This document shows positions 1 through 64,000 of a stretch of 64,000 nt of DNA, in pieces (the stretch's first letter is position 1; each line of letters begins with the position of its first letter). This DNA comes from an uncultured Siphonobacter sp. (lineage in GTDB: Bacteria; Bacteroidota; Bacteroidia; Cytophagales; Spirosomataceae). Made by a program: the position numbers and the translations under genes. Location of the stretch: positions 62,001 through 126,000 of the forward strand of contig CAJYIW010000018.1 of assembly GCA_913775095.1 (NCBI GenBank). The letters run 5' to 3'. Below the pieces are notes generated by a model. That model searched no databases. It was not told the origin of the DNA and saw only the letters and a program-made list of their open reading frames with translations.

Positions 1-542
1 GTAGCTTTCATGCGGTCAAAAAACTGCTTCAGTCCCCGAAATTCCATCCGCACCTGAATATTATCTTCCGTGTTGGAAGCCATACCCATTAAACCGACAA
101 TACGCACATTCTGCAGACCGTTCAGAGCTTCCGAGTGCAGGGCGGCTTCGGCTTCCTGCATGCTGAAACCAAACTTCGTTTCTTCCGTAGCAATATGGAT
201 CTGTAACAAACAATCAATGACCCGTTTGGCTTTCCCGGCCTGCTTATTAATTTCCAGCAGCAACTTGAAGCTGTCTACGGAATGAATCAGGCTTACAAAG
301 GGAGCAATGGGTTTTACTTTATTGGTTTGCAGGTGGCCAATCATGTGCCATTCGATGTCTTCAGGAAGCTGCTTCCACTTATCCACCATCTCCTGCACTT
401 TATTTTCTCCAAAAATCCGGCTTCCGGCCTCGTACGCTTCACGAAGGGTTTCTACGGGGTGTGTTTTGGTAACGGCAATCAAACGAGCCGGATAACCAGC
501 CATGTTTTTCTTAATAATACTCAGATTCTCTGCTACGCTCAT
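1..542 (-). CDS. YggS/PLPBP family pyridoxal-phosphate homeostasis protein (3' end outside window)
   Basis: The reverse strand reads an open frame from an ATG at 542 to the left edge, 180 codons, with no stop. Residues 1-180 match the PLP-binding fold type III barrel of the YggS/PROSC family: the PLP-lysine context AVTKTHP (Lys near residue 26), then FGENKVQEM, WHMIGHLQTNK and a TEETKFG segment. The family buffers free PLP in the cytosol and has no known catalytic turnover. Complete members are about 220-235 aa, so roughly 45 residues are missing. A TACTTTTG -7 box lies just upstream of the start. The gene is divergent from the coiled-coil gene to its right. Confidence 0.93.
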   Translation of the reverse strand, partial: MSVAENLSIIKKNMAGYPARLIAVTKTHPVETLREAYEAGSRIFGENKVQEMVDKWKQLPEDIEWHMIGHLQTNKVKPIAPFVSLIHSVDSFKLLLEINKQAGKAKRVIDCLLQIHIATEETKFGFSMQEAEAALHSEALNGLQNVRIVGLMGMASNTEDNIQVRMEFRGLKQFFDRMKA

Positions 543-558
543 TCTATCAATGTTTCTG

Positions 559-566
559 CAAAAGTA
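559..566 (-). promoter_or_regulatory. -7 box of the PLPBP gene
   Basis: Read on the reverse strand this is TACTTTTG, a full match to the Bacteroidota -7 element TAnnTTTG, 16 bases upstream of the ATG at 542. No good TTTG -33 element is visible at the usual distance. Confidence 0.5.
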
Positions 567-641
567 GTGCTAAACTCGCCAATGGCCTACCACTTTCGAA
601 CGACGGAGGTAAATTTCTAATTCGGTTTTCGTCGATAAGTA

Positions 642-672
642 GTTGACTTCTTCCGTCTTAGCCGTAGTTTTG
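642..672 (+). promoter_or_regulatory. Bacteroidota-type promoter of the coiled-coil gene
   Basis: GTTG at 642-645 (one mismatch to TTTG), a 19-base gap, then TAGTTTTG at 665-672, matching TAnnTTTG. The predicted transcription start near 679 leaves a leader of about 25 bases before the ATG at 704. Confidence 0.45.
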
Positions 673-703
673 TCCGCCCGTACCTCCATTTTATTACACT
701 CAC

Positions 704-1678
704 ATGGAACCATACGATTATTCTCGCTCAACACCACAGAAAGACTCTGATAAGAAAAATTACTTCATTGCTGCCCTGGTTGTCATGGGTGGTCTCATTG
801 CCGTTCTCGGCTTTCTTTACTTCAATGAACGTAATGAACGTGAGACCCTTACGACCCGAACGGTTGCTCAGCAACGGGAGATTATTAAAACCAATACCAA
901 GCTGGATTCCATCTCGACTCAACTCGACGCCAAGATTGCCGAAATCCGGATGCTGGGTGGAAACATTGATGAGTTAATGCAGTTGAAAACCAAGCTGGAA
1001 ATTGATAAACAGAACATTATCAATGCCACGGCTGCGGACATCAAGAAGTACGAGGACAAGATTAAGCAGTACACCGAAATCCTGGCTCAGAAGGACCGGG
1101 ATATCGTGAAGCTGCGGGAAGACAACGGCCTTCTTACGACCCAGAATCAGGAGCTTACCACCAGCAACGAGGGTCTGAAGACTGAAATTGAAACCACGAA
1201 ACAATCGTACGGAGATTCGTTGAGTACGCTGAAGAACAGTAATAAGGAGTTAAACGATAAGATTAATACGGCGGCCGCCCTCAAGGCCCAGAGTGTGATG
1301 GTTTACGCCATTAACTCTAACGGCAAGCAGCGGGAAAAGATCAAGGCTGATAAAATTGATCAGATCCGGATTGCCTTTGGACTGGGAGATAATGTACTGA
1401 CCGAAAAAAACGAAAAGGAAATTTACGTCAGAGTACTGGACCCCTCCGGAGCCATCATTTCGGACATGTCAACGGGATCGGGAACGTTCATGTATCAGAA
1501 CAAGGAAATGATTTTTACGACTAAAAAAGAAATTACCTATCAGGGGAATGGCCAACAGGTAGACATCATTTACAAACGAGGAATGCCTTTCAAGAAAGGG
1601 AAACATCAGATTGAACTCTACTCGGAAGGCGTTAGAATTGGTGAAGGCACCTTCGAGGTTCGCAGTGGTCTGTTCTAA
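704..1678 (+). CDS. membrane-anchored coiled-coil protein of unknown function
   Basis: 324 aa. A short polar N-terminus is followed by one hydrophobic segment (about residues 21-41, FIAALVVMGGLIAVLGFLYF), then a charged heptad-rich coiled coil from about 50 to 190, then a globular, probably beta-rich C-terminal domain (about 195-324) containing IRIAFGLGDN and RVLDPSGAIISDM. The architecture suggests a single-pass inner-membrane protein with the coiled coil and C-terminal domain in the periplasm. Similar proteins in Bacteroidota are often labelled 'chromosome segregation protein' only because of the coiled coil; I see no SMC ATPase motif and assign no function. It is monocistronic, with its own promoter and terminator. 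Confidence 0.85.
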   Translation: MEPYDYSRSTPQKDSDKKNYFIAALVVMGGLIAVLGFLYFNERNERETLTTRTVAQQREIIKTNTKLDSISTQLDAKIAEIRMLGGNIDELMQLKTKLEIDKQNIINATAADIKKYEDKIKQYTEILAQKDRDIVKLREDNGLLTTQNQELTTSNEGLKTEIETTKQSYGDSLSTLKNSNKELNDKINTAAALKAQSVMVYAINSNGKQREKIKADKIDQIRIAFGLGDNVLTEKNEKEIYVRVLDPSGAIISDMSTGSGTFMYQNKEMIFTTKKEITYQGNGQQVDIIYKRGMPFKKGKHQIELYSEGVRIGEGTFEVRSGLF

Positions 1679-1708
1679 GCCTGCTCTTTCTACTTTCTTC
1701 ATAACGAA

Positions 1709-1739
1709 CGCCCCTGTCTCAGAACAGAGGCGTTTTTTT
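1709..1739 (+). terminator. intrinsic terminator after the coiled-coil gene
   Basis: CGCCCCTGT (1709-1717) pairs with ACAGAGGCG (1724-1732) with one mismatch and a 6-base loop, followed by seven T. Confidence 0.85.
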
Positions 1740-1796
1740 ATGTCTGAAACTTCCGAAGCAGAGGAGAAAAGTCCTTCTAAAAACTTTACTGATATG

Positions 1797-1828
1797 TTTT
1801 ATAATTCTAAATAAAGTGCGTACTTTTG
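1797..1828 (+). promoter_or_regulatory. promoter of the rpsF operon
   Basis: TACTTTTG at 1821-1828 fits TAnnTTTG; TTTT at 1797-1800 is a weak -33 element 20 bases upstream. The box extends to TACTTTTGCGG, the same string found in front of metG. The leader to the rpsF ATG is about 45 bases and T-rich. Confidence 0.6.
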
Positions 1829-1879
1829 CGGCTCGATTTTCGATTATTATTCATTTTTTCACATTTTCCGTACTAACAC

Positions 1880-2242
1880 ATGTCACAAAAGCAGTACGAG
1901 ACAGTATTCATCCTTACTCCCGTTTTGTCTGACGTCCAGACGAAGGATGCTGTCGACAAATTCAAAAAAATTCTTACGGATAACGGTTCAGAACTGATCC
2001 ACGAAGAGTCTTGGGGCCTGAAAAAACTGGCTTACCCTATTCAAGGAAAAGGAACTGGCTTTTATTTCCTGGTAGAATTTAAAGCGAACCCAGACGTAAT
2101 CGCTACTCTCGAAACAGAATACCGTCGTGATGAGCGAGTGATGCGTTTCCTTACTATCTCTCTGGACAAACACGCGATTGCTTACAACGAACGCAAGCGT
2201 AAAGGTCTGGTAGGTAAGAAACAAGAAGCTTCCGCTGAATAA
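1880..2242 (+). CDS. rpsF: 30S ribosomal protein S6
   Basis: 120 aa, normal length for S6. The start reads [18 protein letters not shown], the usual S6 first strand, and the middle has [18 protein letters not shown], the conserved loop of the family. S6 pairs with S18 and binds the central domain of 16S rRNA. It is the first gene of rpsF-rpsR-rplI, the common bacterial order. An 84-base gap carrying an imperfect inverted repeat separates it from rpsR. Confidence 0.98.
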
Positions 2243-2243
2243 T

Positions 2244-2312
2244 TAATCGTTAGTAGTTATTCGTTGCTGGTTGTTTGATCTAACCACTACCAACTAATAA
2301 CCATCAACTAAA
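2244..2312. repeat. intergenic word-repeat hairpin (AAC-TAA-CAAC type), rpsF-rpsR gap
   Basis: The left half is rich in GTTATTCGTTG and GGTTGTT, the right half in CAACTAATAACC and ATCAACTAA, so the two sides pair imperfectly around a centre near 2278. The same vocabulary recurs at 50922-50963 and 52170-52236. It lies inside the operon and would be present in the mRNA. Confidence 0.6.
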
Positions 2313-2326
2313 ATCATTTCACGACC

Positions 2327-2578
2327 ATGTCATTGCAAAACGAACCTCTGGATAAAAACCAGAACCGCAAAAAATATGACCGCTTCAAGAAAGCCGGCAT
2401 TAAATACATTGATTACAAGGATCCTAACTTCCTTCTCAAGTTATTGAATGAGCAAGGCAAAATTCTTCCCCGTCGTATCACTGGTACTACGCTGAAGAAC
2501 CAACGCAAAGTAGCTCAGGCTGTGAAGCGTGCCCGTCACATTGGTTTATTACCTTACGTTGGCGATTCTCTGAAGTAG
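2327..2578 (+). CDS. rpsR: 30S ribosomal protein S18
   Basis: 83 aa. Typical S18: a basic N-terminus, then [20 protein letters not shown] and the C-terminal [20 protein letters not shown] signature. It binds the 30S platform as a heterodimer with S6, whose gene is immediately upstream. No cysteine cluster is present, so this is the zinc-free form. Confidence 0.98.
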
Positions 2579-2580
2579 TT

Positions 2581-2641
2581 TTCCGTTTTCAGTGACCAGT
2601 TTATGAGTAAACTGAAAACTGAAGACCGTAAACTGAAAACT
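2581..2641. repeat. intergenic word-repeat hairpin (AAACTGAAAACTG type), rpsR-rplI gap
   Basis: The left side has GTTTTCAGTGACCAGTTTA; the right side carries the complement twice as TAAACTGAAAACTG and GTAAACTGAAAAC. Almost the whole 88-base gap is occupied. A related word occurs at 25471-25499. Confidence 0.6.
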
Positions 2642-2666
2642 TATCAAACTCATTTAATTCAAAGAA

Positions 2667-3110
2667 ATGGAAGTTATTCTCAAAACCGATATCGCGGGAT
2701 TGGGTTATAAGAACGATTTAGTAGCGGTGAAAGCTGGCTACGGTCGTAACTACCTGATTCCCCAAGGATTCGCGGTAATGGCCAGCGAAGCCAACAAAAA
2801 AATTCTTGCTGAAAACATCAAGCAAGCTTCTCACAAAGCCGAGAAACTGAAAAAAGATGCTGAAGATTTAGCTTCTTCTATCGGTGACCTGACGCTGGAA
2901 ATCCCTGCTAAAGTAGGTGAAAGCGGACGTATCTTCGGTCGTGTAACGAACACTCAGATCTCTGACGCCCTGAAAGCAAAAGGTTTTGACGTAGATCGTA
3001 AGAAAATCACGCTTGATTCTGAAGTGAAATCACTGGGCGATTACTCTGCTACGCTTGACCTTCACAAAGAAGTGAAGCACAAGGTAGCCTTCGTAATCGT
3101 AGGCGAATAA
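2667..3110 (+). CDS. rplI: 50S ribosomal protein L9
   Basis: 147 aa, full length. The N-terminal domain shows MEVILKTDIAGLGYKNDLV and VKAGYGRNYLIPQGFA, the rRNA-binding signature of L9. A charged linker helix (about 45-75) leads to the C-terminal domain, with VGESGRIFGRVTNTQI. L9 binds near the L1 stalk of the large subunit. It is the last gene of the ribosomal operon and is followed by a strong terminator. Confidence 0.98.
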   Translation: MEVILKTDIAGLGYKNDLVAVKAGYGRNYLIPQGFAVMASEANKKILAENIKQASHKAEKLKKDAEDLASSIGDLTLEIPAKVGESGRIFGRVTNTQISDALKAKGFDVDRKKITLDSEVKSLGDYSATLDLHKEVKHKVAFVIVGE

Positions 3111-3130
3111 GCTTTAGCTGTTCTTCATCG

Positions 3131-3165
3131 AAAGCCCCAACTGGTTTAGACCGGTTGGGGCTTTT
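3131..3165 (+). terminator. terminator of the rpsF-rpsR-rplI operon
   Basis: AAAGCCCCAAC pairs with GTTGGGGCTTT (11 bp, extended inward by TGG/CCG with one wobble) around a 6-base loop and runs into T residues. Confidence 0.85.
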
Positions 3166-3229
3166 GGCGTTAGTAACTTCCTGGTATTAGGGGCCTGGTA
3201 AATTCGGCCAACGTTTATTCCTGATTGTC

Positions 3230-3252
3230 GCTGTCGGCTTTTTGCGGACAGC
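3230..3252. repeat. degenerate copy of the GCTGCCAGC hairpin element
   Basis: GCTGTCGGC, five T, GCGGACAGC: same size and layout as the GCTGCCAGC elements at 3309, 26444, 26496 and 60669, with compensatory-looking changes on both arms. Confidence 0.45.
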
Positions 3253-3308
3253 CCTTCCCAATTCCCCCGCATTTTCATTGCAGGTTTTCCCGGTTTCCTC
3301 TACTTATT

Positions 3309-3334
3309 GCTGCCAGCGGAAAAGCTGGCAGCGG
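3309..3334. repeat. GCTGCCAGC hairpin element, copy 1
   Basis: GCTGCCAGC, then GGAAAA, then GCTGGCAGC, then GG. A perfect 9-bp stem with a short A-rich loop, upstream of the thiamine operon promoter. Other copies lie at 26444-26469, 26496-26522 and 60669-60694. Confidence 0.7.
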
Positions 3335-3390
3335 CGTAGTTAAAGTTGTAAGCACGCCTGTGCTATTTCTGTAAAATTTACTTTCCTTTC

Positions 3391-3420
3391 TTTGAAAGCT
3401 AATAAGTCTTCCTACCTTTG
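3391..3420 (+). promoter_or_regulatory. promoter of the thiamine operon
   Basis: TTTG at 3391-3394, an 18-base gap, then TACCTTTG at 3413-3420, matching TTTG/TAnnTTTG. It sits directly before the TPP riboswitch, as expected for a regulated leader. Confidence 0.7.
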
Positions 3421-3438
3421 ACTCGCTGAAAAGCTAAA

Positions 3439-3515
3439 CTTTAGGGGTGCCCATTGAATTGGGCTGAGACATACCCTTTGAACCTGACCAGGTTAGTACC
3501 TGCGTAGGGAAAAGT
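3439..3515 (+). promoter_or_regulatory. TPP riboswitch (THI element)
   Basis: The leader contains the conserved THI strings in order: GGGGTGCCC, the P3 stem with GGGCTGAGA, ATACCC, then TTGAACCTGACCAGGTTAGT with the ACCTGA pyrophosphate-sensing helix, and TGCGTAGGGA closing P1. It lies between a clear promoter and thiS, so thiamine pyrophosphate very probably represses the operon. A pyrimidine-rich stretch (about 3568-3598) separates it from thiS; I do not see a classic terminator there, so control may act on translation. Confidence 0.95.
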
Positions 3516-3629
3516 GAGGATCTTACATCATACAGGATTGCATCCGTTCCTACGGTTCTATCCATTCGTTACCCTCCCTCCGTTTGTCTCTCCCCCTGGT
3601 TTATGCTTTCATGCCACATGAAACGCATC

Positions 3630-6460
<2,831 letters not shown>

Positions 6461-6464
<4 letters not shown>

Positions 6465-7096
6465 CTATAAGTCGATTGCATTACATCGTCACTACGCCCG
6501 AACAGGCTGAGCAAGCCTGTTCGGCGGGGGCTGACTGGATTCAGCTTCGGCTGAAAAATAAGAGTTACGAAGACTGGAAAGTAATTGCTCTGGAAACCCA
6601 GACAGTTTGTCGTTCCTACCAGGCCCGGCTCATCATGAACGATAATGTCCATCTGGCGGGGGAAATCGGATCCGACGGTTTACACCTCGGGAAAGAGGAT
6701 ATGCCTGTACTGGAAGCCCGTAAGTTACTTGGCAATGAGATCATTATTGGCGGAACGGCTAATACACTGGAAGACATCCTGATGCATCATCAGTCTGGTG
6801 CCAGTTACATCGGCCTGGGGCCTTTCCGGTTTACCACGACGAAAGAAAAACTAAGTCCGGTGCTGGGTTTAGCGGGGTACACTTCCCTTATGACTGCCTT
6901 GCAACAGCAATCAGTTACCATTCCTGTGATTGCCATCGGTGGGATTACAATCGAAGACGTTCCTGACCTCCTCAAGACCGGCATTCATGGAATTGCGGTA
7001 TCCTCGGCTATTACTCTGGCCCCCGATCCTGCTGCTCAAACCCGATTATTCATTCAAAGCTGTACGCCTCATGAATCAACCCCTGATTATCGCTGA
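6461..7096 (+). CDS. thiE: thiamine-phosphate synthase
   Basis: 211 aa TIM barrel joining HMP-PP and thiazole phosphate to thiamine phosphate. Visible motifs are QLRLKNK, the Mg-binding [34 protein letters not shown] and the phosphate loop VIAIGGI followed by [11 protein letters not shown]. All main catalytic positions appear intact, unlike in the paralogue at 10024-10581. It overlaps thiD by 4 bases and thiG by 26 bases. Confidence 0.96.
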
Positions 7097-7841
7097 TCGC
7101 ACGTTTCAATCCCGACTTTTTACCGGAACGGGGAAATTCGGTTCGGTTCATCTCATGCGGGAAGCCCTGGCGGCCTCGGGTACGGAGCTGGTTACGGTGG
7201 CCCTGAAACGGGTGGAGGCGGGTAACGCGGAGGACGAGATGTTAACGCACTTACCTGACGCTCATTTACTCCCGAATACGTCTGGCGTTCGAACGGCTCG
7301 TGAAGCCATTTTCGCCGCTCAGATGGCCCGGGAAGCCCTGGAAACGAATTGGTTAAAACTGGAAATCCATCCCGATCCCAAATACCTGTTACCCGATCCC
7401 ATCGAAACCCTGAAGGCCGCTGAAGAACTGGTAAAACTGGGTTTTGTCGTATTACCCTACATCCACGCGGATCCGGTTTTGTGCAAGCGGCTGGAAGAAG
7501 TGGGCGTGGCCGCCGTCATGCCCCTGGGAGCACCCATTGGGACGAATAAGGGCTTACGCACCCTGGATTTTCTGGAGATCATTATCGAACAAAGTAACGT
7601 TCCGGTCGTAGTTGATGCGGGTTTGGGAGCTCCCTCCCATGCCGCCGCCGCGATGGAACTGGGTGCCGACGCCGTTCTGGTGAACACAGCTATTGCCATT
7701 GCCGAACATCCGGTTCGGATGGCTCAGGCTTTCAAAATGGCCGTAGAGGCCGGACGCATGGCTTACGAAGCCCGGCTGGCTTCAGCCTCGACTTATGCTC
7801 ACGCCAGTAGTCCTTTAACCGCCTTTCTGGATGAACTTTAG
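7071..7841 (+). CDS. thiG: thiazole synthase ThiG
   Basis: 256 aa. TIM-barrel enzyme forming the thiazole ring from DXP, dehydroglycine and ThiS thiocarboxylate. Conserved motifs: [16 protein letters not shown] (Schiff-base lysine), [56 protein letters not shown] and the phosphate-binding [12 protein letters not shown]. The ATG at 7071 begins [12 protein letters not shown] at the usual family start; earlier in-frame codons lie inside thiE. The 26-base overlap with thiE implies coupling. Confidence 0.97.
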
Positions 7842-7858
7842 CCCTAACTCATAGACCT

Positions 7859-8977
7859 ATGACGTTTAAGACCTGGTTTAATCGCTACGACTGGGATAAG
7901 ATTACTCAGGAAATTCAGACCACTACACCAGTCCGGGTAGAGCAGGCTCTGTCTGCCACGAAACGTTCGCTGGAAGATTTCAAAGCCCTGATTTCTCCGG
8001 CGGCTCTGACGTATCTGGAACCCATGGCCCGGCTCAGTAACCAGTTGACCCAAAAGCGTTTTGGCAAAACGATTCAGCTTTACGCTCCGCTGTACCTTTC
8101 CAACGAATGCCAGAATATTTGTACCTATTGTGCCTTTAGTCTGGATAATAAAATTCGCCGGAAAACCCTGACGGACGAGGAAATTCTGCGGGAAGCTCAG
8201 GCGGTTAAACAGCTGGGTTACGAACACATCCTGCTGGTAACGGGAGAAGCCAACCAGACCGTCGGGGTTCCTTATATTAAAAATGCCATTCGGTTACTAC
8301 GTCCGCACTTTGCCAACATTTCAATGGAAGTGCAGCCCCTGGATTTTGAAGAGTATCAGGAATTAATAGCCGAAGGACTGCATACGGTTCTGGTCTATCA
8401 GGAGACTTACCACGAAGAAACCTACAAAACGCATCATCCGAAAGGAAAGAAATCAAACTTTCAGTATCGGCTGGCTACTCCCGACCGACTCGGTCAGGCC
8501 GGGATTCATAAAATTGGGCTGGGTGCGTTACTGGGACTCGAAGACTGGCGAACGGATAGCTTTTTCACGGCTCTGCATTTACAGTACCTGGAAAAAACTT
8601 ACTGGCAGAGCAAATACAGCATTTCCTTCCCCCGCCTCCGCCCCATCCAGTTAACCGATCATTTTCAGACGTTTAAGTCCTGCATGAGTGATAAAGAGCT
8701 GGTACAACTGATCTGTGCGTACCGCCTGTTTAATGAAGATGTCGAGCTTTCATTGTCCACCCGCGAAACGCCCCGTTTTCGGGATCATCTGGTCAAACTG
8801 GGTATTACGCACATGAGTGCCGGATCAAAAACCAATCCCGGTGGGTACGTCGTGGAACCCGAATCGCTGGAACAGTTTGAAATTTCTGACGAACGCTCCC
8901 CTGCTCAAATCTCATCCGTCATTTTAAATCAGGGTTATGTACCAGTCTGGAAAGACTGGGACCCTACCTTTGCATGA
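7859..8977 (+). CDS. thiH: 2-iminoacetate (dehydroglycine) synthase ThiH
   Basis: 372 aa radical SAM enzyme that cleaves tyrosine to give dehydroglycine for ThiG. The cluster motif is CQNICTYC (Cys near 84, 88 and 91, CX3CX2C), followed by LLVTGE. The C-terminal biotin/thiamine-synthase-associated region includes LRPIQLTD, STRETPRFRDHL and GITHMSAGSKTNPGGY. No thiO glycine oxidase is seen, so the operon uses the tyrosine route. Its stop overlaps the thiF start (ATGA). Confidence 0.97.
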   Translation: MTFKTWFNRYDWDKITQEIQTTTPVRVEQALSATKRSLEDFKALISPAALTYLEPMARLSNQLTQKRFGKTIQLYAPLYLSNECQNICTYCAFSLDNKIRRKTLTDEEILREAQAVKQLGYEHILLVTGEANQTVGVPYIKNAIRLLRPHFANISMEVQPLDFEEYQELIAEGLHTVLVYQETYHEETYKTHHPKGKKSNFQYRLATPDRLGQAGIHKIGLGALLGLEDWRTDSFFTALHLQYLEKTYWQSKYSISFPRLRPIQLTDHFQTFKSCMSDKELVQLICAYRLFNEDVELSLSTRETPRFRDHLVKLGITHMSAGSKTNPGGYVVEPESLEQFEISDERSPAQISSVILNQGYVPVWKDWDPTFA

Positions 8978-10041
8978 ATCAGGAAGAACTAGAACGTTAT
9001 AGCCGCCACATCCGCCTGCCGGAACTGGGCCTGCAAGGTCAGGAGTTACTCAAACGGGCCCGCGTCGCCGTGGTTGGAGCCGGTGGTTTGGGTTGCCCCG
9101 CATTGCAGTATTTAGCGGCTGCGGGTGTGGGTACCATCGGCATCATTGACGGAGATACGGTATCGTTGAGTAACCTTCAGCGGCAGATTCTGTTTTCCCC
9201 CTTACACGTCGGTCAGTCAAAGGCCGGGACGGCCGCCTCGGTATTAAGTCAGCAAAATCCCCATATCCAGATGATTCCGCATCCGGTATTTCTGAACCCG
9301 GAAAATGCGTTAACCATTCTCGGTAACTATGACATTGTCGTGGATGGATCCGATAATTTTGCCACGCGTTACCTGGTTAACGATGCCTGCGTACTGCTGG
9401 GGCTTCCGCTGGTCTTCGGTTCGATTTTCAAATTTGAAGGACAGGTTAGCGTCTTTAATTATCAGGGCGGCCCTACGTATCGCTGTCTATATCCTGAACC
9501 CAGCGATCTGGAAGCCTGTAGTATGGTGGGGGTGCTGGGCGTGCTGCCGGGTATCGCAGGTTGTCTGATGGCGAATGAAGTCATCAAGCTCATTACCCAA
9601 ATCGGAAATCCGCTGAGTGGCACTTTACTTCAGTTTGATACGCTGCATTTTCATTTTTCCACGTTTTCTTTCAGCTTAAACCCTGAAAATCTTCGCATTA
9701 ACTCCCTTCAGCCTCTTCCTGAGCCTTGTGAAACAAACCCAGAGGATATACTGGTTTCCGACTTCCCAGCCTGGATGAGCCGAAGTGAAAAACCTTTTTT
9801 ACTGGATGTACGGGAAGAAGAAGAATACGAACGGGATCATCTGGGGGGTACTCTGATTCCCTTAGCCGAGTTACCGGACCGCTACCCGGAAATCCCGACT
9901 CACCTTCCGGTTATTGTGCATTGCCAATCGGGCCTTCGCAGCAGGAAAGCCGTTGCCTTCTTACGGGAGAAAGGATTTACTCAGGTCTATAACCTGGCCG
10001 GAGGACTCGCGGCGGTTCGCCAGTCAGAGGTTCTGTCGTAG
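8974..10041 (+). CDS. thiF: ThiF/MoeB-type adenylyltransferase with C-terminal rhodanese domain
   Basis: 355 aa. The E1-like N-terminal domain (about 1-235) has RYSRHIRLPELG, the ATP loop VVGAGGLGCPALQYLAAAGVG, DGDTVSLSNLQRQ and the crossover region YRCLYPEPSDLEACSMVGVLG. The C-terminal rhodanese domain (about 260-355) has LLDVREEEEYERDHLGG and the active-site loop VHCQSGLRS. Predicted role: adenylate ThiS Gly-Gly and help transfer sulfur. The paired CxxC zinc motifs common in MoeB/ThiF are not visible; single cysteines remain. A dual role with MoaD cannot be excluded. It is last in the operon and overlaps the convergent neighbour by 18 bases. Confidence 0.9.
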   Translation: MNQEELERYSRHIRLPELGLQGQELLKRARVAVVGAGGLGCPALQYLAAAGVGTIGIIDGDTVSLSNLQRQILFSPLHVGQSKAGTAASVLSQQNPHIQMIPHPVFLNPENALTILGNYDIVVDGSDNFATRYLVNDACVLLGLPLVFGSIFKFEGQVSVFNYQGGPTYRCLYPEPSDLEACSMVGVLGVLPGIAGCLMANEVIKLITQIGNPLSGTLLQFDTLHFHFSTFSFSLNPENLRINSLQPLPEPCETNPEDILVSDFPAWMSRSEKPFLLDVREEEEYERDHLGGTLIPLAELPDRYPEIPTHLPVIVHCQSGLRSRKAVAFLREKGFTQVYNLAGGLAAVRQSEVLS

Positions 10042-10581
10042 TTCCTGAAAAGTCTGAACAGGATCGGGACTGTTCCAGAGGCTACCCAGCAACGCAGCCC
10101 CGTCAAATCCCGCCCGTTGAACTTTCGAGATATTTGCTTTCTGAACGCCCCCTAAGGCGATCAGCCTGGGAAGGTTTGAATACCGGGACCGAATGTCTTC
10201 TATTTCTTTCTGCATTTCGGCCAGCGTCAGTGAAGGGCCGTAGCCGGGCTTACTGATGCTTTCGAAAACCGGACTGTAAAAAACCAGCTCAACCTTGTCA
10301 ATCCAAAGGGGCCAGTCCACCAGTTGATGAATGCTGGTGGAAAAGGCCCGCTGATGATTCGCTAACTGCTTCTGATCTTTCTCCTTCAGGTGCCAGAGAT
10401 GGGCCGTGGGCTGGGAAGAAGCCAGCATAATTTTATTCAGGTTCGACTCCGGAGCGGGCTGGTCTTCCAGATTCGTTTTCCGCCAGTAGAGATAATCCAG
10501 ACCTTCGGTCCATAAATTTTCAAGGAGGGATGGAGGCAGCCAGGTATCCGGGGTAATGGCAACCCACACGAAAGGATTCAT
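10024..10581 (-). CDS. degenerate ThiE/TenI-like protein
   Basis: 185 aa. Recognisable as the ThiE/TenI barrel from ITPDTWLP at the start, LVFYSPVFESISKPGYGP (cognate to the GPVF...SK loop) and LIALGGVQKANISKVQRAGFDGAALLGSLW, the phosphate-loop region. The ThiE Mg-binding asparagine-aspartate pair and the QLR/HLG motifs are missing, so synthase activity is doubtful; a TenI-like or regulatory role is possible. Its 3' end overlaps the thiF 3' end on the other strand. The upstream gene ends 1 base before its start codon, so the two are probably co-transcribed. Confidence 0.8.
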   Translation of the reverse strand: MNPFVWVAITPDTWLPPSLLENLWTEGLDYLYWRKTNLEDQPAPESNLNKIMLASSQPTAHLWHLKEKDQKQLANHQRAFSTSIHQLVDWPLWIDKVELVFYSPVFESISKPGYGPSLTLAEMQKEIEDIRSRYSNLPRLIALGGVQKANISKVQRAGFDGAALLGSLWNSPDPVQTFQELRQNL

Positions 10582-10582
10582 G

Positions 10583-11104
10583 TTATTTCAGTTTTAAGGT
10601 CAGAATCAGGTAATCTGAAGATTTTTTCAACAGCCACTCCCGTTCATTACTTTTTTCCACGTTAAAGCGTTCATCCTGAAAAAGAGCTTCATGAAACCGG
10701 ACCGAAAACGCTGACAAAGGACTGCCCAGAATCTTCTTTTCCAGAAAAGATAAAAGCAGCAAACCAGGAATAACCGGACATTCGGTTCGGTGAACGGGGT
10801 TATCGTCGCCCGTCAGGCTCAGGTAATCGTTTAGCTCGGCCTGAGTAATGCTAAAATCCGCTGAGGGGGCATGAACGACCGAAGGCTTTAGAGAAGGTAT
10901 TGGCAACAGAACGACCTTCATTCCTTTTCCGTCAAAAGAATCGGTAATGATTGCAGCGTTGATCCGGTTGGGAAAGGTTCGCCACTGCAGACCCTCCTTA
11001 ACCTGCCCCATGCTGACTTCGATACTGGCGATGGCATATCCCCAAAGCTCTGGCAAACGGTATTTTTCTAAAACTTTCGCTAGTTGAATCGCGGCAGAAT
11101 CCAT
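10583..11104 (-). CDS. probable hot-dog fold (MaoC-like) protein
   Basis: 173 aa from the ATG at 11104. The C-terminal half contains ITQAELNDYLSLTGDDNPVH followed by PGLLLLSFLEKKI and FSVRFHEALFQDE, which resemble the hydratase-type hot-dog motif (GDxNPxH, then a buried helix, then the FxxP-like strand). The N-terminal half is not recognised. A longer reading from a TTG at 11140 would place the first codons inside the rfbC terminator hairpin, so I reject it. The substrate is unknown; the family assignment is inferred from the motif alone. It is followed directly by the ThiE/TenI-like gene. Confidence 0.7.
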   Translation of the reverse strand: MDSAAIQLAKVLEKYRLPELWGYAIASIEVSMGQVKEGLQWRTFPNRINAAIITDSFDGKGMKVVLLPIPSLKPSVVHAPSADFSITQAELNDYLSLTGDDNPVHRTECPVIPGLLLLSFLEKKILGSPLSAFSVRFHEALFQDERFNVEKSNEREWLLKKSSDYLILTLKLK

Positions 11105-11115
11105 GTATTTCACGT

Positions 11116-11151
11116 AAAAGCCCGGCTTATGATCACACAAGCCGGGCTTTT
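11116..11151 (-). terminator. terminator downstream of rfbC
   Basis: AAAAGCCCGGCTT (11116-11128) and AAGCCGGGCTTTT (11139-11151) form a perfect 13-bp stem with a 10-base loop, 19 bases after the rfbC stop on the reverse strand. Confidence 0.7.
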
Positions 11152-11169
11152 ATAAATATATTCAGAAAC

Positions 11170-11739
11170 CTATTTCGTCGCTGCTACCTGCTGAAATTCT
11201 TTCCAGGTAGGCAGAATCTGATCTTTAGACGAAACAATCGGTGCTTCGATGCCGTATTTCTCAAATTCCCAGTCAATGCCTAGATCAGGGTCATTCCATA
11301 ACAGCCCCGACTCGGAAGCTTTGTTATAGAGGTTGGTGCATTTGTACATGAACGTAGCCTCTTCCAGAGCAATAAAGCCATGAGCAAAGCCACCCGGAAC
11401 CCAAAGCATGTTGCCGCGGGCAGAATCCAGCAAAAATTTTTCATGCTGTCCATAGGTAGGAGAATCCGGACGAATGTCTACGACAATATCCAGTACTTTT
11501 CCCTGGGTACAACGCACCAGCTTCCCCTGAGCGTAAGGCTCGTGCTGACAGTGCAGGCCCCGCAAAACCCCCTTTTTAGACCAGGAATGGTTATCCTGAA
11601 CAAACTGACCGGCCGAAGGCAGGCCCGCCTGCTGGAAAACGGGTTCATTGTACGACTCCCAAAAAAAGCCGCGTTCATCTTCAAAGATTCGGGGAAATAA
11701 TTCAACCAATCCGGTTATCTGGCCAGAACGAAATTCCAT
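11170..11739 (-). CDS. rfbC: dTDP-4-dehydrorhamnose 3,5-epimerase
   Basis: 189 aa cupin-fold epimerase of the dTDP-L-rhamnose pathway. Motifs: FEDERGFFWESYN, FVQDNHSWSKKGVLRGLHCQ (catalytic histidine in the RGLH context), GKLVRCTQGKVLDIVVDIR, GQHEKFLLDSARGNMLWVPGGFAHGF and SGLLWNDPDLGIDW. Length is normal. No other rml genes are nearby, so it appears to be a stand-alone copy, flanked by a terminator and preceded by a -7 box. Confidence 0.96.
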   Translation of the reverse strand: MEFRSGQITGLVELFPRIFEDERGFFWESYNEPVFQQAGLPSAGQFVQDNHSWSKKGVLRGLHCQHEPYAQGKLVRCTQGKVLDIVVDIRPDSPTYGQHEKFLLDSARGNMLWVPGGFAHGFIALEEATFMYKCTNLYNKASESGLLWNDPDLGIDWEFEKYGIEAPIVSSKDQILPTWKEFQQVAATK

Positions 11740-11791
11740 GCAAAGTGTAAAAGGGTTGCGTGTTTAAGAATAGCAAGACAATTTTGCTGGA

Positions 11792-11799
11792 CAAAAATA
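11792..11799 (-). promoter_or_regulatory. -7 box candidate for rfbC
   Basis: Reads TATTTTTG on the reverse strand, matching TAnnTTTG, about 50 bases upstream of the rfbC ATG. No clear -33 element is seen. Confidence 0.35.
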
Positions 11800-11923
11800 G
11801 GGAATTCCTCACGTCACTTCGGTTTTTGTTGACGAAAGTTTATAAATGGCTTTCTTCTTGACCTAATTTCGAGTAATTCTCAGGTACTATAACTAATTTT
11901 CGATTTTAATCTCCCCTAGATCC

Positions 11924-12772
11924 GTGACTCGTTCCGAACTTTTTGCTCAGATTAAAGCCAAGTCTTCTTATTTATGCGTGGGCCTGGATACCGATATCCA
12001 GAAAATTCCCGCTCATTTACGCTCGGAACCGGATCCTGTTTTTGCGTTCAACCGGGCCATTATTGAGGCAACGCATTCCTACGCCGTTGCGTACAAACCC
12101 AATCTGGCTTTTTATGAAGCCATGGGCCCCCGGGGCTGGGAAAGTTTGCAGAAGACGCTGGAAATCATTCCTAAGGAATGTTTTACTATCGCCGATGCCA
12201 AACGGGGCGATATCGGAAATACTTCGGGCCTATATGCCCGTGCTTTTTTTGATAAGGAGGCTTCCGGACTGGACTTTGATTCCGTTACCGTTGCCCCCTA
12301 CATGGGCGAAGATTCCGTGAAACCTTTTCTGGATTTTCCCGGCAAATGGGTCATCCTGCTGGCTTTGACTTCGAATGCGGGCAGCAGTGATTTTCAACGG
12401 CTGGAAGTAGTAAAAAATGCCGATACTTTACATTCCAGAGCTTTGTATGAGCAGGTATTAATGACTTCTCAAAACTGGGGCAATCGCGATCAGCTGATGT
12501 ATGTCGTGGGAGCAACCCAGGCCCATCAGCTTCAGCGGATTCGGGAGCTGGTGCCCGAACATTTTTTGCTGGTTCCGGGCGTCGGAGCTCAGGGCGGTAG
12601 TCTGGAGGAAGTATCCAAATATGGCATGAATCGGCAGTGTGGCCTGCTGGTTAATTCTTCCCGGGCTATTATTTACGCTTCCTCAGGCACCGATTTTGCC
12701 CAGCGGGCCGCGGCAGAAGCCCGTCAGGTACAACAGGAAATGGCTATTTATCTGAACGAATACCTTACGTAG
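11924..12772 (+). CDS. pyrF: orotidine 5'-phosphate decarboxylase (type 2)
   Basis: 282 aa, the long type-2 form. Decarboxylates OMP to UMP. Motifs: [26 protein letters not shown], the catalytic [15 protein letters not shown] (the DxKxxD array), [13 protein letters not shown] and [10 protein letters not shown]. The start is GTG at 11924; no ATG sits at a family-consistent position, and the GTG gives the expected N-terminus [18 protein letters not shown]. Confidence 0.96.
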
Positions 12773-12803
12773 GAAAACATTGGGGTCTTTTCTGAAACGA
12801 TGG

Positions 12804-14003
12804 ATGCAGGTAACGGAGCCTAACAAACGCCGTTTCTGGCTTCTATTCGCCATTCTTACTGAGTTAATTACGCTTGCCATCTGGTGGGGCAAACGCCCCG
12901 TCCCACCGGATTACTTTACCTATACCCGGCTGGCAGACCTTCTGGCCAGCGGCCAGGGGTATCTGGAACACGGAAAAGCCTTTACCTTTTTCCCGCCCGG
13001 CTATCCTGTTTTCCTGATGATTATTCATTCAGGAGCCGACCTCTTCGCCCTGGATCGCCCCCTGACCGTCATTGGAGTTGACCTTTGGGTCGGAGCGGTT
13101 ACACTCCTTTACTTTCGTAGCATTGCTCGGGCGATTCTTCCCCCACGCATGGCCGAGTTTGCCACGTTACTCTGGGCGACGTATCCATTTCAGTTAGTGC
13201 TTTATACACAGCCTAACAGCGAAATACCCTTCCTTCTGACCTTTCTCGCAGCGATCAGTTATTACATTCAATACCTGAAAAATCGCCAGTTGAAAGACAG
13301 CTTCATGGGAGGATTATGGCTGGGAATTTCCTGTTTATTACGCCCCATCACCCTGTATCTCTCCCTGATTTTAGCTTTTTACCAATGGTGGTATGAATAC
13401 CAGTCTAAGAAAACGCTACGCACGTCGGGGCTGGCTATTTTGCTTTGGCTGGGCTCGTTCTGCGTCATGATTTTACCCTGGGAAGGGTACGTGTACGCTT
13501 ACAATCAGGAATGGATTCCCGTGCAGGGAAAGTCCGTCCTGCCCATTTACGAAGGGTTAATATTTGGTCATGAATCCTATCATGGCTTACCCACAAAGGT
13601 TTCGGCCGATGTGTACGCGTTCATGGCCGATGTTGCTTCCGAAAGCCCTACCCTGCCTTCCCTTCTGGAGAAAATAAAAGCCGCCGATCCATTGGTTCTG
13701 GTAGAGCTGCTGAGGTATAAAATGGTACGCAGCTGGTATGGCCTTTGGGATAACCCCAACGAAAAACCCGTCCAGTATCTTCAGGCGGTGTATCTGTTCA
13801 TGGCTTTAACAGGGATCGTCAGGAGCTTCAGACGCCGTTATTTTTCCTGGTTACTTTTCCTTCCATTCCTGCTCATGATGTATTACTGGGGTACCACCAT
13901 CCTCATCATTCCGTTGCTGCGATACATGATTCCAGCCATGCCTTTTGTAATGATTTACGTGGCGTTGGCGTGTATGCGGACACTTAAATCACCTGCCGGA
14001 TGA
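12804..14003 (+). CDS. GT-C type membrane glycosyltransferase
   Basis: About 399 aa with roughly ten hydrophobic segments. After the first membrane segment comes the acidic loop PVPPDYFTYTRLADLLASG, followed by FFPPGYPVFLM, resembling the catalytic Asp region of the ArnT/PMT (GT39/GT83-like) fold that uses lipid-phosphate sugars. The central cytoplasmic boundary LLRPITLYLSLILAF fits too. Start choice is uncertain: a TTG at 12780 adds 8 residues; the ATG at 12804 is preferred. The donor and acceptor cannot be told. It follows pyrF by 31 bases and overlaps the convergent next gene by 20 bases. Confidence 0.75.
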   Translation: MQVTEPNKRRFWLLFAILTELITLAIWWGKRPVPPDYFTYTRLADLLASGQGYLEHGKAFTFFPPGYPVFLMIIHSGADLFALDRPLTVIGVDLWVGAVTLLYFRSIARAILPPRMAEFATLLWATYPFQLVLYTQPNSEIPFLLTFLAAISYYIQYLKNRQLKDSFMGGLWLGISCLLRPITLYLSLILAFYQWWYEYQSKKTLRTSGLAILLWLGSFCVMILPWEGYVYAYNQEWIPVQGKSVLPIYEGLIFGHESYHGLPTKVSADVYAFMADVASESPTLPSLLEKIKAADPLVLVELLRYKMVRSWYGLWDNPNEKPVQYLQAVYLFMALTGIVRSFRRRYFSWLLFLPFLLMMYYWGTTILIIPLLRYMIPAMPFVMIYVALACMRTLKSPAG

Positions 14004-15021
14004 CGTTCTTGATGTTCAGCTCCACAATATCGACCATGCTATTACACTTCAGATATAGTCGGTTCTTGTAATGATGGGCCAGGCCTTTTTTCAATTCAAC
14101 AATATTGGCGTCGGTGGAAAGTGGGTAACGGTTAGCCACATCGCGTAAGTGAGCCAGTCGGTGCCGCTCGCTTCTGATGCGGTGAATGAGCATGGAACGT
14201 TCTTCCTGCTGGTATTGCCAGACGGTTCTGTCCGTTAGATGCTCCATCGCCAGTTTGACATAGGGATAATTCTCCTTGAAAAACTGGGGCATATACACCC
14301 GCCGGTTTCCTTCGTAAAACTGCTGGTCGAAATCAATGCAGCGAATGCGAAACTGAAAGTCGTCGAAGTCCGGTGTAATCTGCCAGACGAAGTTATACGA
14401 ACGCATATCGCCCAGCAACATAATCAGACAGCGTTCATTGAACTTTACGAATTCCTTGGCAATCCGTATGGGATTGTATTCCGTATTGGGCATGTATTTC
14501 TGATGAAAGACGTCGCCGGGTATGCCCGCAATGTGCTCTTCCACCAGAGTGGTATGATCCACCAAATAGTTCACGTCATTGGGTGACAGGGTATGTTCCA
14601 GCTCCAGCCCGTAGATCCGCGAAGCATCCGCTTTTTTGATGTAGAAATAATCATATACATCGTTCAGACGATTTACGATTTTGATTCGGAAAGGGTGCGT
14701 ATTTCCAAAGGTACAGTAGTCAATGCGATCAATGTACTTATGTTCCACAATGTGAAGATTACCCGACGTATTGAGCATCGCGTAAATCTTTTTGAGGCCG
14801 TTATGGATCCGTTCCATATCGTAGGAAGGATAAAGCGGCGTTTCCCAAAGTGAATCTTTTCCGTACTTATCCATCAGCGGAATCGATTCCTGAAAGTTCA
14901 TCAGATCGGAATAACTGATCGGCAACTTCGCCTCCCGCTGATAGGTATGAAGGTATTTATGCAACTCCGGACTAATCGGAAAAAGAGGCTTCTTTTTATT
15001 GATAGTTACGTCTTCTTTCAT
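13984..15021 (-). CDS. conserved protein with a kinase-like catalytic loop
   Basis: 345 aa, no signal peptide or membrane segment. I do not recognise a named family. The order VEEHIAGIPGDVF, then CLIMLLGDMRSYNFVW, then RIRCIDFDQQFY is reminiscent of the catalytic loop (GDxxxxN) and the metal-binding DFD of protein-kinase-like/aminoglycoside-phosphotransferase folds, and FRIKIVNR...FYIKKAD could hold the ATP-site lysine. This is inference from motif order only. The C-terminus (about 255-345) is helical and charged. It overlaps the glycosyltransferase tail to tail. Confidence 0.7.
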   Translation of the reverse strand: MKEDVTINKKKPLFPISPELHKYLHTYQREAKLPISYSDLMNFQESIPLMDKYGKDSLWETPLYPSYDMERIHNGLKKIYAMLNTSGNLHIVEHKYIDRIDYCTFGNTHPFRIKIVNRLNDVYDYFYIKKADASRIYGLELEHTLSPNDVNYLVDHTTLVEEHIAGIPGDVFHQKYMPNTEYNPIRIAKEFVKFNERCLIMLLGDMRSYNFVWQITPDFDDFQFRIRCIDFDQQFYEGNRRVYMPQFFKENYPYVKLAMEHLTDRTVWQYQQEERSMLIHRIRSERHRLAHLRDVANRYPLSTDANIVELKKGLAHHYKNRLYLKCNSMVDIVELNIKNVIRQVI

Positions 15022-15328
15022 AACTCTTTGATCATTTGTTCACTACTACGCCTCAAGTTTCATCCCATCATCTTCAGGCTCATGCCGGGTGTTCTTTTTA
15101 TCCTGCCCCGTAGGCTAATTCTCTATTCATGAAAAATAACGCTGTCCATGAACCTATCAACAACTGATAATCAGAAAACACCCGGGTAACTCTTTTTTCT
15201 TACGCTGGCTACACATGAATTTAGTTAACGCAGGAGTATAATTTATGCGTTTAAACCCAATCAGGCACTCATGCCTGATTGGGTTCCTGGTTAAAAAAGA
15301 CTTTACTAAAAAGAAATACCCGGCTTGC
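15022..15328. other. 307-base intergenic region with two inverted repeats
   Basis: No ORF is credible here. CCGGGTGTT (15085-15093) and AACACCCGG (15177-15185) form perfect 9-bp arms about 80 bases apart. A compact hairpin lies at 15254-15285. The region lies upstream of the kinase-like gene and downstream of the amylase gene, both on the reverse strand, so it must hold the amylase end and the other gene's promoter, but no TAnnTTTG box is clear. Confidence 0.5.
15254..15285 (-). terminator. stem-loop after the GH13 gene
   Basis: AACCCAATCAGGCA (15254-15267) and TGCCTGATTGGGTT (15272-15285) form a perfect 14-bp stem with a 4-base loop, 44 bases past the stop. The T tail on the reverse strand is short (TTTAAA), so it could be a processing or stabilising hairpin. 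Confidence 0.5.
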
Positions 15329-17065
15329 CTAGTTTAGTTTATAAATCACGGCCTGCCATGGCAGCAGTGCAATGGTATTGTTTTGGAGGGTCGGTTTTGT
15401 TGTCAGGTTATTGATCGCTAGGGTTGAGACCCGCATAACTTTCGGAAGGGTCACTTGGGAGGTAACGTCGCTGAAGTTCAGAACAACGAGGAGTTTATTC
15501 TTTCCTTCAATACGGGTATAAGCGTAAATATGTGGATTGTTTTCATCCACTTCTGTATAATCTCCGTACACCAGAACTTTGTTCTCTTTTCGGAATTTTA
15601 CCATTTGTCTGAAATAATTGACACAGCTTTCCGGGTTGTTTTCCTGATTTTGCAAATTGATTTCCTTATAGCTGTCCCCTACTCTAATCCAGGGTGAACT
15701 GGTTGAGAAACCGGCATTTTCTTCAGCATTCCACTGAAAAGGCGTGCGTGCGTTATCTCTACTGTATTTGATATTTTTTTGCATGAACGCCTTCAGGTCA
15801 CCGCCTTTGCTTTGCTGATATTTGTATTCGTTGATGGTCTGGATGTCTTTAAATTCCGAAATGTCCTTAAATCCTGCATTCGTCATGCCGATTTCATCGC
15901 CGTTGTAGATGTAAGGGGTGCCCCGCATGGTCAGCAAAAACGTAGAAATGAGCTTGGCGGATGCCTCCCGGTATGGCTCAGCAGGATTACCGATGCGGTC
16001 AATGACTCTGGACTGATCGTGGTTGCCCATGAATATGGATAACCAGCCGTCGTTTTGAAATTCTTTGTCCCATTTGGTAAAAATTTTCTTCAGCTTCAGC
16101 AGGGTATAATCGGGACTGGAAGATACGTCTACCGCATCAAACGCGTAGGCCATGTCCAGTTCCCTGCGTTCGGTGTCCACCAGATTGTGGGCATCCTGCA
16201 TGTTTCGTCCGGCTCCTTCGGCCACGCTCATCAGGTTGTATTTGGCGTACACTTCCTGATGCATTTCTTTGAGGTAATCGTGTATGGGAGGTACCATAGC
16301 ATAGAACTGAACGAAGTTTGAAGCGTTCAATCCTTTAAATACGGGAAACGAGGTATCCTTCACACAGAACTGGAAAGCATCCATACGAAAACCGTCCACC
16401 CCTTTATTGGCCCAGAATTTCATAATGTCATACACCTCTTTTCTTAAATCCGGGTTACTCCAGTTCAGATCGGGCTGTTTACTGGAAAAGTAATGCAGGT
16501 AATAGGAACGGGTCAGCGTATCGTATTTCCAGGCATCGTGGTTGACGTCAAACAGGCTGTAGCGGTAAGGGGGCGTACCTTTTTCCTCCGGCCACCAGTG
16601 GTAATAGTTACGGTATTTGCTGTCTCTTGAACTCCGGGCCTGGCGAAACCACTCGTGCTCATCGCTACTGTGGTTCACGACCAGATCCATGACGAGCCGC
16701 ATACCACGCTCGTGCATTCCCTGTAACATCTGGTCAAAATCCTTCATGGTGCCGAATTCTTTCATGATGTTGCGGTAGTCGCTAATGTCATAGCCATTGT
16801 CGTCATTGGGGGAACTGTAGATGGGATTGAGCCATACGACATCGACGCCCAGGCTTTTCAGGTAGTCCAGTTTTTGGGTAATTCCTTTCAAATCACCGAT
16901 CCCATCGCCATCCGAATCCTTAAAACTCCGGGGATATAATTGATACACAACGGCTTCTTTCCACCACTTCCGTTGTTTGCTGTAATTTTTATTCACCTGG
17001 GCATGGGCATGCAGCATTCCCATCATGCAGACTATCGTAGCCAGCTGGATTGTTTTCTTTATCAT
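15329..17065 (-). CDS. secreted GH13 alpha-glucosidase (oligo-1,6-glucosidase type)
   Basis: 578 aa. The ATG at 17065 gives a signal peptide (MIKKTIQLATIVCMMGMLHA, cleavage after HAHA). The catalytic barrel starts at WWKEAVVYQLYPRSF. Catalytic residues: nucleophile Asp in GFRMDAFQF (about 229), acid Glu in SVAEGAG (about 283), and the stabilising Asp in FMGNHDQSR. DLVVNHSSDEHEWF and NGYDISDYRNI place it among GH13 oligo-1,6-glucosidases/alpha-glucosidases. An in-frame ATG 24 codons upstream would bury the signal peptide and is rejected. It probably acts in the periplasm on isomalto- or malto-oligosaccharides. Confidence 0.93.
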   Translation of the reverse strand: MIKKTIQLATIVCMMGMLHAHAQVNKNYSKQRKWWKEAVVYQLYPRSFKDSDGDGIGDLKGITQKLDYLKSLGVDVVWLNPIYSSPNDDNGYDISDYRNIMKEFGTMKDFDQMLQGMHERGMRLVMDLVVNHSSDEHEWFRQARSSRDSKYRNYYHWWPEEKGTPPYRYSLFDVNHDAWKYDTLTRSYYLHYFSSKQPDLNWSNPDLRKEVYDIMKFWANKGVDGFRMDAFQFCVKDTSFPVFKGLNASNFVQFYAMVPPIHDYLKEMHQEVYAKYNLMSVAEGAGRNMQDAHNLVDTERRELDMAYAFDAVDVSSSPDYTLLKLKKIFTKWDKEFQNDGWLSIFMGNHDQSRVIDRIGNPAEPYREASAKLISTFLLTMRGTPYIYNGDEIGMTNAGFKDISEFKDIQTINEYKYQQSKGGDLKAFMQKNIKYSRDNARTPFQWNAEENAGFSTSSPWIRVGDSYKEINLQNQENNPESCVNYFRQMVKFRKENKVLVYGDYTEVDENNPHIYAYTRIEGKNKLLVVLNFSDVTSQVTLPKVMRVSTLAINNLTTKPTLQNNTIALLPWQAVIYKLN

Positions 17066-17673
17066 AGGGCAAGTAATTGTATTTTGATAAGTCAAAAAAA
17101 ACATTACTAAAGTGAAAAAATACGCATAGCTTCTCAATATACACTCATAACCTCTGCAATCCCGCGAAAAGGCATTATTTAAGTATATTTATCCATATTT
17201 TTACACTTGAACCTACTAGGTCAGGAAGAACAAAACGTAAGTTGGGTAATAGTTAAAATTGAAGTTAAGGGCAAGCCTTCATGAATTTTGAGATGCCAGG
17301 AGGTAGTGGTTTGATTCTCTGGAAAAACTTAGCCGCCAGCCACTTACCGGAGCATCGATGCTTTCGCCGCCTTACTTACCATAATTGTGTTGCTTAAAAA
17401 AAAACAAACGTTTAGTATTGGAACCGCCTCAACGGCCATAAGGGAAAAGAGAAAAGGCTGGCAGATTACCTCTACCCCCATAAATCATAAAACACTATCA
17501 GTCAGTAGGTTATATTTTAATTATACGCCTTACCTTAAATTAATTAATATTTATTAAAACCAGATTAAAAAATATTAGTTAGTATTACATTAACAGATGT
17601 TAATTTTCCAATCCGTCACTATCGTCTGTTCCTACTTATCCTTTTTCAATTTTAACTGTAAACTTATTTCTCC
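17066..17673. other. 608-base intergenic region, AT-rich towards the right
   Basis: A gap between divergent genes. Nothing coding is supported. The last 170 bases are strongly AT-rich (runs such as TTAATTAATATTTATTAAAA), consistent with promoter DNA for the DUF4394 gene. I could not place a convincing TTTG/TAnnTTTG pair for either gene, and I see no riboswitch or repeat. Confidence 0.4.
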
Positions 17674-19203
17674 ATGGTACATTTGTACAGAGGCATCCGT
17701 AAAATGGGTGCTGTAGTGACACTTGCCGCACTGGTTGCTCTTCAATCCTGCATGGACCACCGGACTCCGCCGTCACCACTTCCCAATTACAAGTTTTTTG
17801 GTTTAACTACCGATAACAAGTTACTGGAACTCAGTACGCAGTCACCAAACGCTCCTTCCCGTACGATCAACCTCAACGTACCTTCGGGAGAACGAGTGCT
17901 GGCCATTGATTTTCGCCCCGCAACGGGTCAGCTGTTCGCCGTTACGAGTGCCAGCAAACTCTACACCATTAATCTGGGAATGGATGCCGCCGCCGGCACG
18001 GCGACTCTCGTAGGAGCGGGAGCATTCTCTCCGGCTATCAATGGCACTGAAGTTGCGTTGGATTTTAACCCAACCGTTGATCGGATCCGTCTGGTTACCA
18101 ACACGGGTCAGAATTTACGTTTACATCCCGAAACCGGAGCGGTAGCCTTTACGGATGGCAACATCAATGGCGTTCCCGGTGCAGCCATCGCTGCGGGTGC
18201 TTATACCAACAGTCGATCAGGCGTTACGACGACGACGCTTTATGACATTGACCCGGTTACGGATCAGTTATACAAGCAGGATCCTCCTAACAATGGCAAC
18301 CTCGTGCCCGTTGGATCACTGGGCTTGGATATTCAGGCTGTGGGGGGCTTCGATATTTCCCCGGATAATTCCCTGGCCCTGGCTTCCGTGAAAGTGGAAG
18401 GCAAATGGGAAGTTTCTCTGGTAGATGTGGGGAATGGACGCCTGAAAAAACTCGGCGATCTCAGTCAGGAGCTGTTAGGACTGGCGTTGGCCCCGGAACC
18501 CGTTTCCTACGCCATTGATGCTGCTTCGGGTGACCTGATGATCTTCAACCACGCGAATCCATCCGCACCGGCCATTACCAAACCCATCACGGGTGTTCAG
18601 CCGGGTGAGCGAATTCTGGGTATCGATTTTCGTCCGGCAACGGGTCAGTTATACGCCCTGGGCAGCAATAGCCGCATTTACGTCATCTATACCTCTACGG
18701 GAGCCGCAGCCCCGGTTAGTTCAGGCAACCTGAGTGTTCCACTGGAAGGTACGGACTTTGGCTTTGACTTTAACCCAGTAGCTGATCGCATTCGCATCAT
18801 CAGCAACACGGGTCAGAACTTACGGGTGAATCCAGTAGATTTAGGAGCTACGGTTGACGGCAGAATAAACCCCGGCACTCCGACCGTAACGGCCTCGGCG
18901 TACACCAACAATTACGCGGGAACGACGGCTACAACGCTTTATAACTTCGATACCAATACGGATATGCTCTACCGCCAGGTACCTCCTAACGATGGAACCC
19001 TGGTTGCCGTGGGGTCTTCTGGTGTAGACGCTTTGGGTAATAATGGCTTCGACATTGGGGGCACTTCCGGATTAGCCTATGCTATTTTACAATCCGGCGG
19101 AAGCACCTTACTGTATAAAGTGGACCTGAGTACTGGAAAGGCTACCCAGGTTTCTGAGCCGATGAAGTCCGTACGCGGCTTCGCGATGGGTCTTGGATTC
19201 TAG
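17674..19203 (+). CDS. lipoprotein with two tandem DUF4394 domains
   Basis: 509 aa. Basic n-region MVHLYRGIRK, hydrophobic stretch, lipobox VALQSC (Cys near 26). Starting at 17674 keeps the positive n-region that the later ATG (17704) would remove. Two copies of DUF4394 follow (about 40-270 and 275-509): each has GERxLxIDFRPATGQLxAxxSxSxxY, EGTDFGFDFNPVADRIR-type strands, NTGQNLR and YTN....TTTLYxxDxxTDxLYxQxPPNxG. The repeats suggest one beta-propeller-like surface protein. Function unknown. Monocistronic, with a strong terminator shared with the convergent gene. Confidence 0.88.
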   Translation: MVHLYRGIRKMGAVVTLAALVALQSCMDHRTPPSPLPNYKFFGLTTDNKLLELSTQSPNAPSRTINLNVPSGERVLAIDFRPATGQLFAVTSASKLYTINLGMDAAAGTATLVGAGAFSPAINGTEVALDFNPTVDRIRLVTNTGQNLRLHPETGAVAFTDGNINGVPGAAIAAGAYTNSRSGVTTTTLYDIDPVTDQLYKQDPPNNGNLVPVGSLGLDIQAVGGFDISPDNSLALASVKVEGKWEVSLVDVGNGRLKKLGDLSQELLGLALAPEPVSYAIDAASGDLMIFNHANPSAPAITKPITGVQPGERILGIDFRPATGQLYALGSNSRIYVIYTSTGAAAPVSSGNLSVPLEGTDFGFDFNPVADRIRIISNTGQNLRVNPVDLGATVDGRINPGTPTVTASAYTNNYAGTTATTLYNFDTNTDMLYRQVPPNDGTLVAVGSSGVDALGNNGFDIGGTSGLAYAILQSGGSTLLYKVDLSTGKATQVSEPMKSVRGFAMGLGF

Positions 19204-19224
19204 TTGAAATGTGTGTTTATAGGT

Positions 19225-19259
19225 AAAAAGGTACGGGCTTAATCACCGTACCTTTTTTT
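19225..19259. terminator. bidirectional terminator
   Basis: AAAAAGGTACGG (19225-19236) pairs with CCGTACCTTTTT (19246-19257) around a 9-base loop, with T runs on both strands; it separates the convergent DUF4394 and DUF1877 genes. Confidence 0.85.
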
Positions 19260-19260
19260 A

Positions 19261-19776
19261 TTAACTTAAAAACACAATGACAGACTGGTCATGAGCGGAG
19301 GCCCGAGCGTAGAAATCTTTTACATGATTAAAGCCCCGTATTAAATAACTTCTGGCTTCCGGCACCTCCCAGTTTCCCGGATAAATGGACAGCTGGTTCA
19401 TTAACCCGGCATCGTACCGGGAAATGAAAATGTCATCGGTAATCAGACTCAGCATTTGCCAGGCCTGATGCACTTCTCCGGCACTCAGAAATCGAGGAGC
19501 TACTATGGCTTTTTCCAGCGGCACCTCCAGGGCGTGTTTTCCCGTAATGATACTGGTGAACGGTTCGGTCAGGGCCTCTTCAAAGGGCTTACCCGTAATC
19601 AGATACACCATTCCTTCCCAGGATTTTTTGATGCTTGTAAATTCCCCTTCCGTAAATACTTCGTCGGCTTTCTCCAAATCGCTTTCCAACAGATTGATGT
19701 TCCGAACGCTAAAACTTCGCTGATATTCTTTCAGGCGAGTCTCACTTACCCGAAGTAAAAAATGATTCATACTCAT
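19261..19776 (-). CDS. DUF1877 (YfbM-like) family protein
   Basis: 171 aa, cytosolic, no signal peptide. The N-terminus MSMNHFLLRVSETRLKEYQ and the central DKxWEGMVYLITG-like segment (SIKKSWEGMVYLITGKPFEEA), plus LSAGEVHQAWQML, match the YfbM/DUF1877 family, whose biochemical role is unknown. A second ATG two codons downstream is an equally possible start. It converges on the DUF4394 gene and has a TATGTTTG -7 box upstream. Confidence 0.8.
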   Translation of the reverse strand: MSMNHFLLRVSETRLKEYQRSFSVRNINLLESDLEKADEVFTEGEFTSIKKSWEGMVYLITGKPFEEALTEPFTSIITGKHALEVPLEKAIVAPRFLSAGEVHQAWQMLSLITDDIFISRYDAGLMNQLSIYPGNWEVPEARSYLIRGFNHVKDFYARASAHDQSVIVFLS

Positions 19777-19840
19777 ACGCGATCCAGGTGATGAACTTAG
19801 GTTTACGCAGGATTATCCCCTTGTTTTTGATTGATACCTA

Positions 19841-19848
19841 CAAACATA
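19841..19848 (-). promoter_or_regulatory. -7 box candidate for the DUF1877 gene
   Basis: TATGTTTG on the reverse strand, 64 bases upstream of the start. No -33 partner is visible. Confidence 0.3.
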
Positions 19849-19953
19849 CGGCTATTCCCGACGGAATCTTCCTGAAGCTTTTCCATGAGCGGTTTGGCAA
19901 AACAGCGTTTCCTTAGCAAATTCGTTCCTTGTTTTACGAACCATCAAGAAACT

Positions 19954-22089
19954 ATGAAACTTAAACAACTTCCTCTGATGTTAACTTTAGCGGCTAGCCC
20001 AACGCTGATGTATGCTCAGGGGCCGAACGCTACAGTTAAGTCCGTACCTATGGAAGAAAACCCTCTCTTACAGGCCTTCAAAACGCCTTTTGAAACGCCT
20101 CCTTACGATAAAATCAAAGTAGAACACTTCATTCCGGCTATTCAGGAAGGAATGAAAATGGGCCGCAAGGATATTGATGTCATCGTTAATAATGCAGCTA
20201 AACCTACGTTTCAGAACACCATTGTAGCGTTAGAAACCGCCGGTGAGGCCTTAAGCCGCGTGACTCCGATTCTGTTTCACCTCAATAGTGCCGAAACTTC
20301 ACCTGAACTTCAGAAAGTGGTTCGCGAAGCTTCGCCCCTGCTGACGGAGTACGGCAATGATATTTCGCTGAACGAAAAACTCTTCGCCCGGGTAAAGGCC
20401 GTTTGGGACGAACGTGACAAACTGAAGCTCAATAAAGAAGATCAGATGTTGCTGGAGAAAACCTACAAAGGTTTTGCCCGGAACGGAGCCAACTTGTCGG
20501 AAGCGGATAAAAACAAACTGCGGACCATCAATAAAGAATTGTCCCAGTTATCCATTGAATTCAACGAGCATAACCTGGCGGAAACGAACGAGTACAGCCT
20601 CGTCGTAACGGACGAAAAACGCCTGGCGGGCCTGCCTGACTTTGTGAAGGAAGCGGCGAAAGCCACGGCTAAAAAAATGAATAAGGAAGGCTGGGTATTT
20701 ACCCTTCAGGCTCCCAGCTACGGCCCATTCATGCAATATGCCGATGACGCTGCTTTGCGGAAAGAATTATGGCTGGCGTATAACAAACGCGGGTTCAAAG
20801 GTGACAAAAACGACAATCAGGAAATTATCCAGAAGATTGTAAAACTGCGTTACGACAAAGCTCAGTTGCTGGGGTATAAAACCTGGGCGGATTATGTGCT
20901 GGAAGAACGCATGGCCGAGAATCCCACGAAAGTGCTGGCATTCGAGAAAAACGTACTGAGTTATGCGAAACCGGCCGCTGAACGCGAAATTAAGGAACTG
21001 ACCGATTTTGCCCGGAAACAGGGCTATTCGGAATCCGTTCTGCAACGCTGGGATGCCGGGTATTACGCCGAAAAGCTCAAGAAGGAAAAGTACGCGATCA
21101 ATGATGAGTTACTGAAGCCTTACTTCAAGCTTGAGAACGTGCTGGATGGTCTGTTTACGTTAACGAACAAGCTGTATGGCCTGACGTTCAAGGAGCGTAA
21201 GGATATTCCTACCTGGAACGAAGAAGTAAAAACGTACGAAATTCTGGATGACAAAGGCCAGCTGCTGGCCATCTGGTACGGTGATTACTTCCCCCGCCCC
21301 GGAAAACGGGCCGGTGCCTGGAATTCCGGAACCCGTTCTCAGCATTTTGCCCATGGCAAGGATGTTCGTCCTCACGTGCTGAACGTTTGTAACTTCACGC
21401 GTCCTACGGAAACGATGCCTTCGCTGCTGACCTTCCGTGAAGTAGAAACCCTCTTCCACGAATTTGGTCACGCTCTGCACGCCATGAGCTCGCACGTGAA
21501 ATACGATGCTCTGAGCGGTACCAGCGTTTCCTGGGATTTTGTTGAGTTACCCAGTCAGTTCATGGAAAACTTCTGTCTGGAACCCGAAGTACTGAAACTG
21601 TTCGCCAAACACTACCAGACGGGCGAAGTCATTCCTCAGGAATACATCGAAAAACTGAAGGCTTCTTCGAACTTTATGGCTGGTGTGGGCACCGCCCGCC
21701 AGATTAACCTCGGCCTGACGGACATGGCCTGGCACGGACAGGCTCCTACGGGTAAGACGGTAGCTCAGGTAGAAGCGGAAGTTGCCGCTCAGACGGAAGT
21801 GTATCCCATCGTGGAAGGAACCGCCATCAGCCCTGCGTTTGCCCACATTTTTGCGGGTGGGTATTCCGCTGGCTATTACTCTTACATGTGGAGTGAAGTA
21901 CTGGATGCGGATGCGTTCGATCTGTTCAAACAGAAAGGTATCTTCAACAAGCAGGTGGCCAAGTCCTTCCGTGACAATATCTTATCCAAAGGTGGAACTG
22001 AAAAACCCATGGAGCTGTACAAACGCTTCCGGGGCCGCGAACCCCAACCCGATGCGATGTTACGCCGGGCAGGGTTAATTGTTCAGTAA
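19954..22089 (+). CDS. M3 family peptidyl-dipeptidase (Dcp-like)
   Basis: 711 aa. The ATG at 19954 begins a signal peptide (MKLKQLPLMLTLAASPTLMYAQ); an upstream in-frame start adds a non-signal extension and is rejected. Zinc motif HEFGHALH (about residue 502) with the third ligand Glu further on, and the family motif FARNGANLSEADKNKLR. NPLLQAFKTPFETPPYDKIK is the typical start of mature Dcp. Acts on short peptides, here probably in the periplasm. It ends with a terminator. Confidence 0.95.
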   Translation: MKLKQLPLMLTLAASPTLMYAQGPNATVKSVPMEENPLLQAFKTPFETPPYDKIKVEHFIPAIQEGMKMGRKDIDVIVNNAAKPTFQNTIVALETAGEALSRVTPILFHLNSAETSPELQKVVREASPLLTEYGNDISLNEKLFARVKAVWDERDKLKLNKEDQMLLEKTYKGFARNGANLSEADKNKLRTINKELSQLSIEFNEHNLAETNEYSLVVTDEKRLAGLPDFVKEAAKATAKKMNKEGWVFTLQAPSYGPFMQYADDAALRKELWLAYNKRGFKGDKNDNQEIIQKIVKLRYDKAQLLGYKTWADYVLEERMAENPTKVLAFEKNVLSYAKPAAEREIKELTDFARKQGYSESVLQRWDAGYYAEKLKKEKYAINDELLKPYFKLENVLDGLFTLTNKLYGLTFKERKDIPTWNEEVKTYEILDDKGQLLAIWYGDYFPRPGKRAGAWNSGTRSQHFAHGKDVRPHVLNVCNFTRPTETMPSLLTFREVETLFHEFGHALHAMSSHVKYDALSGTSVSWDFVELPSQFMENFCLEPEVLKLFAKHYQTGEVIPQEYIEKLKASSNFMAGVGTARQINLGLTDMAWHGQAPTGKTVAQVEAEVAAQTEVYPIVEGTAISPAFAHIFAGGYSAGYYSYMWSEVLDADAFDLFKQKGIFNKQVAKSFRDNILSKGGTEKPMELYKRFRGREPQPDAMLRRAGLIVQ

Positions 22090-22106
22090 CGACTACTCAT
22101 TAGCAT

Positions 22107-22140
22107 AGAGCCGGATGTCAGAAGCATCCGGCTCTTTTTT
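22107..22140 (+). terminator. terminator after the M3 peptidase gene
   Basis: AGAGCCGGATG pairs with CATCCGGCTCT (11 bp, 7-base loop), followed by T residues. Confidence 0.9.
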
Positions 22141-22264
22141 ATGACTGGTTCCCCGTAATTAATTACACTTCTTTCGCTTACCTATTCACAAAATATTTTA
22201 CTTTGTCCTGATTAGCTTCTGAAACCGTAATCCGCTAACTAAACCCGTAAAAATCTGTCCGCTC

Positions 22265-22807
22265 ATGGTGTCCACTCTACGTACTTCTTTTGCCACATTA
22301 TTCATCGCCTCTTTTGCTTTACTGAGTTGTTCAAAAGACAAAAACGAACCTCAAACTACGGTTACCCGTGCCAATCTGGTCAATAAAAACTGGAATCTGT
22401 CCCGGGCGGAAGTAACCTACGACTCTAAAGTGTACTCGTTCACCAATCGATCCTACGGCATACAGGATCGGCTGGGCCTCCAGTTCAAAGAGAATGGTGA
22501 TGCTTCCTTTATCAATGCGGGCTATGCTCAAAAGGGAACCTGGTCGCTGGAAGGCCAGACGGTGAAAATAAAATTTCCCAGTAACTACTTCATGGATTTC
22601 AATGTAACCGACATTGCTACGAAAGACAGCACGATGACGATTGCCCTCGCCAAAAATATATCGCCATCGGATACCGTGGCCATGAAGCTGGAAACGAACC
22701 ATTTAGCCTATTCTGTGGCTTTTGCACTGATGGCCCAGAATCAGGGCATTCAGATTAATAAAAGCAATAAGCCCGTTGACGTAACGCTGACGATGAAATA
22801 TAAGTAA
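22265..22807 (+). CDS. lipocalin-like lipoprotein of unknown function
   Basis: 180 aa. Signal peptide with lipobox ALLSC (Cys 22), then SKDKNEPQ. The mature part begins NLVNKNWNLSRAEVTYDSK and continues with LQFKENGDASFINAG and KGTWSLEGQTVKIKFP, the 'total strand plus G-T-W' pattern of Bacteroidota lipocalin-like proteins. Probably anchored in the outer membrane. No function is suggested by the neighbours; it has its own terminator. Confidence 0.8.
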   Translation: MVSTLRTSFATLFIASFALLSCSKDKNEPQTTVTRANLVNKNWNLSRAEVTYDSKVYSFTNRSYGIQDRLGLQFKENGDASFINAGYAQKGTWSLEGQTVKIKFPSNYFMDFNVTDIATKDSTMTIALAKNISPSDTVAMKLETNHLAYSVAFALMAQNQGIQINKSNKPVDVTLTMKYK

Positions 22808-22833
22808 GAAAACTCCTTCTGCGGTTTAAAAAG

Positions 22834-22868
22834 AAACGACCCCCTAAACCGGGGGTCGTTTTCTTTTT
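22834..22868 (+). terminator. terminator after the lipocalin-like gene
   Basis: AAACGACCCCC (22834-22844) pairs with GGGGGTCGTTT (22851-22861), then a T-rich tail. Confidence 0.88.
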
Positions 22869-22882
22869 CTGTGAAATGTCAT

Positions 22883-22912
22883 TTTGTTCCCGCATACTTT
22901 TTTATAGGTTTG
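22883..22912 (+). promoter_or_regulatory. promoter predicted to give a leaderless HD-hydrolase mRNA
   Basis: TTTG at 22883-22886, an 18-base gap, TAGGTTTG at 22905-22912. Only 4 bases separate the -7 box from the ATG at 22917, so the transcription start should fall at or within a few bases of the start codon. Confidence 0.6.
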
Positions 22913-22916
22913 AAGT

Positions 22917-23531
22917 ATGGAGGACCTGAAAGCACTTTTACAATCGGTATCTGATCTGACCTACGCCGAAAAGGTGATGGCTTTTCTGGATAAACATTAT
23001 AGCAATACGGACGTTCGGCCGTATCATAACTGGACTCACATCGAGTACATGTTCGACTTATTTAAAACGCACCGCGAGCTCCTCCATCAGCCGGAGATCG
23101 TTTTATTAAGCATCGCCTTTCACGACGTCATTTACGAACCGCTTTATACCAATAACGAACTGCAAAGTGCTGAACGAGCTCAGGAGTGGTTATCAAAAAC
23201 GGATTTAAGTACGGAATCCATTCGAACCATTTACGAGTACATCCTTTCCACCAAAACGCACGCTAACCATACCGGCGAGAGCGATCTGGATTTTTTACTG
23301 GACTTTGACCTGGCCATTCTTGGGGCCAGTCCGGCGGAATATGACGCTTATGCCCGGAAAATCAGAATCGAATTCCAGGCAATTCCGGAGGCAATGTATC
23401 GGGATGGACGTAAAAAAATCCTGACTGTATTTATGGCTATGGCGAATATTTACAAGACTCCCCTTTTTCAGAATCAGTATGAAACCAGGGCCCGGGAAAA
23501 TATTCGTCGAGAAATTGAAAGTTTGAATTAA
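22917..23531 (+). CDS. HD-domain metal-dependent phosphohydrolase
   Basis: 204 aa, cytosolic. HD-superfamily ligands: YHNWTHIEYM (first His), LSIAFHDVIYEP (the HD pair), and a later acidic DFDLAILG (third metal site). This layout matches the COG4339 group of predicted HD phosphohydrolases; the substrate is unknown. The ATG at 22917 lies 4 bases from a strong -7 box (see findings); the next in-frame ATG is 19 codons downstream and would cut into the domain. Confidence 0.85.
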   Translation: MEDLKALLQSVSDLTYAEKVMAFLDKHYSNTDVRPYHNWTHIEYMFDLFKTHRELLHQPEIVLLSIAFHDVIYEPLYTNNELQSAERAQEWLSKTDLSTESIRTIYEYILSTKTHANHTGESDLDFLLDFDLAILGASPAEYDAYARKIRIEFQAIPEAMYRDGRKKILTVFMAMANIYKTPLFQNQYETRARENIRREIESLN

Positions 23532-23596
23532 AAATCAACTGAACCTTTCCGGCAAAAGGCTCTGTTGACTACTTACTTTACGTTCTTCTCTTGAAA

Positions 23597-24601
23597 ATGG
23601 CAGATCATCAATTATACGACGTAGTCATCATCGGTGGCGGACCGATTGGCCTGGCCTGTGGCCTGCATGCCAAACAGAAAGGCCTGCGATACGTCATCCT
23701 GGAAAAAGGCTGTCTGGTTAATTCCATCTATAATTACCCAGCCAATATGACTTTCTTCTCCACGAGCGACCGGCTCGAAATTGGAGGCGTTCCTTTCGTT
23801 TCCAACAACGCAAAACCCACCCGGTCGGAGGCTCTGGAGTATTACCGTCGCGTGGCGATGTCCAGTCAGCTGAACATTAAATTATTCGAGAAAGTGGATG
23901 CCGTTGAAGATCACACGCAAAGCTTCGAGGGCCTCGAAAATCGTCAATACCTGGTTCGAACATCCAAAGGCTCTTACCTTACGTCGAACGTTGTCATTGC
24001 CATTGGCTTTTACGATACCCCGAACCTGATGCATATTCCGGGAGAGGATTTACCCAAGGTCACGCATTACTATGCTGAACCCCATTTTTACGCTGGCATG
24101 AAAGTACTGGTGGTGGGAGCTAATAATTCTTCCGTCGATGCTGCTCTGGAAACCTATCGCAAGGGGGCGGATGTAACCATGGTTATTCGGGACGGCGAGA
24201 TTGGCCGCCGGGTTAAATACTGGGTCAAGCCAGATATTGAAAACCGGATTGCGGAAGGTACTATTAAGGCTTATTTCCATTCCAATCTGGTAGAAATTCG
24301 GGAAACGGAAGTGGACATTCAAACCCCCGAGGGACTTATTACCATTGCGAATGATTTTGTGGTCGCAGCGACGGGTTATCAGCCCAATTTTGACTTTCTG
24401 ACTGGTTCAGGAATTACCTTGTCCGACGACGAGAAACGGTATCCCTCCTACGATCCTGAAAATCAGGAAAGTAATAAACCCGGCGTTTATCTGGCGGGTG
24501 TGGTCTGCGGAGGTATGGATACGCACGTCTGGTTCATCGAAAACTCCCGTATTCACGCTGAAAAGATCATTGAAAAAATCAGTGCGGAAAGACAGTTTTG
24601 A
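23597..24601 (+). CDS. YpdA-like FAD/NAD(P) disulfide reductase
   Basis: 334 aa. FAD-binding VVIIGGGPIGLACGLHAKQKG at the N-terminus, NAD(P)-binding VLVVGANNSSVDAALETYRKGA at about 160-182, and VVAATGYQPNFDF. Sequence features such as EKGCLVNSIYNYP and TFFSTSDRLEIGGVPF match YpdA, the predicted bacillithiol disulfide reductase. No redox-active CxxC pair is present, consistent with YpdA. An upstream in-frame TTG two codons earlier is less likely. No bacillithiol biosynthesis genes are in the window. Confidence 0.9.
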   Translation: MADHQLYDVVIIGGGPIGLACGLHAKQKGLRYVILEKGCLVNSIYNYPANMTFFSTSDRLEIGGVPFVSNNAKPTRSEALEYYRRVAMSSQLNIKLFEKVDAVEDHTQSFEGLENRQYLVRTSKGSYLTSNVVIAIGFYDTPNLMHIPGEDLPKVTHYYAEPHFYAGMKVLVVGANNSSVDAALETYRKGADVTMVIRDGEIGRRVKYWVKPDIENRIAEGTIKAYFHSNLVEIRETEVDIQTPEGLITIANDFVVAATGYQPNFDFLTGSGITLSDDEKRYPSYDPENQESNKPGVYLAGVVCGGMDTHVWFIENSRIHAEKIIEKISAERQF

Positions 24602-24754
24602 ATGATTGCCGGAATGAATGACAGCATAAAGGAATTCTACTATATTCTATCATTCTCTTACTAACATTGATTGTTTCAACCTGCTTCGGATGATAGATAA
24701 AAGTGACGGTTAGAAATTCACTCATTCTATCATTCCTTCATTCAACATTAAATT
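24602..24754. repeat. intergenic word-repeat region (GAATGA / TCATTC type) upstream of deoC
   Basis: The left part carries GAATGATTGCCGGAATGAATGA; the right part carries ATTCACTCATTCTATCATTC and CTTCATTCAAC. The two sides pair imperfectly over about 150 bases. Further copies of the vocabulary are at 25436-25455 and 45050-45085. Confidence 0.55.
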
Positions 24755-25435
24755 ATGTCTGTTTCTAAAATGATCGATCATGCCCTCCTGCATCCCACGC
24801 TCACGGATGCAGAACTGGAGGAAGGTTGTCGATTAGCCGTCACCTGCGACGTAGCTTCGGTTTGCATCAAACCCTACGCCGTTAAACAAGCAGCGGAGTG
24901 GTTAGCCGGAAGCAACGTCTTGGTCTGCACCGTCATTGGCTTCCCTCACGGCAGTAATACCATCGAAATCAAAGTTGCTGAGACGATTCAGGCCTGTAAG
25001 GACGGAGCCACAGAAATAGATATGGTCGTGAACATTGGCCGTGTCCTGAGTGAAGACTGGGCGTATGTACATTCGGAAATTCAGGCCGTTCAGAACGCCT
25101 GTTTGTCGCAGGGAGCTATTCTGAAAGTCATTTTCGAGAACGATTTCTTACCCAAGGATTCCTATAAAATCAGGCTCTGTGAAATTTGCACGGAAATTGG
25201 AGTGGCCTTCGTGAAAACGTCTACGGGTTTTGGATACGTCAAAAACGACGCCGGAACGTTCGAATCCCAGGGAGCTACCGAACACGATTTACGCCTCATG
25301 CTGGCTCACATCGGGCCTAAGGTGGCGGTCAAAGCTTCCGGGGGCATTCGCACCCTGGAGCAGGTTTTAAAACTCAGGGAAATGGGCGTCCAACGCATCG
25401 GTACCAGCTCCACGGAATCAATTTTGAAGGCGTGA
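24755..25435 (+). CDS. deoC: deoxyribose-phosphate aldolase
   Basis: 226 aa class I aldolase cleaving 2-deoxyribose 5-phosphate. Motifs: MIDHALLHPTLTD, VCTVIGFPHGSN, GATEIDMVVNIG, LKVIFEND, and the Schiff-base lysine in FVKTSTGFG (about 154); VKASGGIRTLEQ provides the second lysine and phosphate loop. Length and order are normal. The two flanking gaps hold word-repeat sequences. The next gene, a sugar isomerase/epimerase, is co-directional. Confidence 0.97.
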   Translation: MSVSKMIDHALLHPTLTDAELEEGCRLAVTCDVASVCIKPYAVKQAAEWLAGSNVLVCTVIGFPHGSNTIEIKVAETIQACKDGATEIDMVVNIGRVLSEDWAYVHSEIQAVQNACLSQGAILKVIFENDFLPKDSYKIRLCEICTEIGVAFVKTSTGFGYVKNDAGTFESQGATEHDLRLMLAHIGPKVAVKASGGIRTLEQVLKLREMGVQRIGTSSTESILKA

Positions 25436-25503
25436 AGGATGGAATGAGTGAATAATTTTATTCTGTCCTGACCACTGAAAACTATCAACTAAAAACTGAA
25501 TAC
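25436..25503. repeat. word-repeat remnants between deoC and the isomerase gene
   Basis: GGAATGAGTGAATAATT at the left, then ACCACTGAAAACTATCAACTAAAAACTGAA at the right, mixing the GAATGA and AACTGAAAACT vocabularies seen elsewhere. Confidence 0.4.
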
Positions 25504-26424
25504 ATGCTTGACCTCGGCTTTGTCTCGGCCATCTTGCCAGACTATAATCTTGAAAACGTATTGAAATTTGCTTCCCAGCACGGATTCAAGTGTGTAGAAC
25601 TCATGTGCTGGCCTAAGGATAACTCCGAAGCCCGTCGCTACGCGGGAGTTACCCATATCGATGTAGATGCTCTGGACGCTCAAACGGTGTCTTATATCCT
25701 GAATCGGACGAAAGAACACGGCGTTTCCATTTCTGGTCTGGGCTATTACCCCAATCCTCTCGATCCGGATCCGGCGAAGGCTGACTATTACCGCGAACAC
25801 ATCAAAAAAATCATCCGGGCGGCGGCTCAGCTGAAAGTACCCGTCGTGAATACTTTCATTGGCCGGAATCCAAAGCTGACGGTTACCGAGAACTTAATTT
25901 TATACGCCGAACACTGGCCCGCCATTGTCCGGGAAGCGGAGCTGCATAATGTCAAAATCGGCATTGAGAACTGTCCGATGTGGTACACCGACGATGAATG
26001 GCCCGGTGGTAAAAATCTGGCGACTACGCCCGCCATCTGGAAGCGAATGTTTGAAATCATTCCTTCGCCAACGCTGGGCCTGAACTACGACCCCAGCCAT
26101 CTGATCTGGCAGATGATGGATGAAATTCGTCCGATTTATGATTTCAAAGATCGTCTGCATCACATTCACCTGAAGGATGTAAAAGTGTATCACGATAAAT
26201 TGAATGAAGTAGGAATCATGGCCAATCCTTCGCTGTATCACTCTCCCAAGCTTCCTGGTTTAGGAGACGTGAACTGGCGGGCGTTCTTTGCCGCCCTGAC
26301 GGACGTGCGTTACCGGGGTCCGGTCGTCATTGAAGTAGAAGACAAAGCCTACGAAGGCAGTCTTCGCGATGTACAGGCCGCCATTCTGACTTCCAGAAAT
26401 TACGTAAAGCAATTTTTGGCGTAG
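25504..26424 (+). CDS. sugar phosphate isomerase/epimerase (xylose-isomerase-like TIM barrel)
   Basis: 306 aa, cytosolic. AP-endonuclease-2 type TIM barrel. Metal-binding positions appear as VKIGIENCPMWY (Glu), LGLNYDPSHLIW (Asp, His), HHIHLKDVK (His, Asp) and GPVVIEVEDKAYEG (Glu). FIGRNP and LPGLGDVNW are typical of this family in Bacteroidota. The substrate is not clear; linkage to deoC suggests carbohydrate catabolism. Followed by the paired GCTGCCAGC elements. Confidence 0.85.
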   Translation: MLDLGFVSAILPDYNLENVLKFASQHGFKCVELMCWPKDNSEARRYAGVTHIDVDALDAQTVSYILNRTKEHGVSISGLGYYPNPLDPDPAKADYYREHIKKIIRAAAQLKVPVVNTFIGRNPKLTVTENLILYAEHWPAIVREAELHNVKIGIENCPMWYTDDEWPGGKNLATTPAIWKRMFEIIPSPTLGLNYDPSHLIWQMMDEIRPIYDFKDRLHHIHLKDVKVYHDKLNEVGIMANPSLYHSPKLPGLGDVNWRAFFAALTDVRYRGPVVIEVEDKAYEGSLRDVQAAILTSRNYVKQFLA

Positions 26425-26443
26425 GTTTTGAAATGATACCAGC

Positions 26444-26469
26444 ACCGCTGCCAGCTTTTCGCTGGCAGC
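26444..26469 (-). repeat. GCTGCCAGC hairpin element, copy 2 (inverted)
   Basis: On this strand: ACC, GCTGCCAGC, TTTTC, GCTGGCAGC. It is the reverse complement of copy 3, 27 bases away, so the pair also forms a larger inverted repeat. Confidence 0.7.
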
Positions 26470-26495
26470 CTTGTGTCTAAATACTTTCAATGATT

Positions 26496-26522
26496 GCTGC
26501 CAGCGAAAAAGCTGGCAGCGGT
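26496..26522 (+). repeat. GCTGCCAGC hairpin element, copy 3
   Basis: GCTGCCAGC, GAAAAA, GCTGGCAGC, GGT. Lies between the convergent isomerase gene and the DDxDDT-motif gene, facing copy 2. May serve as a bidirectional end signal. Confidence 0.7.
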
Positions 26523-26536
26523 ATTAGAGTAATCCG

Positions 26537-27613
26537 TTAAGACGGTTGCTGCTCCTTCAACGCCAGATACTCCGCCACCAGAGCTAGCGAATGAGCGGGA
26601 CACTCCCAGTTGATGTGGCTCAATTTCCAGTTCGTTAACCAGCGGGTTTGCGGGTAATAATTCAGAATCGGAGCAATTGAGAAGTAATGATGCCGGGATT
26701 GTTCCACTAAGGTTTCGAACGTCCATTTTTCCGGGATGACGTCTCCCGGATCTTCTCCCAGCCGTAAGAGGGTCGTTGCCAGCATCACCCGATCCATGAA
26801 GGTTTCGGACTTCCAGGCTTTCATGTCGTGGATTAGTATGGACCGGCAATCCTTCAGCACCGGAGCTTCCGCCAGTAATCGGCCCACGTGATACATGATC
26901 AGGGGCGTGGTGGCATAATACGCCGAAGCTTCCAGAGGACGCTCTCGATAGTCGCCGGAACGAATCGTATAGCCAATAAACTCCAGCACGTTCTGATCGA
27001 ATTCATCCAGTGGCAACTGATTCCGAAAGACCCAGAGCAATACGTTCGACAGGGTGCTGGCATCAAAATCAATTGGCATTTTTTCCCCAAACCAGGTGGA
27101 GTAGATTTTTTGCTTCCGAAATTGCGGGGGCCCGGTTTGAGTCCAGCCCTTCACGGCATTAGCATGAGCCTGTAATTTGGCTTTCAACCAAAGGTGTTCT
27201 TCCCGCGAACGCGGCGTGATGAGGTAAATCATCACGGTATCATCCACATCATCGGGCAGTTTGAAATGCTGCGTCCGACGCATGATTCTTCCGTTGGGGA
27301 AATGATTGGAAGGCTGCGTCTGGTAGAAGTTATAGGTCGGCAAGCCGTTCTTATTTTGATAAAGTGCGTAAGTAGCGGCCGCCTTTTCAGTAATGGAATC
27401 AATGATTGCCTGACTGCTTTCCAATACCAAAGGCCGTATGTCCCGGAGCGTAAAAACGGTAATGGCCGTAAAGAAAATATTGGAATCTTCGCGAAGATAA
27501 TTCAGTTCTTTCTTCAGACGCTGCGTAGGGAAAAGTCCTGCCGCGTACGTATCATCCCCCAGGGATTGCAGGGCTGCGATTCGTTCAATCAGTGATTCAA
27601 GCCTGGTTTTCAT
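26537..27613 (-). CDS. uncharacterised protein with DDVDDT motif
   Basis: 358 aa from the ATG at 27613 (an earlier in-frame codon adds 11 unlikely residues). No signal peptide. I do not recognise the family. HFKLPDDVDDTVMIYLI resembles the acidic DxDD(T) motif of class II terpene cyclases and related alpha-barrel proteins, and the helices around SGDYRERPLEASAYYATTPLIMYHVGRLL and SETFMDRVMLATTLLRLGE could form an alpha/alpha toroid. The resemblance is weak and only a motif match. It stands alone, with a divergent UPF0323-like gene upstream. Confidence 0.65.
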   Translation of the reverse strand: MKTRLESLIERIAALQSLGDDTYAAGLFPTQRLKKELNYLREDSNIFFTAITVFTLRDIRPLVLESSQAIIDSITEKAAATYALYQNKNGLPTYNFYQTQPSNHFPNGRIMRRTQHFKLPDDVDDTVMIYLITPRSREEHLWLKAKLQAHANAVKGWTQTGPPQFRKQKIYSTWFGEKMPIDFDASTLSNVLLWVFRNQLPLDEFDQNVLEFIGYTIRSGDYRERPLEASAYYATTPLIMYHVGRLLAEAPVLKDCRSILIHDMKAWKSETFMDRVMLATTLLRLGEDPGDVIPEKWTFETLVEQSRHHYFSIAPILNYYPQTRWLTNWKLSHINWECPAHSLALVAEYLALKEQQPS

Positions 27614-27807
27614 GTGGGTACAAAGAACGGTTTTATGCGTTAACATTTCAGGAGTTCATCACGAAAAGTCCTGGTTAGTCGGTTCATTTTTTACCGCTGG
27701 ACTACATCGCTCTTCCATTTATAACCAGATTCGCCTCATTTTTGTACTACATTTTACAGCAAATCGATTGAACAACATTTTACATCCATCATTCTAAATC
27801 TATATTC

Positions 27808-28431
27808 ATGACACCCACGCGAAAAGGAAGTTTTGTAAAGAAAACCAAAGACATTACCATTGGAGGGACCATTGCCCTGGCCCTTCTGACCGGGACCGTA
27901 GCCCTTCAGGGTTGCGGTGGCTCCAACGAACAGCGATACGAAGAACGCCAGGAAACGACCTTCGGAAAAGGCGTGCGTACGTATATTACCGAAACCAGTC
28001 CGGGCGAATTTAAAATTACCGATGAAGTTTCCGTGGCGGCTGACAGCAGTCAGGCTATTGTCCGGTATTACGACGGCCACCGCGACACCTTGAGTGCTCA
28101 GTCTGCGAAAGCTCTGATTGATCGGGAAGTGGTGAATAACCCTCAGTATCACGCGGGCCACAGCGGCCTGGGCAGTGCTTTGCTTTGGGGAGGCATGGGT
28201 TATTTCCTGGCGAACTCCCTGAATAACCGACGTTACCAGCAGTATTACAATCAGTACGGAGACCAGCAGCGATCCCGCTTTTATAACAACTCCTCCACGT
28301 TTAACCGTTCGAATAATGTCCGGCAGGAAGTACAAAGCTCCAGAAGTACGCGGGTAGTTCGGAGCACCCGTCCGTCCGGAGGACGTAGTGGTTACTTCAA
28401 CAGTGGCCGAAGCCGGAGCTATGGCGGATAA
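27808..28431 (+). CDS. UPF0323/YgiB-like lipoprotein with Gly-Gly C-terminus
   Basis: 207 aa. N-terminus with basic stretch, hydrophobic segment, lipobox VALQGC (Cys 36). A domain with GVRTYITETSPGEFKITDEV and DTLSAQSAKALIDREV follows, then a Gly-rich membrane-like loop SGLGSALLWGGMGYFLANSL, a Gln/Asn/Tyr-rich tract, and a Ser/Arg/Gly-rich tail ending RSRSYGG. The layout matches the UPF0323 family of epsilonproteobacteria and resembles E. coli YgiB, which (from memory) also ends in Gly-Gly. The next gene encodes a YgiC-like ATP-grasp ligase, the same pairing as in E. coli. Confidence 0.85.
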   Translation: MTPTRKGSFVKKTKDITIGGTIALALLTGTVALQGCGGSNEQRYEERQETTFGKGVRTYITETSPGEFKITDEVSVAADSSQAIVRYYDGHRDTLSAQSAKALIDREVVNNPQYHAGHSGLGSALLWGGMGYFLANSLNNRRYQQYYNQYGDQQRSRFYNNSSTFNRSNNVRQEVQSSRSTRVVRSTRPSGGRSGYFNSGRSRSYGG

Positions 28432-28437
28432 TCTTTA

Positions 28438-28572
28438 ATGTTTTGAGTTTAGGGTTTTGAGTTAGTTGATGATACCTGCTGTGTCTTTCATTTCAATTCA
28501 TTGTTACTCTCAGGTCCATATAAACGGAAACCTTCCACATTAACTCTAAACCCAAAACTCAAAACCATTTAA
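28438..28572. repeat. word-repeat inverted region (AAACTCAAAACCC type)
   Basis: The left arm TTTTGAGTTTAGGGTTTTGAG is complemented by the right arm CTCTAAACCCAAAACTCAAAA, about 80 bases apart. It spans almost the whole gap between the lipoprotein gene and the ATP-grasp gene. The same words recur at 53844-53966. Confidence 0.65.
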
Positions 28573-28582
28573 CACCAGACTC

Positions 28583-29755
28583 ATGATTAAAATAAAAACG
28601 TTACCAACGTCACCCGAGCCGCAGCTTCGTCAGATTGGCTGGGACTGGATGCTTGGTTCCGATACCCTTCCCTACCTTACGCACGAACTGGTCAGTGTGA
28701 ATCAGACGGAAGCTCAGGCCTACTACGACGCAGCGAATGATCTTTACGAAATGTTTGTCGAAGCCGGGCAGGCCGTTATTGATCAGAATCGTTTTGCTGA
28801 ACTGGGCATTCCCGAAAATTTGATTGAGCTGGTCAAACTGTCCTGGAATGATGATCGCCATCTGCACCTCTACGGACGATTCGATCTGGCGGGTGGGATC
28901 AGTGGTTTACCCATTAAACTGATTGAATTTAATGCCGATACGGCCACCTGCATTCCTGAAACGGGAATTGTGCAGTGGGCTCATCTGAAATCCAATGGGC
29001 TGGATGAAGCCGCCCAGTTTAATACCCTGTATGAATCGCTGGTTGAGAATTTTGAAATCCTTCGAAACCTTAATTCCGACTTGACGCCCACGCTACTGAT
29101 TTCTTCCATGCGGGATACGCCGGAGGATGATTCAAACGTACAGGTGCTGGGAGAAGCCGCCCGCGAGGCAGGGTTTGACATCGAATACGCCTACGTGGAT
29201 GAAGTAGAATTTTCACCCAGCGAAGGCATTTTCCGTCAGAATCCTCAGAATGGGACGTTCGAAAAATTTGACTTCTGGTTCAAACTCGTTCCCTGGGAAT
29301 ACATTGCCTGGTACGAACCCGATCTGGCCGATATCTTATCGCAGATGGTCCGGAACCGCAAAGCGGTCATCATTAATCCGGCGTACACCTTACTGTTTCA
29401 GTCAAAAGCCATTTTAAAGGTGTTATGGGAGATTTACCCCAATCACCCCTTGCTATTAGCGACGACCGATCAGGCTCCGGCTGGAAAAGCCTCCGTCCGG
29501 AAAGTACTTTTCGGACGGGAAGGAGCAAACGTTGAAATTCTGGATACCAACGGGACTGTCTCCGAACAGGCTGAAGGCGAGTACGGCGAGCAGGCGGTTA
29601 TCTATCAGGAATACACTGAATTTCCCGCCGACGCTCAGGGTAACCGGTATCAGGCCGGGGTATTTTTTGCGGGGGAAGGCTGCGGGTTAGGCTTCCGGAG
29701 AGGTGGCAGAATTCTGGATAATTCAGCCCAGTTTTCCGGTCATCTGGTCGAATAA
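28583..29755 (+). CDS. glutathionylspermidine-synthase-family ATP-grasp ligase (YgiC-like)
   Basis: 390 aa, no signal peptide. Motifs: IGWDWMLGSDTLPY, YGRFDLAGG, PIKLIEFNADTAT, then the ATP-grasp core with DFWFKLVPWEYI, INPAYTLLFQSKAILKVLWE, and near the C-terminus YQAGVFFAGEGCGLGFRRGG. Matches the YgiC/YjfC branch, which lacks the amidase domain of bifunctional glutathionylspermidine synthetase. These ligases make amide bonds using ATP; the substrate is not established. It probably acts with the upstream lipoprotein. Ends at a bidirectional terminator. Confidence 0.9.
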   Translation: MIKIKTLPTSPEPQLRQIGWDWMLGSDTLPYLTHELVSVNQTEAQAYYDAANDLYEMFVEAGQAVIDQNRFAELGIPENLIELVKLSWNDDRHLHLYGRFDLAGGISGLPIKLIEFNADTATCIPETGIVQWAHLKSNGLDEAAQFNTLYESLVENFEILRNLNSDLTPTLLISSMRDTPEDDSNVQVLGEAAREAGFDIEYAYVDEVEFSPSEGIFRQNPQNGTFEKFDFWFKLVPWEYIAWYEPDLADILSQMVRNRKAVIINPAYTLLFQSKAILKVLWEIYPNHPLLLATTDQAPAGKASVRKVLFGREGANVEILDTNGTVSEQAEGEYGEQAVIYQEYTEFPADAQGNRYQAGVFFAGEGCGLGFRRGGRILDNSAQFSGHLVE

Positions 29756-29798
29756 GACCTTTCCGCAGAAACCGTGACTGATCGTCTCCGGACCTAAT

Positions 29799-29835
29799 AA
29801 AAAGGTTCGCTTCAAAGATGAAACGAACCTTTTTC
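29799..29835. terminator. bidirectional terminator
   Basis: AAAAAGGTTCG (29799-29809) pairs with CGAACCTTTTT (29824-29834); additional TTC/GAA pairs extend the stem. Lies between the convergent ATP-grasp and HMA genes. Confidence 0.85.
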
Positions 29836-29861
29836 TATCACAAACGAGAAACCGCAAGCTA

Positions 29862-30206
29862 TTACTCGTGCTTCATTTTGCTGTCTTTCTTGCAGCAGGC
29901 GGGTAACTTGTCGTACCCTTTCTGATCGGCAGGAACTGCATTGGCATCGTACCCCGTCTTCGTAATGGTTTCGATGATCTGAGCTTCGTCGGTTTTCTTA
30001 CCGTCGTAGGTTACCGTTACTACTTTATCTTTCAAATCCAGATTAGCATCTTTCACGCCTTTCGAAAAACCCAGATTTTTTTCAATGCGGGCTTTGCACA
30101 TGCCGCAAATCGCTGAGGTTTTGATTTTTACCGTTTTAGGTTCGTCTTTCGCCCAGACCATTCCGCTGAGCAGCAAGCAGAAACTTAATACCAGAGATTT
30201 TACCAT
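29862..30206 (-). CDS. secreted heavy-metal-associated (HMA) domain protein
   Basis: 114 aa. Signal peptide MVKSLVLSFCLLLSGMVWA, then a single ferredoxin-like HMA domain with the metal motif CGMCKARIE, YDGKKTDE and GYDANAV, plus a second Cys pair (PACCKKD) near the C-terminus and a His/Met/Lys tail. Probably a periplasmic Cu(I) binder/chaperone. It is the last gene of the copper-related minus-strand cluster, separated from the next upstream gene by a 20-bp perfect inverted repeat. Confidence 0.9.
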   Translation of the reverse strand: MVKSLVLSFCLLLSGMVWAKDEPKTVKIKTSAICGMCKARIEKNLGFSKGVKDANLDLKDKVVTVTYDGKKTDEAQIIETITKTGYDANAVPADQKGYDKLPACCKKDSKMKHE

Positions 30207-30239
30207 GAGTTTATAATTGGTTAGTAATGAAACAATAAA

Positions 30240-30360
30240 GGGAGTTTGAAAAGTTTGATGAGCTTCTAAAAAGTTTGAGATGTTTGAGTTTAACAGTTAG
30301 ATAAAGTTTGAAAATGTTTAGTCACTCAATATTTTCAAACTTTATCTAACAATCAAACCC
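30240..30360. repeat. AAGTTTGA word-repeat region with a perfect 20-bp hairpin
   Basis: GTTAGATAAAGTTTGAAAAT (30296-30315) and its exact reverse complement (30331-30350) are 15 bases apart; the preceding 50 bases repeat AAGTTTGA words. It lies between two co-directional copper-locus genes. Confidence 0.75.
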
Positions 30361-30377
30361 TATTTAAAATCTATCCC

Positions 30378-30716
30378 TTATGCGGCAACCGTCATTGCCT
30401 CGCACACTTCGGCACAATGCTGGCAGGCTTCCGCACAGCGGGCACATACTTCATCGCCGTGGCTGGCGTGTTTTTCACATTCTGCCGCACAGGCTTTGCA
30501 TACCTCCGCACAAAGGCGTGCTATTTCTAGGGCATACTCTGAATCACGGGCACACAGGCGGGCACAGGTAGTACAAACTTCCGCACAATCCCGGCATAGC
30601 TGGATACACTTCGTGCGATCCATCTCGTGTCCGGTTTTGGTCAGGCAATTGGTAACGCAGGCTTCGCAGGTTTTAATGCAGGCCAGACAGGCCTCCAGGC
30701 AGGCTTCCCTATTCAT
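30378..30716 (-). CDS. four-helix-bundle copper storage protein (Csp-like)
   Basis: 112 aa with 21 cysteines, mostly spaced CxxC and CxxxC along amphipathic helices (e.g. ACLACIKTCEACVTNC, CRDCAEVCTTCARLC), the pattern of Csp proteins that store many Cu(I) ions inside a helical bundle. No signal peptide is present, so it resembles the cytosolic Csp3 type. The ATG at 30716 starts MNREACLEAC; an upstream TTG adds three residues and is rejected. Context, between an HMA protein and a metal-type outer-membrane protein, supports copper. Confidence 0.92.
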   Translation of the reverse strand: MNREACLEACLACIKTCEACVTNCLTKTGHEMDRTKCIQLCRDCAEVCTTCARLCARDSEYALEIARLCAEVCKACAAECEKHASHGDEVCARCAEACQHCAEVCEAMTVAA

Positions 30717-30746
30717 AGCAATCAAGGTTTTGGTTGAATAATGATT

Positions 30747-32090
30747 CTACATTTTTAACCGGGTCGGCATCAGTCTCAGATATACCTGCCCGGCTAAAGG
30801 CGTTGATCCGTATAACGAATTTAATGCCTTATCCTGCAAAAAAACAGTGCCCTGAACTCCCGCAACCAACCACAATTTTCCTACCTGAGCTACCTGATGA
30901 TTATATCCTAAACTCAACGCATTCACGTTGTAAATCAGATTCGTAGGCAATGCTAATTCTTCCGCTGATTTCTGAACAAATTCATACCGACCGTACACCG
31001 CCCAGGTGTCGTGTTGCCAGTTGGATTCCACCAAAGCCGAATGCTCGTTGTGATGATCGCCTGACTGATTGTATCCCCAGGAAGCCGTTGAAGCGACCCA
31101 GCTGTTTTTACCCGTTGGGATGACGTGCTGAGCAGATGCCGTCGTACGATTGACGTTTTCTTCCGGTCGCAATCCTTCGGGCGAATGAATGTAAGCCCGG
31201 GAAGCCTGCAACGACCAGTTGCTGCAAGGATTCCAGGAAACCCGGTAACTGTAGGAATCAAAACGGGGTTTGTCGAAATCATAGCGGTTTTCGTTGGGTT
31301 CCCTACCCGTGAAACTGGATCCCTCCAGCTTTATCTGGCCAATCCGAATGCCCAGTGTAGCTACGCCAAAGGTAATGTGCGTGGCATCCTGCCAGTGGTG
31401 ACTCAGGGCAGCATCGGGGTTATTCATGGATGAAAAACGGTGCATGAACGCCGCTGGCCCTAAGGCTGGCTCCCCCGGATACCCCACATAACCCGAAATA
31501 TCAACCGTTGAACTTAATCGCTGGGTATAGCCAACGGTCAGTCCCGAAATCAGATCGTGCGGGTGCTGACGGTCAATCAGGGGATTACCCTTCCAGCTTT
31601 CTCCGGTTTGATACAGCAGGGGATACCCTCCGCCCCCTTCGGTCAGCCGATCCAGCGATACCATCAGGGACGCGGTGAATAATCCATTCTTACCCACGGG
31701 CCGCTGAGCCATGCCCATTACCCAGTTCGGAGCGGACAATCGACTCGCCTGCCCCCGTTTGCCCCTATTATTTATATTCTGAGCCGTGTATCGCAGAAAA
31801 ACGCTTCCGTGAACCATGTACATCCACTTCGACTGATGTTTCATCCAGGCGTATAACGGCGTAGCATCCGGCTGCCAGCCCGTTCCCGAGCCGTTTCGGT
31901 TCATCGGTAAACTCAGCGAATACGAGTGCGTCATGGAAGGATGGCCTTCGTGGTGTTCATGAGTCATGCCCTCATGCGACATACCATGATCGGGCTTAGT
32001 CGTATCCGCCTGCATCTGATGATGCTCATGCTGAGCGTGCAGGGGAATGGACAGAACTGATATAACGGCAGCGATAAGTAGTGTTTTCAT
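30747..32090 (-). CDS. outer-membrane beta-barrel protein with His/Met-rich N-terminus
   Basis: 447 aa. Signal peptide MKTLLIAAVISVLSIPLHA, then a metal-binding-looking stretch (HEHHQMQAD...HGMSHEGMTHEHHEGHPSM, about 20-55), then long alternating beta-strand sequence rich in aromatic residues (SGYVGYPGEPALGPAAFMHR, LEGSSFTGREPNENR). Ends in a hydrophobic residue pattern typical of barrels. Probably an outer-membrane protein involved in copper binding or efflux. Name and transport direction are not known. Confidence 0.8.
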   Translation of the reverse strand: MKTLLIAAVISVLSIPLHAQHEHHQMQADTTKPDHGMSHEGMTHEHHEGHPSMTHSYSLSLPMNRNGSGTGWQPDATPLYAWMKHQSKWMYMVHGSVFLRYTAQNINNRGKRGQASRLSAPNWVMGMAQRPVGKNGLFTASLMVSLDRLTEGGGGYPLLYQTGESWKGNPLIDRQHPHDLISGLTVGYTQRLSSTVDISGYVGYPGEPALGPAAFMHRFSSMNNPDAALSHHWQDATHITFGVATLGIRIGQIKLEGSSFTGREPNENRYDFDKPRFDSYSYRVSWNPCSNWSLQASRAYIHSPEGLRPEENVNRTTASAQHVIPTGKNSWVASTASWGYNQSGDHHNEHSALVESNWQHDTWAVYGRYEFVQKSAEELALPTNLIYNVNALSLGYNHQVAQVGKLWLVAGVQGTVFLQDKALNSLYGSTPLAGQVYLRLMPTRLKM

Positions 32091-32109
32091 GGCGTTTACA
32101 AGTTGTTCA

Positions 32110-32673
32110 TCAGATGTGATCCAGCGATTGACGCGTGGACTGATGGCCCTGCCGGAACTGGCTGGGGGTTAACCCGGTTACTTTTTTGAATTGATTGGAT
32201 AAATGAGCGACGCTACTGTACCCCAGTAAATCCGCGATTTCACTGAGGTTACGTTCATTATAGGTCAGTAACTCTTTAGTCTTTTCAATCTTTAATCGAA
32301 TCAGGTAATGTTCGATGGTCAGCCTTTCCAGCTCTGAGAAAAGCTTGCTTAACGCACTATAATCCCGGTTTAATTCTTCCGCTAAGTAACTGGATATGTT
32401 CAACTTCGCCCGACCCGGCTGGCTGATGTATTCGAGTATCAGTCGCTTCATCTGGTTGACTAACTGCTGACGCCGATCTTCCAGTAACTCAAAGCCCAAA
32501 CCCTCTAATTGCGTTTGAAGGGCTTCCCAATCAGGTACGCTGTCCGTAAGGACCACTTCCCCTAGCTCGACCCGTTCCGGTTTCATACCGAGCGATTCGA
32601 ACGTTTGTCGCACCACCATTTTACAGCGGTCGCAGACCATATTTTTGATATATACCGTCGTCATTCCTTGCAT
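32110..32673 (-). CDS. AraC-family regulator with N-terminal HMA metal domain
   Basis: 187 aa. Residues 1-65 form an HMA-like ferredoxin fold with the motif MVCDRCKMVV (CxxC), lacking the usual GMxC context. The C-terminal half is an AraC/XylS DNA-binding domain: SLAE-type first helix YLAEELNRDYSALSKLFSEL, then LSEIADLLGYSSVAHLSNQFKKVTGLTPSQFR. It is therefore a plausible one-component copper-responsive regulator of the locus. Two ATGs (32673 and 32664) are equally possible. Its 3' end is 20 bases from the start of the barrel gene. Confidence 0.88.
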   Translation of the reverse strand: MQGMTTVYIKNMVCDRCKMVVRQTFESLGMKPERVELGEVVLTDSVPDWEALQTQLEGLGFELLEDRRQQLVNQMKRLILEYISQPGRAKLNISSYLAEELNRDYSALSKLFSELERLTIEHYLIRLKIEKTKELLTYNERNLSEIADLLGYSSVAHLSNQFKKVTGLTPSQFRQGHQSTRQSLDHI

Positions 32674-32679
32674 TTCCGT

Positions 32680-34899
32680 TTACTGAATCTTGTATCTGAA
32701 TCCAGCGTAAATCATTCGCCCAATCACCGGACCCCACACCATCGAAGCATCGAAGTTTTTGCCAAAGGGATCATTGGCTCCGATGATTGGATTTTTCTGG
32801 GTGAAATTGGCCAGGTTTTCACCCCCTACGTATAAGGCCCAGGTTCTGAAATTTTTGGTTACCTGAGCATTCAGATTCGAAAAAGCCGGGGCGTAGACGG
32901 GTGGCGAGGTCACGTCATGAATATGGCCGGGATCACTGTTAGGGATGCGTCGGCGACCGTTCCACTGCCAGGTAAAGTCAAATTTCCACTTTTCAAACCG
33001 ATCACTGGTCCAGCCAATACTAAACAGAACCCGGTCGCGGTTGACGAACATTTTGGGCAGTAAGGTCTGATCGCCTCCCGGTGTCCGAACCGTTTGCTGC
33101 ACGTCGAACCAGCGGTAAGCCAGCTTGATTTCCGTGCGGGGTAAAGGTTGCAGGTTCCATTCCGCCTGAAAACTATTGGCAAAACTTTTGCCACGCAGGT
33201 TATATACCACAATTCGATCCGCCGATTCCATATCCACCACTAATTGATTCTGGAAATCCGTGCGGTAAAAATCCAGGGTAAAGCTGCTGTTTTTCCCACC
33301 CCAGGGTAAGGCTTTTGTCAGACTCAGGCCGTAGTTCCAGCTTTGTTCGGGGTTAATGCGGGAATCCAGCATGGTCCAGTTCCGGGAGTTCACCAGCATC
33401 CCGTAATTTTCAGCCACGGCATTAGGGACCCGCCAGCCTTTTCCGGCACTCAGTCGGGCATCAATTTCGGCGGGCAAGTGAAACAATGCGTGCAGACGGG
33501 GCGTAAAGCGGGTTCCGTAGAGGTTATGAAAATCGACCCGTCCTCCGGCAACCAGTGTCATTTTTTCGGGAATAGTGTAGGTATACTCTCCATACGCTCC
33601 GGGGACTAACTCTTTCCGGACAAAGGCGGAATCCAGGAATTTTTCGTTGAAATCATCCAGCACGAAACTGGCTCCGAGTTTGTAGGTATGCCGGGTATCA
33701 CCGATGATGTTCTGGTAAATCAGATTCCCATACAGCGTTTGTTCAATGCCCGAATATCGTTTAAATCCGAACCGGGCCGACGCATCGTGATAGACGCCAT
33801 TGAAGATAAGAGCCAGCCCTTTGTAAGGTTTATCGGGAAAAAGCTGAGCCGTTTTACTGAAAAATTCCAGTCGCCGGGTAACGTTACCGAACTCATACAC
33901 GTTGGGCCGGTCCCGTCCCGCATCCATTTGTCCGCCCAAACGATCTTCGTACAAAACCTTGACGCCAAACTGCGTCATCCAGCGGTCGCTCTGGTATTTC
34001 CAGCGGTTGATGATATTACCCTGCGAATACAGCGGTACATCTATAAATCCATCCTTGTTTTTGTCCAGCCGGGTTTGCAGCGTACTGCCGTGACTCAATA
34101 CCCCTACCGACCATTGATCGGTCAGCTTTTTAGCCAGGTTCAGGTTCAGTTCCGCCCGGCCAAAGCTATTGACGTACCCGTTCAAAAAAAGCTTGTCGTC
34201 ACCATCGGGTTTGGCCAGTTCGATGTTAATCGCTCCGGTCATGGCTTCGTAGCCATTCACCACACTGCCCACTCCTTTGGAAACATCAATTGAGCTGATC
34301 CAGGTACCCGGCGTATAATTCAGTCCAAACGTGGTATTGAGGCCCCGAATGTTGGGAATATTTTCGGTGTTAATCTGTACGTACGTTCCGGCCAGACCCA
34401 AGAGCTGAATTTGCTTGGCTCCGGTGACGGCATCCCCGTAACTCACCGAAACCGAGGCATTGGTTTCAAAGCTTTCGGACAGGTTACAGCAGGCGGCTTT
34501 GGCCAGCGATTTTGACGTAATGATTTCCGTATGAATCGGATTGATGCGGTCAATGGAAGAAGCCGCACCGGTCACGGTTACTTCCTCCAGCTGATTGGCG
34601 TTGACCAGGGTAACCGTCAGAGAATCCAGTGAGTGTACCTGTAGGGTATCGGAGCGATATCCTACCAGCGAAAACACCAGCTTTTGCTGTTCCGGATTTT
34701 TAGTGATTGAAAATTTTCCCTGACCATCGGTCTGGGTATTGATGGAAGTTCCTGACCAGTACACCGTTACCCCTACCAAAGGTTCAAGGGTTCCGTTGCT
34801 TTGCTTCTCGACCACGCGGCCGTTTAGTGTCTGGGCAAGAGCAGTATAACAGGTCCACAGAAGCAGAGCTCCAGTGAATAAAAATCGCTGAAAACGCAT
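32680..34899 (-). CDS. TonB-dependent receptor of the copper locus
   Basis: 739 aa. ATG at 34899 begins signal peptide MRFQRFLFTGALLLWTCYTALA. A carboxypeptidase-like regulatory domain (VVEKQSNGTLEPLVGVTVYW, about 26-110) precedes the plug, which carries AACCNLSESFETNASVSVSY, then SSIDVSKGVGSVVNGYEAMTGAIN, then a 22-strand barrel ending AGFRYKIQ. The Cys-Cys pair in the plug is characteristic of this receptor subgroup. Predicted to import a metal complex across the outer membrane; copper is inferred from neighbours. The HMA-AraC gene starts 7 bases after it. Confidence 0.9.
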   Translation of the reverse strand: MRFQRFLFTGALLLWTCYTALAQTLNGRVVEKQSNGTLEPLVGVTVYWSGTSINTQTDGQGKFSITKNPEQQKLVFSLVGYRSDTLQVHSLDSLTVTLVNANQLEEVTVTGAASSIDRINPIHTEIITSKSLAKAACCNLSESFETNASVSVSYGDAVTGAKQIQLLGLAGTYVQINTENIPNIRGLNTTFGLNYTPGTWISSIDVSKGVGSVVNGYEAMTGAINIELAKPDGDDKLFLNGYVNSFGRAELNLNLAKKLTDQWSVGVLSHGSTLQTRLDKNKDGFIDVPLYSQGNIINRWKYQSDRWMTQFGVKVLYEDRLGGQMDAGRDRPNVYEFGNVTRRLEFFSKTAQLFPDKPYKGLALIFNGVYHDASARFGFKRYSGIEQTLYGNLIYQNIIGDTRHTYKLGASFVLDDFNEKFLDSAFVRKELVPGAYGEYTYTIPEKMTLVAGGRVDFHNLYGTRFTPRLHALFHLPAEIDARLSAGKGWRVPNAVAENYGMLVNSRNWTMLDSRINPEQSWNYGLSLTKALPWGGKNSSFTLDFYRTDFQNQLVVDMESADRIVVYNLRGKSFANSFQAEWNLQPLPRTEIKLAYRWFDVQQTVRTPGGDQTLLPKMFVNRDRVLFSIGWTSDRFEKWKFDFTWQWNGRRRIPNSDPGHIHDVTSPPVYAPAFSNLNAQVTKNFRTWALYVGGENLANFTQKNPIIGANDPFGKNFDASMVWGPVIGRMIYAGFRYKIQ

Positions 34900-34999
34900 A
34901 AAATCATGGCTAAATGAATACAGAGAGAACTCCCAATGCCTGAGCATTCGGATCAGTCTGAGTAGGCTTATCTTCTCAGAATCAAGTATTCTAAGCCAA

Positions 35000-35443
35000 T
35001 CAAATCAGGAAAGACTGTACAAACACCAGCAAACTTCGCCCGGAAAGAGGAATCGCCGCGTGGGCTCCCAGGGTGCTGGCCAATAAGGAACGGAAGGCAC
35101 TGGCCAGTAACTGAACCAGGTAATACGTAAAATGAGCCGTAAATTCCACGACCATTTTGATAAACTTGGCCGCCAGCTTGGTAATGGAAGACGTATAAGA
35201 AACGTGTTCATACCGGGTTTCCTCCTGACAACAGCTCTTTTTCTTGAGGTTCTGATGGCTGGAAACCGGATGCTGCTTTCGTACGCAGGCGGGGCAGGAC
35301 TTCTTTTCAAATGAAACCAGGGAAACTTTCTTCTTGTGACGGATATGGCAGGTATGCTCCACCAGGCCGAAACCCGTAGAGGTCGTCAGAACGACGAATA
35401 CCATAAACACATTAAACAGTCGAAAGAGTAGGGACGGCTTCAT
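35000..35443 (-). CDS. HYC_CC_PP family protein
   Basis: 147 aa. N-terminal hydrophobic segment (MKPSLLFRLFNVFMVFVVLTTSTGFG), then the family-defining HTCHIRHKKKVSL, CPACVRKQHP and KKSCCQEE cysteine groups, then a hydrophobic C-terminal half. This small family is restricted to Bacteroidota and is usually next to TonB receptors and HMA proteins. A copper-handling role is likely from context only. The ATG at 35443 sits 22 bases from a TACCTTTG box. It is the first gene of the cluster. Confidence 0.8.
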   Translation of the reverse strand: MKPSLLFRLFNVFMVFVVLTTSTGFGLVEHTCHIRHKKKVSLVSFEKKSCPACVRKQHPVSSHQNLKKKSCCQEETRYEHVSYTSSITKLAAKFIKMVVEFTAHFTYYLVQLLASAFRSLLASTLGAHAAIPLSGRSLLVFVQSFLI

Positions 35444-35464
35444 AATACCGTAGAAGTTTGACTG

Positions 35465-35472
35465 CAAAGGTA
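35465..35472 (-). promoter_or_regulatory. -7 box for the copper locus
   Basis: TACCTTTG on the reverse strand, in a GC-poor region, ahead of the first gene. No clear TTTG partner. Confidence 0.45.
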
Positions 35473-35627
35473 TTTACTATTTCTTCCCCGATCTACCTTT
35501 TTAAATTTTTTCCATTTAAATGTAAGGCGGTCCCTCCTTATGGTCTCTGATTCACGGGACCTGATTCTGCTTCATTCCGGTAAGCAATATATTTCTTCGG
35601 GAAACGCTTTTTGTTCAGGAGCCCTTC

Positions 35628-35635
35628 TATTTTTG
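35628..35635 (+). promoter_or_regulatory. -7 box candidate for the FucP-like gene
   Basis: TATTTTTG, matching TAnnTTTG, 29 bases upstream of the ATG at 35665. A TTTG lies at 35610-35613 but the 14-base spacing is too short. Confidence 0.4.
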
Positions 35636-35664
35636 TTTATCTAAGCATTTCAAAAAACACATTC

Positions 35665-36918
35665 ATGGCTCTAAGCACATCAGCCACCTCTGACCAGAAA
35701 GCGAAATTCACCGAGAATAAATACCTCGTTACGCTCGCCTTTGTTACCTCTCTTTTTATGCTCTGGGGGGTTGCCATTTCCATGGGCGACATTCTCAATC
35801 GACATTTTCAGAACGTTCTGAATGTTTCCAAGGCTGATTCCGGTCTGGTGCAGTTTTCCATTTTTGGAGCGTATGCCATCATGAGTATTCCGGCGGGTTT
35901 GTTCATGAAACGATTTGGCTATAAAAACGGCGTATTACTCGGCCTCATTCTTTACGCCTGCGGAGCTTTTCTGTTTATACCCGCTTCCAACGCGGAGTCG
36001 TTCAGCTTTTTCCGAATTGCTCTTTTCGTACTGGCCTGTGGACTGGCTACTTTAGAAACGGTCGCCCACCCTTTCATTGCCGGACTGGGTGACGAGCGTA
36101 CCAGCGATCAGCGAATCAATTTTGCTCAATCATTCAACGGGCTGGGCACCATCATTGGTCCACTCGTGGGCGGCTATCTGCTGTTTGGTAGCGGCGAAGC
36201 CGAAAGCAAGGATCTGGAATCGGTCAAGACGCTCTATCTCGCCATCGGAGCCATTATTCTTTCCATCGCCGTTCTTTTCTCTTTCGTGAAAGTACCCTCG
36301 TTTCAGGATGCTCACGCCGTTTCACCGGACGCCTACGCGGCCCATCCCGAAGAGTTTTCCAGTTCCAAAGGCTTATTTCAGCACCGTCATTTTGTGTGGG
36401 CCGTCGTTGCTCAGTTTTTCAATGCTGCCGCACAGGGCGGAACCTGGGCGTATTTCATCAACTACGGCCACGAAAAAATGGGCCTGCCCGACGATCAGGC
36501 GAGTTACTATTTCTCCTTCAGCATGGTATTAATGACGCTGGGGCGTTTCTTTGGCACCTTCCTGATGAAGTACATTGCTCCGAATAAATTACTGGCCGCT
36601 TTTGCTTTGGGTAATATCCTGATGTGTCTCATCATTGCTCAGAGCTTCGGCTGGGTGTCGTTCATTGCTTTATTAATGCTGAACTTCTTCTTCAGCATCA
36701 TGTTCCCGACGGTATTTAGCTTAGGGCTCAAGGATTTAGGTCGTCATACGCAACAGGCCTCTTCGTTTATTTCCATGGGCGTGGCCGGAGGTGCTATTTT
36801 TCCGTACCTGATGGGCATGATTGCCAACGAAGACGTAGCCAAAGCCTATTACCTGCCCATTATCTGTTACGCGGTTATTTTTATTTTCGGAGCCAAATTC
36901 TCCAAACCAACGGCTTAA
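35665..36918 (+). CDS. FucP-like MFS sugar transporter
   Basis: 417 aa with about 12 membrane segments. The start region KYLVTLAFVTSLFMLWGVAISMGDILNRHFQ and FGYKNGVLLGLILYACGAFLF match the FHS/FucP branch (fucose/glucose/galactose:H+ symporters). LGDERTSDQRINFAQSFNGLGTIIGPLVGGY is the conserved loop after helix 5. The ATG at 35665 is chosen over an upstream in-frame start that would add hydrophobic but unconserved residues. Substrate not known. Terminator follows. Confidence 0.88.
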   Translation: MALSTSATSDQKAKFTENKYLVTLAFVTSLFMLWGVAISMGDILNRHFQNVLNVSKADSGLVQFSIFGAYAIMSIPAGLFMKRFGYKNGVLLGLILYACGAFLFIPASNAESFSFFRIALFVLACGLATLETVAHPFIAGLGDERTSDQRINFAQSFNGLGTIIGPLVGGYLLFGSGEAESKDLESVKTLYLAIGAIILSIAVLFSFVKVPSFQDAHAVSPDAYAAHPEEFSSSKGLFQHRHFVWAVVAQFFNAAAQGGTWAYFINYGHEKMGLPDDQASYYFSFSMVLMTLGRFFGTFLMKYIAPNKLLAAFALGNILMCLIIAQSFGWVSFIALLMLNFFFSIMFPTVFSLGLKDLGRHTQQASSFISMGVAGGAIFPYLMGMIANEDVAKAYYLPIICYAVIFIFGAKFSKPTA

Positions 36919-36940
36919 CTTTCAGGAACCCTACGCTGGT

Positions 36941-36980
36941 AAAATGCCCCGGTTTCGTATAAACGACCGGGGCATTTTGT
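36941..36980 (+). terminator. terminator after the FucP-like gene
   Basis: AAAATGCCCCGG (36941-36952) pairs with CCGGGGCATTTT (36967-36978), 12 bp, 14-base loop. Confidence 0.85.
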
Positions 36981-37015
36981 TACCTTAAGGTTTTCTTTAT
37001 GACTACACCCTCCTC

Positions 37016-37651
37016 ATGTACAAAACCATCATTTTCGATTTTGACGGCACATTAGTAGACTCTAAATACATCTTCGTAGACGTCTATAACCAGATCGCCG
37101 GAAGATATGGTTACCTTCGGTTAGATTCTGAAAACATCCATGACTTACGAAAGCTTTCCATTCGCGAACGCCTCAAACGTATGCGGATTCCGCTTTATCA
37201 CGTTCCGTTGATTTCTTATCTTTTTCTCAGAAAGTACGGAAAAGCCCTGCCTCAGCTGGAATGTTTTGAGGGAATAAAAACGATGTTGGATGAGCTTAAC
37301 CGTCAGGGATTTACACTGGCCATTATCTCTTCCAATACGAAATCAAATATTCTGAATTTCCTGCAATCCAATCAGATCACTGCCATCCAGCACGTTTATA
37401 CTTCCCGAAATCTGTTTGGAAAACATAAGGTTATGAATCGCCTGATGAAAGAGTTCCGCATCACGCCTCAGGAAATTCTTTACGTAGGCGATGAATTACG
37501 GGATATTAATTCCTGCCGCACGGCTCAGGTTCCCATCGCCTGGGTAAGCTGGGGCTATGATCCGCAGGAGCTAATCCAGCAAAATCCACCGGATTATTAC
37601 ATCCATTCTCCTCAGGAATTACTAAGTCTGCTAACGAATTCTCCTTCGTAG
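37016..37651 (+). CDS. HAD-superfamily phosphatase (Gph-like)
   Basis: 211 aa, cytosolic. Motif I FDFDGTLVDS at residues 7-16, motif II IISSNTKSN, the lysine of motif III around FGKHKVMNRLM, and motif IV ILYVGDELRDINSCRTA. The cap (about 20-85) is helical, class C1. Resembles phosphoglycolate-phosphatase-type proteins; the physiological substrate is unknown. It stands between the sugar transporter and a two-component system with no clear operon. Confidence 0.88.
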   Translation: MYKTIIFDFDGTLVDSKYIFVDVYNQIAGRYGYLRLDSENIHDLRKLSIRERLKRMRIPLYHVPLISYLFLRKYGKALPQLECFEGIKTMLDELNRQGFTLAIISSNTKSNILNFLQSNQITAIQHVYTSRNLFGKHKVMNRLMKEFRITPQEILYVGDELRDINSCRTAQVPIAWVSWGYDPQELIQQNPPDYYIHSPQELLSLLTNSPS

Positions 37652-37721
37652 AAATGTCGGATTATAGCGTCTCCGCTGGAGGATGAAAATCATGGAAAGG
37701 TAATCTAAACCGCCTCTACCC

Positions 37722-37777
37722 AGACGCCATCAATGGACGTCTCCACCAGGGATTTGCCAAAAACATTGATGGCGTCT
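37722..37777. repeat. 14-bp inverted repeat upstream of the two-component system
   Basis: AGACGCCATCAATG (37722-37735) and CATTGATGGCGTCT (37764-37777) are exact reverse complements 28 bases apart, in the 204-base gap ahead of the response regulator gene. It could be an operator or a terminator for the HAD gene; there is no T run after it. Confidence 0.6.
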
Positions 37778-37855
37778 CTGCGTTTCAGTGCTCTCCCATT
37801 TCTTTCCCAATTTGGGTGTTTACCTTCGCGGGCGAACTCAGTAAATGGATGATTT

Positions 37856-38533
37856 ATGAAAATGTTAGTAGTGGAAGATGAACAGGGACTGGCGGAAAGC
37901 ATCACAGCTTATCTGAGTAAGGAAGGATACCGTTGCGAAATGGCTTCTACGTATCAGGAAGCCGACGAAAAACTGTACCTCTACGAATATGACTGCATCA
38001 TCGTGGACCTGACCTTGCCCGGAGGCGACGGTCTTCAATTAATCGAAACCCTGAAAAAGCGGTCGGCTTCGACGGGTATCATCATCATTTCGGCCCGTAA
38101 TGCTCTGGAGGATCGCATCAAGGGACTGGAAGTCGGTTCGGACGATTACCTGACCAAGCCTTTTCATTTGTCGGAATTAAATGCCCGGGTGAAGTCCCTG
38201 ATTCGCCGACGGAATTTTGGCGGACACAACGAGATTCAGTATCACGAAATTACGGTGCAGTCGCTTTCACGAAAAGTATTCGTCAAAGAACAGGAAACGC
38301 TGTTATCCCGCAAAGAATACGATTTACTACTGTATTTTCTTTCCAACATCGACGTAGCCCTAACGAAAGTTTCCATCGCTGAACACCTCTGGGGTGATCA
38401 CATGGACTCGGCTGATTCGCTGGACATGGTGTATTCCCACATCAAAAACCTGCGTCGTAAACTCATCGAAAAAGGCAGTCGCGATTACATTCGGTCCATT
38501 TACGGCATTGGCTACAAATTTGGTGGAGCATGA
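37856..38533 (+). CDS. OmpR-family response regulator
   Basis: 225 aa. Receiver domain with acidic pocket (VVEDE), phosphoacceptor Asp 51 in CIIVDLTLPGG and Lys in YLTKPF; then a winged-helix DNA-binding domain (about 125-225) with LLSRKEYDLLLYFLSN and the recognition region SLDMVYSHIKNLRRKL ending YIRSIYGIGYKF. It acts with the histidine kinase that overlaps its stop by 4 bases. Target unknown. Confidence 0.95.
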   Translation: MKMLVVEDEQGLAESITAYLSKEGYRCEMASTYQEADEKLYLYEYDCIIVDLTLPGGDGLQLIETLKKRSASTGIIIISARNALEDRIKGLEVGSDDYLTKPFHLSELNARVKSLIRRRNFGGHNEIQYHEITVQSLSRKVFVKEQETLLSRKEYDLLLYFLSNIDVALTKVSIAEHLWGDHMDSADSLDMVYSHIKNLRRKLIEKGSRDYIRSIYGIGYKFGGA

Positions 38534-39792
38534 GGTTACTGGAAAAAACCAATCGGATTTATCTGCTTTTCTCACTCAGCCTCTACGTCATAGCCGCTTT
38601 TGGCATGTATAGCATTATCAAATGGCTGATTTATGATGAAGTGGAAAGTCGGTTGCTGGTAGAAAAACGCGATTTCCTGGTGTACATCCATCATTACGAC
38701 TGGAAACAGGATTCGTATTTTGTGGAGAATAAAATTGAAGTAGAACCCGCCCGCGAGCCTTTAAACTTTAAAGAAACCTTTAAGGACACGCTTATTCAGG
38801 ATCGGTATTCGCAGAAAATGATCCCTTTCCGGCAACTGACTTTTTACGTACCCATTCAGCAGGCGGAACACCGGGTAGCGATTCGTAAATCCATGATCCA
38901 GTCACACCGACTCATTGAAGCCATTACCCTGACCATGGCTCTGATGCTGGGTTTATTATTGGCAGGTACGTATTGGTTCCAAAACCGGCTTTCGGGTCGC
39001 ATCTGGCAACCTTTTTACGATACGCTTTCGCGAATTAAAACCTTCGATTTAACGCAAAAGCAAAAGCTTCAACTGTCTCAGCCCGAAATCATTGAGTTCA
39101 GTGAATTGAACGAGGTCATTCAGAAGATGTCGGATAAAATTCTTCACGACTATCTGAACCTCAAAGAGTTTACCGAAAATGCGTCGCATGAGTTGCAAAC
39201 GCCCCTGGCTCTGATTAACGCAAAAGTCGAACAACTCATCCAGTCCGAACAATTGACTGAACATCAGACGCACTGGATTCAGACCATTTACGAAGCCTCC
39301 CTCCGCATGTCCCGGCTCAATCAGGGCTTGCTGTTACTGGCCAGGATCGAAAACCGGCAATTCATCAATGATCAGATCATCAACCTCAGTGAAGGACTAC
39401 GGGAAAAATTAGCCGACATGGAGGAAATGATGCAGTATAAAGAGATCCAACTCTCCCTGTCGATCGAATCGCCTTTCATGGTTTCCCTGCCCCCCATGCT
39501 GGCCGAAAGTCTGATTACCAATCTGGTTAGCAATGCCTTACGTCATAATGTAACGGGCGGTCAGATTCAATTGCATGCGTCGACGGATTGGCTCTGCCTC
39601 AGGAATACCGGACATCCGCTTCACAATCCGCCGGGAGAACTTTTTTCACGGTTCAAGAAAGAAGGCAGCTCTTCCGAATCCCTGGGGCTTGGACTAGCCA
39701 TCGTCAAAGAAATTTGCGATAACTATGGCTTACAGATTCAGTACACGGAAGTAAACGGTATGCATAGCTTTTGCCTGCGAAAAGGACACTAA
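38530..39792 (+). CDS. sensor histidine kinase
   Basis: 420 aa. N-terminal membrane segment (about 12-35), periplasmic sensor region (about 36-130), second membrane segment (about 140-160), short HAMP-like linker, then the dimerisation helix with phosphoacceptor His 220 in NASHELQTPLAL, and an ATPase domain with N box NLVSNALRHN and G box SESLGLGLAIVKEIC. Upstream regulator overlaps by 4 bases, so a cognate pair. The stimulus is not inferable. Confidence 0.94.
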   Translation: MRLLEKTNRIYLLFSLSLYVIAAFGMYSIIKWLIYDEVESRLLVEKRDFLVYIHHYDWKQDSYFVENKIEVEPAREPLNFKETFKDTLIQDRYSQKMIPFRQLTFYVPIQQAEHRVAIRKSMIQSHRLIEAITLTMALMLGLLLAGTYWFQNRLSGRIWQPFYDTLSRIKTFDLTQKQKLQLSQPEIIEFSELNEVIQKMSDKILHDYLNLKEFTENASHELQTPLALINAKVEQLIQSEQLTEHQTHWIQTIYEASLRMSRLNQGLLLLARIENRQFINDQIINLSEGLREKLADMEEMMQYKEIQLSLSIESPFMVSLPPMLAESLITNLVSNALRHNVTGGQIQLHASTDWLCLRNTGHPLHNPPGELFSRFKKEGSSSESLGLGLAIVKEICDNYGLQIQYTEVNGMHSFCLRKGH

Positions 39793-39824
39793 AAAACCAC
39801 CCGAAGTCATGACTTCGGGTGGTT
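39791..39824 (-). terminator. terminator for the OmpA/DUF937 gene
   Basis: AACCACCCGAAGTC (39795-39808) and GACTTCGGGTGGTT (39811-39824) form a perfect 14-bp stem; on the reverse strand six T follow. It probably also ends the kinase transcript from the other side. Confidence 0.85.
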
Positions 39825-39847
39825 GAAACCAGCAGTACATTGATTGA

Positions 39848-41095
39848 TTACTGACGGATTACCTTTACGGCTATGTAATTGCGATTAGGCTTCGTCGAAT
39901 CCGAAGAGAGGAAACTGCCCGCATCCAGTCGCATGATCTCTACTCCTGCATTCGTCAAAAAGGACTTGATGCTATTGGCCTGTTTGAAAACATTCTTCTT
40001 GTTCCCAAATTGCTTGGTCACTCCGGTGAACTTCAATTGCAGGTTAGGATTTTTTTTCATCACCTCCGCCAGGGCATTCAACGCGGGCAATGACTGAGCC
40101 GTCGGTTGATTTGTAACCGGATCGAAGGTGACTTCATCAAACGTAAAATAGGCTCCCGGTTGGGCCGCCGGGCTAGCCAGATGTTTGGAAAGCTTATCAG
40201 CCAGACCGCCCGCTGGCACTGCCGCAACTCCGTTACCCGCTACGGCCGTGTTAACGGCTGCCGTGGTATCCGGGTATAAAGCCGTAGAATCCGCGGGGAC
40301 CGCTACCTCTTCCAGATTAGTAGAATCCTGACCGGCCGTTGCCTTGATGGAATCACCGTACTGCTGCCAGGCGTAATAACCGCCCCCGACAACAGCCAGA
40401 ATACCCAGACCCGCCACTACGCTTTTCCAGGGAAAAGTAGAACTTTCCGTTAAATCGGCGTACGGATTGTCATGACCACGGGAACGGGGACGTTCCTGTA
40501 CTTCGATGGCTTCTTCTTCCATCGGCGTGACGTAGCCCAATCGCTCAAATTCTTCGATCGAAAGCGTAACAGCTACCCGGTTCAGTAATTCCGGATCGGC
40601 ATCTTTCACTAAGGAATCTTTCTGATTACGAAGCAACATCGCCAGTCCAACTGCATCCAGATTCTGATCTTTGGCCTGCTTGCCCAGGGTTTCGAGCCCC
40701 AGGTAAGACAGGATGCCCAGAACATTGGTAGCCGAAGAATTTCGGATTTTTGCATGATTGGTAATCATGGCGATCACTACGCTGCGTTTATCCGGCAATA
40801 AATGGCTGAAGAGGTTACTGCCCTTCTGAGCGATTTGCGAAAGCTGTTCACGATCTTTAACCAGCTGGGAAATCTGGGCCAGTTTATCGCCGAACAGATT
40901 CTCACGTTCGATCGCTTTATATAATGCTTTTGCCCCACTTTCGCTGGACGATCTTTTGAGCAAACCTGCTACCACGGACAAAGCGGCCACGTCGGCAGCC
41001 TGCTTTACTTTCCCCACGTCTTCGTTTACAAAAGAAGAAATAGCCTCTACCAGATCGGCAGAGAGGTAGTCTTTTAAATACGAAAAAATATTCAT
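39848..41095 (-). CDS. DUF937 protein with OmpA-like C-terminus
   Basis: 415 aa. Residues 1-200 match DUF937 (helical repeats, SGAKALYKAI, GSNLFSHLLPDKRSVVIAMI, NVLGILSYLGLETLG). A membrane segment (about 228-246, VVAGLGILAVVGGGYYAW) and a Ser/Thr/Ala/Val-rich linker lead to a C-terminal domain (about 310-415) with YFTFDEVTFDPVT and LKFTGVTKQFGNKKNVFKQANSIK, a divergent OmpA/peptidoglycan-associated fold. Suggests an inner-membrane protein tethering to the wall. It follows a co-directional NTF2-like gene by 30 bases. Confidence 0.82.
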   Translation of the reverse strand: MNIFSYLKDYLSADLVEAISSFVNEDVGKVKQAADVAALSVVAGLLKRSSSESGAKALYKAIERENLFGDKLAQISQLVKDREQLSQIAQKGSNLFSHLLPDKRSVVIAMITNHAKIRNSSATNVLGILSYLGLETLGKQAKDQNLDAVGLAMLLRNQKDSLVKDADPELLNRVAVTLSIEEFERLGYVTPMEEEAIEVQERPRSRGHDNPYADLTESSTFPWKSVVAGLGILAVVGGGYYAWQQYGDSIKATAGQDSTNLEEVAVPADSTALYPDTTAAVNTAVAGNGVAAVPAGGLADKLSKHLASPAAQPGAYFTFDEVTFDPVTNQPTAQSLPALNALAEVMKKNPNLQLKFTGVTKQFGNKKNVFKQANSIKSFLTNAGVEIMRLDAGSFLSSDSTKPNRNYIAVKVIRQ

Positions 41096-41125
41096 TAGTT
41101 AGTGCTTAGGAGGTTAGGTTCTCAA

Positions 41126-41626
41126 TCACCAACCGTCATCCGACTTTGGCTTGGGCTTCGCAACGGCTTTTTTCTGCGTTACAGCGGCTTTTCCTCCTCC
41201 AACTGAGGTAATGGGTTGATCTTTATCAGCCCGAGTGAATACTCTACTTACGATTTTCCAATCGTTTCCGATTTTCATCAACGATAAAAAGTCAACAAAT
41301 TTAAATGCATCCAGTTGCATTTCGAGCACTGCGGAACCCGCTGTACCGAGGTAACTGTAGGATACAATGCGGCCCGTCCAGTTGGCTCCACCCTTGGGAG
41401 TACGGCCGATAAACTCCTTTACGGGGGTGCTGGTGACCCGGCCATTGGCCAGACTTCTGAGGTTAGCCGTCGGGTAAAAAGCCCGGTTCAAACTTGCGGT
41501 ATCTCCCGTGGCTCCGCCGTCAATATAGTTTTGAAGAGTTTCTTTAATAGCAGCGTCTTCGCTTTGAGCCTGTGCCGCTGTAAAGCTGGCCACTACGAGC
41601 GAGAGAATAGGTAATACCTTTTTCAT
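41126..41626 (-). CDS. NTF2-like secreted protein
   Basis: 166 aa. Signal peptide MKKVLPILSLVVASFTAAQA. The mature part is a cone-shaped NTF2-like/lumazine-binding-like fold: IKETLQNYIDGGATGDTASLNRAFYPTANLR and LMKIGNDWKIVSRVF. C-terminal tail is Lys/Ala/Pro-rich (KKAVAKPKPKSDDGW). Function is unknown; probably co-transcribed with the DUF937 gene. Confidence 0.85.
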   Translation of the reverse strand: MKKVLPILSLVVASFTAAQAQSEDAAIKETLQNYIDGGATGDTASLNRAFYPTANLRSLANGRVTSTPVKEFIGRTPKGGANWTGRIVSYSYLGTAGSAVLEMQLDAFKFVDFLSLMKIGNDWKIVSRVFTRADKDQPITSVGGGKAAVTQKKAVAKPKPKSDDGW

Positions 41627-41698
41627 GTTTCTGTTGCTTGGAGTAAGCTGGAATGAATGACAAAAAAATATCTTTTTTAGCGGAGTAAAAAGCTTTCC

Positions 41699-42712
41699 CT
41701 ACACACTTTTCCCTTTTTCCTGAACATTTATCAAACGACAAACGATTCGCCGGGTACTTTCGTCTAAGGTACGAAACTGAAACGAAAGCGTTTTCTCCAG
41801 TTTCGTGGCCGGGTAGGTAAAGTGTTGTTGAGAGCTCTGTGCCGTTTCGCGGGTGACCAGAGGCGGCTTACCCGTAAACACGGCTTTCAATGCCTCCCAA
41901 CGCCAGGCTATTTCTGCAATCAATGGGGTAACGCGGTAAGAAGGAGCTTTCTTGCCCATGTGCCTGGCAATTAACTCAAAAAACTCACGATACGTCGTTC
42001 TTCCCGCGTTCAGAATGAATCGTTCGTTTTTAATATCACTGTACACCAGCCGATAAACGGCTTCGGCTACGTCTTCTACATCGACGTAATTAAACGTACC
42101 TTCCGTGTAAAACGACTTTTCATTATACACGTATTTGAAAAGTGCCGTGCTGCTTTTATCCCAGTCGCCTTCGCCGATAACGACGGAGGGGTTCACGATC
42201 ACACTGTTCAGGCCTTCCGACACGCCCCGCCATACTTCAAGTTCCGCCTGATATTTAGAAATGGCGTAATGGGAATTCAGGGGTGACTCTTCCCATTTCT
42301 GGTTTTCATCTACCACGGTAGGGTGTTGCGGATCCTTACTCTGCTGGGAAGGTCTGCCCAGAGCCGCGACAGAACTGATGTAGGCCAGCTTCTGAATTCC
42401 CTCACTGAGACAGACATTGACCACATTGGCCGTACCTTCTACATTAATTTTATACAACTTTTCCCGTTCCTTCGGAGAAAAAGACACTACCGCAGCCGCG
42501 TGTACGACGTAGGTACAGCCCCGAATGGCCGATTCGAGAAAGGGCACATCCAGCACATCTCCCTCCACCCATTCGATACGATCTTCAATATCCCTGATCA
42601 GGCGGAGGTCACTATTGGCCCGGCGAACGGCCCGAACCGGCACGCCCTCTGAAAGAAATTCCCTCGCTATAAAACTACCAATCAGGCCATTAGCCCCGGT
42701 GAGAAAAACCAT
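41699..42712 (-). CDS. NAD-dependent epimerase/dehydratase (extended SDR)
   Basis: 337 aa. Rossmann loop GANGLIGSFIAREFL at the N-terminus, active site with YAISKYQAELEVW (YxxxK), and the preceding Ser in YISSVAALG. GDVLDVPFLESAIRGCTYVVHAAAVVSF and NAGRTTYREFFELIARHMG resemble dihydroflavonol-reductase/3-beta-HSD type SDRs. Substrate is not known. Divergent from metG. Confidence 0.88.
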   Translation of the reverse strand: MVFLTGANGLIGSFIAREFLSEGVPVRAVRRANSDLRLIRDIEDRIEWVEGDVLDVPFLESAIRGCTYVVHAAAVVSFSPKEREKLYKINVEGTANVVNVCLSEGIQKLAYISSVAALGRPSQQSKDPQHPTVVDENQKWEESPLNSHYAISKYQAELEVWRGVSEGLNSVIVNPSVVIGEGDWDKSSTALFKYVYNEKSFYTEGTFNYVDVEDVAEAVYRLVYSDIKNERFILNAGRTTYREFFELIARHMGKKAPSYRVTPLIAEIAWRWEALKAVFTGKPPLVTRETAQSSQQHFTYPATKLEKTLSFQFRTLDESTRRIVCRLINVQEKGKSV

Positions 42713-42906
42713 CCCTTTACGCTTAATTGCTATTGAATTCGGAAAGATAAAAGCTCTCGGGTCAATCCAGCTCTTTTCTCTTCCGGATTATTTAGTGCTG
42801 ACCTTCCGGGTTTCGTTTTCCGTTTCACATTACCCCTTCAAAAGTAAGGATTTTTTGACGGATCGAACGTTCCTTCATTCTCTTCCCTCCGTCCTCTAAA
42901 AATGCT

Positions 42907-42914
42907 TACTTTTG
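42907..42914 (+). promoter_or_regulatory. -7 box of metG
   Basis: TACTTTTG, extended to TACTTTTGCGG exactly as upstream of rpsF. Transcription should begin near 42920, leaving about 17 bases of leader. Confidence 0.55.
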
Positions 42915-42936
42915 CGGTTCCAATTACCGAATTTTC

Positions 42937-44979
42937 ATGTCTGAGAAGAATTTCAACCGAACTACCGTCACCGCAGCCCTCATTTATGCCAACGGTCCGA
43001 TTCACATCGGTCACCTGGCAGGATGTTACGTTCCGGCCGACGTATATGTGCGTTACCTCCGGGCGAAAGGAGAAGACGTCGCTTTTATTTCCGGAACCGA
43101 TGAACACGGCGTTCCCATTACCATTCGTGCCCAGAAAGAAGGCATCACGCCGCAGGAAGTCGTTGATAAGTATTACACCCAGATCAACCAGTCTTTTGCT
43201 GATTTCGGGATTAAATTCGACATCTACTCGCGGACGTCCAAGCCCGTTCACCACGAAATGTCTCAGGAGATTTTCCTTCAGTTATACAACCAGGGAAAAT
43301 TTGTGGAAGAAGTAACCGAACAGTATTACGACGAAAAAGCGGGTCAGTTTCTGGCGGATCGTTACATCGTGGGAACCTGTCCGGTGTGTGGCAACGAAAA
43401 TGCGTACGGCGATCAGTGCGAGCGTTGCGGAAGCACGCTGAGCCCGCGTGAGCTGATCAGTCCCCGCTCGATGCTGTCGGGAGGAACGCCGATTCTGAAG
43501 GAAACCAAAAACTGGAACCTGCCGCTCGATGCGATGCAGCCCGAACTGGAGCAGTACGTCGCCAGCCATCCCGAATGGAAAACGAACGTAGCCGGTCAGG
43601 TTCGTTCCTGGCTGAACGAAGGACTGAAACCACGGGCCATGACCCGCGACCTCGACTGGGGCATCAAGGTGCCCCTACCCAATGCCGAAGGTAAGGTCAT
43701 GTACGTGTGGTTTGACGCACCGATTGGTTACATTACGTTTACGAAAGAACTGAAAGGCGACGACTGGGAAAAATGGTGGAAAGCCGAAGATACCCGTCTG
43801 GTTCACTTCATTGGTAAGGATAACATCGTTTTCCACTGCCTGATTTTCCCGGCTATGCTGATGGCCGATGGTCGATTTATTGGCGGGGCGGATAATGTTC
43901 CGGCCAATGAATTCATGAATCTGGAAGGCGATAAAATTTCAACGTCCCGTAACTGGGCCGTCTGGTTACACGAGTACCTGGAAGACATGCCCGGCAAACA
44001 GGACGTGCTTCGGTATACGCTGATTGCCAATGCCCCCGAAACCAAGGATTCCGAGTTTACCTGGAAAGATTACCAGACCCGTAACAACTCGGAGCTGGTG
44101 GGTATTCTGGGTAATTTTGTCAATCGGGCGGTGGTGTTAACTGAGAAGAATTTCGGGCCGGCCGTTCCGGCTCGCGGAGAATTGACGGATGCCGATCAGA
44201 AGATGCTGGATGAGTTAGCCCAGTATCCCGCCAAAATTGCCGAGTCGCTTGATACCTTCCGTTTCCGGGAAGGCCTGAGTTTATTCATGGAAGTCGCTCG
44301 CCTGGGGAATCAGTATCTGGCTTCTACCGAACCCTGGAAGGTGCTGAAGGAAAACCCGGAACGGGCCGCTACCATCCTGAATCTGAGCTTACAAATTACT
44401 GCTACGCTGTCTATTCTGGCGGAACCTTTCCTGCCTTTCACGGCGGCGAAACTGCGTGACATGCTGAGCCTGACCGATGCCAGCTGGAATACAGCCGGAT
44501 TACCTTCTTTATTACCCGAAGGTCATCCCATTCAGAATCAGGGCTTATTATTTGAAAAAATCGAAGATGCCGTAATCGATGCTCAGGTGCAGAAATTACT
44601 GGATACGAAAAAGATGAACGAACTGGCCTCTAAGACACCAGCTCCTCAGAAAGAAGCCATTACCTACGATGATTTCAGTAAACTGGACATCCGTATTGCA
44701 ACGATTACCGCAGCGGAGGCGGTTCCGAAATCCAAGAAACTGCTGAAACTCACCCTCGACACGGGTATTGATACGCGAACGGTCGTGAGCGGCATTGCCG
44801 AACATTTTTCTCCTGAAGCAATCATTGGTCAGCAGGTTTCATTACTGGCCAACCTGGCTCCCCGGAAAATGATGGGAATCGAGTCGCAGGGAATGATCCT
44901 GATGGCCGAAGACCGCGACGGCAGGCTACAGTTCATTCGTCCCGGTGAAGCGATCTGGAACGGCGGTACGGTTTCCTGA
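42937..44979 (+). CDS. metG: methionyl-tRNA synthetase
   Basis: 680 aa, dimeric type. Class I HIGH signature as PIHIGHLAG; two zinc pairs in [18 protein letters not shown] (about 148-165); the KMSKS counterpart reads KISTS (about 334); the C-terminal Trbp111-like tRNA-binding domain (about 570-680) has [18 protein letters not shown] and [19 protein letters not shown]. Charges tRNA-Met. The start at 42937 gives [21 protein letters not shown] hairpin terminator follows. Confidence 0.97.
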
Positions 44980-45000
44980 TCATTCACTACGTTTGTCTGG

Positions 45001-45028
45001 AAAGGCTGGTGGAAACATCAGCCTTTTC
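45001..45028 (+). terminator. terminator after metG
   Basis: AAAGGCTG (45001-45008) pairs with CAGCCTTT (45019-45026) around a 10-base loop, then TT. Confidence 0.65.
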
Positions 45029-45036
45029 TGTGAGTT

Positions 45037-45090
45037 ATGCATGTACGGACATTCACTCATGCGATCATTCACTCCTTCCACATTCACCTC
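45037..45090. repeat. TCATTC word-repeat leader of the mog gene
   Basis: Two copies of CATTCACTC-like words within 35 bases (ATTCACTCATGCGATCATTC), the same vocabulary as upstream of deoC. Here only one side is present, so no hairpin forms. Confidence 0.35.
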
Positions 45091-45624
45091 ATGAACCGCG
45101 TAAAAATTGGAATCATTAACGTATCGGATCGGGCCAGTGCGGGTATTTATGAAGATATTCCGGGCAAAGCCATCGTTTCTACGCTCAACGAGTACCTGGT
45201 CAATCAGTGGGAGCCGGTTTATCGGGTTATTCCTGACGAGCAGGATCTCATTTCTCAAACGCTGATTGATCTGGCTGATCATGAAGGGTGCTGCCTGGTC
45301 GTCACTTCCGGCGGTACCGGCCCCGCTCCCCGGGATGTTACCCCTGAAGCTACGGAAGCTGTGTGTCAGAAAATGATGCCCGGTTTTGGAGAGCTGATGC
45401 GAAAAGTAAGTCTGGAATATGTACCGACTGCCATTCTTTCCCGGCAAACGGCGGGTATTCGTAGCAAGTGCCTGATTGTAAATCTGCCCGGCAAACCTTC
45501 GGCCATTCGCCAGTGCCTGGATGCGGTTTTTCCGGCCATTCCGTATTGCATTGACTTAATCGGCGGCCCTTACCTGGAAACGAACGAAGCAGTCATCAAG
45601 GCCTTTCGACCTAAGCAGAGTTAA
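45091..45624 (+). CDS. mog: molybdopterin adenylyltransferase (MoaB/Mog family)
   Basis: 177 aa from the ATG at 45091 (MNRVKIGIINVSDRASAG); an upstream in-frame ATG at 45037 would translate the TCATTC repeat and is rejected. Motifs: LVVTSGGTGPAPRDVTPEAT (the MPT-binding GGTG region), GFGELMR, ILSRQTAGIRSKCLIVNLPG. It activates molybdopterin by adenylation. Other molybdenum cofactor genes are not in the window. Confidence 0.92.
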   Translation: MNRVKIGIINVSDRASAGIYEDIPGKAIVSTLNEYLVNQWEPVYRVIPDEQDLISQTLIDLADHEGCCLVVTSGGTGPAPRDVTPEATEAVCQKMMPGFGELMRKVSLEYVPTAILSRQTAGIRSKCLIVNLPGKPSAIRQCLDAVFPAIPYCIDLIGGPYLETNEAVIKAFRPKQS

Positions 45625-45661
45625 CAGGCTGTTTTTCGTTATTATCAATCGTTCGCCTACC

Positions 45662-45700
45662 AAAAAAGCCCACTCGTTTAGTAACGGGTGGGCTTTTTTA
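45662..45700. terminator. bidirectional terminator
   Basis: AAAAAAGCCCACTCG pairs with CGGGTGGGCTTTTTT with one mismatch; A/T runs on both sides serve both strands. Confidence 0.85.
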
Positions 45701-45715
45701 ATGCCAATCTTCATT

Positions 45716-45991
45716 CTATAATCGACTGGTACGCTCTTCTTTCAGGTATTGATCCTGTTGTGGCGTTTCGTTATTCTGATCTTCGTTTTCGTAGCGACCG
45801 GTACCAATGCCTTCGCCGCCGTTACCGGGGCTGTTCTGGTTACCACCTCCCCGATTGGGCTCGGCTCCCTGTTGCTGACCTTGCTGGCCTGCCTGCTGAG
45901 CCTGCTGATTACCTTGATTCTGATTACGCTGGTCCTGGTTCTGCTGATCAGAGCCTTGCTGCTGATTAGCTTGTTGCTGGTTATTTTCCAT
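45716..45991 (-). CDS. Gln/Asn-rich low-complexity small protein
   Basis: 91 aa; 40 residues (26 Gln, 14 Asn) are Gln or Asn. Starts MENNQQQANQQQG, continues with GNQQAQQAGQQGQQQG, a Gly-rich middle, then an acidic/basic tail YLKEERTSRL. No signal peptide or membrane segment. Prion-like composition; no function can be assigned. The opposite strand carries an apparently hydrophobic frame that is only the mirror of the Gln/Asn codons. It stops 15 bases from the shared terminator, which supports a real gene. Confidence 0.65.
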   Translation of the reverse strand: MENNQQQANQQQGSDQQNQDQRNQNQGNQQAQQAGQQGQQQGAEPNRGGGNQNSPGNGGEGIGTGRYENEDQNNETPQQDQYLKEERTSRL

Positions 45992-46151
45992 AGTTTAATC
46001 AGGTTTTATGTGGTTCAGTCCATTAACTGAATAATCTAATGTATTCACCATAAAATAGTATTCCAACATTATTTTATAGAATTTTAACTACAAAACAACC
46101 GGAGGGTCTTATTATACTATTTTATCCATTGATGTGCTGAGTTATTGATTA

Positions 46152-46709
46152 CTAGCTGGGGGTATGCTGACCCTCAGCAATTTCTTCAATCATCTTTTTA
46201 TTGAAGGCTGGAATGTCGTCTGGCTTACGGCTGGTCACCAAACCATTATCGGTCACGACTTCTTCATCCACCCATTCTGCACCCGCATTTTTCAGGTCTG
46301 TCTGTAAGGATGGATAGGAAGTTAATTTACGTCCTTCTACTACATCGGCTTCAATCAGCAGGGCCGGTGCGTGACAAATGGCGGCTACGGGTTTACCCGC
46401 TTCGAAAAAATGTTCTACAAAAGCAACTGCTTTCTGCTCCGTCCGTAATTTATCGGGATTCATGACACCACCGGGCAATAACAGGGCATCAAAGTCTTCG
46501 GGGTTTGCTTCGTCTAATGGTACGTCTACGGCGAATGAGTCACCCCAATCCGTGTGGTCCCATCCTTTTACCTGTCCGTCTTTGGGAGAAACGATCTTCG
46601 TTTCTGCTCCGGCATCAATCAAAGCCTGTTGTGGTTCGGTTAATTCTACTTGTTCAAATCCATCGGTAACTAAAATGGCTACTTTTTTTCCCTGCAGTTT
46701 CTGTTCCAT
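46152..46709 (-). CDS. DJ-1/PfpI family protein (YhbO-like)
   Basis: 185 aa. Class I glutamine amidotransferase-like fold: VAILVTDGFEQVELTEP, DALLLPGGVMNPD, and the nucleophile Cys (about 112) in VAAICHAPALLIEADVV. EWVDEEVVTDNGLVTSRKPDDIPAFNKKM is the usual C-terminus. Family members act on damaged proteins or carbonyls (deglycase/protease activities have been proposed). Monocistronic. Confidence 0.92.
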   Translation of the reverse strand: MEQKLQGKKVAILVTDGFEQVELTEPQQALIDAGAETKIVSPKDGQVKGWDHTDWGDSFAVDVPLDEANPEDFDALLLPGGVMNPDKLRTEQKAVAFVEHFFEAGKPVAAICHAPALLIEADVVEGRKLTSYPSLQTDLKNAGAEWVDEEVVTDNGLVTSRKPDDIPAFNKKMIEEIAEGQHTPS

Positions 46710-47011
46710 GACTTAAGATAAGTTTAACTTGTGTTATGCTCTTTAAGTAGAAAAACATATACCCAGACCTGGTCAATTTTTCAGTTTCAAAACTGAGGTG
46801 TGGCAGCTTACTGATCAATAATCTTCTGATCGTCAGTCTATTTTCTTTCTGCTTACTTACCTACCACCTTTACCTTTCTGATAGTTTACTAATTGTTTTT
46901 TTATAGAAATGCCTCCGCACCTTTGCGGTAACTATGCCTCATTAAACCCATCATCACTCACGCTTTTTTTTTACATTTGAGGTAATTCCGTGCCTAAATA
47001 CGTCCTCACGA
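46710..47011. other. 302-base intergenic region with two TAnnTTTG-like boxes
   Basis: A gap between divergent genes. CACCTTTG at 46918-46925 and TACATTTG at 46972-46979 point towards the VOC gene; the second is the better -7 box. Neither has a convincing -33 partner. No repeat or RNA gene seen. Confidence 0.4.
46972..46979 (+). promoter_or_regulatory. -7 box candidate for the VOC gene
   Basis: TACATTTG, a match to TAnnTTTG, 32 bases upstream of the ATG at 47012, after a T-rich stretch. Confidence 0.4.
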
Positions 47012-47392
47012 ATGAAACTATTTCCCCATCATCACCAGACGGTCATGCCGTTCTTTATTCTGGAAGGTGCATTTCAGTTCATTGACTTCATCAAATATGT
47101 ATTTCAGGCCAAAGAAGTTTACCTGGCAAAACGGGATGACACGACCGTCATGCATGCTGAGTATCAGATCGGTCGAAGTAACCTCATGCTTTGTGACAGC
47201 ACCGAACAATGGCGGCCTCAGAGCTGTAGTTTGTTTGTTTACGTAGATAATGCAGATGAAGCCGTTCGAAAAGCGGTGGAACAGGGAAGCACGATTCTTA
47301 TGGAAGTAAGTGACCAGTCCTACGGACGTAGTGGTGGGGTTATTGATCCGTTCGGCAACGTCTGGTGGATCAATAGTTTACAGTCCAAATAA
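47012..47392 (+). CDS. VOC family (glyoxalase/PhnB-like) protein
   Basis: 126 aa, one paired beta-alpha-beta-beta-beta unit. Motifs: TVMPFFILEGAFQFIDFIKYVFQAKEV, HAEYQIGRSNLMLCDS and GRSGGVIDPFGNVWWI, typical of PhnB-like VOC proteins. Metal site residues (His near the N-terminal strand, Glu) look incomplete. Function unknown; followed by an MFS gene. Confidence 0.85.
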   Translation: MKLFPHHHQTVMPFFILEGAFQFIDFIKYVFQAKEVYLAKRDDTTVMHAEYQIGRSNLMLCDSTEQWRPQSCSLFVYVDNADEAVRKAVEQGSTILMEVSDQSYGRSGGVIDPFGNVWWINSLQSK

Positions 47393-47490
47393 TCCGGTTT
47401 TCAGTGAAGATTACCTGGCCCTGGCCATTGGTTCAAGGTGATCCGTCGTCTGATCGGTCACCAACTATTTATTTTATTTTTACTCATCCA

Positions 47491-48729
47491 ATGGATTCTT
47501 CCCAAAAGTTTTCCAAGTACGAAGCCTTTGTTATTGCCATTCTGGCTATTCTTCAGTTTACCATCATTCTGGATTTCATGGTATTGTCGCCACTCGGAGC
47601 CATCCTGATGCCTACCATGCATATTTCGCCCGCTCAGTTTGGCTGGGTTGTTTCGGCGTACGCGTTCAGTGCCGGAGCTTCGGGTCTGTTAGCGGCTGGT
47701 TTTGCGGATAAATTCGACCGGAAGAAGCTGCTGCTATTTTTCTACGTTGGGTTTACCATCGGCACCTTTTTGTGCAGCATTGCCTCTGACTTTCATTTCC
47801 TGCTCTTTGCCCGCATTTTCACCGGGCTGTTTGGAGGCGTGATTGGATCGATTTGTGCCGCCATCATTACCGATTTGTTTGCTCTGGAAGTACGCGGTCG
47901 GGTCATGGGATTTGTGCAAATGGCTTTCGCCACGAGTCAGGTTTTGGGTATTCCCATTGGCTTGTATTTAGCCAATCATTTTGGCTGGCATTCGCCGTTT
48001 ACCATGATCGTAGGCTTCTGTATACTGATTGGTATTCTGATTGTGGTGTACCTCAAACCCATTGACGCTCACCTGAAAAACACGCAGAAGCAAAATGCAT
48101 TCATCCATTTGAAGAAAACCTTAAGTCAATCGAATTACCTGCTGGCTTTTGCGACGACGACGCTTCTGGCCATGGGGGGCTACATGCTGATGCCCTTTGG
48201 CAGTGCCTACAGTGTGCATAACCTCCAGATCCCCTTCGCTGACTTACCCACCGTGTACGTCATCACGGGCATCAGTTCCATGATTGCCGGACCGCTCATT
48301 GGAAAGTACAGTGACCGGATTGGAAAGTTTCGTCTGTTTTTTGCCGGCTCCGTCCTGGCCATGGTTATGACAGGAATCTACGGAAATCTTGGCCCTACAC
48401 CCCTCACAACGGTTATTGTCATTAACGTGATCATGTTCACGGGGATCACCTCGCGAATCATCTCCTCTTCCGCTCTGATGACGGCTATTCCTACGCCTCA
48501 GGACCGGGGAGCTTTCATGAGCATCAACTCATCCGTTCAGCAAATGGCAGGGGGCCTGGCCACCGTGATGGCCGGATTAATTGTTTCCGAAACGCCAACG
48601 GGTTACATTGAACATTACGATACCCTGAGTTACGTCGTGATCGCTGGAATGATTGCGGGGATTGCGATGATGTACCTGGTGAATAAAATGGTAGAACGAA
48701 AGGTAGAAAATCCGGTCGTGCCAGTTTAA
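47491..48729 (+). CDS. MFS transporter (AraJ/DHA1-like)
   Basis: 412 aa, 12 predicted membrane segments. Helix 1 ends with ILDFMVLSPLGAILMPTM; the A-like motif GLLAAGFADKFDRKKLLLFFY follows helix 2, characteristic of DHA1 drug/solute exporters. The ATG at 47491 (MDSSQKFSKYEAFVIAILAILQF) is chosen because the upstream GTG start adds an unconserved 29-residue tail. Terminator shared with the convergent SSS gene. Confidence 0.88.
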   Translation: MDSSQKFSKYEAFVIAILAILQFTIILDFMVLSPLGAILMPTMHISPAQFGWVVSAYAFSAGASGLLAAGFADKFDRKKLLLFFYVGFTIGTFLCSIASDFHFLLFARIFTGLFGGVIGSICAAIITDLFALEVRGRVMGFVQMAFATSQVLGIPIGLYLANHFGWHSPFTMIVGFCILIGILIVVYLKPIDAHLKNTQKQNAFIHLKKTLSQSNYLLAFATTTLLAMGGYMLMPFGSAYSVHNLQIPFADLPTVYVITGISSMIAGPLIGKYSDRIGKFRLFFAGSVLAMVMTGIYGNLGPTPLTTVIVINVIMFTGITSRIISSSALMTAIPTPQDRGAFMSINSSVQQMAGGLATVMAGLIVSETPTGYIEHYDTLSYVVIAGMIAGIAMMYLVNKMVERKVENPVVPV

Positions 48730-48748
48730 TAGCAATCAGCGTACTACT

Positions 48749-48785
48749 AAGAAAGCCCCACAAACAAGTTTTGTGGGGCTTTCTT
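48749..48785. terminator. bidirectional terminator
   Basis: AAGAAAGCCCCACAAA (48749-48764) and TTTGTGGGGCTTTCTT (48770-48785) form a perfect 16-bp stem. Confidence 0.88.
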
Positions 48786-48829
48786 ATACATAGTCACTAG
48801 ACACATAACCCCGGATGGGTTGAAAACGG

Positions 48830-48892
48830 ATAGCCCCGGATGTTAATCCGGGGAGAACTGGCATTGTTCCCCGGATTAACATCCGGGGCTAT
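48830..48892. repeat. CCCCGGAT inverted repeat with perfect 25-bp arms
   Basis: The arms (48830-48854 and 48868-48892) are exact reverse complements, 13 bases apart; each carries GCCCCGGATGTTAATCCGGG, which is itself nearly palindromic. Further CCCCGGATG or GCCCGGATGTTA strings lie at 48808-48817 and 48957-48969. Confidence 0.85.
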
Positions 48893-48993
48893 TCGTAATT
48901 GAAGTCCTCCGGACTTCTTTAATTTCTTAATGGATTTACTAAGGGCAAAGACGTTAGCCCGGATGTTATCCAAAGGCCTGACGAAGCTGGTAT

Positions 48994-50877
48994 TTACCTG
49001 GGCAGGTCTTCCAGAGTTTTGGTTAACTGATTTCCCATTACTGGAGGTAGTTCATCAGGAAGATGATTCCACCAGGTTTTTTTTAAAATGAGCATACATA
49101 CGCCTAATACCAGCAGCGTAACCGACAATTCCAGATTCATTTTCAGCACCCAGTACATTGGCGTCAGCGTTAGTGTACACTGGGCAGTAATACCAATCAC
49201 CACATTTAACGCATCCTTTTTAAAATCCTGATTGGGCCGCAAATCAGGACTTTCCTGCTGTACTAACTGCTGAATGGGTTTCCAGAGACCCCAGGGTCGA
49301 ACCGTACGGTAGAAGGCTTTCAGAGTAGATAGATCCGTCGGCGGCGTTACCAGTGATCCGACGACACAACCCGCCAGTGAAATCAGAAACAGCAGCGGAA
49401 AGTAATACAGACTCAGCGTATGCGGGAAAACGACCGGAAAAACTAACGCCGGAATAATGCCTGCGACCATGCCCCAGAAAAATCCGCTGGCGTTGAATCG
49501 CCACCAGTGCCATTTCAATACGTTGGCCGCGATGTAGCCGCCGTATAAAGCCGAGACAATCCATTGAAGCAGGCTGTTGATGTCTTTGGCAAACAAGCCC
49601 ATCAGAATGCCCGTCAGGGCAACGGCGATTCCGGAGAGGTAATTCATTCGGGAAATGCGGTGATTGGACGCTCCGGGATTCAGGTATTTCAGATAAATGT
49701 CATTGACGACGTAAGCCTGAGCCGCATTGAGTGTTCCGGCAAAAGTACCCATGAAAGCGGACAGTAGACCCGCCAGTAGCAGGCCCATCAGACCCGAGGG
49801 AACGAAATGCAGAATGGCGGATGGAAGAATTTTCTCGAAATCAATTCCGTGCGTCCCTTGCAGATGAAGCTGATCGAAATTCAGTAAAGCCAGCACCGTC
49901 AGTCCCATAATCATGGCGTATCGAACGGGTAGCAGAACGATCGAAACAAAGCCGCTCATCTGGGCGGCTTCCCGCGGGGATTTGGTGGAAAGAATTTTCT
50001 GCATATCGTAATTCGGGGCGGGCCCGGCCAGACTGGCGAGCACTCCCTTGAACAGCATCATCATGAAAAACACCCCAAACAGCGAAAACCCGTCCGATGC
50101 AATTTTGGCATTCACCTCTTCCATCATTCCGGTCCAGTCCAGATCATCCAGACGCCAGCTAAAAAAGGGAGTGTACCAGCCTTCCGGTACGCTTAAGGTC
50201 TGGCCCGACAGATTGTCCATGGCAATCAGAGCAATCACCAGGGCCGAAATCGTCATGATTACATACTTCAGCACATCGCCAATGACAATGCTGGTCATGC
50301 CCCCAAGAATGGCATAGAAAACGGCAAAAGCGGTGAAGATAATTCCATAGAAGGGAGCTACGTAAGCCGGTGCCAGGGAAAACGGCACGTAGGGAGCAAG
50401 GCTCTGAAAAGGGATAAAAATTTCTACAAACTTACCCAGCCCCACAAAGCCGTAGGCCAGAAAACCCAGGCAACTCAGCAACGCAAAAACCACGACGATG
50501 GTGTGCGAGGCCTTCACGCCTTTCCCCTGGCCAAACCGCGTACCGATCCATTCGGCTCCGGTGGTCACATTAGACCTTCGCAGCCATACCGACAGATACA
50601 TCATCATGAAAACCTGATTGAAAACGGGCCAGAGCCAGGGAATCCAGAGGCTTTTCAATCCGTACACGAAGGCAAGCGATACCATCCACATGGTTCCCGA
50701 AATGTCGAACATATCCGAAGCATTCGAGAGGCCGAGCATGTACCAGGGTAAGGTTTTTCCGCCCAGCAGATACGCTTCCTTGTTTTGAGAAGCCCGTTTT
50801 TTGAGCACCAGCCCCAGCACAATAATGGCCAGCAGGTAACAAAAAACGATGCAAATGTCCAGCACTGATAACTTCAT
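48994..50877 (-). CDS. sodium/solute symporter (SSS family)
   Basis: 627 aa, about 13 membrane segments plus a C-terminal extension. Typical SSS start (DICIVFCYLLAIIVLGLVLKKRA), the GGKTLPWYMLGLSNASDMFDISG loop, and LFKGVLASLAGPAPNYDMQ. Member of the SGLT-like group that moves sugars with Na+. Adjacent genes (GH26, SusD, SusC) on the same strand suggest it imports the products of mannan digestion across the inner membrane. A word-repeat hairpin precedes the gene. Confidence 0.9.
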   Translation of the reverse strand: MKLSVLDICIVFCYLLAIIVLGLVLKKRASQNKEAYLLGGKTLPWYMLGLSNASDMFDISGTMWMVSLAFVYGLKSLWIPWLWPVFNQVFMMMYLSVWLRRSNVTTGAEWIGTRFGQGKGVKASHTIVVVFALLSCLGFLAYGFVGLGKFVEIFIPFQSLAPYVPFSLAPAYVAPFYGIIFTAFAVFYAILGGMTSIVIGDVLKYVIMTISALVIALIAMDNLSGQTLSVPEGWYTPFFSWRLDDLDWTGMMEEVNAKIASDGFSLFGVFFMMMLFKGVLASLAGPAPNYDMQKILSTKSPREAAQMSGFVSIVLLPVRYAMIMGLTVLALLNFDQLHLQGTHGIDFEKILPSAILHFVPSGLMGLLLAGLLSAFMGTFAGTLNAAQAYVVNDIYLKYLNPGASNHRISRMNYLSGIAVALTGILMGLFAKDINSLLQWIVSALYGGYIAANVLKWHWWRFNASGFFWGMVAGIIPALVFPVVFPHTLSLYYFPLLFLISLAGCVVGSLVTPPTDLSTLKAFYRTVRPWGLWKPIQQLVQQESPDLRPNQDFKKDALNVVIGITAQCTLTLTPMYWVLKMNLELSVTLLVLGVCMLILKKTWWNHLPDELPPVMGNQLTKTLEDLPR

Positions 50878-50921
50878 GAGAGCGTCGTTGCGTCAGCCCG
50901 GCGTCGTGCCACTCAGATTTA

Positions 50922-50963
50922 GTTGTTGGTTGTTAGTCGCTTGTTTTACAAACAACCAACAAC
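50922..50963. repeat. AACAACCAACAAC word-repeat hairpin between GH26 and SSS genes
   Basis: GTTGTTGGTTGTT (50922-50934) and AACAACCAACAAC (50951-50963) are perfect 13-bp arms 16 bases apart. Further copies of the words lie at 52170-52236 and in the rpsF-rpsR gap. Confidence 0.7.
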
Positions 50964-50976
50964 GAACAACCCCTAA

Positions 50977-52080
50977 CTACTTATACAGCTTCTGGGCAGC
51001 GGCTTTCTTTTGCAGGAAGACATCGGAACGCCGGGCAAACTTCTTAAAATCTTCGGCACTGGCCTGCCCGGGGTACGGAGCATAAAAGTGTCCGGGGTTA
51101 CCATTTCGCCACACCAGTACGTAGGATAATCCCGCACCTTTGATAATCGGGGTTAATACCTCCGACCACCACTCAGGCATGGGAACCTTCTCCAGTCCGG
51201 TTTCGGTAATGGCGTATACTTTCTTTTTTTCTTTACCAATCGATTGAAGAATATTTACCATGTTTCGGGTATCCTCCAGAAAACGATCGGGCTTGGCGGT
51301 TTGGGGACGATGATAAATATCGAAACCTACCAGATCAATGACATCGTCACCGGGGTAACGTTCCAGATACTCCTCACGGGAGCTGAAACGATCCGTACTA
51401 TAGGCATACAGGAGATTATGAACCCCTTTTTTATCCCGCAGATATTCCACGGTGTATCGCCATAATTTTACGTACTCCTCGACGGTGGCGTGGTCTTTGC
51501 CCCACCAGAACCAACTGCCGGTATGTTCGTGAAAGGGCCGGAAAATGACCGGGATCAATTCTCCCTTCGGTCCTTTCAGACTAAGAAAGTAAGTGGCCAC
51601 GCGGTCCAGCCAGGAGTCGTACCGATGTTGTATTTCTTTATCACTGAAAATTTTGCGAATACTGAAATCCATGGCATCCCAACTGGTTTTGGTGGGGTCC
51701 ACCGGATTGTTCAGGTGCCAGCTAAACGTATTTACCCCACCCTGAGCGTATACCTGCTGAATCATTTTTCGCTGACTTGCAAACGGAATACCGTCGATTT
51801 CGTTCGTGCTATCAAACTCCACGCGACCTAAATCCCAGCCAAAAACGGCAGGATATTCTCCCACCACGTCTTTCACATCGGAGCGACCTGCTTCAGCTCT
51901 CCAGTTTACTCCATAACCCAGGTCATCCTGATGTCCGAACATCGTTCCTTTCTGGGCGGATTTCCGGAGATTCCGGTAGAGGTTTTTCGTTTCTTTCGTT
52001 GCCTGATGATCAACCGGACTGGTCTGAGCAGATAGACGTCCGGTGAATAATCCCAGCAAAATAAGAGCGGTTCGTAGCAT
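50977..52080 (-). CDS. GH26 glycoside hydrolase (beta-mannanase type)
   Basis: 367 aa. Signal peptide MLRTALILLGLFTGRLSAQ from the ATG at 52080; an upstream in-frame ATG would add 14 residues before it and is rejected. Acid/base Glu in RPFHEHTGSWFWWG (about 184) and nucleophile Glu in AITETGLE (about 293), with GTMFGHQDDLGYG at the start, are GH26 hallmarks. Hydrolyses beta-1,4-mannosidic bonds. No lipobox is visible, so it is probably periplasmic or secreted. Confidence 0.93.
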   Translation of the reverse strand: MLRTALILLGLFTGRLSAQTSPVDHQATKETKNLYRNLRKSAQKGTMFGHQDDLGYGVNWRAEAGRSDVKDVVGEYPAVFGWDLGRVEFDSTNEIDGIPFASQRKMIQQVYAQGGVNTFSWHLNNPVDPTKTSWDAMDFSIRKIFSDKEIQHRYDSWLDRVATYFLSLKGPKGELIPVIFRPFHEHTGSWFWWGKDHATVEEYVKLWRYTVEYLRDKKGVHNLLYAYSTDRFSSREEYLERYPGDDVIDLVGFDIYHRPQTAKPDRFLEDTRNMVNILQSIGKEKKKVYAITETGLEKVPMPEWWSEVLTPIIKGAGLSYVLVWRNGNPGHFYAPYPGQASAEDFKKFARRSDVFLQKKAAAQKLYK

Positions 52081-52169
52081 GAAACGTTGATTAATTGTCA
52101 AAACTAAGAAGTAAAAAGACAAAAAACGGGCTTCTATCCGATAACTCTGGAATAGAAGCCCGTGTGTCT

Positions 52170-52236
52170 GGGTGTTGGTTGATGGTTATTCGTTGTTCGT
52201 TTTTACTGATAACTAGCAACCGATAACCAACAACTG
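52170..52236. repeat. word-repeat hairpin between SusD and GH26 genes
   Basis: TTGGTTGATGGTTATTCGTT on the left, AGCAACCGATAACCAACAAC on the right; imperfect complementarity across the gap, same vocabulary as 50922-50963. Confidence 0.55.
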
Positions 52237-53838
52237 TTAATTGTAACCCGGATTTTGTTGCAGACCCCAGGACTGTACTTCGTTCAGGGGAATGGGCAAT
52301 ACGGGGATGGGGTTAACTGACCCCTGGATGCTGTGTGACATGGCTGACGAACGCACGGCAGCGGGTAAGGTGTTCATGTACGTTCCGGTACGAACCTGAT
52401 CCCAGAAATGCAGGGCTTCCATCCCTAACTCTACGCGACGCTCGTGGTAAATGGCCGTCAGCAGAGCCGTGCCCGTTACCGAAGCCCCAATGGCGGGTAA
52501 AGCCGAGGCTGGTGTGTTAGCGGGTTCATAGGTCAGCGTGTTCAAGGCAGATCCTTTCGGTAAGGTTGACTGACGGGCACGCGTCCGAATCTGATTCAGG
52601 ATCGTGCGGGCTTCGTTTTCCATACCCAGATGGGCGGCTGCTTCGGCTTTCATCAGCAGTACATCGGCATAACGAATTTTGCGGATGTTCTGAGGAGACT
52701 GCGAAGGCGTCGTAGGCTTCACAATGGCGGCTTTGCGGTTCAGGTAACCCGTGGAGTTTTCGGAAGGGAAGTTAATCACCTGCAAAATACCTGTGACGAT
52801 ATCGCCCGTTTTGTAAACCGTTGCGGCCCTGCGGGGATCATTCGCTTCAAACGCATTCACCAGACTGACCGTCGGGTTATTGAAGCCCCAGCCCCAGGTA
52901 TTCCGGTTGTTCTGGATGATGTTATTCTCGGTTCCTACGCGTTGGATGCCCCAGCCTACGTTCGATTCCGCAAACTGAATTTCGAAGACCGACTCCGCGT
53001 TGTTTTCGCTTTCATCTTCCTGAATCGCTGCGTAATTGGTCGTCAGGCTATACTGGCCTGATTTTACGATGGCGTCCGCGTAATCGTACACTTGTTGCCA
53101 GGTGTGGTTATTGGTGTTATCCGTTCCCAACTGATACATGATGGCACGGGCCAGATAGCCCCGGGCAGCTCCTTTGGTAGCCCGGCCGGCGTCAGCGGCT
53201 TCGTACCCATTTTTCTCGGGTAACAGGTCCAGAGCACGTTTGAAATCCGCCTCGATGAATGCATACGTTTCGCCCAGAGTAGCCCGCTTGCTGTTGCTAT
53301 ATTGAGAGGTTTCTACGGGCTTGTCGAACAGGGGCAGCCCCCCGTACAGACGCAGCATGTAGAAATAGCAATAGCCGCGGATGAAGTGAGCTTCGCCTAA
53401 CAGACGATTTTTCAGCGTTTCATCAATGCTGGAATTGGCCAGATTCTGAATCACCAGGTTGGCCCGGTACACGCCCTGAAACATATTTTGCCAGACGGCC
53501 TGAGCGATGGTATTACTACCATTGGCCCGCCATTCTTTCAACTCCTGAAGCGGTGGCATATCGCCCGGCGTACTTCCTTTTTCGGAATCTTCCGAAAGTA
53601 CATCGCCAAACATCCACTCGTAGTTGTGATTGACGTAGTTGCCTAAACCATCGTTTCCTTCATCATAGCCCATTACGTCATAGGCCGCGTTAACAGCCAG
53701 AATGGCGTTGTTGGCGTCCTGATAATAGGTCACGTCGGTATCCTGTCCGAGGGGATCTTTCTGTAGAAAATCGCTACAGCTCTGCATAGTGCCGCTCGTA
53801 GCCAGCAACAATGCAACAATGATATATTTGAATTTCAT
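52237..53838 (-). CDS. SusD/RagB-family glycan-binding lipoprotein
   Basis: 533 aa. Signal peptide with lipobox TMQSC (Cys 21). SusD N-terminal domain with DFLQKDPLGQDTDVTYYQD, the TPR-like helices (LGEAHFIRGYCYFYMLRLYGGLPLF), and the C-terminal RIRYADVLLMKAEAAAHLG, ELGMEALHFWDQVRTG. Outer-membrane partner of SusC that captures the glycan on the cell surface. Gene order SusC-SusD-GH26-symporter forms a polysaccharide utilisation locus. Confidence 0.95.
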   Translation of the reverse strand: MKFKYIIVALLLATSGTMQSCSDFLQKDPLGQDTDVTYYQDANNAILAVNAAYDVMGYDEGNDGLGNYVNHNYEWMFGDVLSEDSEKGSTPGDMPPLQELKEWRANGSNTIAQAVWQNMFQGVYRANLVIQNLANSSIDETLKNRLLGEAHFIRGYCYFYMLRLYGGLPLFDKPVETSQYSNSKRATLGETYAFIEADFKRALDLLPEKNGYEAADAGRATKGAARGYLARAIMYQLGTDNTNNHTWQQVYDYADAIVKSGQYSLTTNYAAIQEDESENNAESVFEIQFAESNVGWGIQRVGTENNIIQNNRNTWGWGFNNPTVSLVNAFEANDPRRAATVYKTGDIVTGILQVINFPSENSTGYLNRKAAIVKPTTPSQSPQNIRKIRYADVLLMKAEAAAHLGMENEARTILNQIRTRARQSTLPKGSALNTLTYEPANTPASALPAIGASVTGTALLTAIYHERRVELGMEALHFWDQVRTGTYMNTLPAAVRSSAMSHSIQGSVNPIPVLPIPLNEVQSWGLQQNPGYN

Positions 53839-53843
53839 CTTTT

Positions 53844-53966
53844 TTGAGTTAATGGGTTTGGAGTTTTGGAGTTTTGGAGTTTTGGGTTTAGGGTTTGGAG
53901 TTGGAATGACCCACTTTAAAATTACTCCCTACTCTAAACTCAAAACCCCAAACTCCAAACCCTAAA
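53844..53966. repeat. AAACTCAAAACCC-type word-repeat hairpin between SusC and SusD genes
   Basis: The left side repeats GGAGTTTTGGAG three times and GGGTTTAGGGTTTGGAG; the right side carries CTCTAAACTCAAAACCCC and AACTCCAAACCC. Complementary over more than 40 bases, same words as 28438-28572. Confidence 0.7.
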
Positions 53967-53971
53967 CATTC

Positions 53972-56900
53972 TTAGAAATTAAGCGTCAATCCGGCACGCC
54001 AGGTTTGGGGTTGGGGGTACGTTCCTACGTCCACACCAACGGCCAGCGGGTTATAACTGCGGTTGTAACCGTACTCACCAATTTCAGGATCAAGCCCTTT
54101 GTAACCCGTTACCGTCAGTAAGTTATCTACCGATACGTACGCCCGAACGGTTGACATTTTCCAGCGTTCCGTTACTGCTTTCGGAATCGTATAACCCAGC
54201 GTTACGTTACGCAGGCGGAGGTAATCACCGTTTTGTACGAACCGATCGCTGAAGCGGTAGTTGGCATTGGCATCTTTCGCCGTCATGCGGGGCTGGTTGG
54301 TATTGGTGTTTTCTGGCGTCCAGCGGTTCATGCGATCCGGAACGGAGTTCCAGATTCCTTGAGAGTTCTGGGTAAAGTAATCCAGAGCATTCACTACTTC
54401 GACGCCCTGCACGCCCTGGAAGAAAATCTTCAGATCGAAGTTTTTGTAACCCAGGTTGGCGTTGATTCCGTAGCTGAAGTTAGGGGTTGCACTGCCCAGG
54501 TATACCCGGTCGTCACTACTGATGATTCCATCGCCATTCGTATCCACGAAACGAACATCACCCGCCTGAGCGGCATTCTCGGGTTTGTACTGAGCATTGT
54601 AGGCATTGGCCTCCTCCTGCGTTCTGAGAATACCATCCGTTTTCATGCCGTAGAAGTAAGCAATCTCCCGACCTACCGAGGTACGGGTAACGTTCCCCCA
54701 GTTCCCAATCACGTTGGCCGATTCGATACCGGTTCCACCACCCAAGCTGGTTACCTGGTTTTTAATCTTGGTGAAGTTCACACCCAGATCATACCGGAAA
54801 GCTCCGACTTCATTGCGATAGTTCAGGGCTAATTCAATCCCGTTGTTACGCATACTACCCGCATTTACGTACGGAGGTCCTACGCCTACGAATACCGGCA
54901 CGGGAACCCGAACGATCATATCAGTCGTCGTCTTGACGAAGTAATCGGCCGTCAGACTTAAGCTGTGATTAAAGAAATCCGCATCAATACCGATGTTGGA
55001 ACTCGTCGTGGTTTCCCACTTCAGGTTAGGGTTACTCGCCATGGTTGGAGCAAAGCCTTCCACAATCTGGTTGCCGAATACGTAACGGTTACCACCGGAA
55101 ATCGTCGTGACGTAGCCATAGTTATTAGCCGAGTTCTGGTTACCAACCTGACCCCAGCCCGCCCGTAATTTCAGGTTGCTGATGGTATTCAGGTTCGCCA
55201 TGAAAGGCTCGTCGGTAATGTTCCAGCCCGCGGCAAAAGAAGGGAACAGACCCCAGCGATTACTGGGCAGAAACCGGGAAGAACCATCGTAACGCAGCGT
55301 AGCCGTTAACATATAGCGATCGTTGTAGCTATAATTCGCCCGACCGAAGAAAGACAGAATGGATTCGTCCGACTGCGTACTGGTTACGTTGTAGTTATTG
55401 GCATTACGACTCGAAGACAGGTAACGTAAATCGGCATTTTCGGGAACGTCATACGCCGTAATTCCGAAATCAGCGTAGGTTAAGCGTTGGGATTCCGTAC
55501 CAATCATCCCGCCTACGTGGTGCTTGCCGAAATCGTTGTCGTAGGTCAGATACGTAGAGGATACCCACTGCGTTTGTTCGCCCCGTAATTCCGTTAACTG
55601 GCTGTTCGCCCGTAATTCCTTAATATCCAGGAAGAATTCGGGTAAATACTGTTTGTTGTGAATGTTCTTGTAATTCACCCCGAACTGCGAACGAAGTTTG
55701 AAGTGCTTCAGGAAGGAAGCTTCGGCGTAGGCATTCGCGTTCAGCAGACTTTCGTAGCCTTTGTTACCCGCCATTTCGCTGGCGGCCCGAGCCGGGTTGT
55801 TTTCCTGCGAAACGATGGTGCGGCCCCAGTTATTCGTTGTGCTGTTCCAGGCGGGAGTAATGGGTTCGGCCCGCAGGGCCGTGGTTAATACCCCGGCGAA
55901 TAAATCATTGTTCGTGAATGTCTTGTTGGTGCGGGAGAAAGCGGCCGAAACACCCCCGGTTAACCAGTTGGTGAAGGTATAATCGTTGTTGAAACGCAGA
56001 AAGTATTTACGCAGCGAAGAGTTCTTCACAATACCATCCTGACCGAAGTACGTTCCCGTCAGGCTGTACCGCGATTTATCCGATCCACCCATCACATTCA
56101 GGGTATAATTCTGAATCGAACCGGATTGCATCACTTCTTTCTGCCAGTCGGTACCGACCATATTCGACTGAACAGCATTGTTCAGCAACTGATATTCCTG
56201 ACCCGTCTGGTCCAGTACGGTTCCGTCATTGCGATACGCTTCCAGACGCAGGGTGGCGTACTGAGACGCATTCAGCAGACTTTGTTTTCTCCAGGCATTC
56301 TGAACCCCGGCATATCCATCCAGCGTGAATTTTGCCGGACCGGAACGACCCCGTTTGGTCGTGATTAAGACTACCCCGTTGGCTCCGCGTGAACCATAAA
56401 TCGCCGTGGCGGAAGCATCTTTTAGGATTTCCATCGAAGAAATGTCCGTGGGAGCCAGGAAGCTGATATCCGCCGTCTGGAAACCGTCTACTACGTACAG
56501 AGGATCCGAGTTATTGATGGTACCCACGCCCCGAATCCGAATCCGGCTGGCTCCGCCGGGCTCACCCGAGTTGGCCGTTACGTCCACCCCCGCTACGCGG
56601 CCCTGCAAGGCCTGCGTCACGTTGGGCGTTGCAATTTGAGTTAACTGCTCGGACTTCACCGATGCCACGGACCCGGTCAGGTCACTTTTCCGGGCTGAAC
56701 CGTACCCAATCACGACTACCTCGTCCAGGGCTTTGGAATCGGATTCCAGGGCGATGGTATAGGTAGAGGCAGAGGTTAATGGGATTTCTTTAGACTGCAT
56801 GCCTACGAATGATACCACCAGGGTATTGGCATTGGCCGGAACATTGAGCGTAAAGCGGCCCTCCGCGTTGGTGTTGGTTCCAACGGTGGTGCCTTTGACG

Positions 56901-57040
56901 GATATACTTACTCCAGGTAAGAGTTCGCCCTTCTCATCGGCGACCGTTCCGGAGATGCTCCTGGTCTGAGCGTACAGATTTCCGACACACCCCATGAGCA
57001 GGCATATCGTAAAAAATAAATAAAGCTTCAATAGTCTCAT
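53972..57040 (-). CDS. SusC/RagA-family TonB-linked outer-membrane receptor
   Basis: 1022 aa. Signal peptide MRLLKLYLFFTICLLMGCVGNLYAQ; carboxypeptidase-like domain (about 29-110, SISGTVADEKGELLPGVSIS); DEVVVIGYGSARKSDLTGSV TonB-box/plug start; plug with LQGRVAGVDVTANSGEPGG and MEILKDASATAIYGSRGANG; then a 22-strand barrel ending WRAGLTLNF. Transports oligosaccharides across the outer membrane with SusD. The predicted substrate, beta-mannan, comes only from the adjacent GH26. A TAATTTTG box lies upstream. Confidence 0.95.
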   Translation of the reverse strand: MRLLKLYLFFTICLLMGCVGNLYAQTRSISGTVADEKGELLPGVSISVKGTTVGTNTNAEGRFTLNVPANANTLVVSFVGMQSKEIPLTSASTYTIALESDSKALDEVVVIGYGSARKSDLTGSVASVKSEQLTQIATPNVTQALQGRVAGVDVTANSGEPGGASRIRIRGVGTINNSDPLYVVDGFQTADISFLAPTDISSMEILKDASATAIYGSRGANGVVLITTKRGRSGPAKFTLDGYAGVQNAWRKQSLLNASQYATLRLEAYRNDGTVLDQTGQEYQLLNNAVQSNMVGTDWQKEVMQSGSIQNYTLNVMGGSDKSRYSLTGTYFGQDGIVKNSSLRKYFLRFNNDYTFTNWLTGGVSAAFSRTNKTFTNNDLFAGVLTTALRAEPITPAWNSTTNNWGRTIVSQENNPARAASEMAGNKGYESLLNANAYAEASFLKHFKLRSQFGVNYKNIHNKQYLPEFFLDIKELRANSQLTELRGEQTQWVSSTYLTYDNDFGKHHVGGMIGTESQRLTYADFGITAYDVPENADLRYLSSSRNANNYNVTSTQSDESILSFFGRANYSYNDRYMLTATLRYDGSSRFLPSNRWGLFPSFAAGWNITDEPFMANLNTISNLKLRAGWGQVGNQNSANNYGYVTTISGGNRYVFGNQIVEGFAPTMASNPNLKWETTTSSNIGIDADFFNHSLSLTADYFVKTTTDMIVRVPVPVFVGVGPPYVNAGSMRNNGIELALNYRNEVGAFRYDLGVNFTKIKNQVTSLGGGTGIESANVIGNWGNVTRTSVGREIAYFYGMKTDGILRTQEEANAYNAQYKPENAAQAGDVRFVDTNGDGIISSDDRVYLGSATPNFSYGINANLGYKNFDLKIFFQGVQGVEVVNALDYFTQNSQGIWNSVPDRMNRWTPENTNTNQPRMTAKDANANYRFSDRFVQNGDYLRLRNVTLGYTIPKAVTERWKMSTVRAYVSVDNLLTVTGYKGLDPEIGEYGYNRSYNPLAVGVDVGTYPQPQTWRAGLTLNF

Positions 57041-57059
57041 AAGGTCAATTTTTTCGCAG

Positions 57060-57067
57060 CAAAATTA
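57060..57067 (-). promoter_or_regulatory. -7 box of the SusC-SusD locus
   Basis: TAATTTTG on the reverse strand, 20 bases upstream of the SusC ATG; no clear -33 partner. AT-rich DNA to the right separates it from the divergent regulator. Confidence 0.4.
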
Positions 57068-57262
57068 TGTTTCAATCTTATCAGGACACCAATACTATTT
57101 TATCATTTTTTACAACAGATCCATACTTTTATCAATCATAAATTATCATATAATATTGATTAATTGCTAAATTGAGTAGATTTGACACTATTTTTCTTTG
57201 ATTATTCTAATCAAATCCGCTATTAAATCTATCTTTGTTATGATACTATGTTATCATAATTT

Positions 57263-57294
57263 TTTGTTAGTGTACGAAACCTATTTTAACTTTG
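57263..57294 (+). promoter_or_regulatory. promoter predicted to give a leaderless AraC mRNA
   Basis: TTTG at 57263-57266, a 20-base gap, TAACTTTG at 57287-57294, an excellent match to TTTG-N19-21-TAnnTTTG. The ATG at 57299 is 4 bases after the box, so the start codon should be near the first transcribed base. Confidence 0.65.
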
Positions 57295-57298
57295 CTTT

Positions 57299-58171
57299 AT
57301 GAGTAACATTTACCGGGAGATCACTCCGCTTACTCAGCACGATTGCTTCACGCTCTTTGCCCGGGTCAAATCAGATTTTGACTTTCCGCTTCATTATCAC
57401 GATGAATTTGAGCTGAATTTTATCGCTAAGGGTGAGGGTATTAAGCGAATCATCGGGGATCATTCCGATGTGATTGAAGAGCTGGAACTGGTGCTGGTGG
57501 GCAGTAATCTTCCCCACGGGTGGTTTAATCACCAGTGTCCGAACAAGGCCATCCGGGAAATTACGATTCAGTTTCATCGGGATTTGTTCGACGAAAAATT
57601 GTTACGTCGCAATCAGTTAAGCTTCATTCGGGTCTTACTCGAACGGGCTTCCAAAGGCGTTTTGTTTTCCCGCGAGACCATTGAAGCGGTTCGTCCCCGG
57701 CTGGAAGCCCTGTCGCAGAAAAGTGGTTTTGACTCCGTGCTGGACCTCATGTCCATTTTGCACGATCTGTCTATCTCGCGGAATATGCGGACTTTGTCGA
57801 ATGCTTCGTTTACGAACGATACCATTCATTATAATAGCCGCCGGATTGAAAAGGCCTTTGAGTACATGCAGGGGAATTACGAAAAGAAGATTACCCTCGC
57901 CGACGTAGCCAAAGTGGCCAATATGCCGGAAGTTTCCTTCAGCCGATTTATCAAAAAAAGCACGGGTAAAACGTTTATTGATAGTTTAAATGAAATCAGG
58001 CTGGGACACGCTTCCCGCATGCTGATTGATACCTCTCAAACGATTGCGGAAGTATCCTATAAATGCGGATTCAATAACCTTTCATATTTCAACCGGACTT
58101 TTCTGAAAAAAAATGGATGTACCCCCCGGGAGTTCAGGAGTAACTATTCCGGCTCACGGGTCTTTGTGTAG
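57299..58171 (+). CDS. AraC-family regulator of the mannan locus
   Basis: 290 aa. N-terminal cupin-like sensing domain (FPLHYHDEFELNFIAKGEG, then LVLVGSNLPHGW), C-terminal AraC DNA-binding domain (about 185-290) with EKKITLADVAKVANMPEVSFSRFIKKSTG and TIAEVSYKCGFNNLSYFNRTF. Divergent from SusC, so the likely regulator of the locus and of itself. The next in-frame ATG lies deep in the domain, so 57299 is the only sensible start. It is not a hybrid two-component or ECF/anti-sigma type. Confidence 0.93.
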   Translation: MSNIYREITPLTQHDCFTLFARVKSDFDFPLHYHDEFELNFIAKGEGIKRIIGDHSDVIEELELVLVGSNLPHGWFNHQCPNKAIREITIQFHRDLFDEKLLRRNQLSFIRVLLERASKGVLFSRETIEAVRPRLEALSQKSGFDSVLDLMSILHDLSISRNMRTLSNASFTNDTIHYNSRRIEKAFEYMQGNYEKKITLADVAKVANMPEVSFSRFIKKSTGKTFIDSLNEIRLGHASRMLIDTSQTIAEVSYKCGFNNLSYFNRTFLKKNGCTPREFRSNYSGSRVFV

Positions 58172-58275
58172 GGAATTCTGGCCAGGGCATTACCTTCCTG
58201 ACCAGCATTTCTAAGTATATTCGAAAATTGAACGCTTCCTCTAAACGCTATACATACTCATTAACTCCTGTACTT

Positions 58276-58812
58276 GTGGAACGAAGAATTGCCCTTAAAA
58301 ACATGGCCGTCGCCTTTGGCGGTCTGCTGAGTCTGCCTTCCTGGGCTCAGAACTGGACGACGGAGTCCGTTGCTCCCACCACTACCAGCCGCTTTCTCTC
58401 CGTTGCGGACGATGCCCTGCTCGCTGAAATTGCGGAAACCATCATTCCCGAGACGGATATTCCGGGAGCCAAAAGCCTGGGCGTTCATACGTACATTCAG
58501 AAAATCGTGAAAGACTGCATGGATACGCAGGCTCAGGAGGCTTTGGAAAACGGACTGTACACCGTTGGCGATATTTCCAAGAAAAGCAAGGGGAAAGACT
58601 TTGTAGCCATGAACCCCACGGAACGGACGGCGTTCCTGAATGAATTACTCACGCAGGGTGCCGACGAGGAAACGAAGACCTTTTATAACCTCGTGAAAAA
58701 CCTGACCATCCGGGGCTTCACTACCTCCGAGTATTACCTCACCAATATAGCTCATTATCAACTCGTTCCGGGTTTTTACCACGGATGCGTCCCCATCTCA
58801 ACCAGCAAATAA
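58276..58812 (+). CDS. gluconate 2-dehydrogenase subunit 3 family protein
   Basis: 178 aa. The GTG at 58276 gives MERRIALKNMAVAFGGLLSLPSWA, a twin-arginine-like signal; TTG at 58228 and ATG at 58303 are alternatives, but the ATG would remove the arginine pair. DALLAEIAETIIPETDIPGAKSLGV and IRGFTTSEYYLTNIAHYQLVPG are the hallmarks of the small subunit. It forms a complex with the GMC oxidoreductase encoded 8 bases downstream. Confidence 0.85.
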   Translation: MERRIALKNMAVAFGGLLSLPSWAQNWTTESVAPTTTSRFLSVADDALLAEIAETIIPETDIPGAKSLGVHTYIQKIVKDCMDTQAQEALENGLYTVGDISKKSKGKDFVAMNPTERTAFLNELLTQGADEETKTFYNLVKNLTIRGFTTSEYYLTNIAHYQLVPGFYHGCVPISTSK

Positions 58813-58819
58813 CGACAGT

Positions 58820-60526
58820 ATGTATATTCAGGAAACAGCAGCGGGTAACCAGTTCGATGCCATCGTTATTGGTTCGGGGATCAGCGGAGGCTGGGCTGCC
58901 AAAGAATTAACCAAACACGGACTTAAAACCCTGGTGCTCGAACGCGGTCGCGACGTCAAGCACGTTACCGATTACCCCACGGGTGTCATGAATCCCTGGG
59001 AATTTGAGCACCGCAATCAGCTCCCACTGGACGTAAAACAGGCTAATCCGGTGGTGAGTAAGTGTTATGCTTTCTACGAAGGAACTACGCACTTTTTTGT
59101 AAAAGATGCGGAACATCCTTACGTACAGGAAAAACCTTTCGACTGGATCCGGGGCTATCAGGTGGGTGGTAAATCCCTGCTCTGGGCCCGGCAGACGCAA
59201 CGCTGGAGCGACCTGGATTTTGAAGGCCCGGCCCGCGATGGTTTCGCTGTAGACTGGCCCATTCGCTACGCCGATCTGGCTCCCTGGTACAGTTACGTTG
59301 AAAAATTTGCGGGAATTTCCGGTAATAAAGACGGACTTGCCCAGTTGCCTGACGGTGAATTTCAGAAGCCGCACGAAATGAACTGTGCCGAAACGCACTT
59401 TCAGAAGGCCATTGCCAGTAAATATAAAGATCGTCAGGTCATTCAGGGTCGGTGTGCTCACCTGACCGAACCCAAGGATATTCACTTCCAGCAGGGTCGT
59501 GCCCAGTGTCAGCACCGGACGATTTGCGAGCGGGGTTGTCCGTTTGGAGGGTATTTCAGTAGTAATGCTTCGACCATTCCCTGGGCCATGAAAACCGGCA
59601 AAATGACGCTTCGCCCTGATTCCGTAGTCCATTCCATCATTTACGATGAAAAAAAAGGAAAAGCAACGGGCGTTCGGGTGGTGGATGCGAACACGAAAAA
59701 AATGACGGAATATTACGCCCGGATCATCTTCGTAAATGCCGCCGCGATGAATACCAACCTGATTCTGCTGAATTCCACTTCCAGCCGTTTTCCGAACGGC
59801 CTGGGTAACGACAGCGGCGTGTTAGGTAAATACGTAGCCTTCCATAACTACCGGGCGACCATCTCGGCCCAGTACGATGGCGACCTGGATTCCACTACGG
59901 CCGGTCGTCGTCCCAATAGTCCTTACATTCCCCGTTTCCGGAATTTACATAAACAGGAAACCAACTTCCTGCGGGGTTATGCGGCTGGTTTTAATGCAGG
60001 TCGCAGCACCTACACCAATAACGAAGGCATCGGTGCTGATCTGAAGAAAAACCTGATTAATCCATCCTGGGGTGGCTGGCACGTCGGTTCTCACATGATG
60101 GGCGAAACCATTCCGAAAGAAAACAGTACGGTTAGTCTGGATGGTACGCTGAAAGATCCTTTTGGTATTCCTCAACTCAAAATCAACATGTTCTATGATG
60201 ATAATGACGAGAAAATGATCAAGGATTTTTACGAGCAGTTTACGGAGATGTACGAAGCGGCTGGTTTCAAGAATATTAAAACCAGGGACTCCAAGCAGGC
60301 CCCCGGACTGGACATTCACGAAATGGGCGGAGCCCGGATGGGCAAAGACGCTAAAACGTCCATGCTTAACAAGTGGAACCAGTTACACGCCTGTAAAAAC
60401 GTATTCGTCACGGACGGAGCTGCCATGACGTCTACCTCCACCCAGAATCCTTCCCTGACGTACATGGCCTTAACGGCCCGGGCGGTGGATTATGCGGTTC
60501 AGGAAATGAAAAAGAAGAACTTATAG
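58820..60526 (+). CDS. GMC-family oxidoreductase (gluconate-dehydrogenase-like large subunit)
   Basis: 568 aa. FAD-binding DAIVIGSGISGGWAAKELTKHGLKTLVLERG at the N-terminus; HFFVKDAEHPYVQEKPFDWIRGYQVGGKSLLWARQTQRW; C-terminal GMC motif region GLDIHEMGGARMG and DGAAMTSTSTQNPSLTYMALTARA. Oxidises an alcohol/sugar alcohol, probably in the periplasm, with its small subunit. No signal peptide is seen, consistent with export as a complex with the Tat-type partner. The adjacent mannan locus suggests a sugar substrate; this is not proven. Confidence 0.93.
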   Translation: MYIQETAAGNQFDAIVIGSGISGGWAAKELTKHGLKTLVLERGRDVKHVTDYPTGVMNPWEFEHRNQLPLDVKQANPVVSKCYAFYEGTTHFFVKDAEHPYVQEKPFDWIRGYQVGGKSLLWARQTQRWSDLDFEGPARDGFAVDWPIRYADLAPWYSYVEKFAGISGNKDGLAQLPDGEFQKPHEMNCAETHFQKAIASKYKDRQVIQGRCAHLTEPKDIHFQQGRAQCQHRTICERGCPFGGYFSSNASTIPWAMKTGKMTLRPDSVVHSIIYDEKKGKATGVRVVDANTKKMTEYYARIIFVNAAAMNTNLILLNSTSSRFPNGLGNDSGVLGKYVAFHNYRATISAQYDGDLDSTTAGRRPNSPYIPRFRNLHKQETNFLRGYAAGFNAGRSTYTNNEGIGADLKKNLINPSWGGWHVGSHMMGETIPKENSTVSLDGTLKDPFGIPQLKINMFYDDNDEKMIKDFYEQFTEMYEAAGFKNIKTRDSKQAPGLDIHEMGGARMGKDAKTSMLNKWNQLHACKNVFVTDGAAMTSTSTQNPSLTYMALTARAVDYAVQEMKKKNL

Positions 60527-60546
60527 TCTGAGTGTTTGAATGAATC

Positions 60547-60583
60547 AAAAAGGCTTCCGATAGTATTTCGGAAGCCTTTTTTC
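60547..60583. terminator. bidirectional terminator after the GMC gene
   Basis: AAAAAGGCTTCCGA (60547-60560) pairs with TCGGAAGCCTTTTT (60568-60581), 14 bp, 7-base loop, with T/A runs on both sides. Confidence 0.88.
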
Positions 60584-60668
60584 ATGAGTTGAAACCAGCA
60601 GGTTAATACTTGGTTTTTACCCCTGAAATCTTTTAACATATTAGGTCTCAATAATTGCCAGCTATGCT

Positions 60669-60694
60669 GCTGCCAGCAAAAAAGCGGGCAGCGG
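60669..60694. repeat. GCTGCCAGC hairpin element, copy 4 (variant)
   Basis: GCTGCCAGC, AAAAAA, GCGGGCAGC, GG. One arm differs from the other copies by one base pair. Lies between convergent genes. Confidence 0.6.
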
Positions 60695-60714
60695 ATGGAT
60701 TGAATAGCCTCTTT

Positions 60715-61626
60715 TTACCGTTTCCGAATAATGATCGCATTGCTCACAGGCCGCTCGCCGAGGTGATCGAACAGTTTATTATCGGAGGGCATATTCACCA
60801 CACCTTTATACGGCTGTCCGGAAATAACCATCGTCGTGGAGCCACCGCCGTCCAGATTAACTGCATTTTCACAGCGTAACTGTTTCAGAAGAAAAGCCAG
60901 TTCGTGCAAAGACAATCCTTCAGCCTGAGCGTTGCGGCCATCCGCGGTTAACAGAATCAGGTGTTTCTCTTTCGTAATACACGCCGCCGTTCGCGGGTGG
61001 CGGTTGTCATTGAATGCACTTTTCTGTAAGGGAACGATTTCTCCCTTCCATACCAGCAGAGGTCCGGTAACCATCACATTCGGAGCACTCAGCTTTTTGT
61101 CCCAGCCGTATTGCATGCCCGGCTCGGAGGTCGGAGCCCGTTCAATCGTTACCTTCCGTTTGCGAATGGTAAGGGCCGCCTGCTTGTGTTCCATCAGTGG
61201 TTTCCCGGTGGTATAAAAAGTACTGTCGAGCACTACTCCGTCTATTTTGATTCGGTCTTCCGAACCTTTCTGTTTCACAAAAAAGAAAGTACCGTTTACC
61301 GCCGCCAGAGCTCCGGCCTTGGTTAATAACTCACTCGTCGGAATCAGTTTTCGAACCGAATCACCCGGTGTATCTGCCGAGACCAGACCAAACCTAACGC
61401 GTCGGTTTCTCAGCCGGGTGTCCAGAATATTAATGTTCTGGTTCGATTGAAACAGCTCTTTGTTTTTCAGATGAGCGTGTTTCCAGGTAACTCCCGGAGC
61501 TACATCCAGAAAACTCCAGGTAGCCTTGAGTAAGGCCGTAGAATCGGCCGAAAAGGATTGCTGGGCGTAAACCGAGCTGACCATTCCGGTAATTCCTGAC
61601 AAAACCAGCAAAAAAATACATTTCAT
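60715..61626 (-). CDS. secreted phosphodiester glycosidase (NAGPA/DUF2233) family protein
   Basis: 303 aa from the ATG at 61626, which starts signal peptide MKCIFLLVLSGITGMVSSVYAQ; ATGs at 61650 and 61677 give longer, poorer signals. NAGPA domain motifs: ALAAVNGTFFFVKQKG, RTAACITKEKHLILLTADGR, and the signature AVNLDGGGSTTMVI. The human relative removes GlcNAc from phosphodiesters; the bacterial substrate is unknown. It acts in the periplasm. Confidence 0.88.
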   Translation of the reverse strand: MKCIFLLVLSGITGMVSSVYAQQSFSADSTALLKATWSFLDVAPGVTWKHAHLKNKELFQSNQNINILDTRLRNRRVRFGLVSADTPGDSVRKLIPTSELLTKAGALAAVNGTFFFVKQKGSEDRIKIDGVVLDSTFYTTGKPLMEHKQAALTIRKRKVTIERAPTSEPGMQYGWDKKLSAPNVMVTGPLLVWKGEIVPLQKSAFNDNRHPRTAACITKEKHLILLTADGRNAQAEGLSLHELAFLLKQLRCENAVNLDGGGSTTMVISGQPYKGVVNMPSDNKLFDHLGERPVSNAIIIRKR

Positions 61627-61684
61627 GGCGGTACCAGCTATTGACCTCATAAGTGACGCTAAAAAGTACGAATTCATACTAAAC

Positions 61685-61724
61685 CAAACAATCTCCCGGA
61701 AGATAAGCCCCGGGAGATTGTTTT
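61685..61724 (-). terminator. stem-loop after the S9 peptidase gene
   Basis: AAACAATCTCCCGG (61685-61698) pairs with CCGGGAGATTGTTT (61709-61722), perfect 14 bp with a 10-base loop, 25 bases past the stop. T tail on the reverse strand is TTGGTTT. Confidence 0.7.
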
Positions 61725-61748
61725 TGTTCGGCCCGCTGGGCTGAAATC

Positions 61749-63944
61749 TTATTTCGTTCCGATGTATCGCTCGAAAAATTCGTAAATCCGTAATATCCGG
61801 TCCATGCGTTGACGAACGTTACCCGTGCGGCTCAGCTCGTGCGTAGCTCCGGGCATTCGAACGTATTCCACGTCCTTACCCATGATTTTCATGGATTTAT
61901 ACATCATTTCGGATTGAATGACTCCCGTCCGTAAATCATTTTCGCCGTGTTTGATTAACAAAGGCGTACGAATCTGCTCGACGAAGGTATAAGGAGAGTT
62001 GGCCTCCAGCACCCGATCCGTTTTATCCAGCCAGGGATACTGAAAATAGTTGGGTACGAGCCGCCAGGCATTTCCCTCACCCAGAAAAGTCGTTAAATCA
62101 TAGACGCCACGCTGGGAGAAAGCGGCCTTGAACCGATGGTCGTGCCCCACGATCCAGGCCGTCAGGTAACCGGCATAACTACCGCCCGTAATCACCTGAC
62201 GCGAAGTATCAGCCCAGGACTCTTTCGCGGCTTCGCTGGCCGCCCGCAGTACGTCAGAAGCCGGTCCGGTTCCCCAGTCTTTGATGTTTCCCCGTTGGAA
62301 ATCAATGCCGTAACCGCCCGAACCCCGAGGATTGGCGTAAACGACTCCGTATCCTTGGGAGCAAAAGAACTGAAACTCGTGCCACATACTGGCTTCGCCG
62401 GGACCCCACATGGCCGTGGGTCCCCCGTGCATGTTCAGTAATAAAGGATATTTTTTTCCGGCCTGAAGATTGGCGGGTTTCATGATCCAGTACTCTACGG
62501 TCTGACCTTTTTCATTCTGAAACGTGCGTTTTTCGGGAATACTGAGGGTCTTCTTTGAAACCCATTCATTCAGATTCGTTAACTTCTGAGCGGATTGCAC
62601 GGCTTTCTTCAACTCGGCTGTTGACAATTCCGCAGCCTTTCCTTTTTTAGCGGTTCCGGCTACTGAAGTCCAGTAGACTTCGTTAGGTGCCGTCACCTGC
62701 GTTTTCACGAAGATGAGCTTATCGCCTTTCAGGTCAAAATCCAGAATACCGGAGTTAAAATCTGATAAGGTTTCCACTTGATTACTGCTGGCGTTGATGC
62801 GGTACAGAGGTTCTCCCCCGTTCGAAGCGGCCGTGAAATACACGTATTTCGAATCCCCTGACCAGACGAAGCCCGAGGCAGCCCGATCAAAGGCAATGGG
62901 CGTTGGTTTGGCTTCTCCCGTGGTATTCATGAGGTGCACCTGAGCCATATTCACGCCTTCAGCGGGCGAGGTCAGAACGACCATCTTCTTTCCGTCTTTT
63001 GAAATCGACGAAGCCATGGCCCGCTGATTCTGGGGGACGAAGAAATCTTTCTGCTCACCCGTTTCCGCTGAAATCTGAATAATCTTGCTGGTCTGCTCGC
63101 GATCCGGGTGAATCGTCGATTGCTGACCCGTGGTTGCAAACAGTATTTTCCCATCCGTACTCCAGCCCGCGGGCTGTACGGATTTAAAACCCGTGGTTAG
63201 TACTTTGGGCTGGGCTCCTTCCGCCAGGTCAACCACGCAAATGTGGCTAAACGTTAACTCGGGTTGCGTGGTGGCTTCGCCCTGAAAATTCAGGCGGTTG
63301 ATCACCTTCGCTTTTTTATCCGTTACATCCTGATCCAGAAACGCCCGGATTTCGGCTATGGACCCGTCGGGGTTCGGCTTTACTTTTGGATCAGTCTTCA
63401 GGAAGTTGTTATCCCTGAAACCGGGTTTTTCGTACGCCCACTGAGGCACCGCTTTGGCAGGATTAAACAAGCTGTCTTTCAATAGCTCGTTCATCCCCAA
63501 CCCTACGGAAAAGGCAACTTTTGACCGATCCGGCGACAGGTACGCAGCTCCGATGCCGTATTTCCAGTTGGTCAGCTGTTTCGGTTCGCCGCCTTCGAGG
63601 GATAATTGAAACAACTGTAGTTTGCCTTTCACGGGTCGCATGAACAGCAGTGTTTTTTCATCCTTCCAGATTCCGCGGCTGACGCTTTCTTCGCCCTGCG
63701 TCAACTGCCGGGCGGGGTTTTTGAAATCTGTAATCCACAAATGCGTGCGGTAGGTATATTCCCATTTTTTTTCGTCATCCGGCTGAGTAGTCTGCACGGC
63801 ATAAATGGCCTGAGAACCATTGGGCGAAAGCGAAACCCCGGAAGCGGATTTCAGACGGGTAAGGTCCGTAACAGTAATTTTTTCATTCTGGCTCCAGCCC
63901 AGATACGGCAGAACCGTAAGGATCAATAAAAATCTAAACTTCAT
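61749..63944 (-). CDS. S9 family peptidase (acylaminoacyl-peptidase/prolyl oligopeptidase type)
   Basis: 731 aa. Signal peptide MKFRFLLILTVLPYLGWSQ, then a WD40-like beta-propeller (about 30-450) and an alpha/beta hydrolase domain. Catalytic Ser 589 in TGGSYAGYLTAW, Asp in KHGENDLRTGV, His in MPGATHEL. PGGLW-type oxyanion region NMHGGPTAMWGPGEASMW. Cleaves short peptides, likely in the periplasm. The family consensus GGSYGG reads GGSYAG here. Starts 56 bases from the window edge. Confidence 0.95.
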   Translation of the reverse strand: MKFRFLLILTVLPYLGWSQNEKITVTDLTRLKSASGVSLSPNGSQAIYAVQTTQPDDEKKWEYTYRTHLWITDFKNPARQLTQGEESVSRGIWKDEKTLLFMRPVKGKLQLFQLSLEGGEPKQLTNWKYGIGAAYLSPDRSKVAFSVGLGMNELLKDSLFNPAKAVPQWAYEKPGFRDNNFLKTDPKVKPNPDGSIAEIRAFLDQDVTDKKAKVINRLNFQGEATTQPELTFSHICVVDLAEGAQPKVLTTGFKSVQPAGWSTDGKILFATTGQQSTIHPDREQTSKIIQISAETGEQKDFFVPQNQRAMASSISKDGKKMVVLTSPAEGVNMAQVHLMNTTGEAKPTPIAFDRAASGFVWSGDSKYVYFTAASNGGEPLYRINASSNQVETLSDFNSGILDFDLKGDKLIFVKTQVTAPNEVYWTSVAGTAKKGKAAELSTAELKKAVQSAQKLTNLNEWVSKKTLSIPEKRTFQNEKGQTVEYWIMKPANLQAGKKYPLLLNMHGGPTAMWGPGEASMWHEFQFFCSQGYGVVYANPRGSGGYGIDFQRGNIKDWGTGPASDVLRAASEAAKESWADTSRQVITGGSYAGYLTAWIVGHDHRFKAAFSQRGVYDLTTFLGEGNAWRLVPNYFQYPWLDKTDRVLEANSPYTFVEQIRTPLLIKHGENDLRTGVIQSEMMYKSMKIMGKDVEYVRMPGATHELSRTGNVRQRMDRILRIYEFFERYIGTK

Positions 63945-64000
63945 AGGAAAGAAGAAGAGTTTACGGGTTAGGTTAGGTCCCTGATGGGTTTCTGAATAAA

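Follow-up and report, generated by a model that had tools for sequence, protein, structure and literature searches.

A stretch of 64,000 nucleotides from an uncultured Siphonobacter sp. (contig CAJYIW010000018.1; hereafter the window) encodes a lipoprotein ending in Gly-Gly, followed on the same strand by an ATP-grasp ligase, and this arrangement raises the question of whether the ligase acts on the C-terminus of its neighbour. Both ORFs described in the first-pass annotation were confirmed. The lipoprotein, the proposed substrate (207 aa; positions 27,808-28,431, + strand), was delineated by its ORF, a profile match and an alignment, and occurs as a single copy in the genome. Its lipobox reads ...VALQGC, and the codon for Cys36, assigned by eye as the lipidation site, lies at 27,913-27,915. 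In the AlphaFold2 model (m3f9cede0dad4), residues 45-186 (27,940-28,365) form a folded domain of strands followed by helices, the last strand covering residues 179-186, and a Foldseek search with this core returned no PDB match that reached E 0.001. The C-terminal residues 187-207 (28,366-28,428) constitute a tail rich in Gln, Ser, Arg and Gly, which was modelled with low confidence (pLDDT averaging 53 over residues 191-200 and 55 over residues 201-207) and is probably disordered. The C-terminus of the protein is RSGYFNSGRSRSYGG, ending SRSYGG. Comparison of tails distinguished in it the RSGYF element (residues 193-197; 28,384-28,398), which is the inner half of a bipartite motif, and the terminal Tyr-Gly-Gly (residues 205-207; 28,420-28,428), which would provide the acceptor carboxylate. 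The Gly-Gly end is unique to this protein among the 115 window ORFs of at least 80 aa. No Pfam family matched the lipoprotein at E up to 1. It matched NF003146 (UPF0323) over residues 11-202 (E 2.2e-12; 46.8 bits, the cut-off being 194), and is a homologue of that family, not an equivalog.

The ligase ORF (390 aa; 28,583-29,755, + strand) starts 151 nt downstream of the lipoprotein ORF. The spacer (28,432-28,582) contains a 25-nt inverted repeat (28,440-28,464 and 28,541-28,565), and the spacers in sister genomes differ from it. The sole Pfam domain found in the ligase is GSP_synth (PF03738; E 8.7e-111, 371 bits with a cut-off of 29.3, covering positions 4-371 of 371); an amidase domain is absent. 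The model of the ligase (pLDDT 93) is closest in the PDB to YjfC (7uk6; TM 0.88), with YgiC (7uk8) at TM 0.82. Four residues are invariant across 44 aligned sequences, namely Arg99 and Asp101 (28,877-28,885), in the pattern of R139/D141 of Cp1B, and Glu115 and Asn117 (28,925-28,933), comparable to E163/N165 of the same enzyme. Thus, the window encodes a stand-alone YgiC/YjfC-like enzyme with the fold and catalytic residues of the GspS family but without the amidase domain.

Among 81 genomes of the family to which the window belongs, 67 carried the ligase, and all 67 also carried the lipoprotein, either in the fetched ligase locus (55 genomes) or elsewhere in the genome (the other 12 of 12); the lipoprotein was missing from all 14 ligase-less genomes. 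Likewise, 134 of 150 Campylobacterota genomes possessed both genes and the same 16 had neither (Fisher's test, P = 7e-22, a value that ignores kinship). These data support the two proteins being strict partners in both samples. In Pseudomonadota, the ligase was present in 24 of the 25 genomes with a DUF1190 protein, and 20 of 44 genomes with PF03738 had no DUF1190 protein. When inspected by eye, five of these 20 had the bifunctional enzyme only, one had a sub-threshold match, and 14 had a ligase of the stand-alone kind, beside which a different partner or none was noticed. No clear partner was seen by eye at the Pseudomonadota loci L290 and L320, the tail-rule match at the latter (the rule is given below) appearing to be in a wrong frame, and none was present within the short flanks of three divergent ligases (L024, L030 and L033).

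The C-termini of the ligase-linked homologues were then compared. In an alignment of 36 relatives of the window lipoprotein (A2; mean column identity 26%), the nearly invariant columns were C36, G90, L121, G131, G135 and G206. A wider set of 141 tails was obtained from 149 by merging those that were identical over the last 60 residues, and leaves out L002-L004, L184, L187 and L191 (duplicates), L192 and L207 (contig ends), and L221 and L225 (DUF1190); a set of 173 distinct tails additionally leaves out L245, which has a disrupted end. The last residue of the 173 tails was Gly in 119, Ser in 49, Ala in four and Thr in one, and the penultimate residue was Gly in 128. The single Thr-ending tail (L035) comes from an interrupted frame and was retained in the counts. 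When tails were grouped into 43 clusters blind to the tail itself, 27 had a Gly-Gly end, whereas tail composition predicts 3.8%, and 42 ended in Gly, Ser or Ala, whereas it predicts 51%. In the fetched loci, 778 distinct neighbouring ORFs served as background: 1.0% ended in Gly-Gly and 7.2% in Gly. These comparisons support a selective retention of small C-terminal residues on the lipoproteins. The first-pass idea that the glycine carboxylate is the substrate is partly supported: it gains from the strict partnership and from the small end kept across families, but the incomplete conservation of the terminal glycines, named there as a finding that would refute it, speaks in part against it. A rule of strict Gly-Gly is ruled out: as the last residue was Ser, Ala or Thr in 54 of 173 distinct tails, the rule at the C-terminus is 'small residue', not strictly Gly. 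The Gly-Gly end was also present on only one of 13 unlinked Bacteroidota partners.

Similar tails were found on YgiB, YjfM, other DUF1190 proteins and short Bacteroidota lipoproteins (a survey that omits the wrong-frame rows L222, L230, L232, L234 and L235), on partner proteins of ~460 aa, and on plasmid partners in Actinomycetota, Deinococcota and Cyanobacteriota. Some bearers of a similar tail thus have no Pfam-level link to the window lipoprotein. Of the partners whose N-terminus was read by eye, most carry a lipobox or a hydrophobic anchor. Membership of the window lipoprotein itself in DUF1190 (PF06693, the family of YgiB and YjfM) was ruled out by Pfam, although a distant kinship of the C-terminal half is possible: the A2 profile matched a DUF1190 protein (L225) at 1.3e-9 over residues 92-202, and one of the 36 A2 relatives reached E 0.0029 with PF06693. 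A remote common origin of the two kinds of partner is possible, and the common tail therefore need not be convergent.

The tail was formulated as a rule, devised after the tails were seen, that combines an [RK]-S/G-G-F element with a subsequent Gly/Ser/Ala end. None of nine loci of the bifunctional glutathionylspermidine synthetase/amidase (GspSA; 620-646 aa) passed it. Around the same ligases, 1411 ORFs on the opposite strand were tried in every frame, and again none passed. None of 604 background ORFs passed either; these were non-overlapping calls, whereas in the positive classes each same-strand ORF of at least 80 aa was tried in any frame. Of 166 passing loci, 130 passed through a non-overlapping-call ORF (102/118, 7/9, 13/31 and 8/8). 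The frozen rule recovered 11 of 20 held-out plasmid loci, where one of 134 opposite-strand ORFs also passed. No partner was present within 3 kb in two of the 20, and the 18 remaining partners were picked by position with their tails already known, so that the P values for this set are not blind. The partner is located downstream at four of these loci (L329, L331, L332 and L336), and another gene separates ligase and partner at one (L327).

Because the ligase is usually paired with a membrane protein bearing a small-residue tail, it probably caps this tail. We lean towards an enzyme-substrate pair, in which the cytosolic ligase would join a polyamine to the C-terminal carboxylate of the tail before export is complete. 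ATP-grasp ligases require cytosolic ATP and the lipoprotein tail is finally outside, so the reaction must precede translocation. The ligase would recognise the tail of the lipoprotein precursor in the cytosol, phosphorylate its C-terminal carboxylate with ATP, and join a primary amine of spermidine to the activated carboxylate to yield an amide; a related polyamine from the host-encoded carboxy/nor-spermidine pathway may be used instead. The lipoprotein would then complete Sec export and undergo sorting to the envelope; there, its tail would constitute a fixed polycation, perhaps facing anionic lipids or wall polymers in envelope stress. The first-pass annotation had left the added group as an amine or peptide; the amine is narrowed to a polyamine by the activity of E. 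coli YgiC and YjfC, which are called 'peptide--spermidine ligase' in RefSeq and reported as peptide-spermidine ligases in the title of Pederick (2023). Nothing was found in favour of protein tagging in the ubiquitin sense, that is, of protein onto protein. Several observations speak against the enzyme-substrate reading itself: (i) the final residue is often Ser, (ii) the tail and the ligase end in different compartments, (iii) the frozen tail rule recovered little more than half of the held-out plasmid loci, and (iv) some ligases showed no partner. A deletion of NTHI1101 in Haemophilus had no phenotype according to the accessible text of PMC13055389, which also counts against it.

Three other explanations were weighed. 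The tail may serve for binding only, docking on the ligase or another envelope partner; the lipoprotein would then sense or bind a small peptide-polyamine produced by the ligase. As would be anticipated for a docking motif, the inner [RK]-S/G-G-F element (132 of 141 tails) is more constant than the Gly-Gly end (85 of 141), and YgiC and YjfC are reported to use peptides. Nevertheless, this explanation accounts neither for the Gly/Ser/Ala end in 172 of 173 tails nor for the frequent penultimate Gly, and GspSA makes a small conjugate yet has no such partner; we regard it as unlikely. A slightly less likely explanation is that the lipoprotein is a carrier, a cofactor or export vehicle whose tail carboxylate is a temporary handle, loaded by the ligase with a polyamine or amino acid for later release. 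LysW, an amino-group carrier, uses its C-terminal carboxylate as such a handle. PEARL scaffold peptides offer a further analogy. The strict partnership and the conserved C-terminus also fit a carrier, and the DUF350 membrane proteins that adjoin several ligase-partner pairs could be the exporter. Nevertheless, a recycled carrier is expected to be cytosolic, yet most partners are anchored as described above, and an unsystematic look at the loci revealed no recurrent second ligase, transferase or peptidase. Least probable of the three is an unrelated envelope role of the tail (sorting, or contact with TolC or peptidoglycan) with the ligase acting elsewhere in the same stress response, for although ygiB and ygiC are listed in a tolC operon and tolC itself changes with BaeR (PMC2731931, in part) and PspA and DUF350 occur as neighbours (PMC11237479, in part), co-occurrence persists for unlinked genes (all 12 such genomes of the window's family), and a shared regulon alone would hardly place the tail beside amidase-less ligases and not beside GspSA.

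Returning to the enzyme-substrate pair, the host genome contains nspC. Because 13 of the 14 relatives without the ligase have nspC as well, polyamine synthesis was rejected as a correlate of the ligase. Glutathione is an unlikely ligase substrate in the host: a search of its genome with PF02955 (glutathione synthetase) alone gave no match, and the window encodes the bacillithiol reductase YpdA. PF02955 matched 14 of the 20 genomes searched, weakly in two of the same genus (G409 and G448).

The pairing of ligase and lipoprotein genes has already been published. Ravi et al. (2024; PMC11237479) place an ATP-grasp ligase, a DUF1190 lipoprotein and DUF350 in a PspA-linked operon group (group 3), and the accessible part of that paper treats the group as a polyamine and membrane-stress context without naming the tail or the lipoprotein as a substrate. 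Open-licence literature searches, in the passages they returned, yielded neither a paper naming the tail as a ligase substrate nor bacterial C-terminal protein polyamination. Those passages name no natural substrate of YgiC and YjfC either. The present data offer candidates for each lineage; in E. coli K-12 these are YgiB and YjfM. If the proposal is true, envelope proteins can bear a covalent C-terminal polyamine, tied by gene context (PspA, tolC) to envelope stress. It is tempting to extend it to a bacterial protein-polyamination system in at least six phyla, in which amidase-less ATP-grasp ligases would act on dedicated, membrane-anchored substrates of several Pfam-unjoined families through a bipartite C-terminal tag, [RK]-G/S-G-F...(F/Y/W)-G-G, that is spermidine-capped as it crosses the membrane, in parallel to eukaryotic SUMO-spermidine conjugation; this wider view is tentative, and we hold it to fall somewhat short of probable.

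Among known systems, the E. coli pairs YgiB-YgiC and YjfM-YjfC (PDB 7uk6, 7uk8 and 7uka) share with the window a stand-alone GSP_synth ligase of the same fold, and YgiB and YjfM are DUF1190 partners with RGGFG or RGGYG, a Gly-Gly end and an adjoining ligase gene. As stated in the first-pass annotation, YgiB ends SRSMGG beside YgiC, its gene lying 5 nt before ygiC. The window differs from these pairs in that its ligase is only 25-28% identical to YgiC and YjfC and its lipoprotein is not DUF1190 by Pfam. The like layout and partner noted there for epsilonproteobacteria were borne out in Campylobacterota loci (e.g., C. jejuni L132), in which an NF003146 lipoprotein and a ligase show the gene order and tail of the window. 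The lipoproteins are homologous (31 of the 36 A2 members match NF003146) and the ligases 44-56% identical to that of the window, but the window lipoprotein scores far under the NF003146 cut-off. In GspSA, spermidine is linked to the Gly carboxylate of glutathione. The synthetase fold of GspSA (E. coli gss) and of trypanothione synthetase is common to the window ligase, whereas GspSA has an N-terminal amidase domain that the window ligase lacks, and a tail partner is found beside it in none of nine loci. Finally, SUMO and ubiquitin have been described, in the accessible part of PMC12270671, as conjugated to spermidine through their C-terminal Gly-Gly; a di-Gly protein C-terminus is amidated there, as we propose for the window lipoprotein, but by another enzyme system, the E1/E2 chemistry of eukaryotes.

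The gene pairing and the activity reported for this kind of ligase are already in print; new here are an exact match between lipoprotein and ligase occurrence across two genome samples, selective retention of the final tail residues, and a similar tail common to several partner families and not seen beside the bifunctional glutathionylspermidine synthetase/amidase (GspSA). The host genome (5.65 Mb, 99% complete) encodes a 207-residue lipoprotein (27808-28431, plus strand), with a lipobox Cys at residue 36 and a Ser/Gly/Arg-rich tail ending RPSGGRSGYFNSGRSRSYGG, and a 390-residue ligase 151 nt 3' of it on the same strand (28583-29755). The ligase has a full-length GSP_synth domain (PF03738, E 8.7e-111), the only PF03738 match in the host genome, and its named top matches are from Runella, Larkinella, Fibrisoma, Spirosoma, Emticicia and Dyadobacter. 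The lipoprotein, also single-copy in the host genome, matched no Pfam family, and its match to NF003146 scored far under the cut-off. The intergenic spacer contains a 25-nt inverted repeat (28440-28464 / 28541-28565; 92% complementary, arms 76 nt apart), and the spacer differs in same-genus genomes (93, 47, 47 and 12 nt), one having, by eye, an inverted repeat of its own. A metal-related block lies 3' of the ligase on the minus strand (29862-34947), encoding an HMA/CopZ-like protein, a Csp1/DUF326-like Cys-rich protein, a 447-aa family-less protein, an AraC-type regulator and a TonB-dependent receptor.

Among 81 genomes of the host's own family, 67 bear the ligase; the lipoprotein was found inside the fetched ligase locus in 55 of them and elsewhere in the genome in the remaining 12, and it was absent from all 14 ligase-less genomes, one of which (G423) is just 63% complete. 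The losses do not all represent one event, because the 14 genomes carry nine genus labels and, inside one genus (g198), a single genome (G461) lacks both genes and three others have both. In Campylobacterota (150 genomes), lipoprotein and ligase were each found in 134, the same 16 lacking both (Fisher 7e-22, a value uncorrected for kinship that overstates how many independent events there were). Wherever a locus holds both genes, the lipoprotein gene precedes the ligase gene in the same orientation (133/133, including a few duplicates). As for Pseudomonadota (249 genomes), DUF1190, the YgiB/YjfM family, was detected in 25 and PF03738 in 44. The ligase is present in 24 of the 25 DUF1190 genomes, and the lone DUF1190 protein of a ligase-less genome (G565, L231) has PSEGS in place of GG at its C-terminus and contains no RGGF element. 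The 20 PF03738 genomes with no DUF1190 are explained in part by some having only the bifunctional enzyme and some another partner.

The first-pass annotation proposed the C-terminal glycine carboxylate of the lipoprotein as a possible ligase substrate; the penultimate G206 is conserved and GG ends are enriched, but the last residue is not fixed. In an alignment of 36 window-type lipoproteins (mean column identity 26%), six columns hardly vary: that of the lipobox Cys, four in the body of the protein, and that of G206, the penultimate Gly. GG is the end of 85 of 141 distinct tails, with G as the last residue in 99, S in 38, A in 3 and T in 1, and with F or Y at position -3 in 103; when 32 Campylobacterota tails are included (173), the last residue is G in 119, S in 49, A in 4 and T in 1. 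After clustering at 60% identity with the last 30 residues removed from each protein, 27 of 43 clusters end GG, where the residue composition of these tails would predict 3.8%, and therefore the terminal glycines are no by-product of a Gly-rich tail. Ends SS, HS and HG also occur within the window's own family. Thirteen unlinked Bacteroidota partners include eight ending SS and one ending GG, and among the unlinked Campylobacterota partners that were read, most retain a GG or GS end. For the lipoprotein, structure prediction is confident at residues 45-186, with a mean pLDDT of 53-55 from residue 191 on, and a PDB search with its domain gave no match at E 0.001.

The tail comprises a [RK]-S/G-G-F element followed by a Gly/Ser/Ala C-terminal end. 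We turned the tail into a rule, a locus passing if a same-strand ORF within 3 kb of the ligase satisfied it. The rule was written after the tails had been viewed, so these tails are no independent test of its recall: 118/147 window-type ligases passed, as did 9/10, 31/37 and 8/12 in other ligase classes, one of the 31 (L320) looking wrong-frame. The 29 window-type misses comprise 12 unlinked family genomes, nine loci in which no lipoprotein was found (L105, L110, L127, L144, L151, L159, L161, L170 and L176) and eight partners failing the pattern. No pass was obtained at amidase-fused GspSA loci (0/9), on background ORFs (0/604) or on opposite-strand ORFs, all frames, around the same ligases (0/1411). 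At 20 previously unused plasmid loci, picked for diversity among 60 of 154 records, the frozen rule passed 11/20 loci and 1/134 opposite-strand ORFs. Seven further held-out loci have a near-variant on a nearby gene (e.g., SRGGWG...SWGS, SRNGFG...SGG, SRGGL...SSGG), and no partner was found within 3 kb at those of Photobacterium and A. brasilense (2/20). The 18 held-out partners, picked with the motif known, end GG (13), GS (3), HA (1) and SS (1).

The partner families are left unjoined by Pfam. As the first-pass annotation stated, E. coli YgiB ends SRSMGG (RGGFGESV...SRSMGG), and YjfM ends RGGYGRSSSARGHWGG. YgiC/YjfC-like ligases of other Bacteroidota are preceded by a short lipoprotein with RGGFG or RGLLG, RGGLG, NAGFG or GRVFG, ending SS, HA or GS. 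Pseudomonadota partners in DUF1190-less genomes have ends like RGGFG...SGGG, some with a plain hydrophobic segment, and no clear partner was seen at L290 and L320. Ligases of a divergent Bacteroidota GSP_synth class (L025-L029, L031, L032, L097, L099) have a ~460-residue protein downstream, with tails ending GSFGRSGGFSGG and similar (GSFGR...-type); the three of these proteins that were scanned matched no Pfam family above cut-off, the upstream protein is DUF350 where tested (L029), and no partner was seen at L024, L030 and L033. Since the window-type profile matches two DUF1190 proteins (L225, E 1.3e-9, residues 92-202; L221, E 3.4e-5), the two groups may be distant relatives that inherited their common tail. 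On plasmid pCff1 of Curtobacterium flaccumfaciens (L340), the ligase is annotated as two pieces and the DUF1190-annotated partner ends VGG.

C. jejuni Cj0371, which we take to be the lipoprotein of this ligase pair, is reported to influence chemotaxis and motility. At L321 and L322, a lipoprotein ending SRGGF...RSSGG is encoded immediately 5' of the ligase; because an enolase-like gene lies upstream in L322 (by eye) and, as reported, in the Haemophilus operon of NTHI1101, we infer that the L322-type lipoprotein is the counterpart of NTHI1101. NTHI1101 is reported to have been recovered with the outer-membrane fractions when over-expressed, without being surface-exposed, and deleting it had no phenotypic effect (PMC13055389). 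Changed genes reported for Flavobacterium columnare without SppA include ygiC and two lipoprotein-annotated genes (PMC13236525).

phmmer ranked E. coli YgiC (7uk8) and YjfC (7uk6) first for the window ligase, followed by GspSA and trypanothione synthetase, and the AlphaFold2 model (pLDDT 93.1, pTM 0.92) resembles YjfC (TM 0.88) and YgiC (TM 0.82). RefSeq names both E. coli proteins 'peptide--spermidine ligase', a name that Pederick et al. 2023 reportedly use in their title as well. YgiC is tabulated as having no glutathionylspermidine synthase activity (PMC12506659). Glutathione is an unlikely substrate in this host, because nspC (carboxynorspermidine decarboxylase) is present above cut-off, PF02955 had no match in the host genome (present in 14/20 genomes searched, weakly in two same-genus ones), and a YpdA-family bacillithiol disulfide reductase (TIGR04018) lies at 23591-24601, which makes bacillithiol use by the host probable. 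Identity of the window ligase is 44-56% with ligases of Campylobacterota and some Gammaproteobacteria (L119-L183) and just 26-31% with YgiC-like ligases of other Bacteroidota, which suggests, on sequence grounds, an old inter-phylum transfer.

On the most likely reading, the ligase would phosphorylate the C-terminal carboxylate of the lipoprotein tail and then join a polyamine to it, as GspS does at the Gly of glutathione; we infer this chemistry from the reported activity of YgiC and YjfC. The data themselves show that the two genes are partners, that the tail is under selection and that the active site of the ligase is intact. Compartments are the main difficulty, because most partner N-termini read have, by eye, a lipobox or hydrophobic anchor (after a ~40-residue leader in the Arthrobacter partner), while the ligase requires ATP and has no signal peptide by eye. 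The difficulty would be solved if the precursor C-terminus, the last part across the membrane, were modified before crossing, and the close or overlapping gene order of many loci would presumably aid this. A role in envelope stress fits the published gene context: ygiB and ygiC are listed in the tolC operon, tolC itself changing with BaeR (PMC2731931), and related operons are described as holding PspA, DUF350, AdoMet decarboxylase and polyamine oxidase (PMC11237479).

R99, D101, E115 and N117 of the ligase, which show no variation across 44 sequences, resemble in pattern R139, D141, E163 and N165 around the active site of the fungal ATP-grasp ligase Cp1B, where single alanine mutants are reported to abolish or lower activity (PMC12568646). 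The proposed tail chemistry has a precedent in SUMO: conjugation of spermidine to its C-terminal di-Gly has been reported, with a mass shift of +127.15 Da (PMC12270671).
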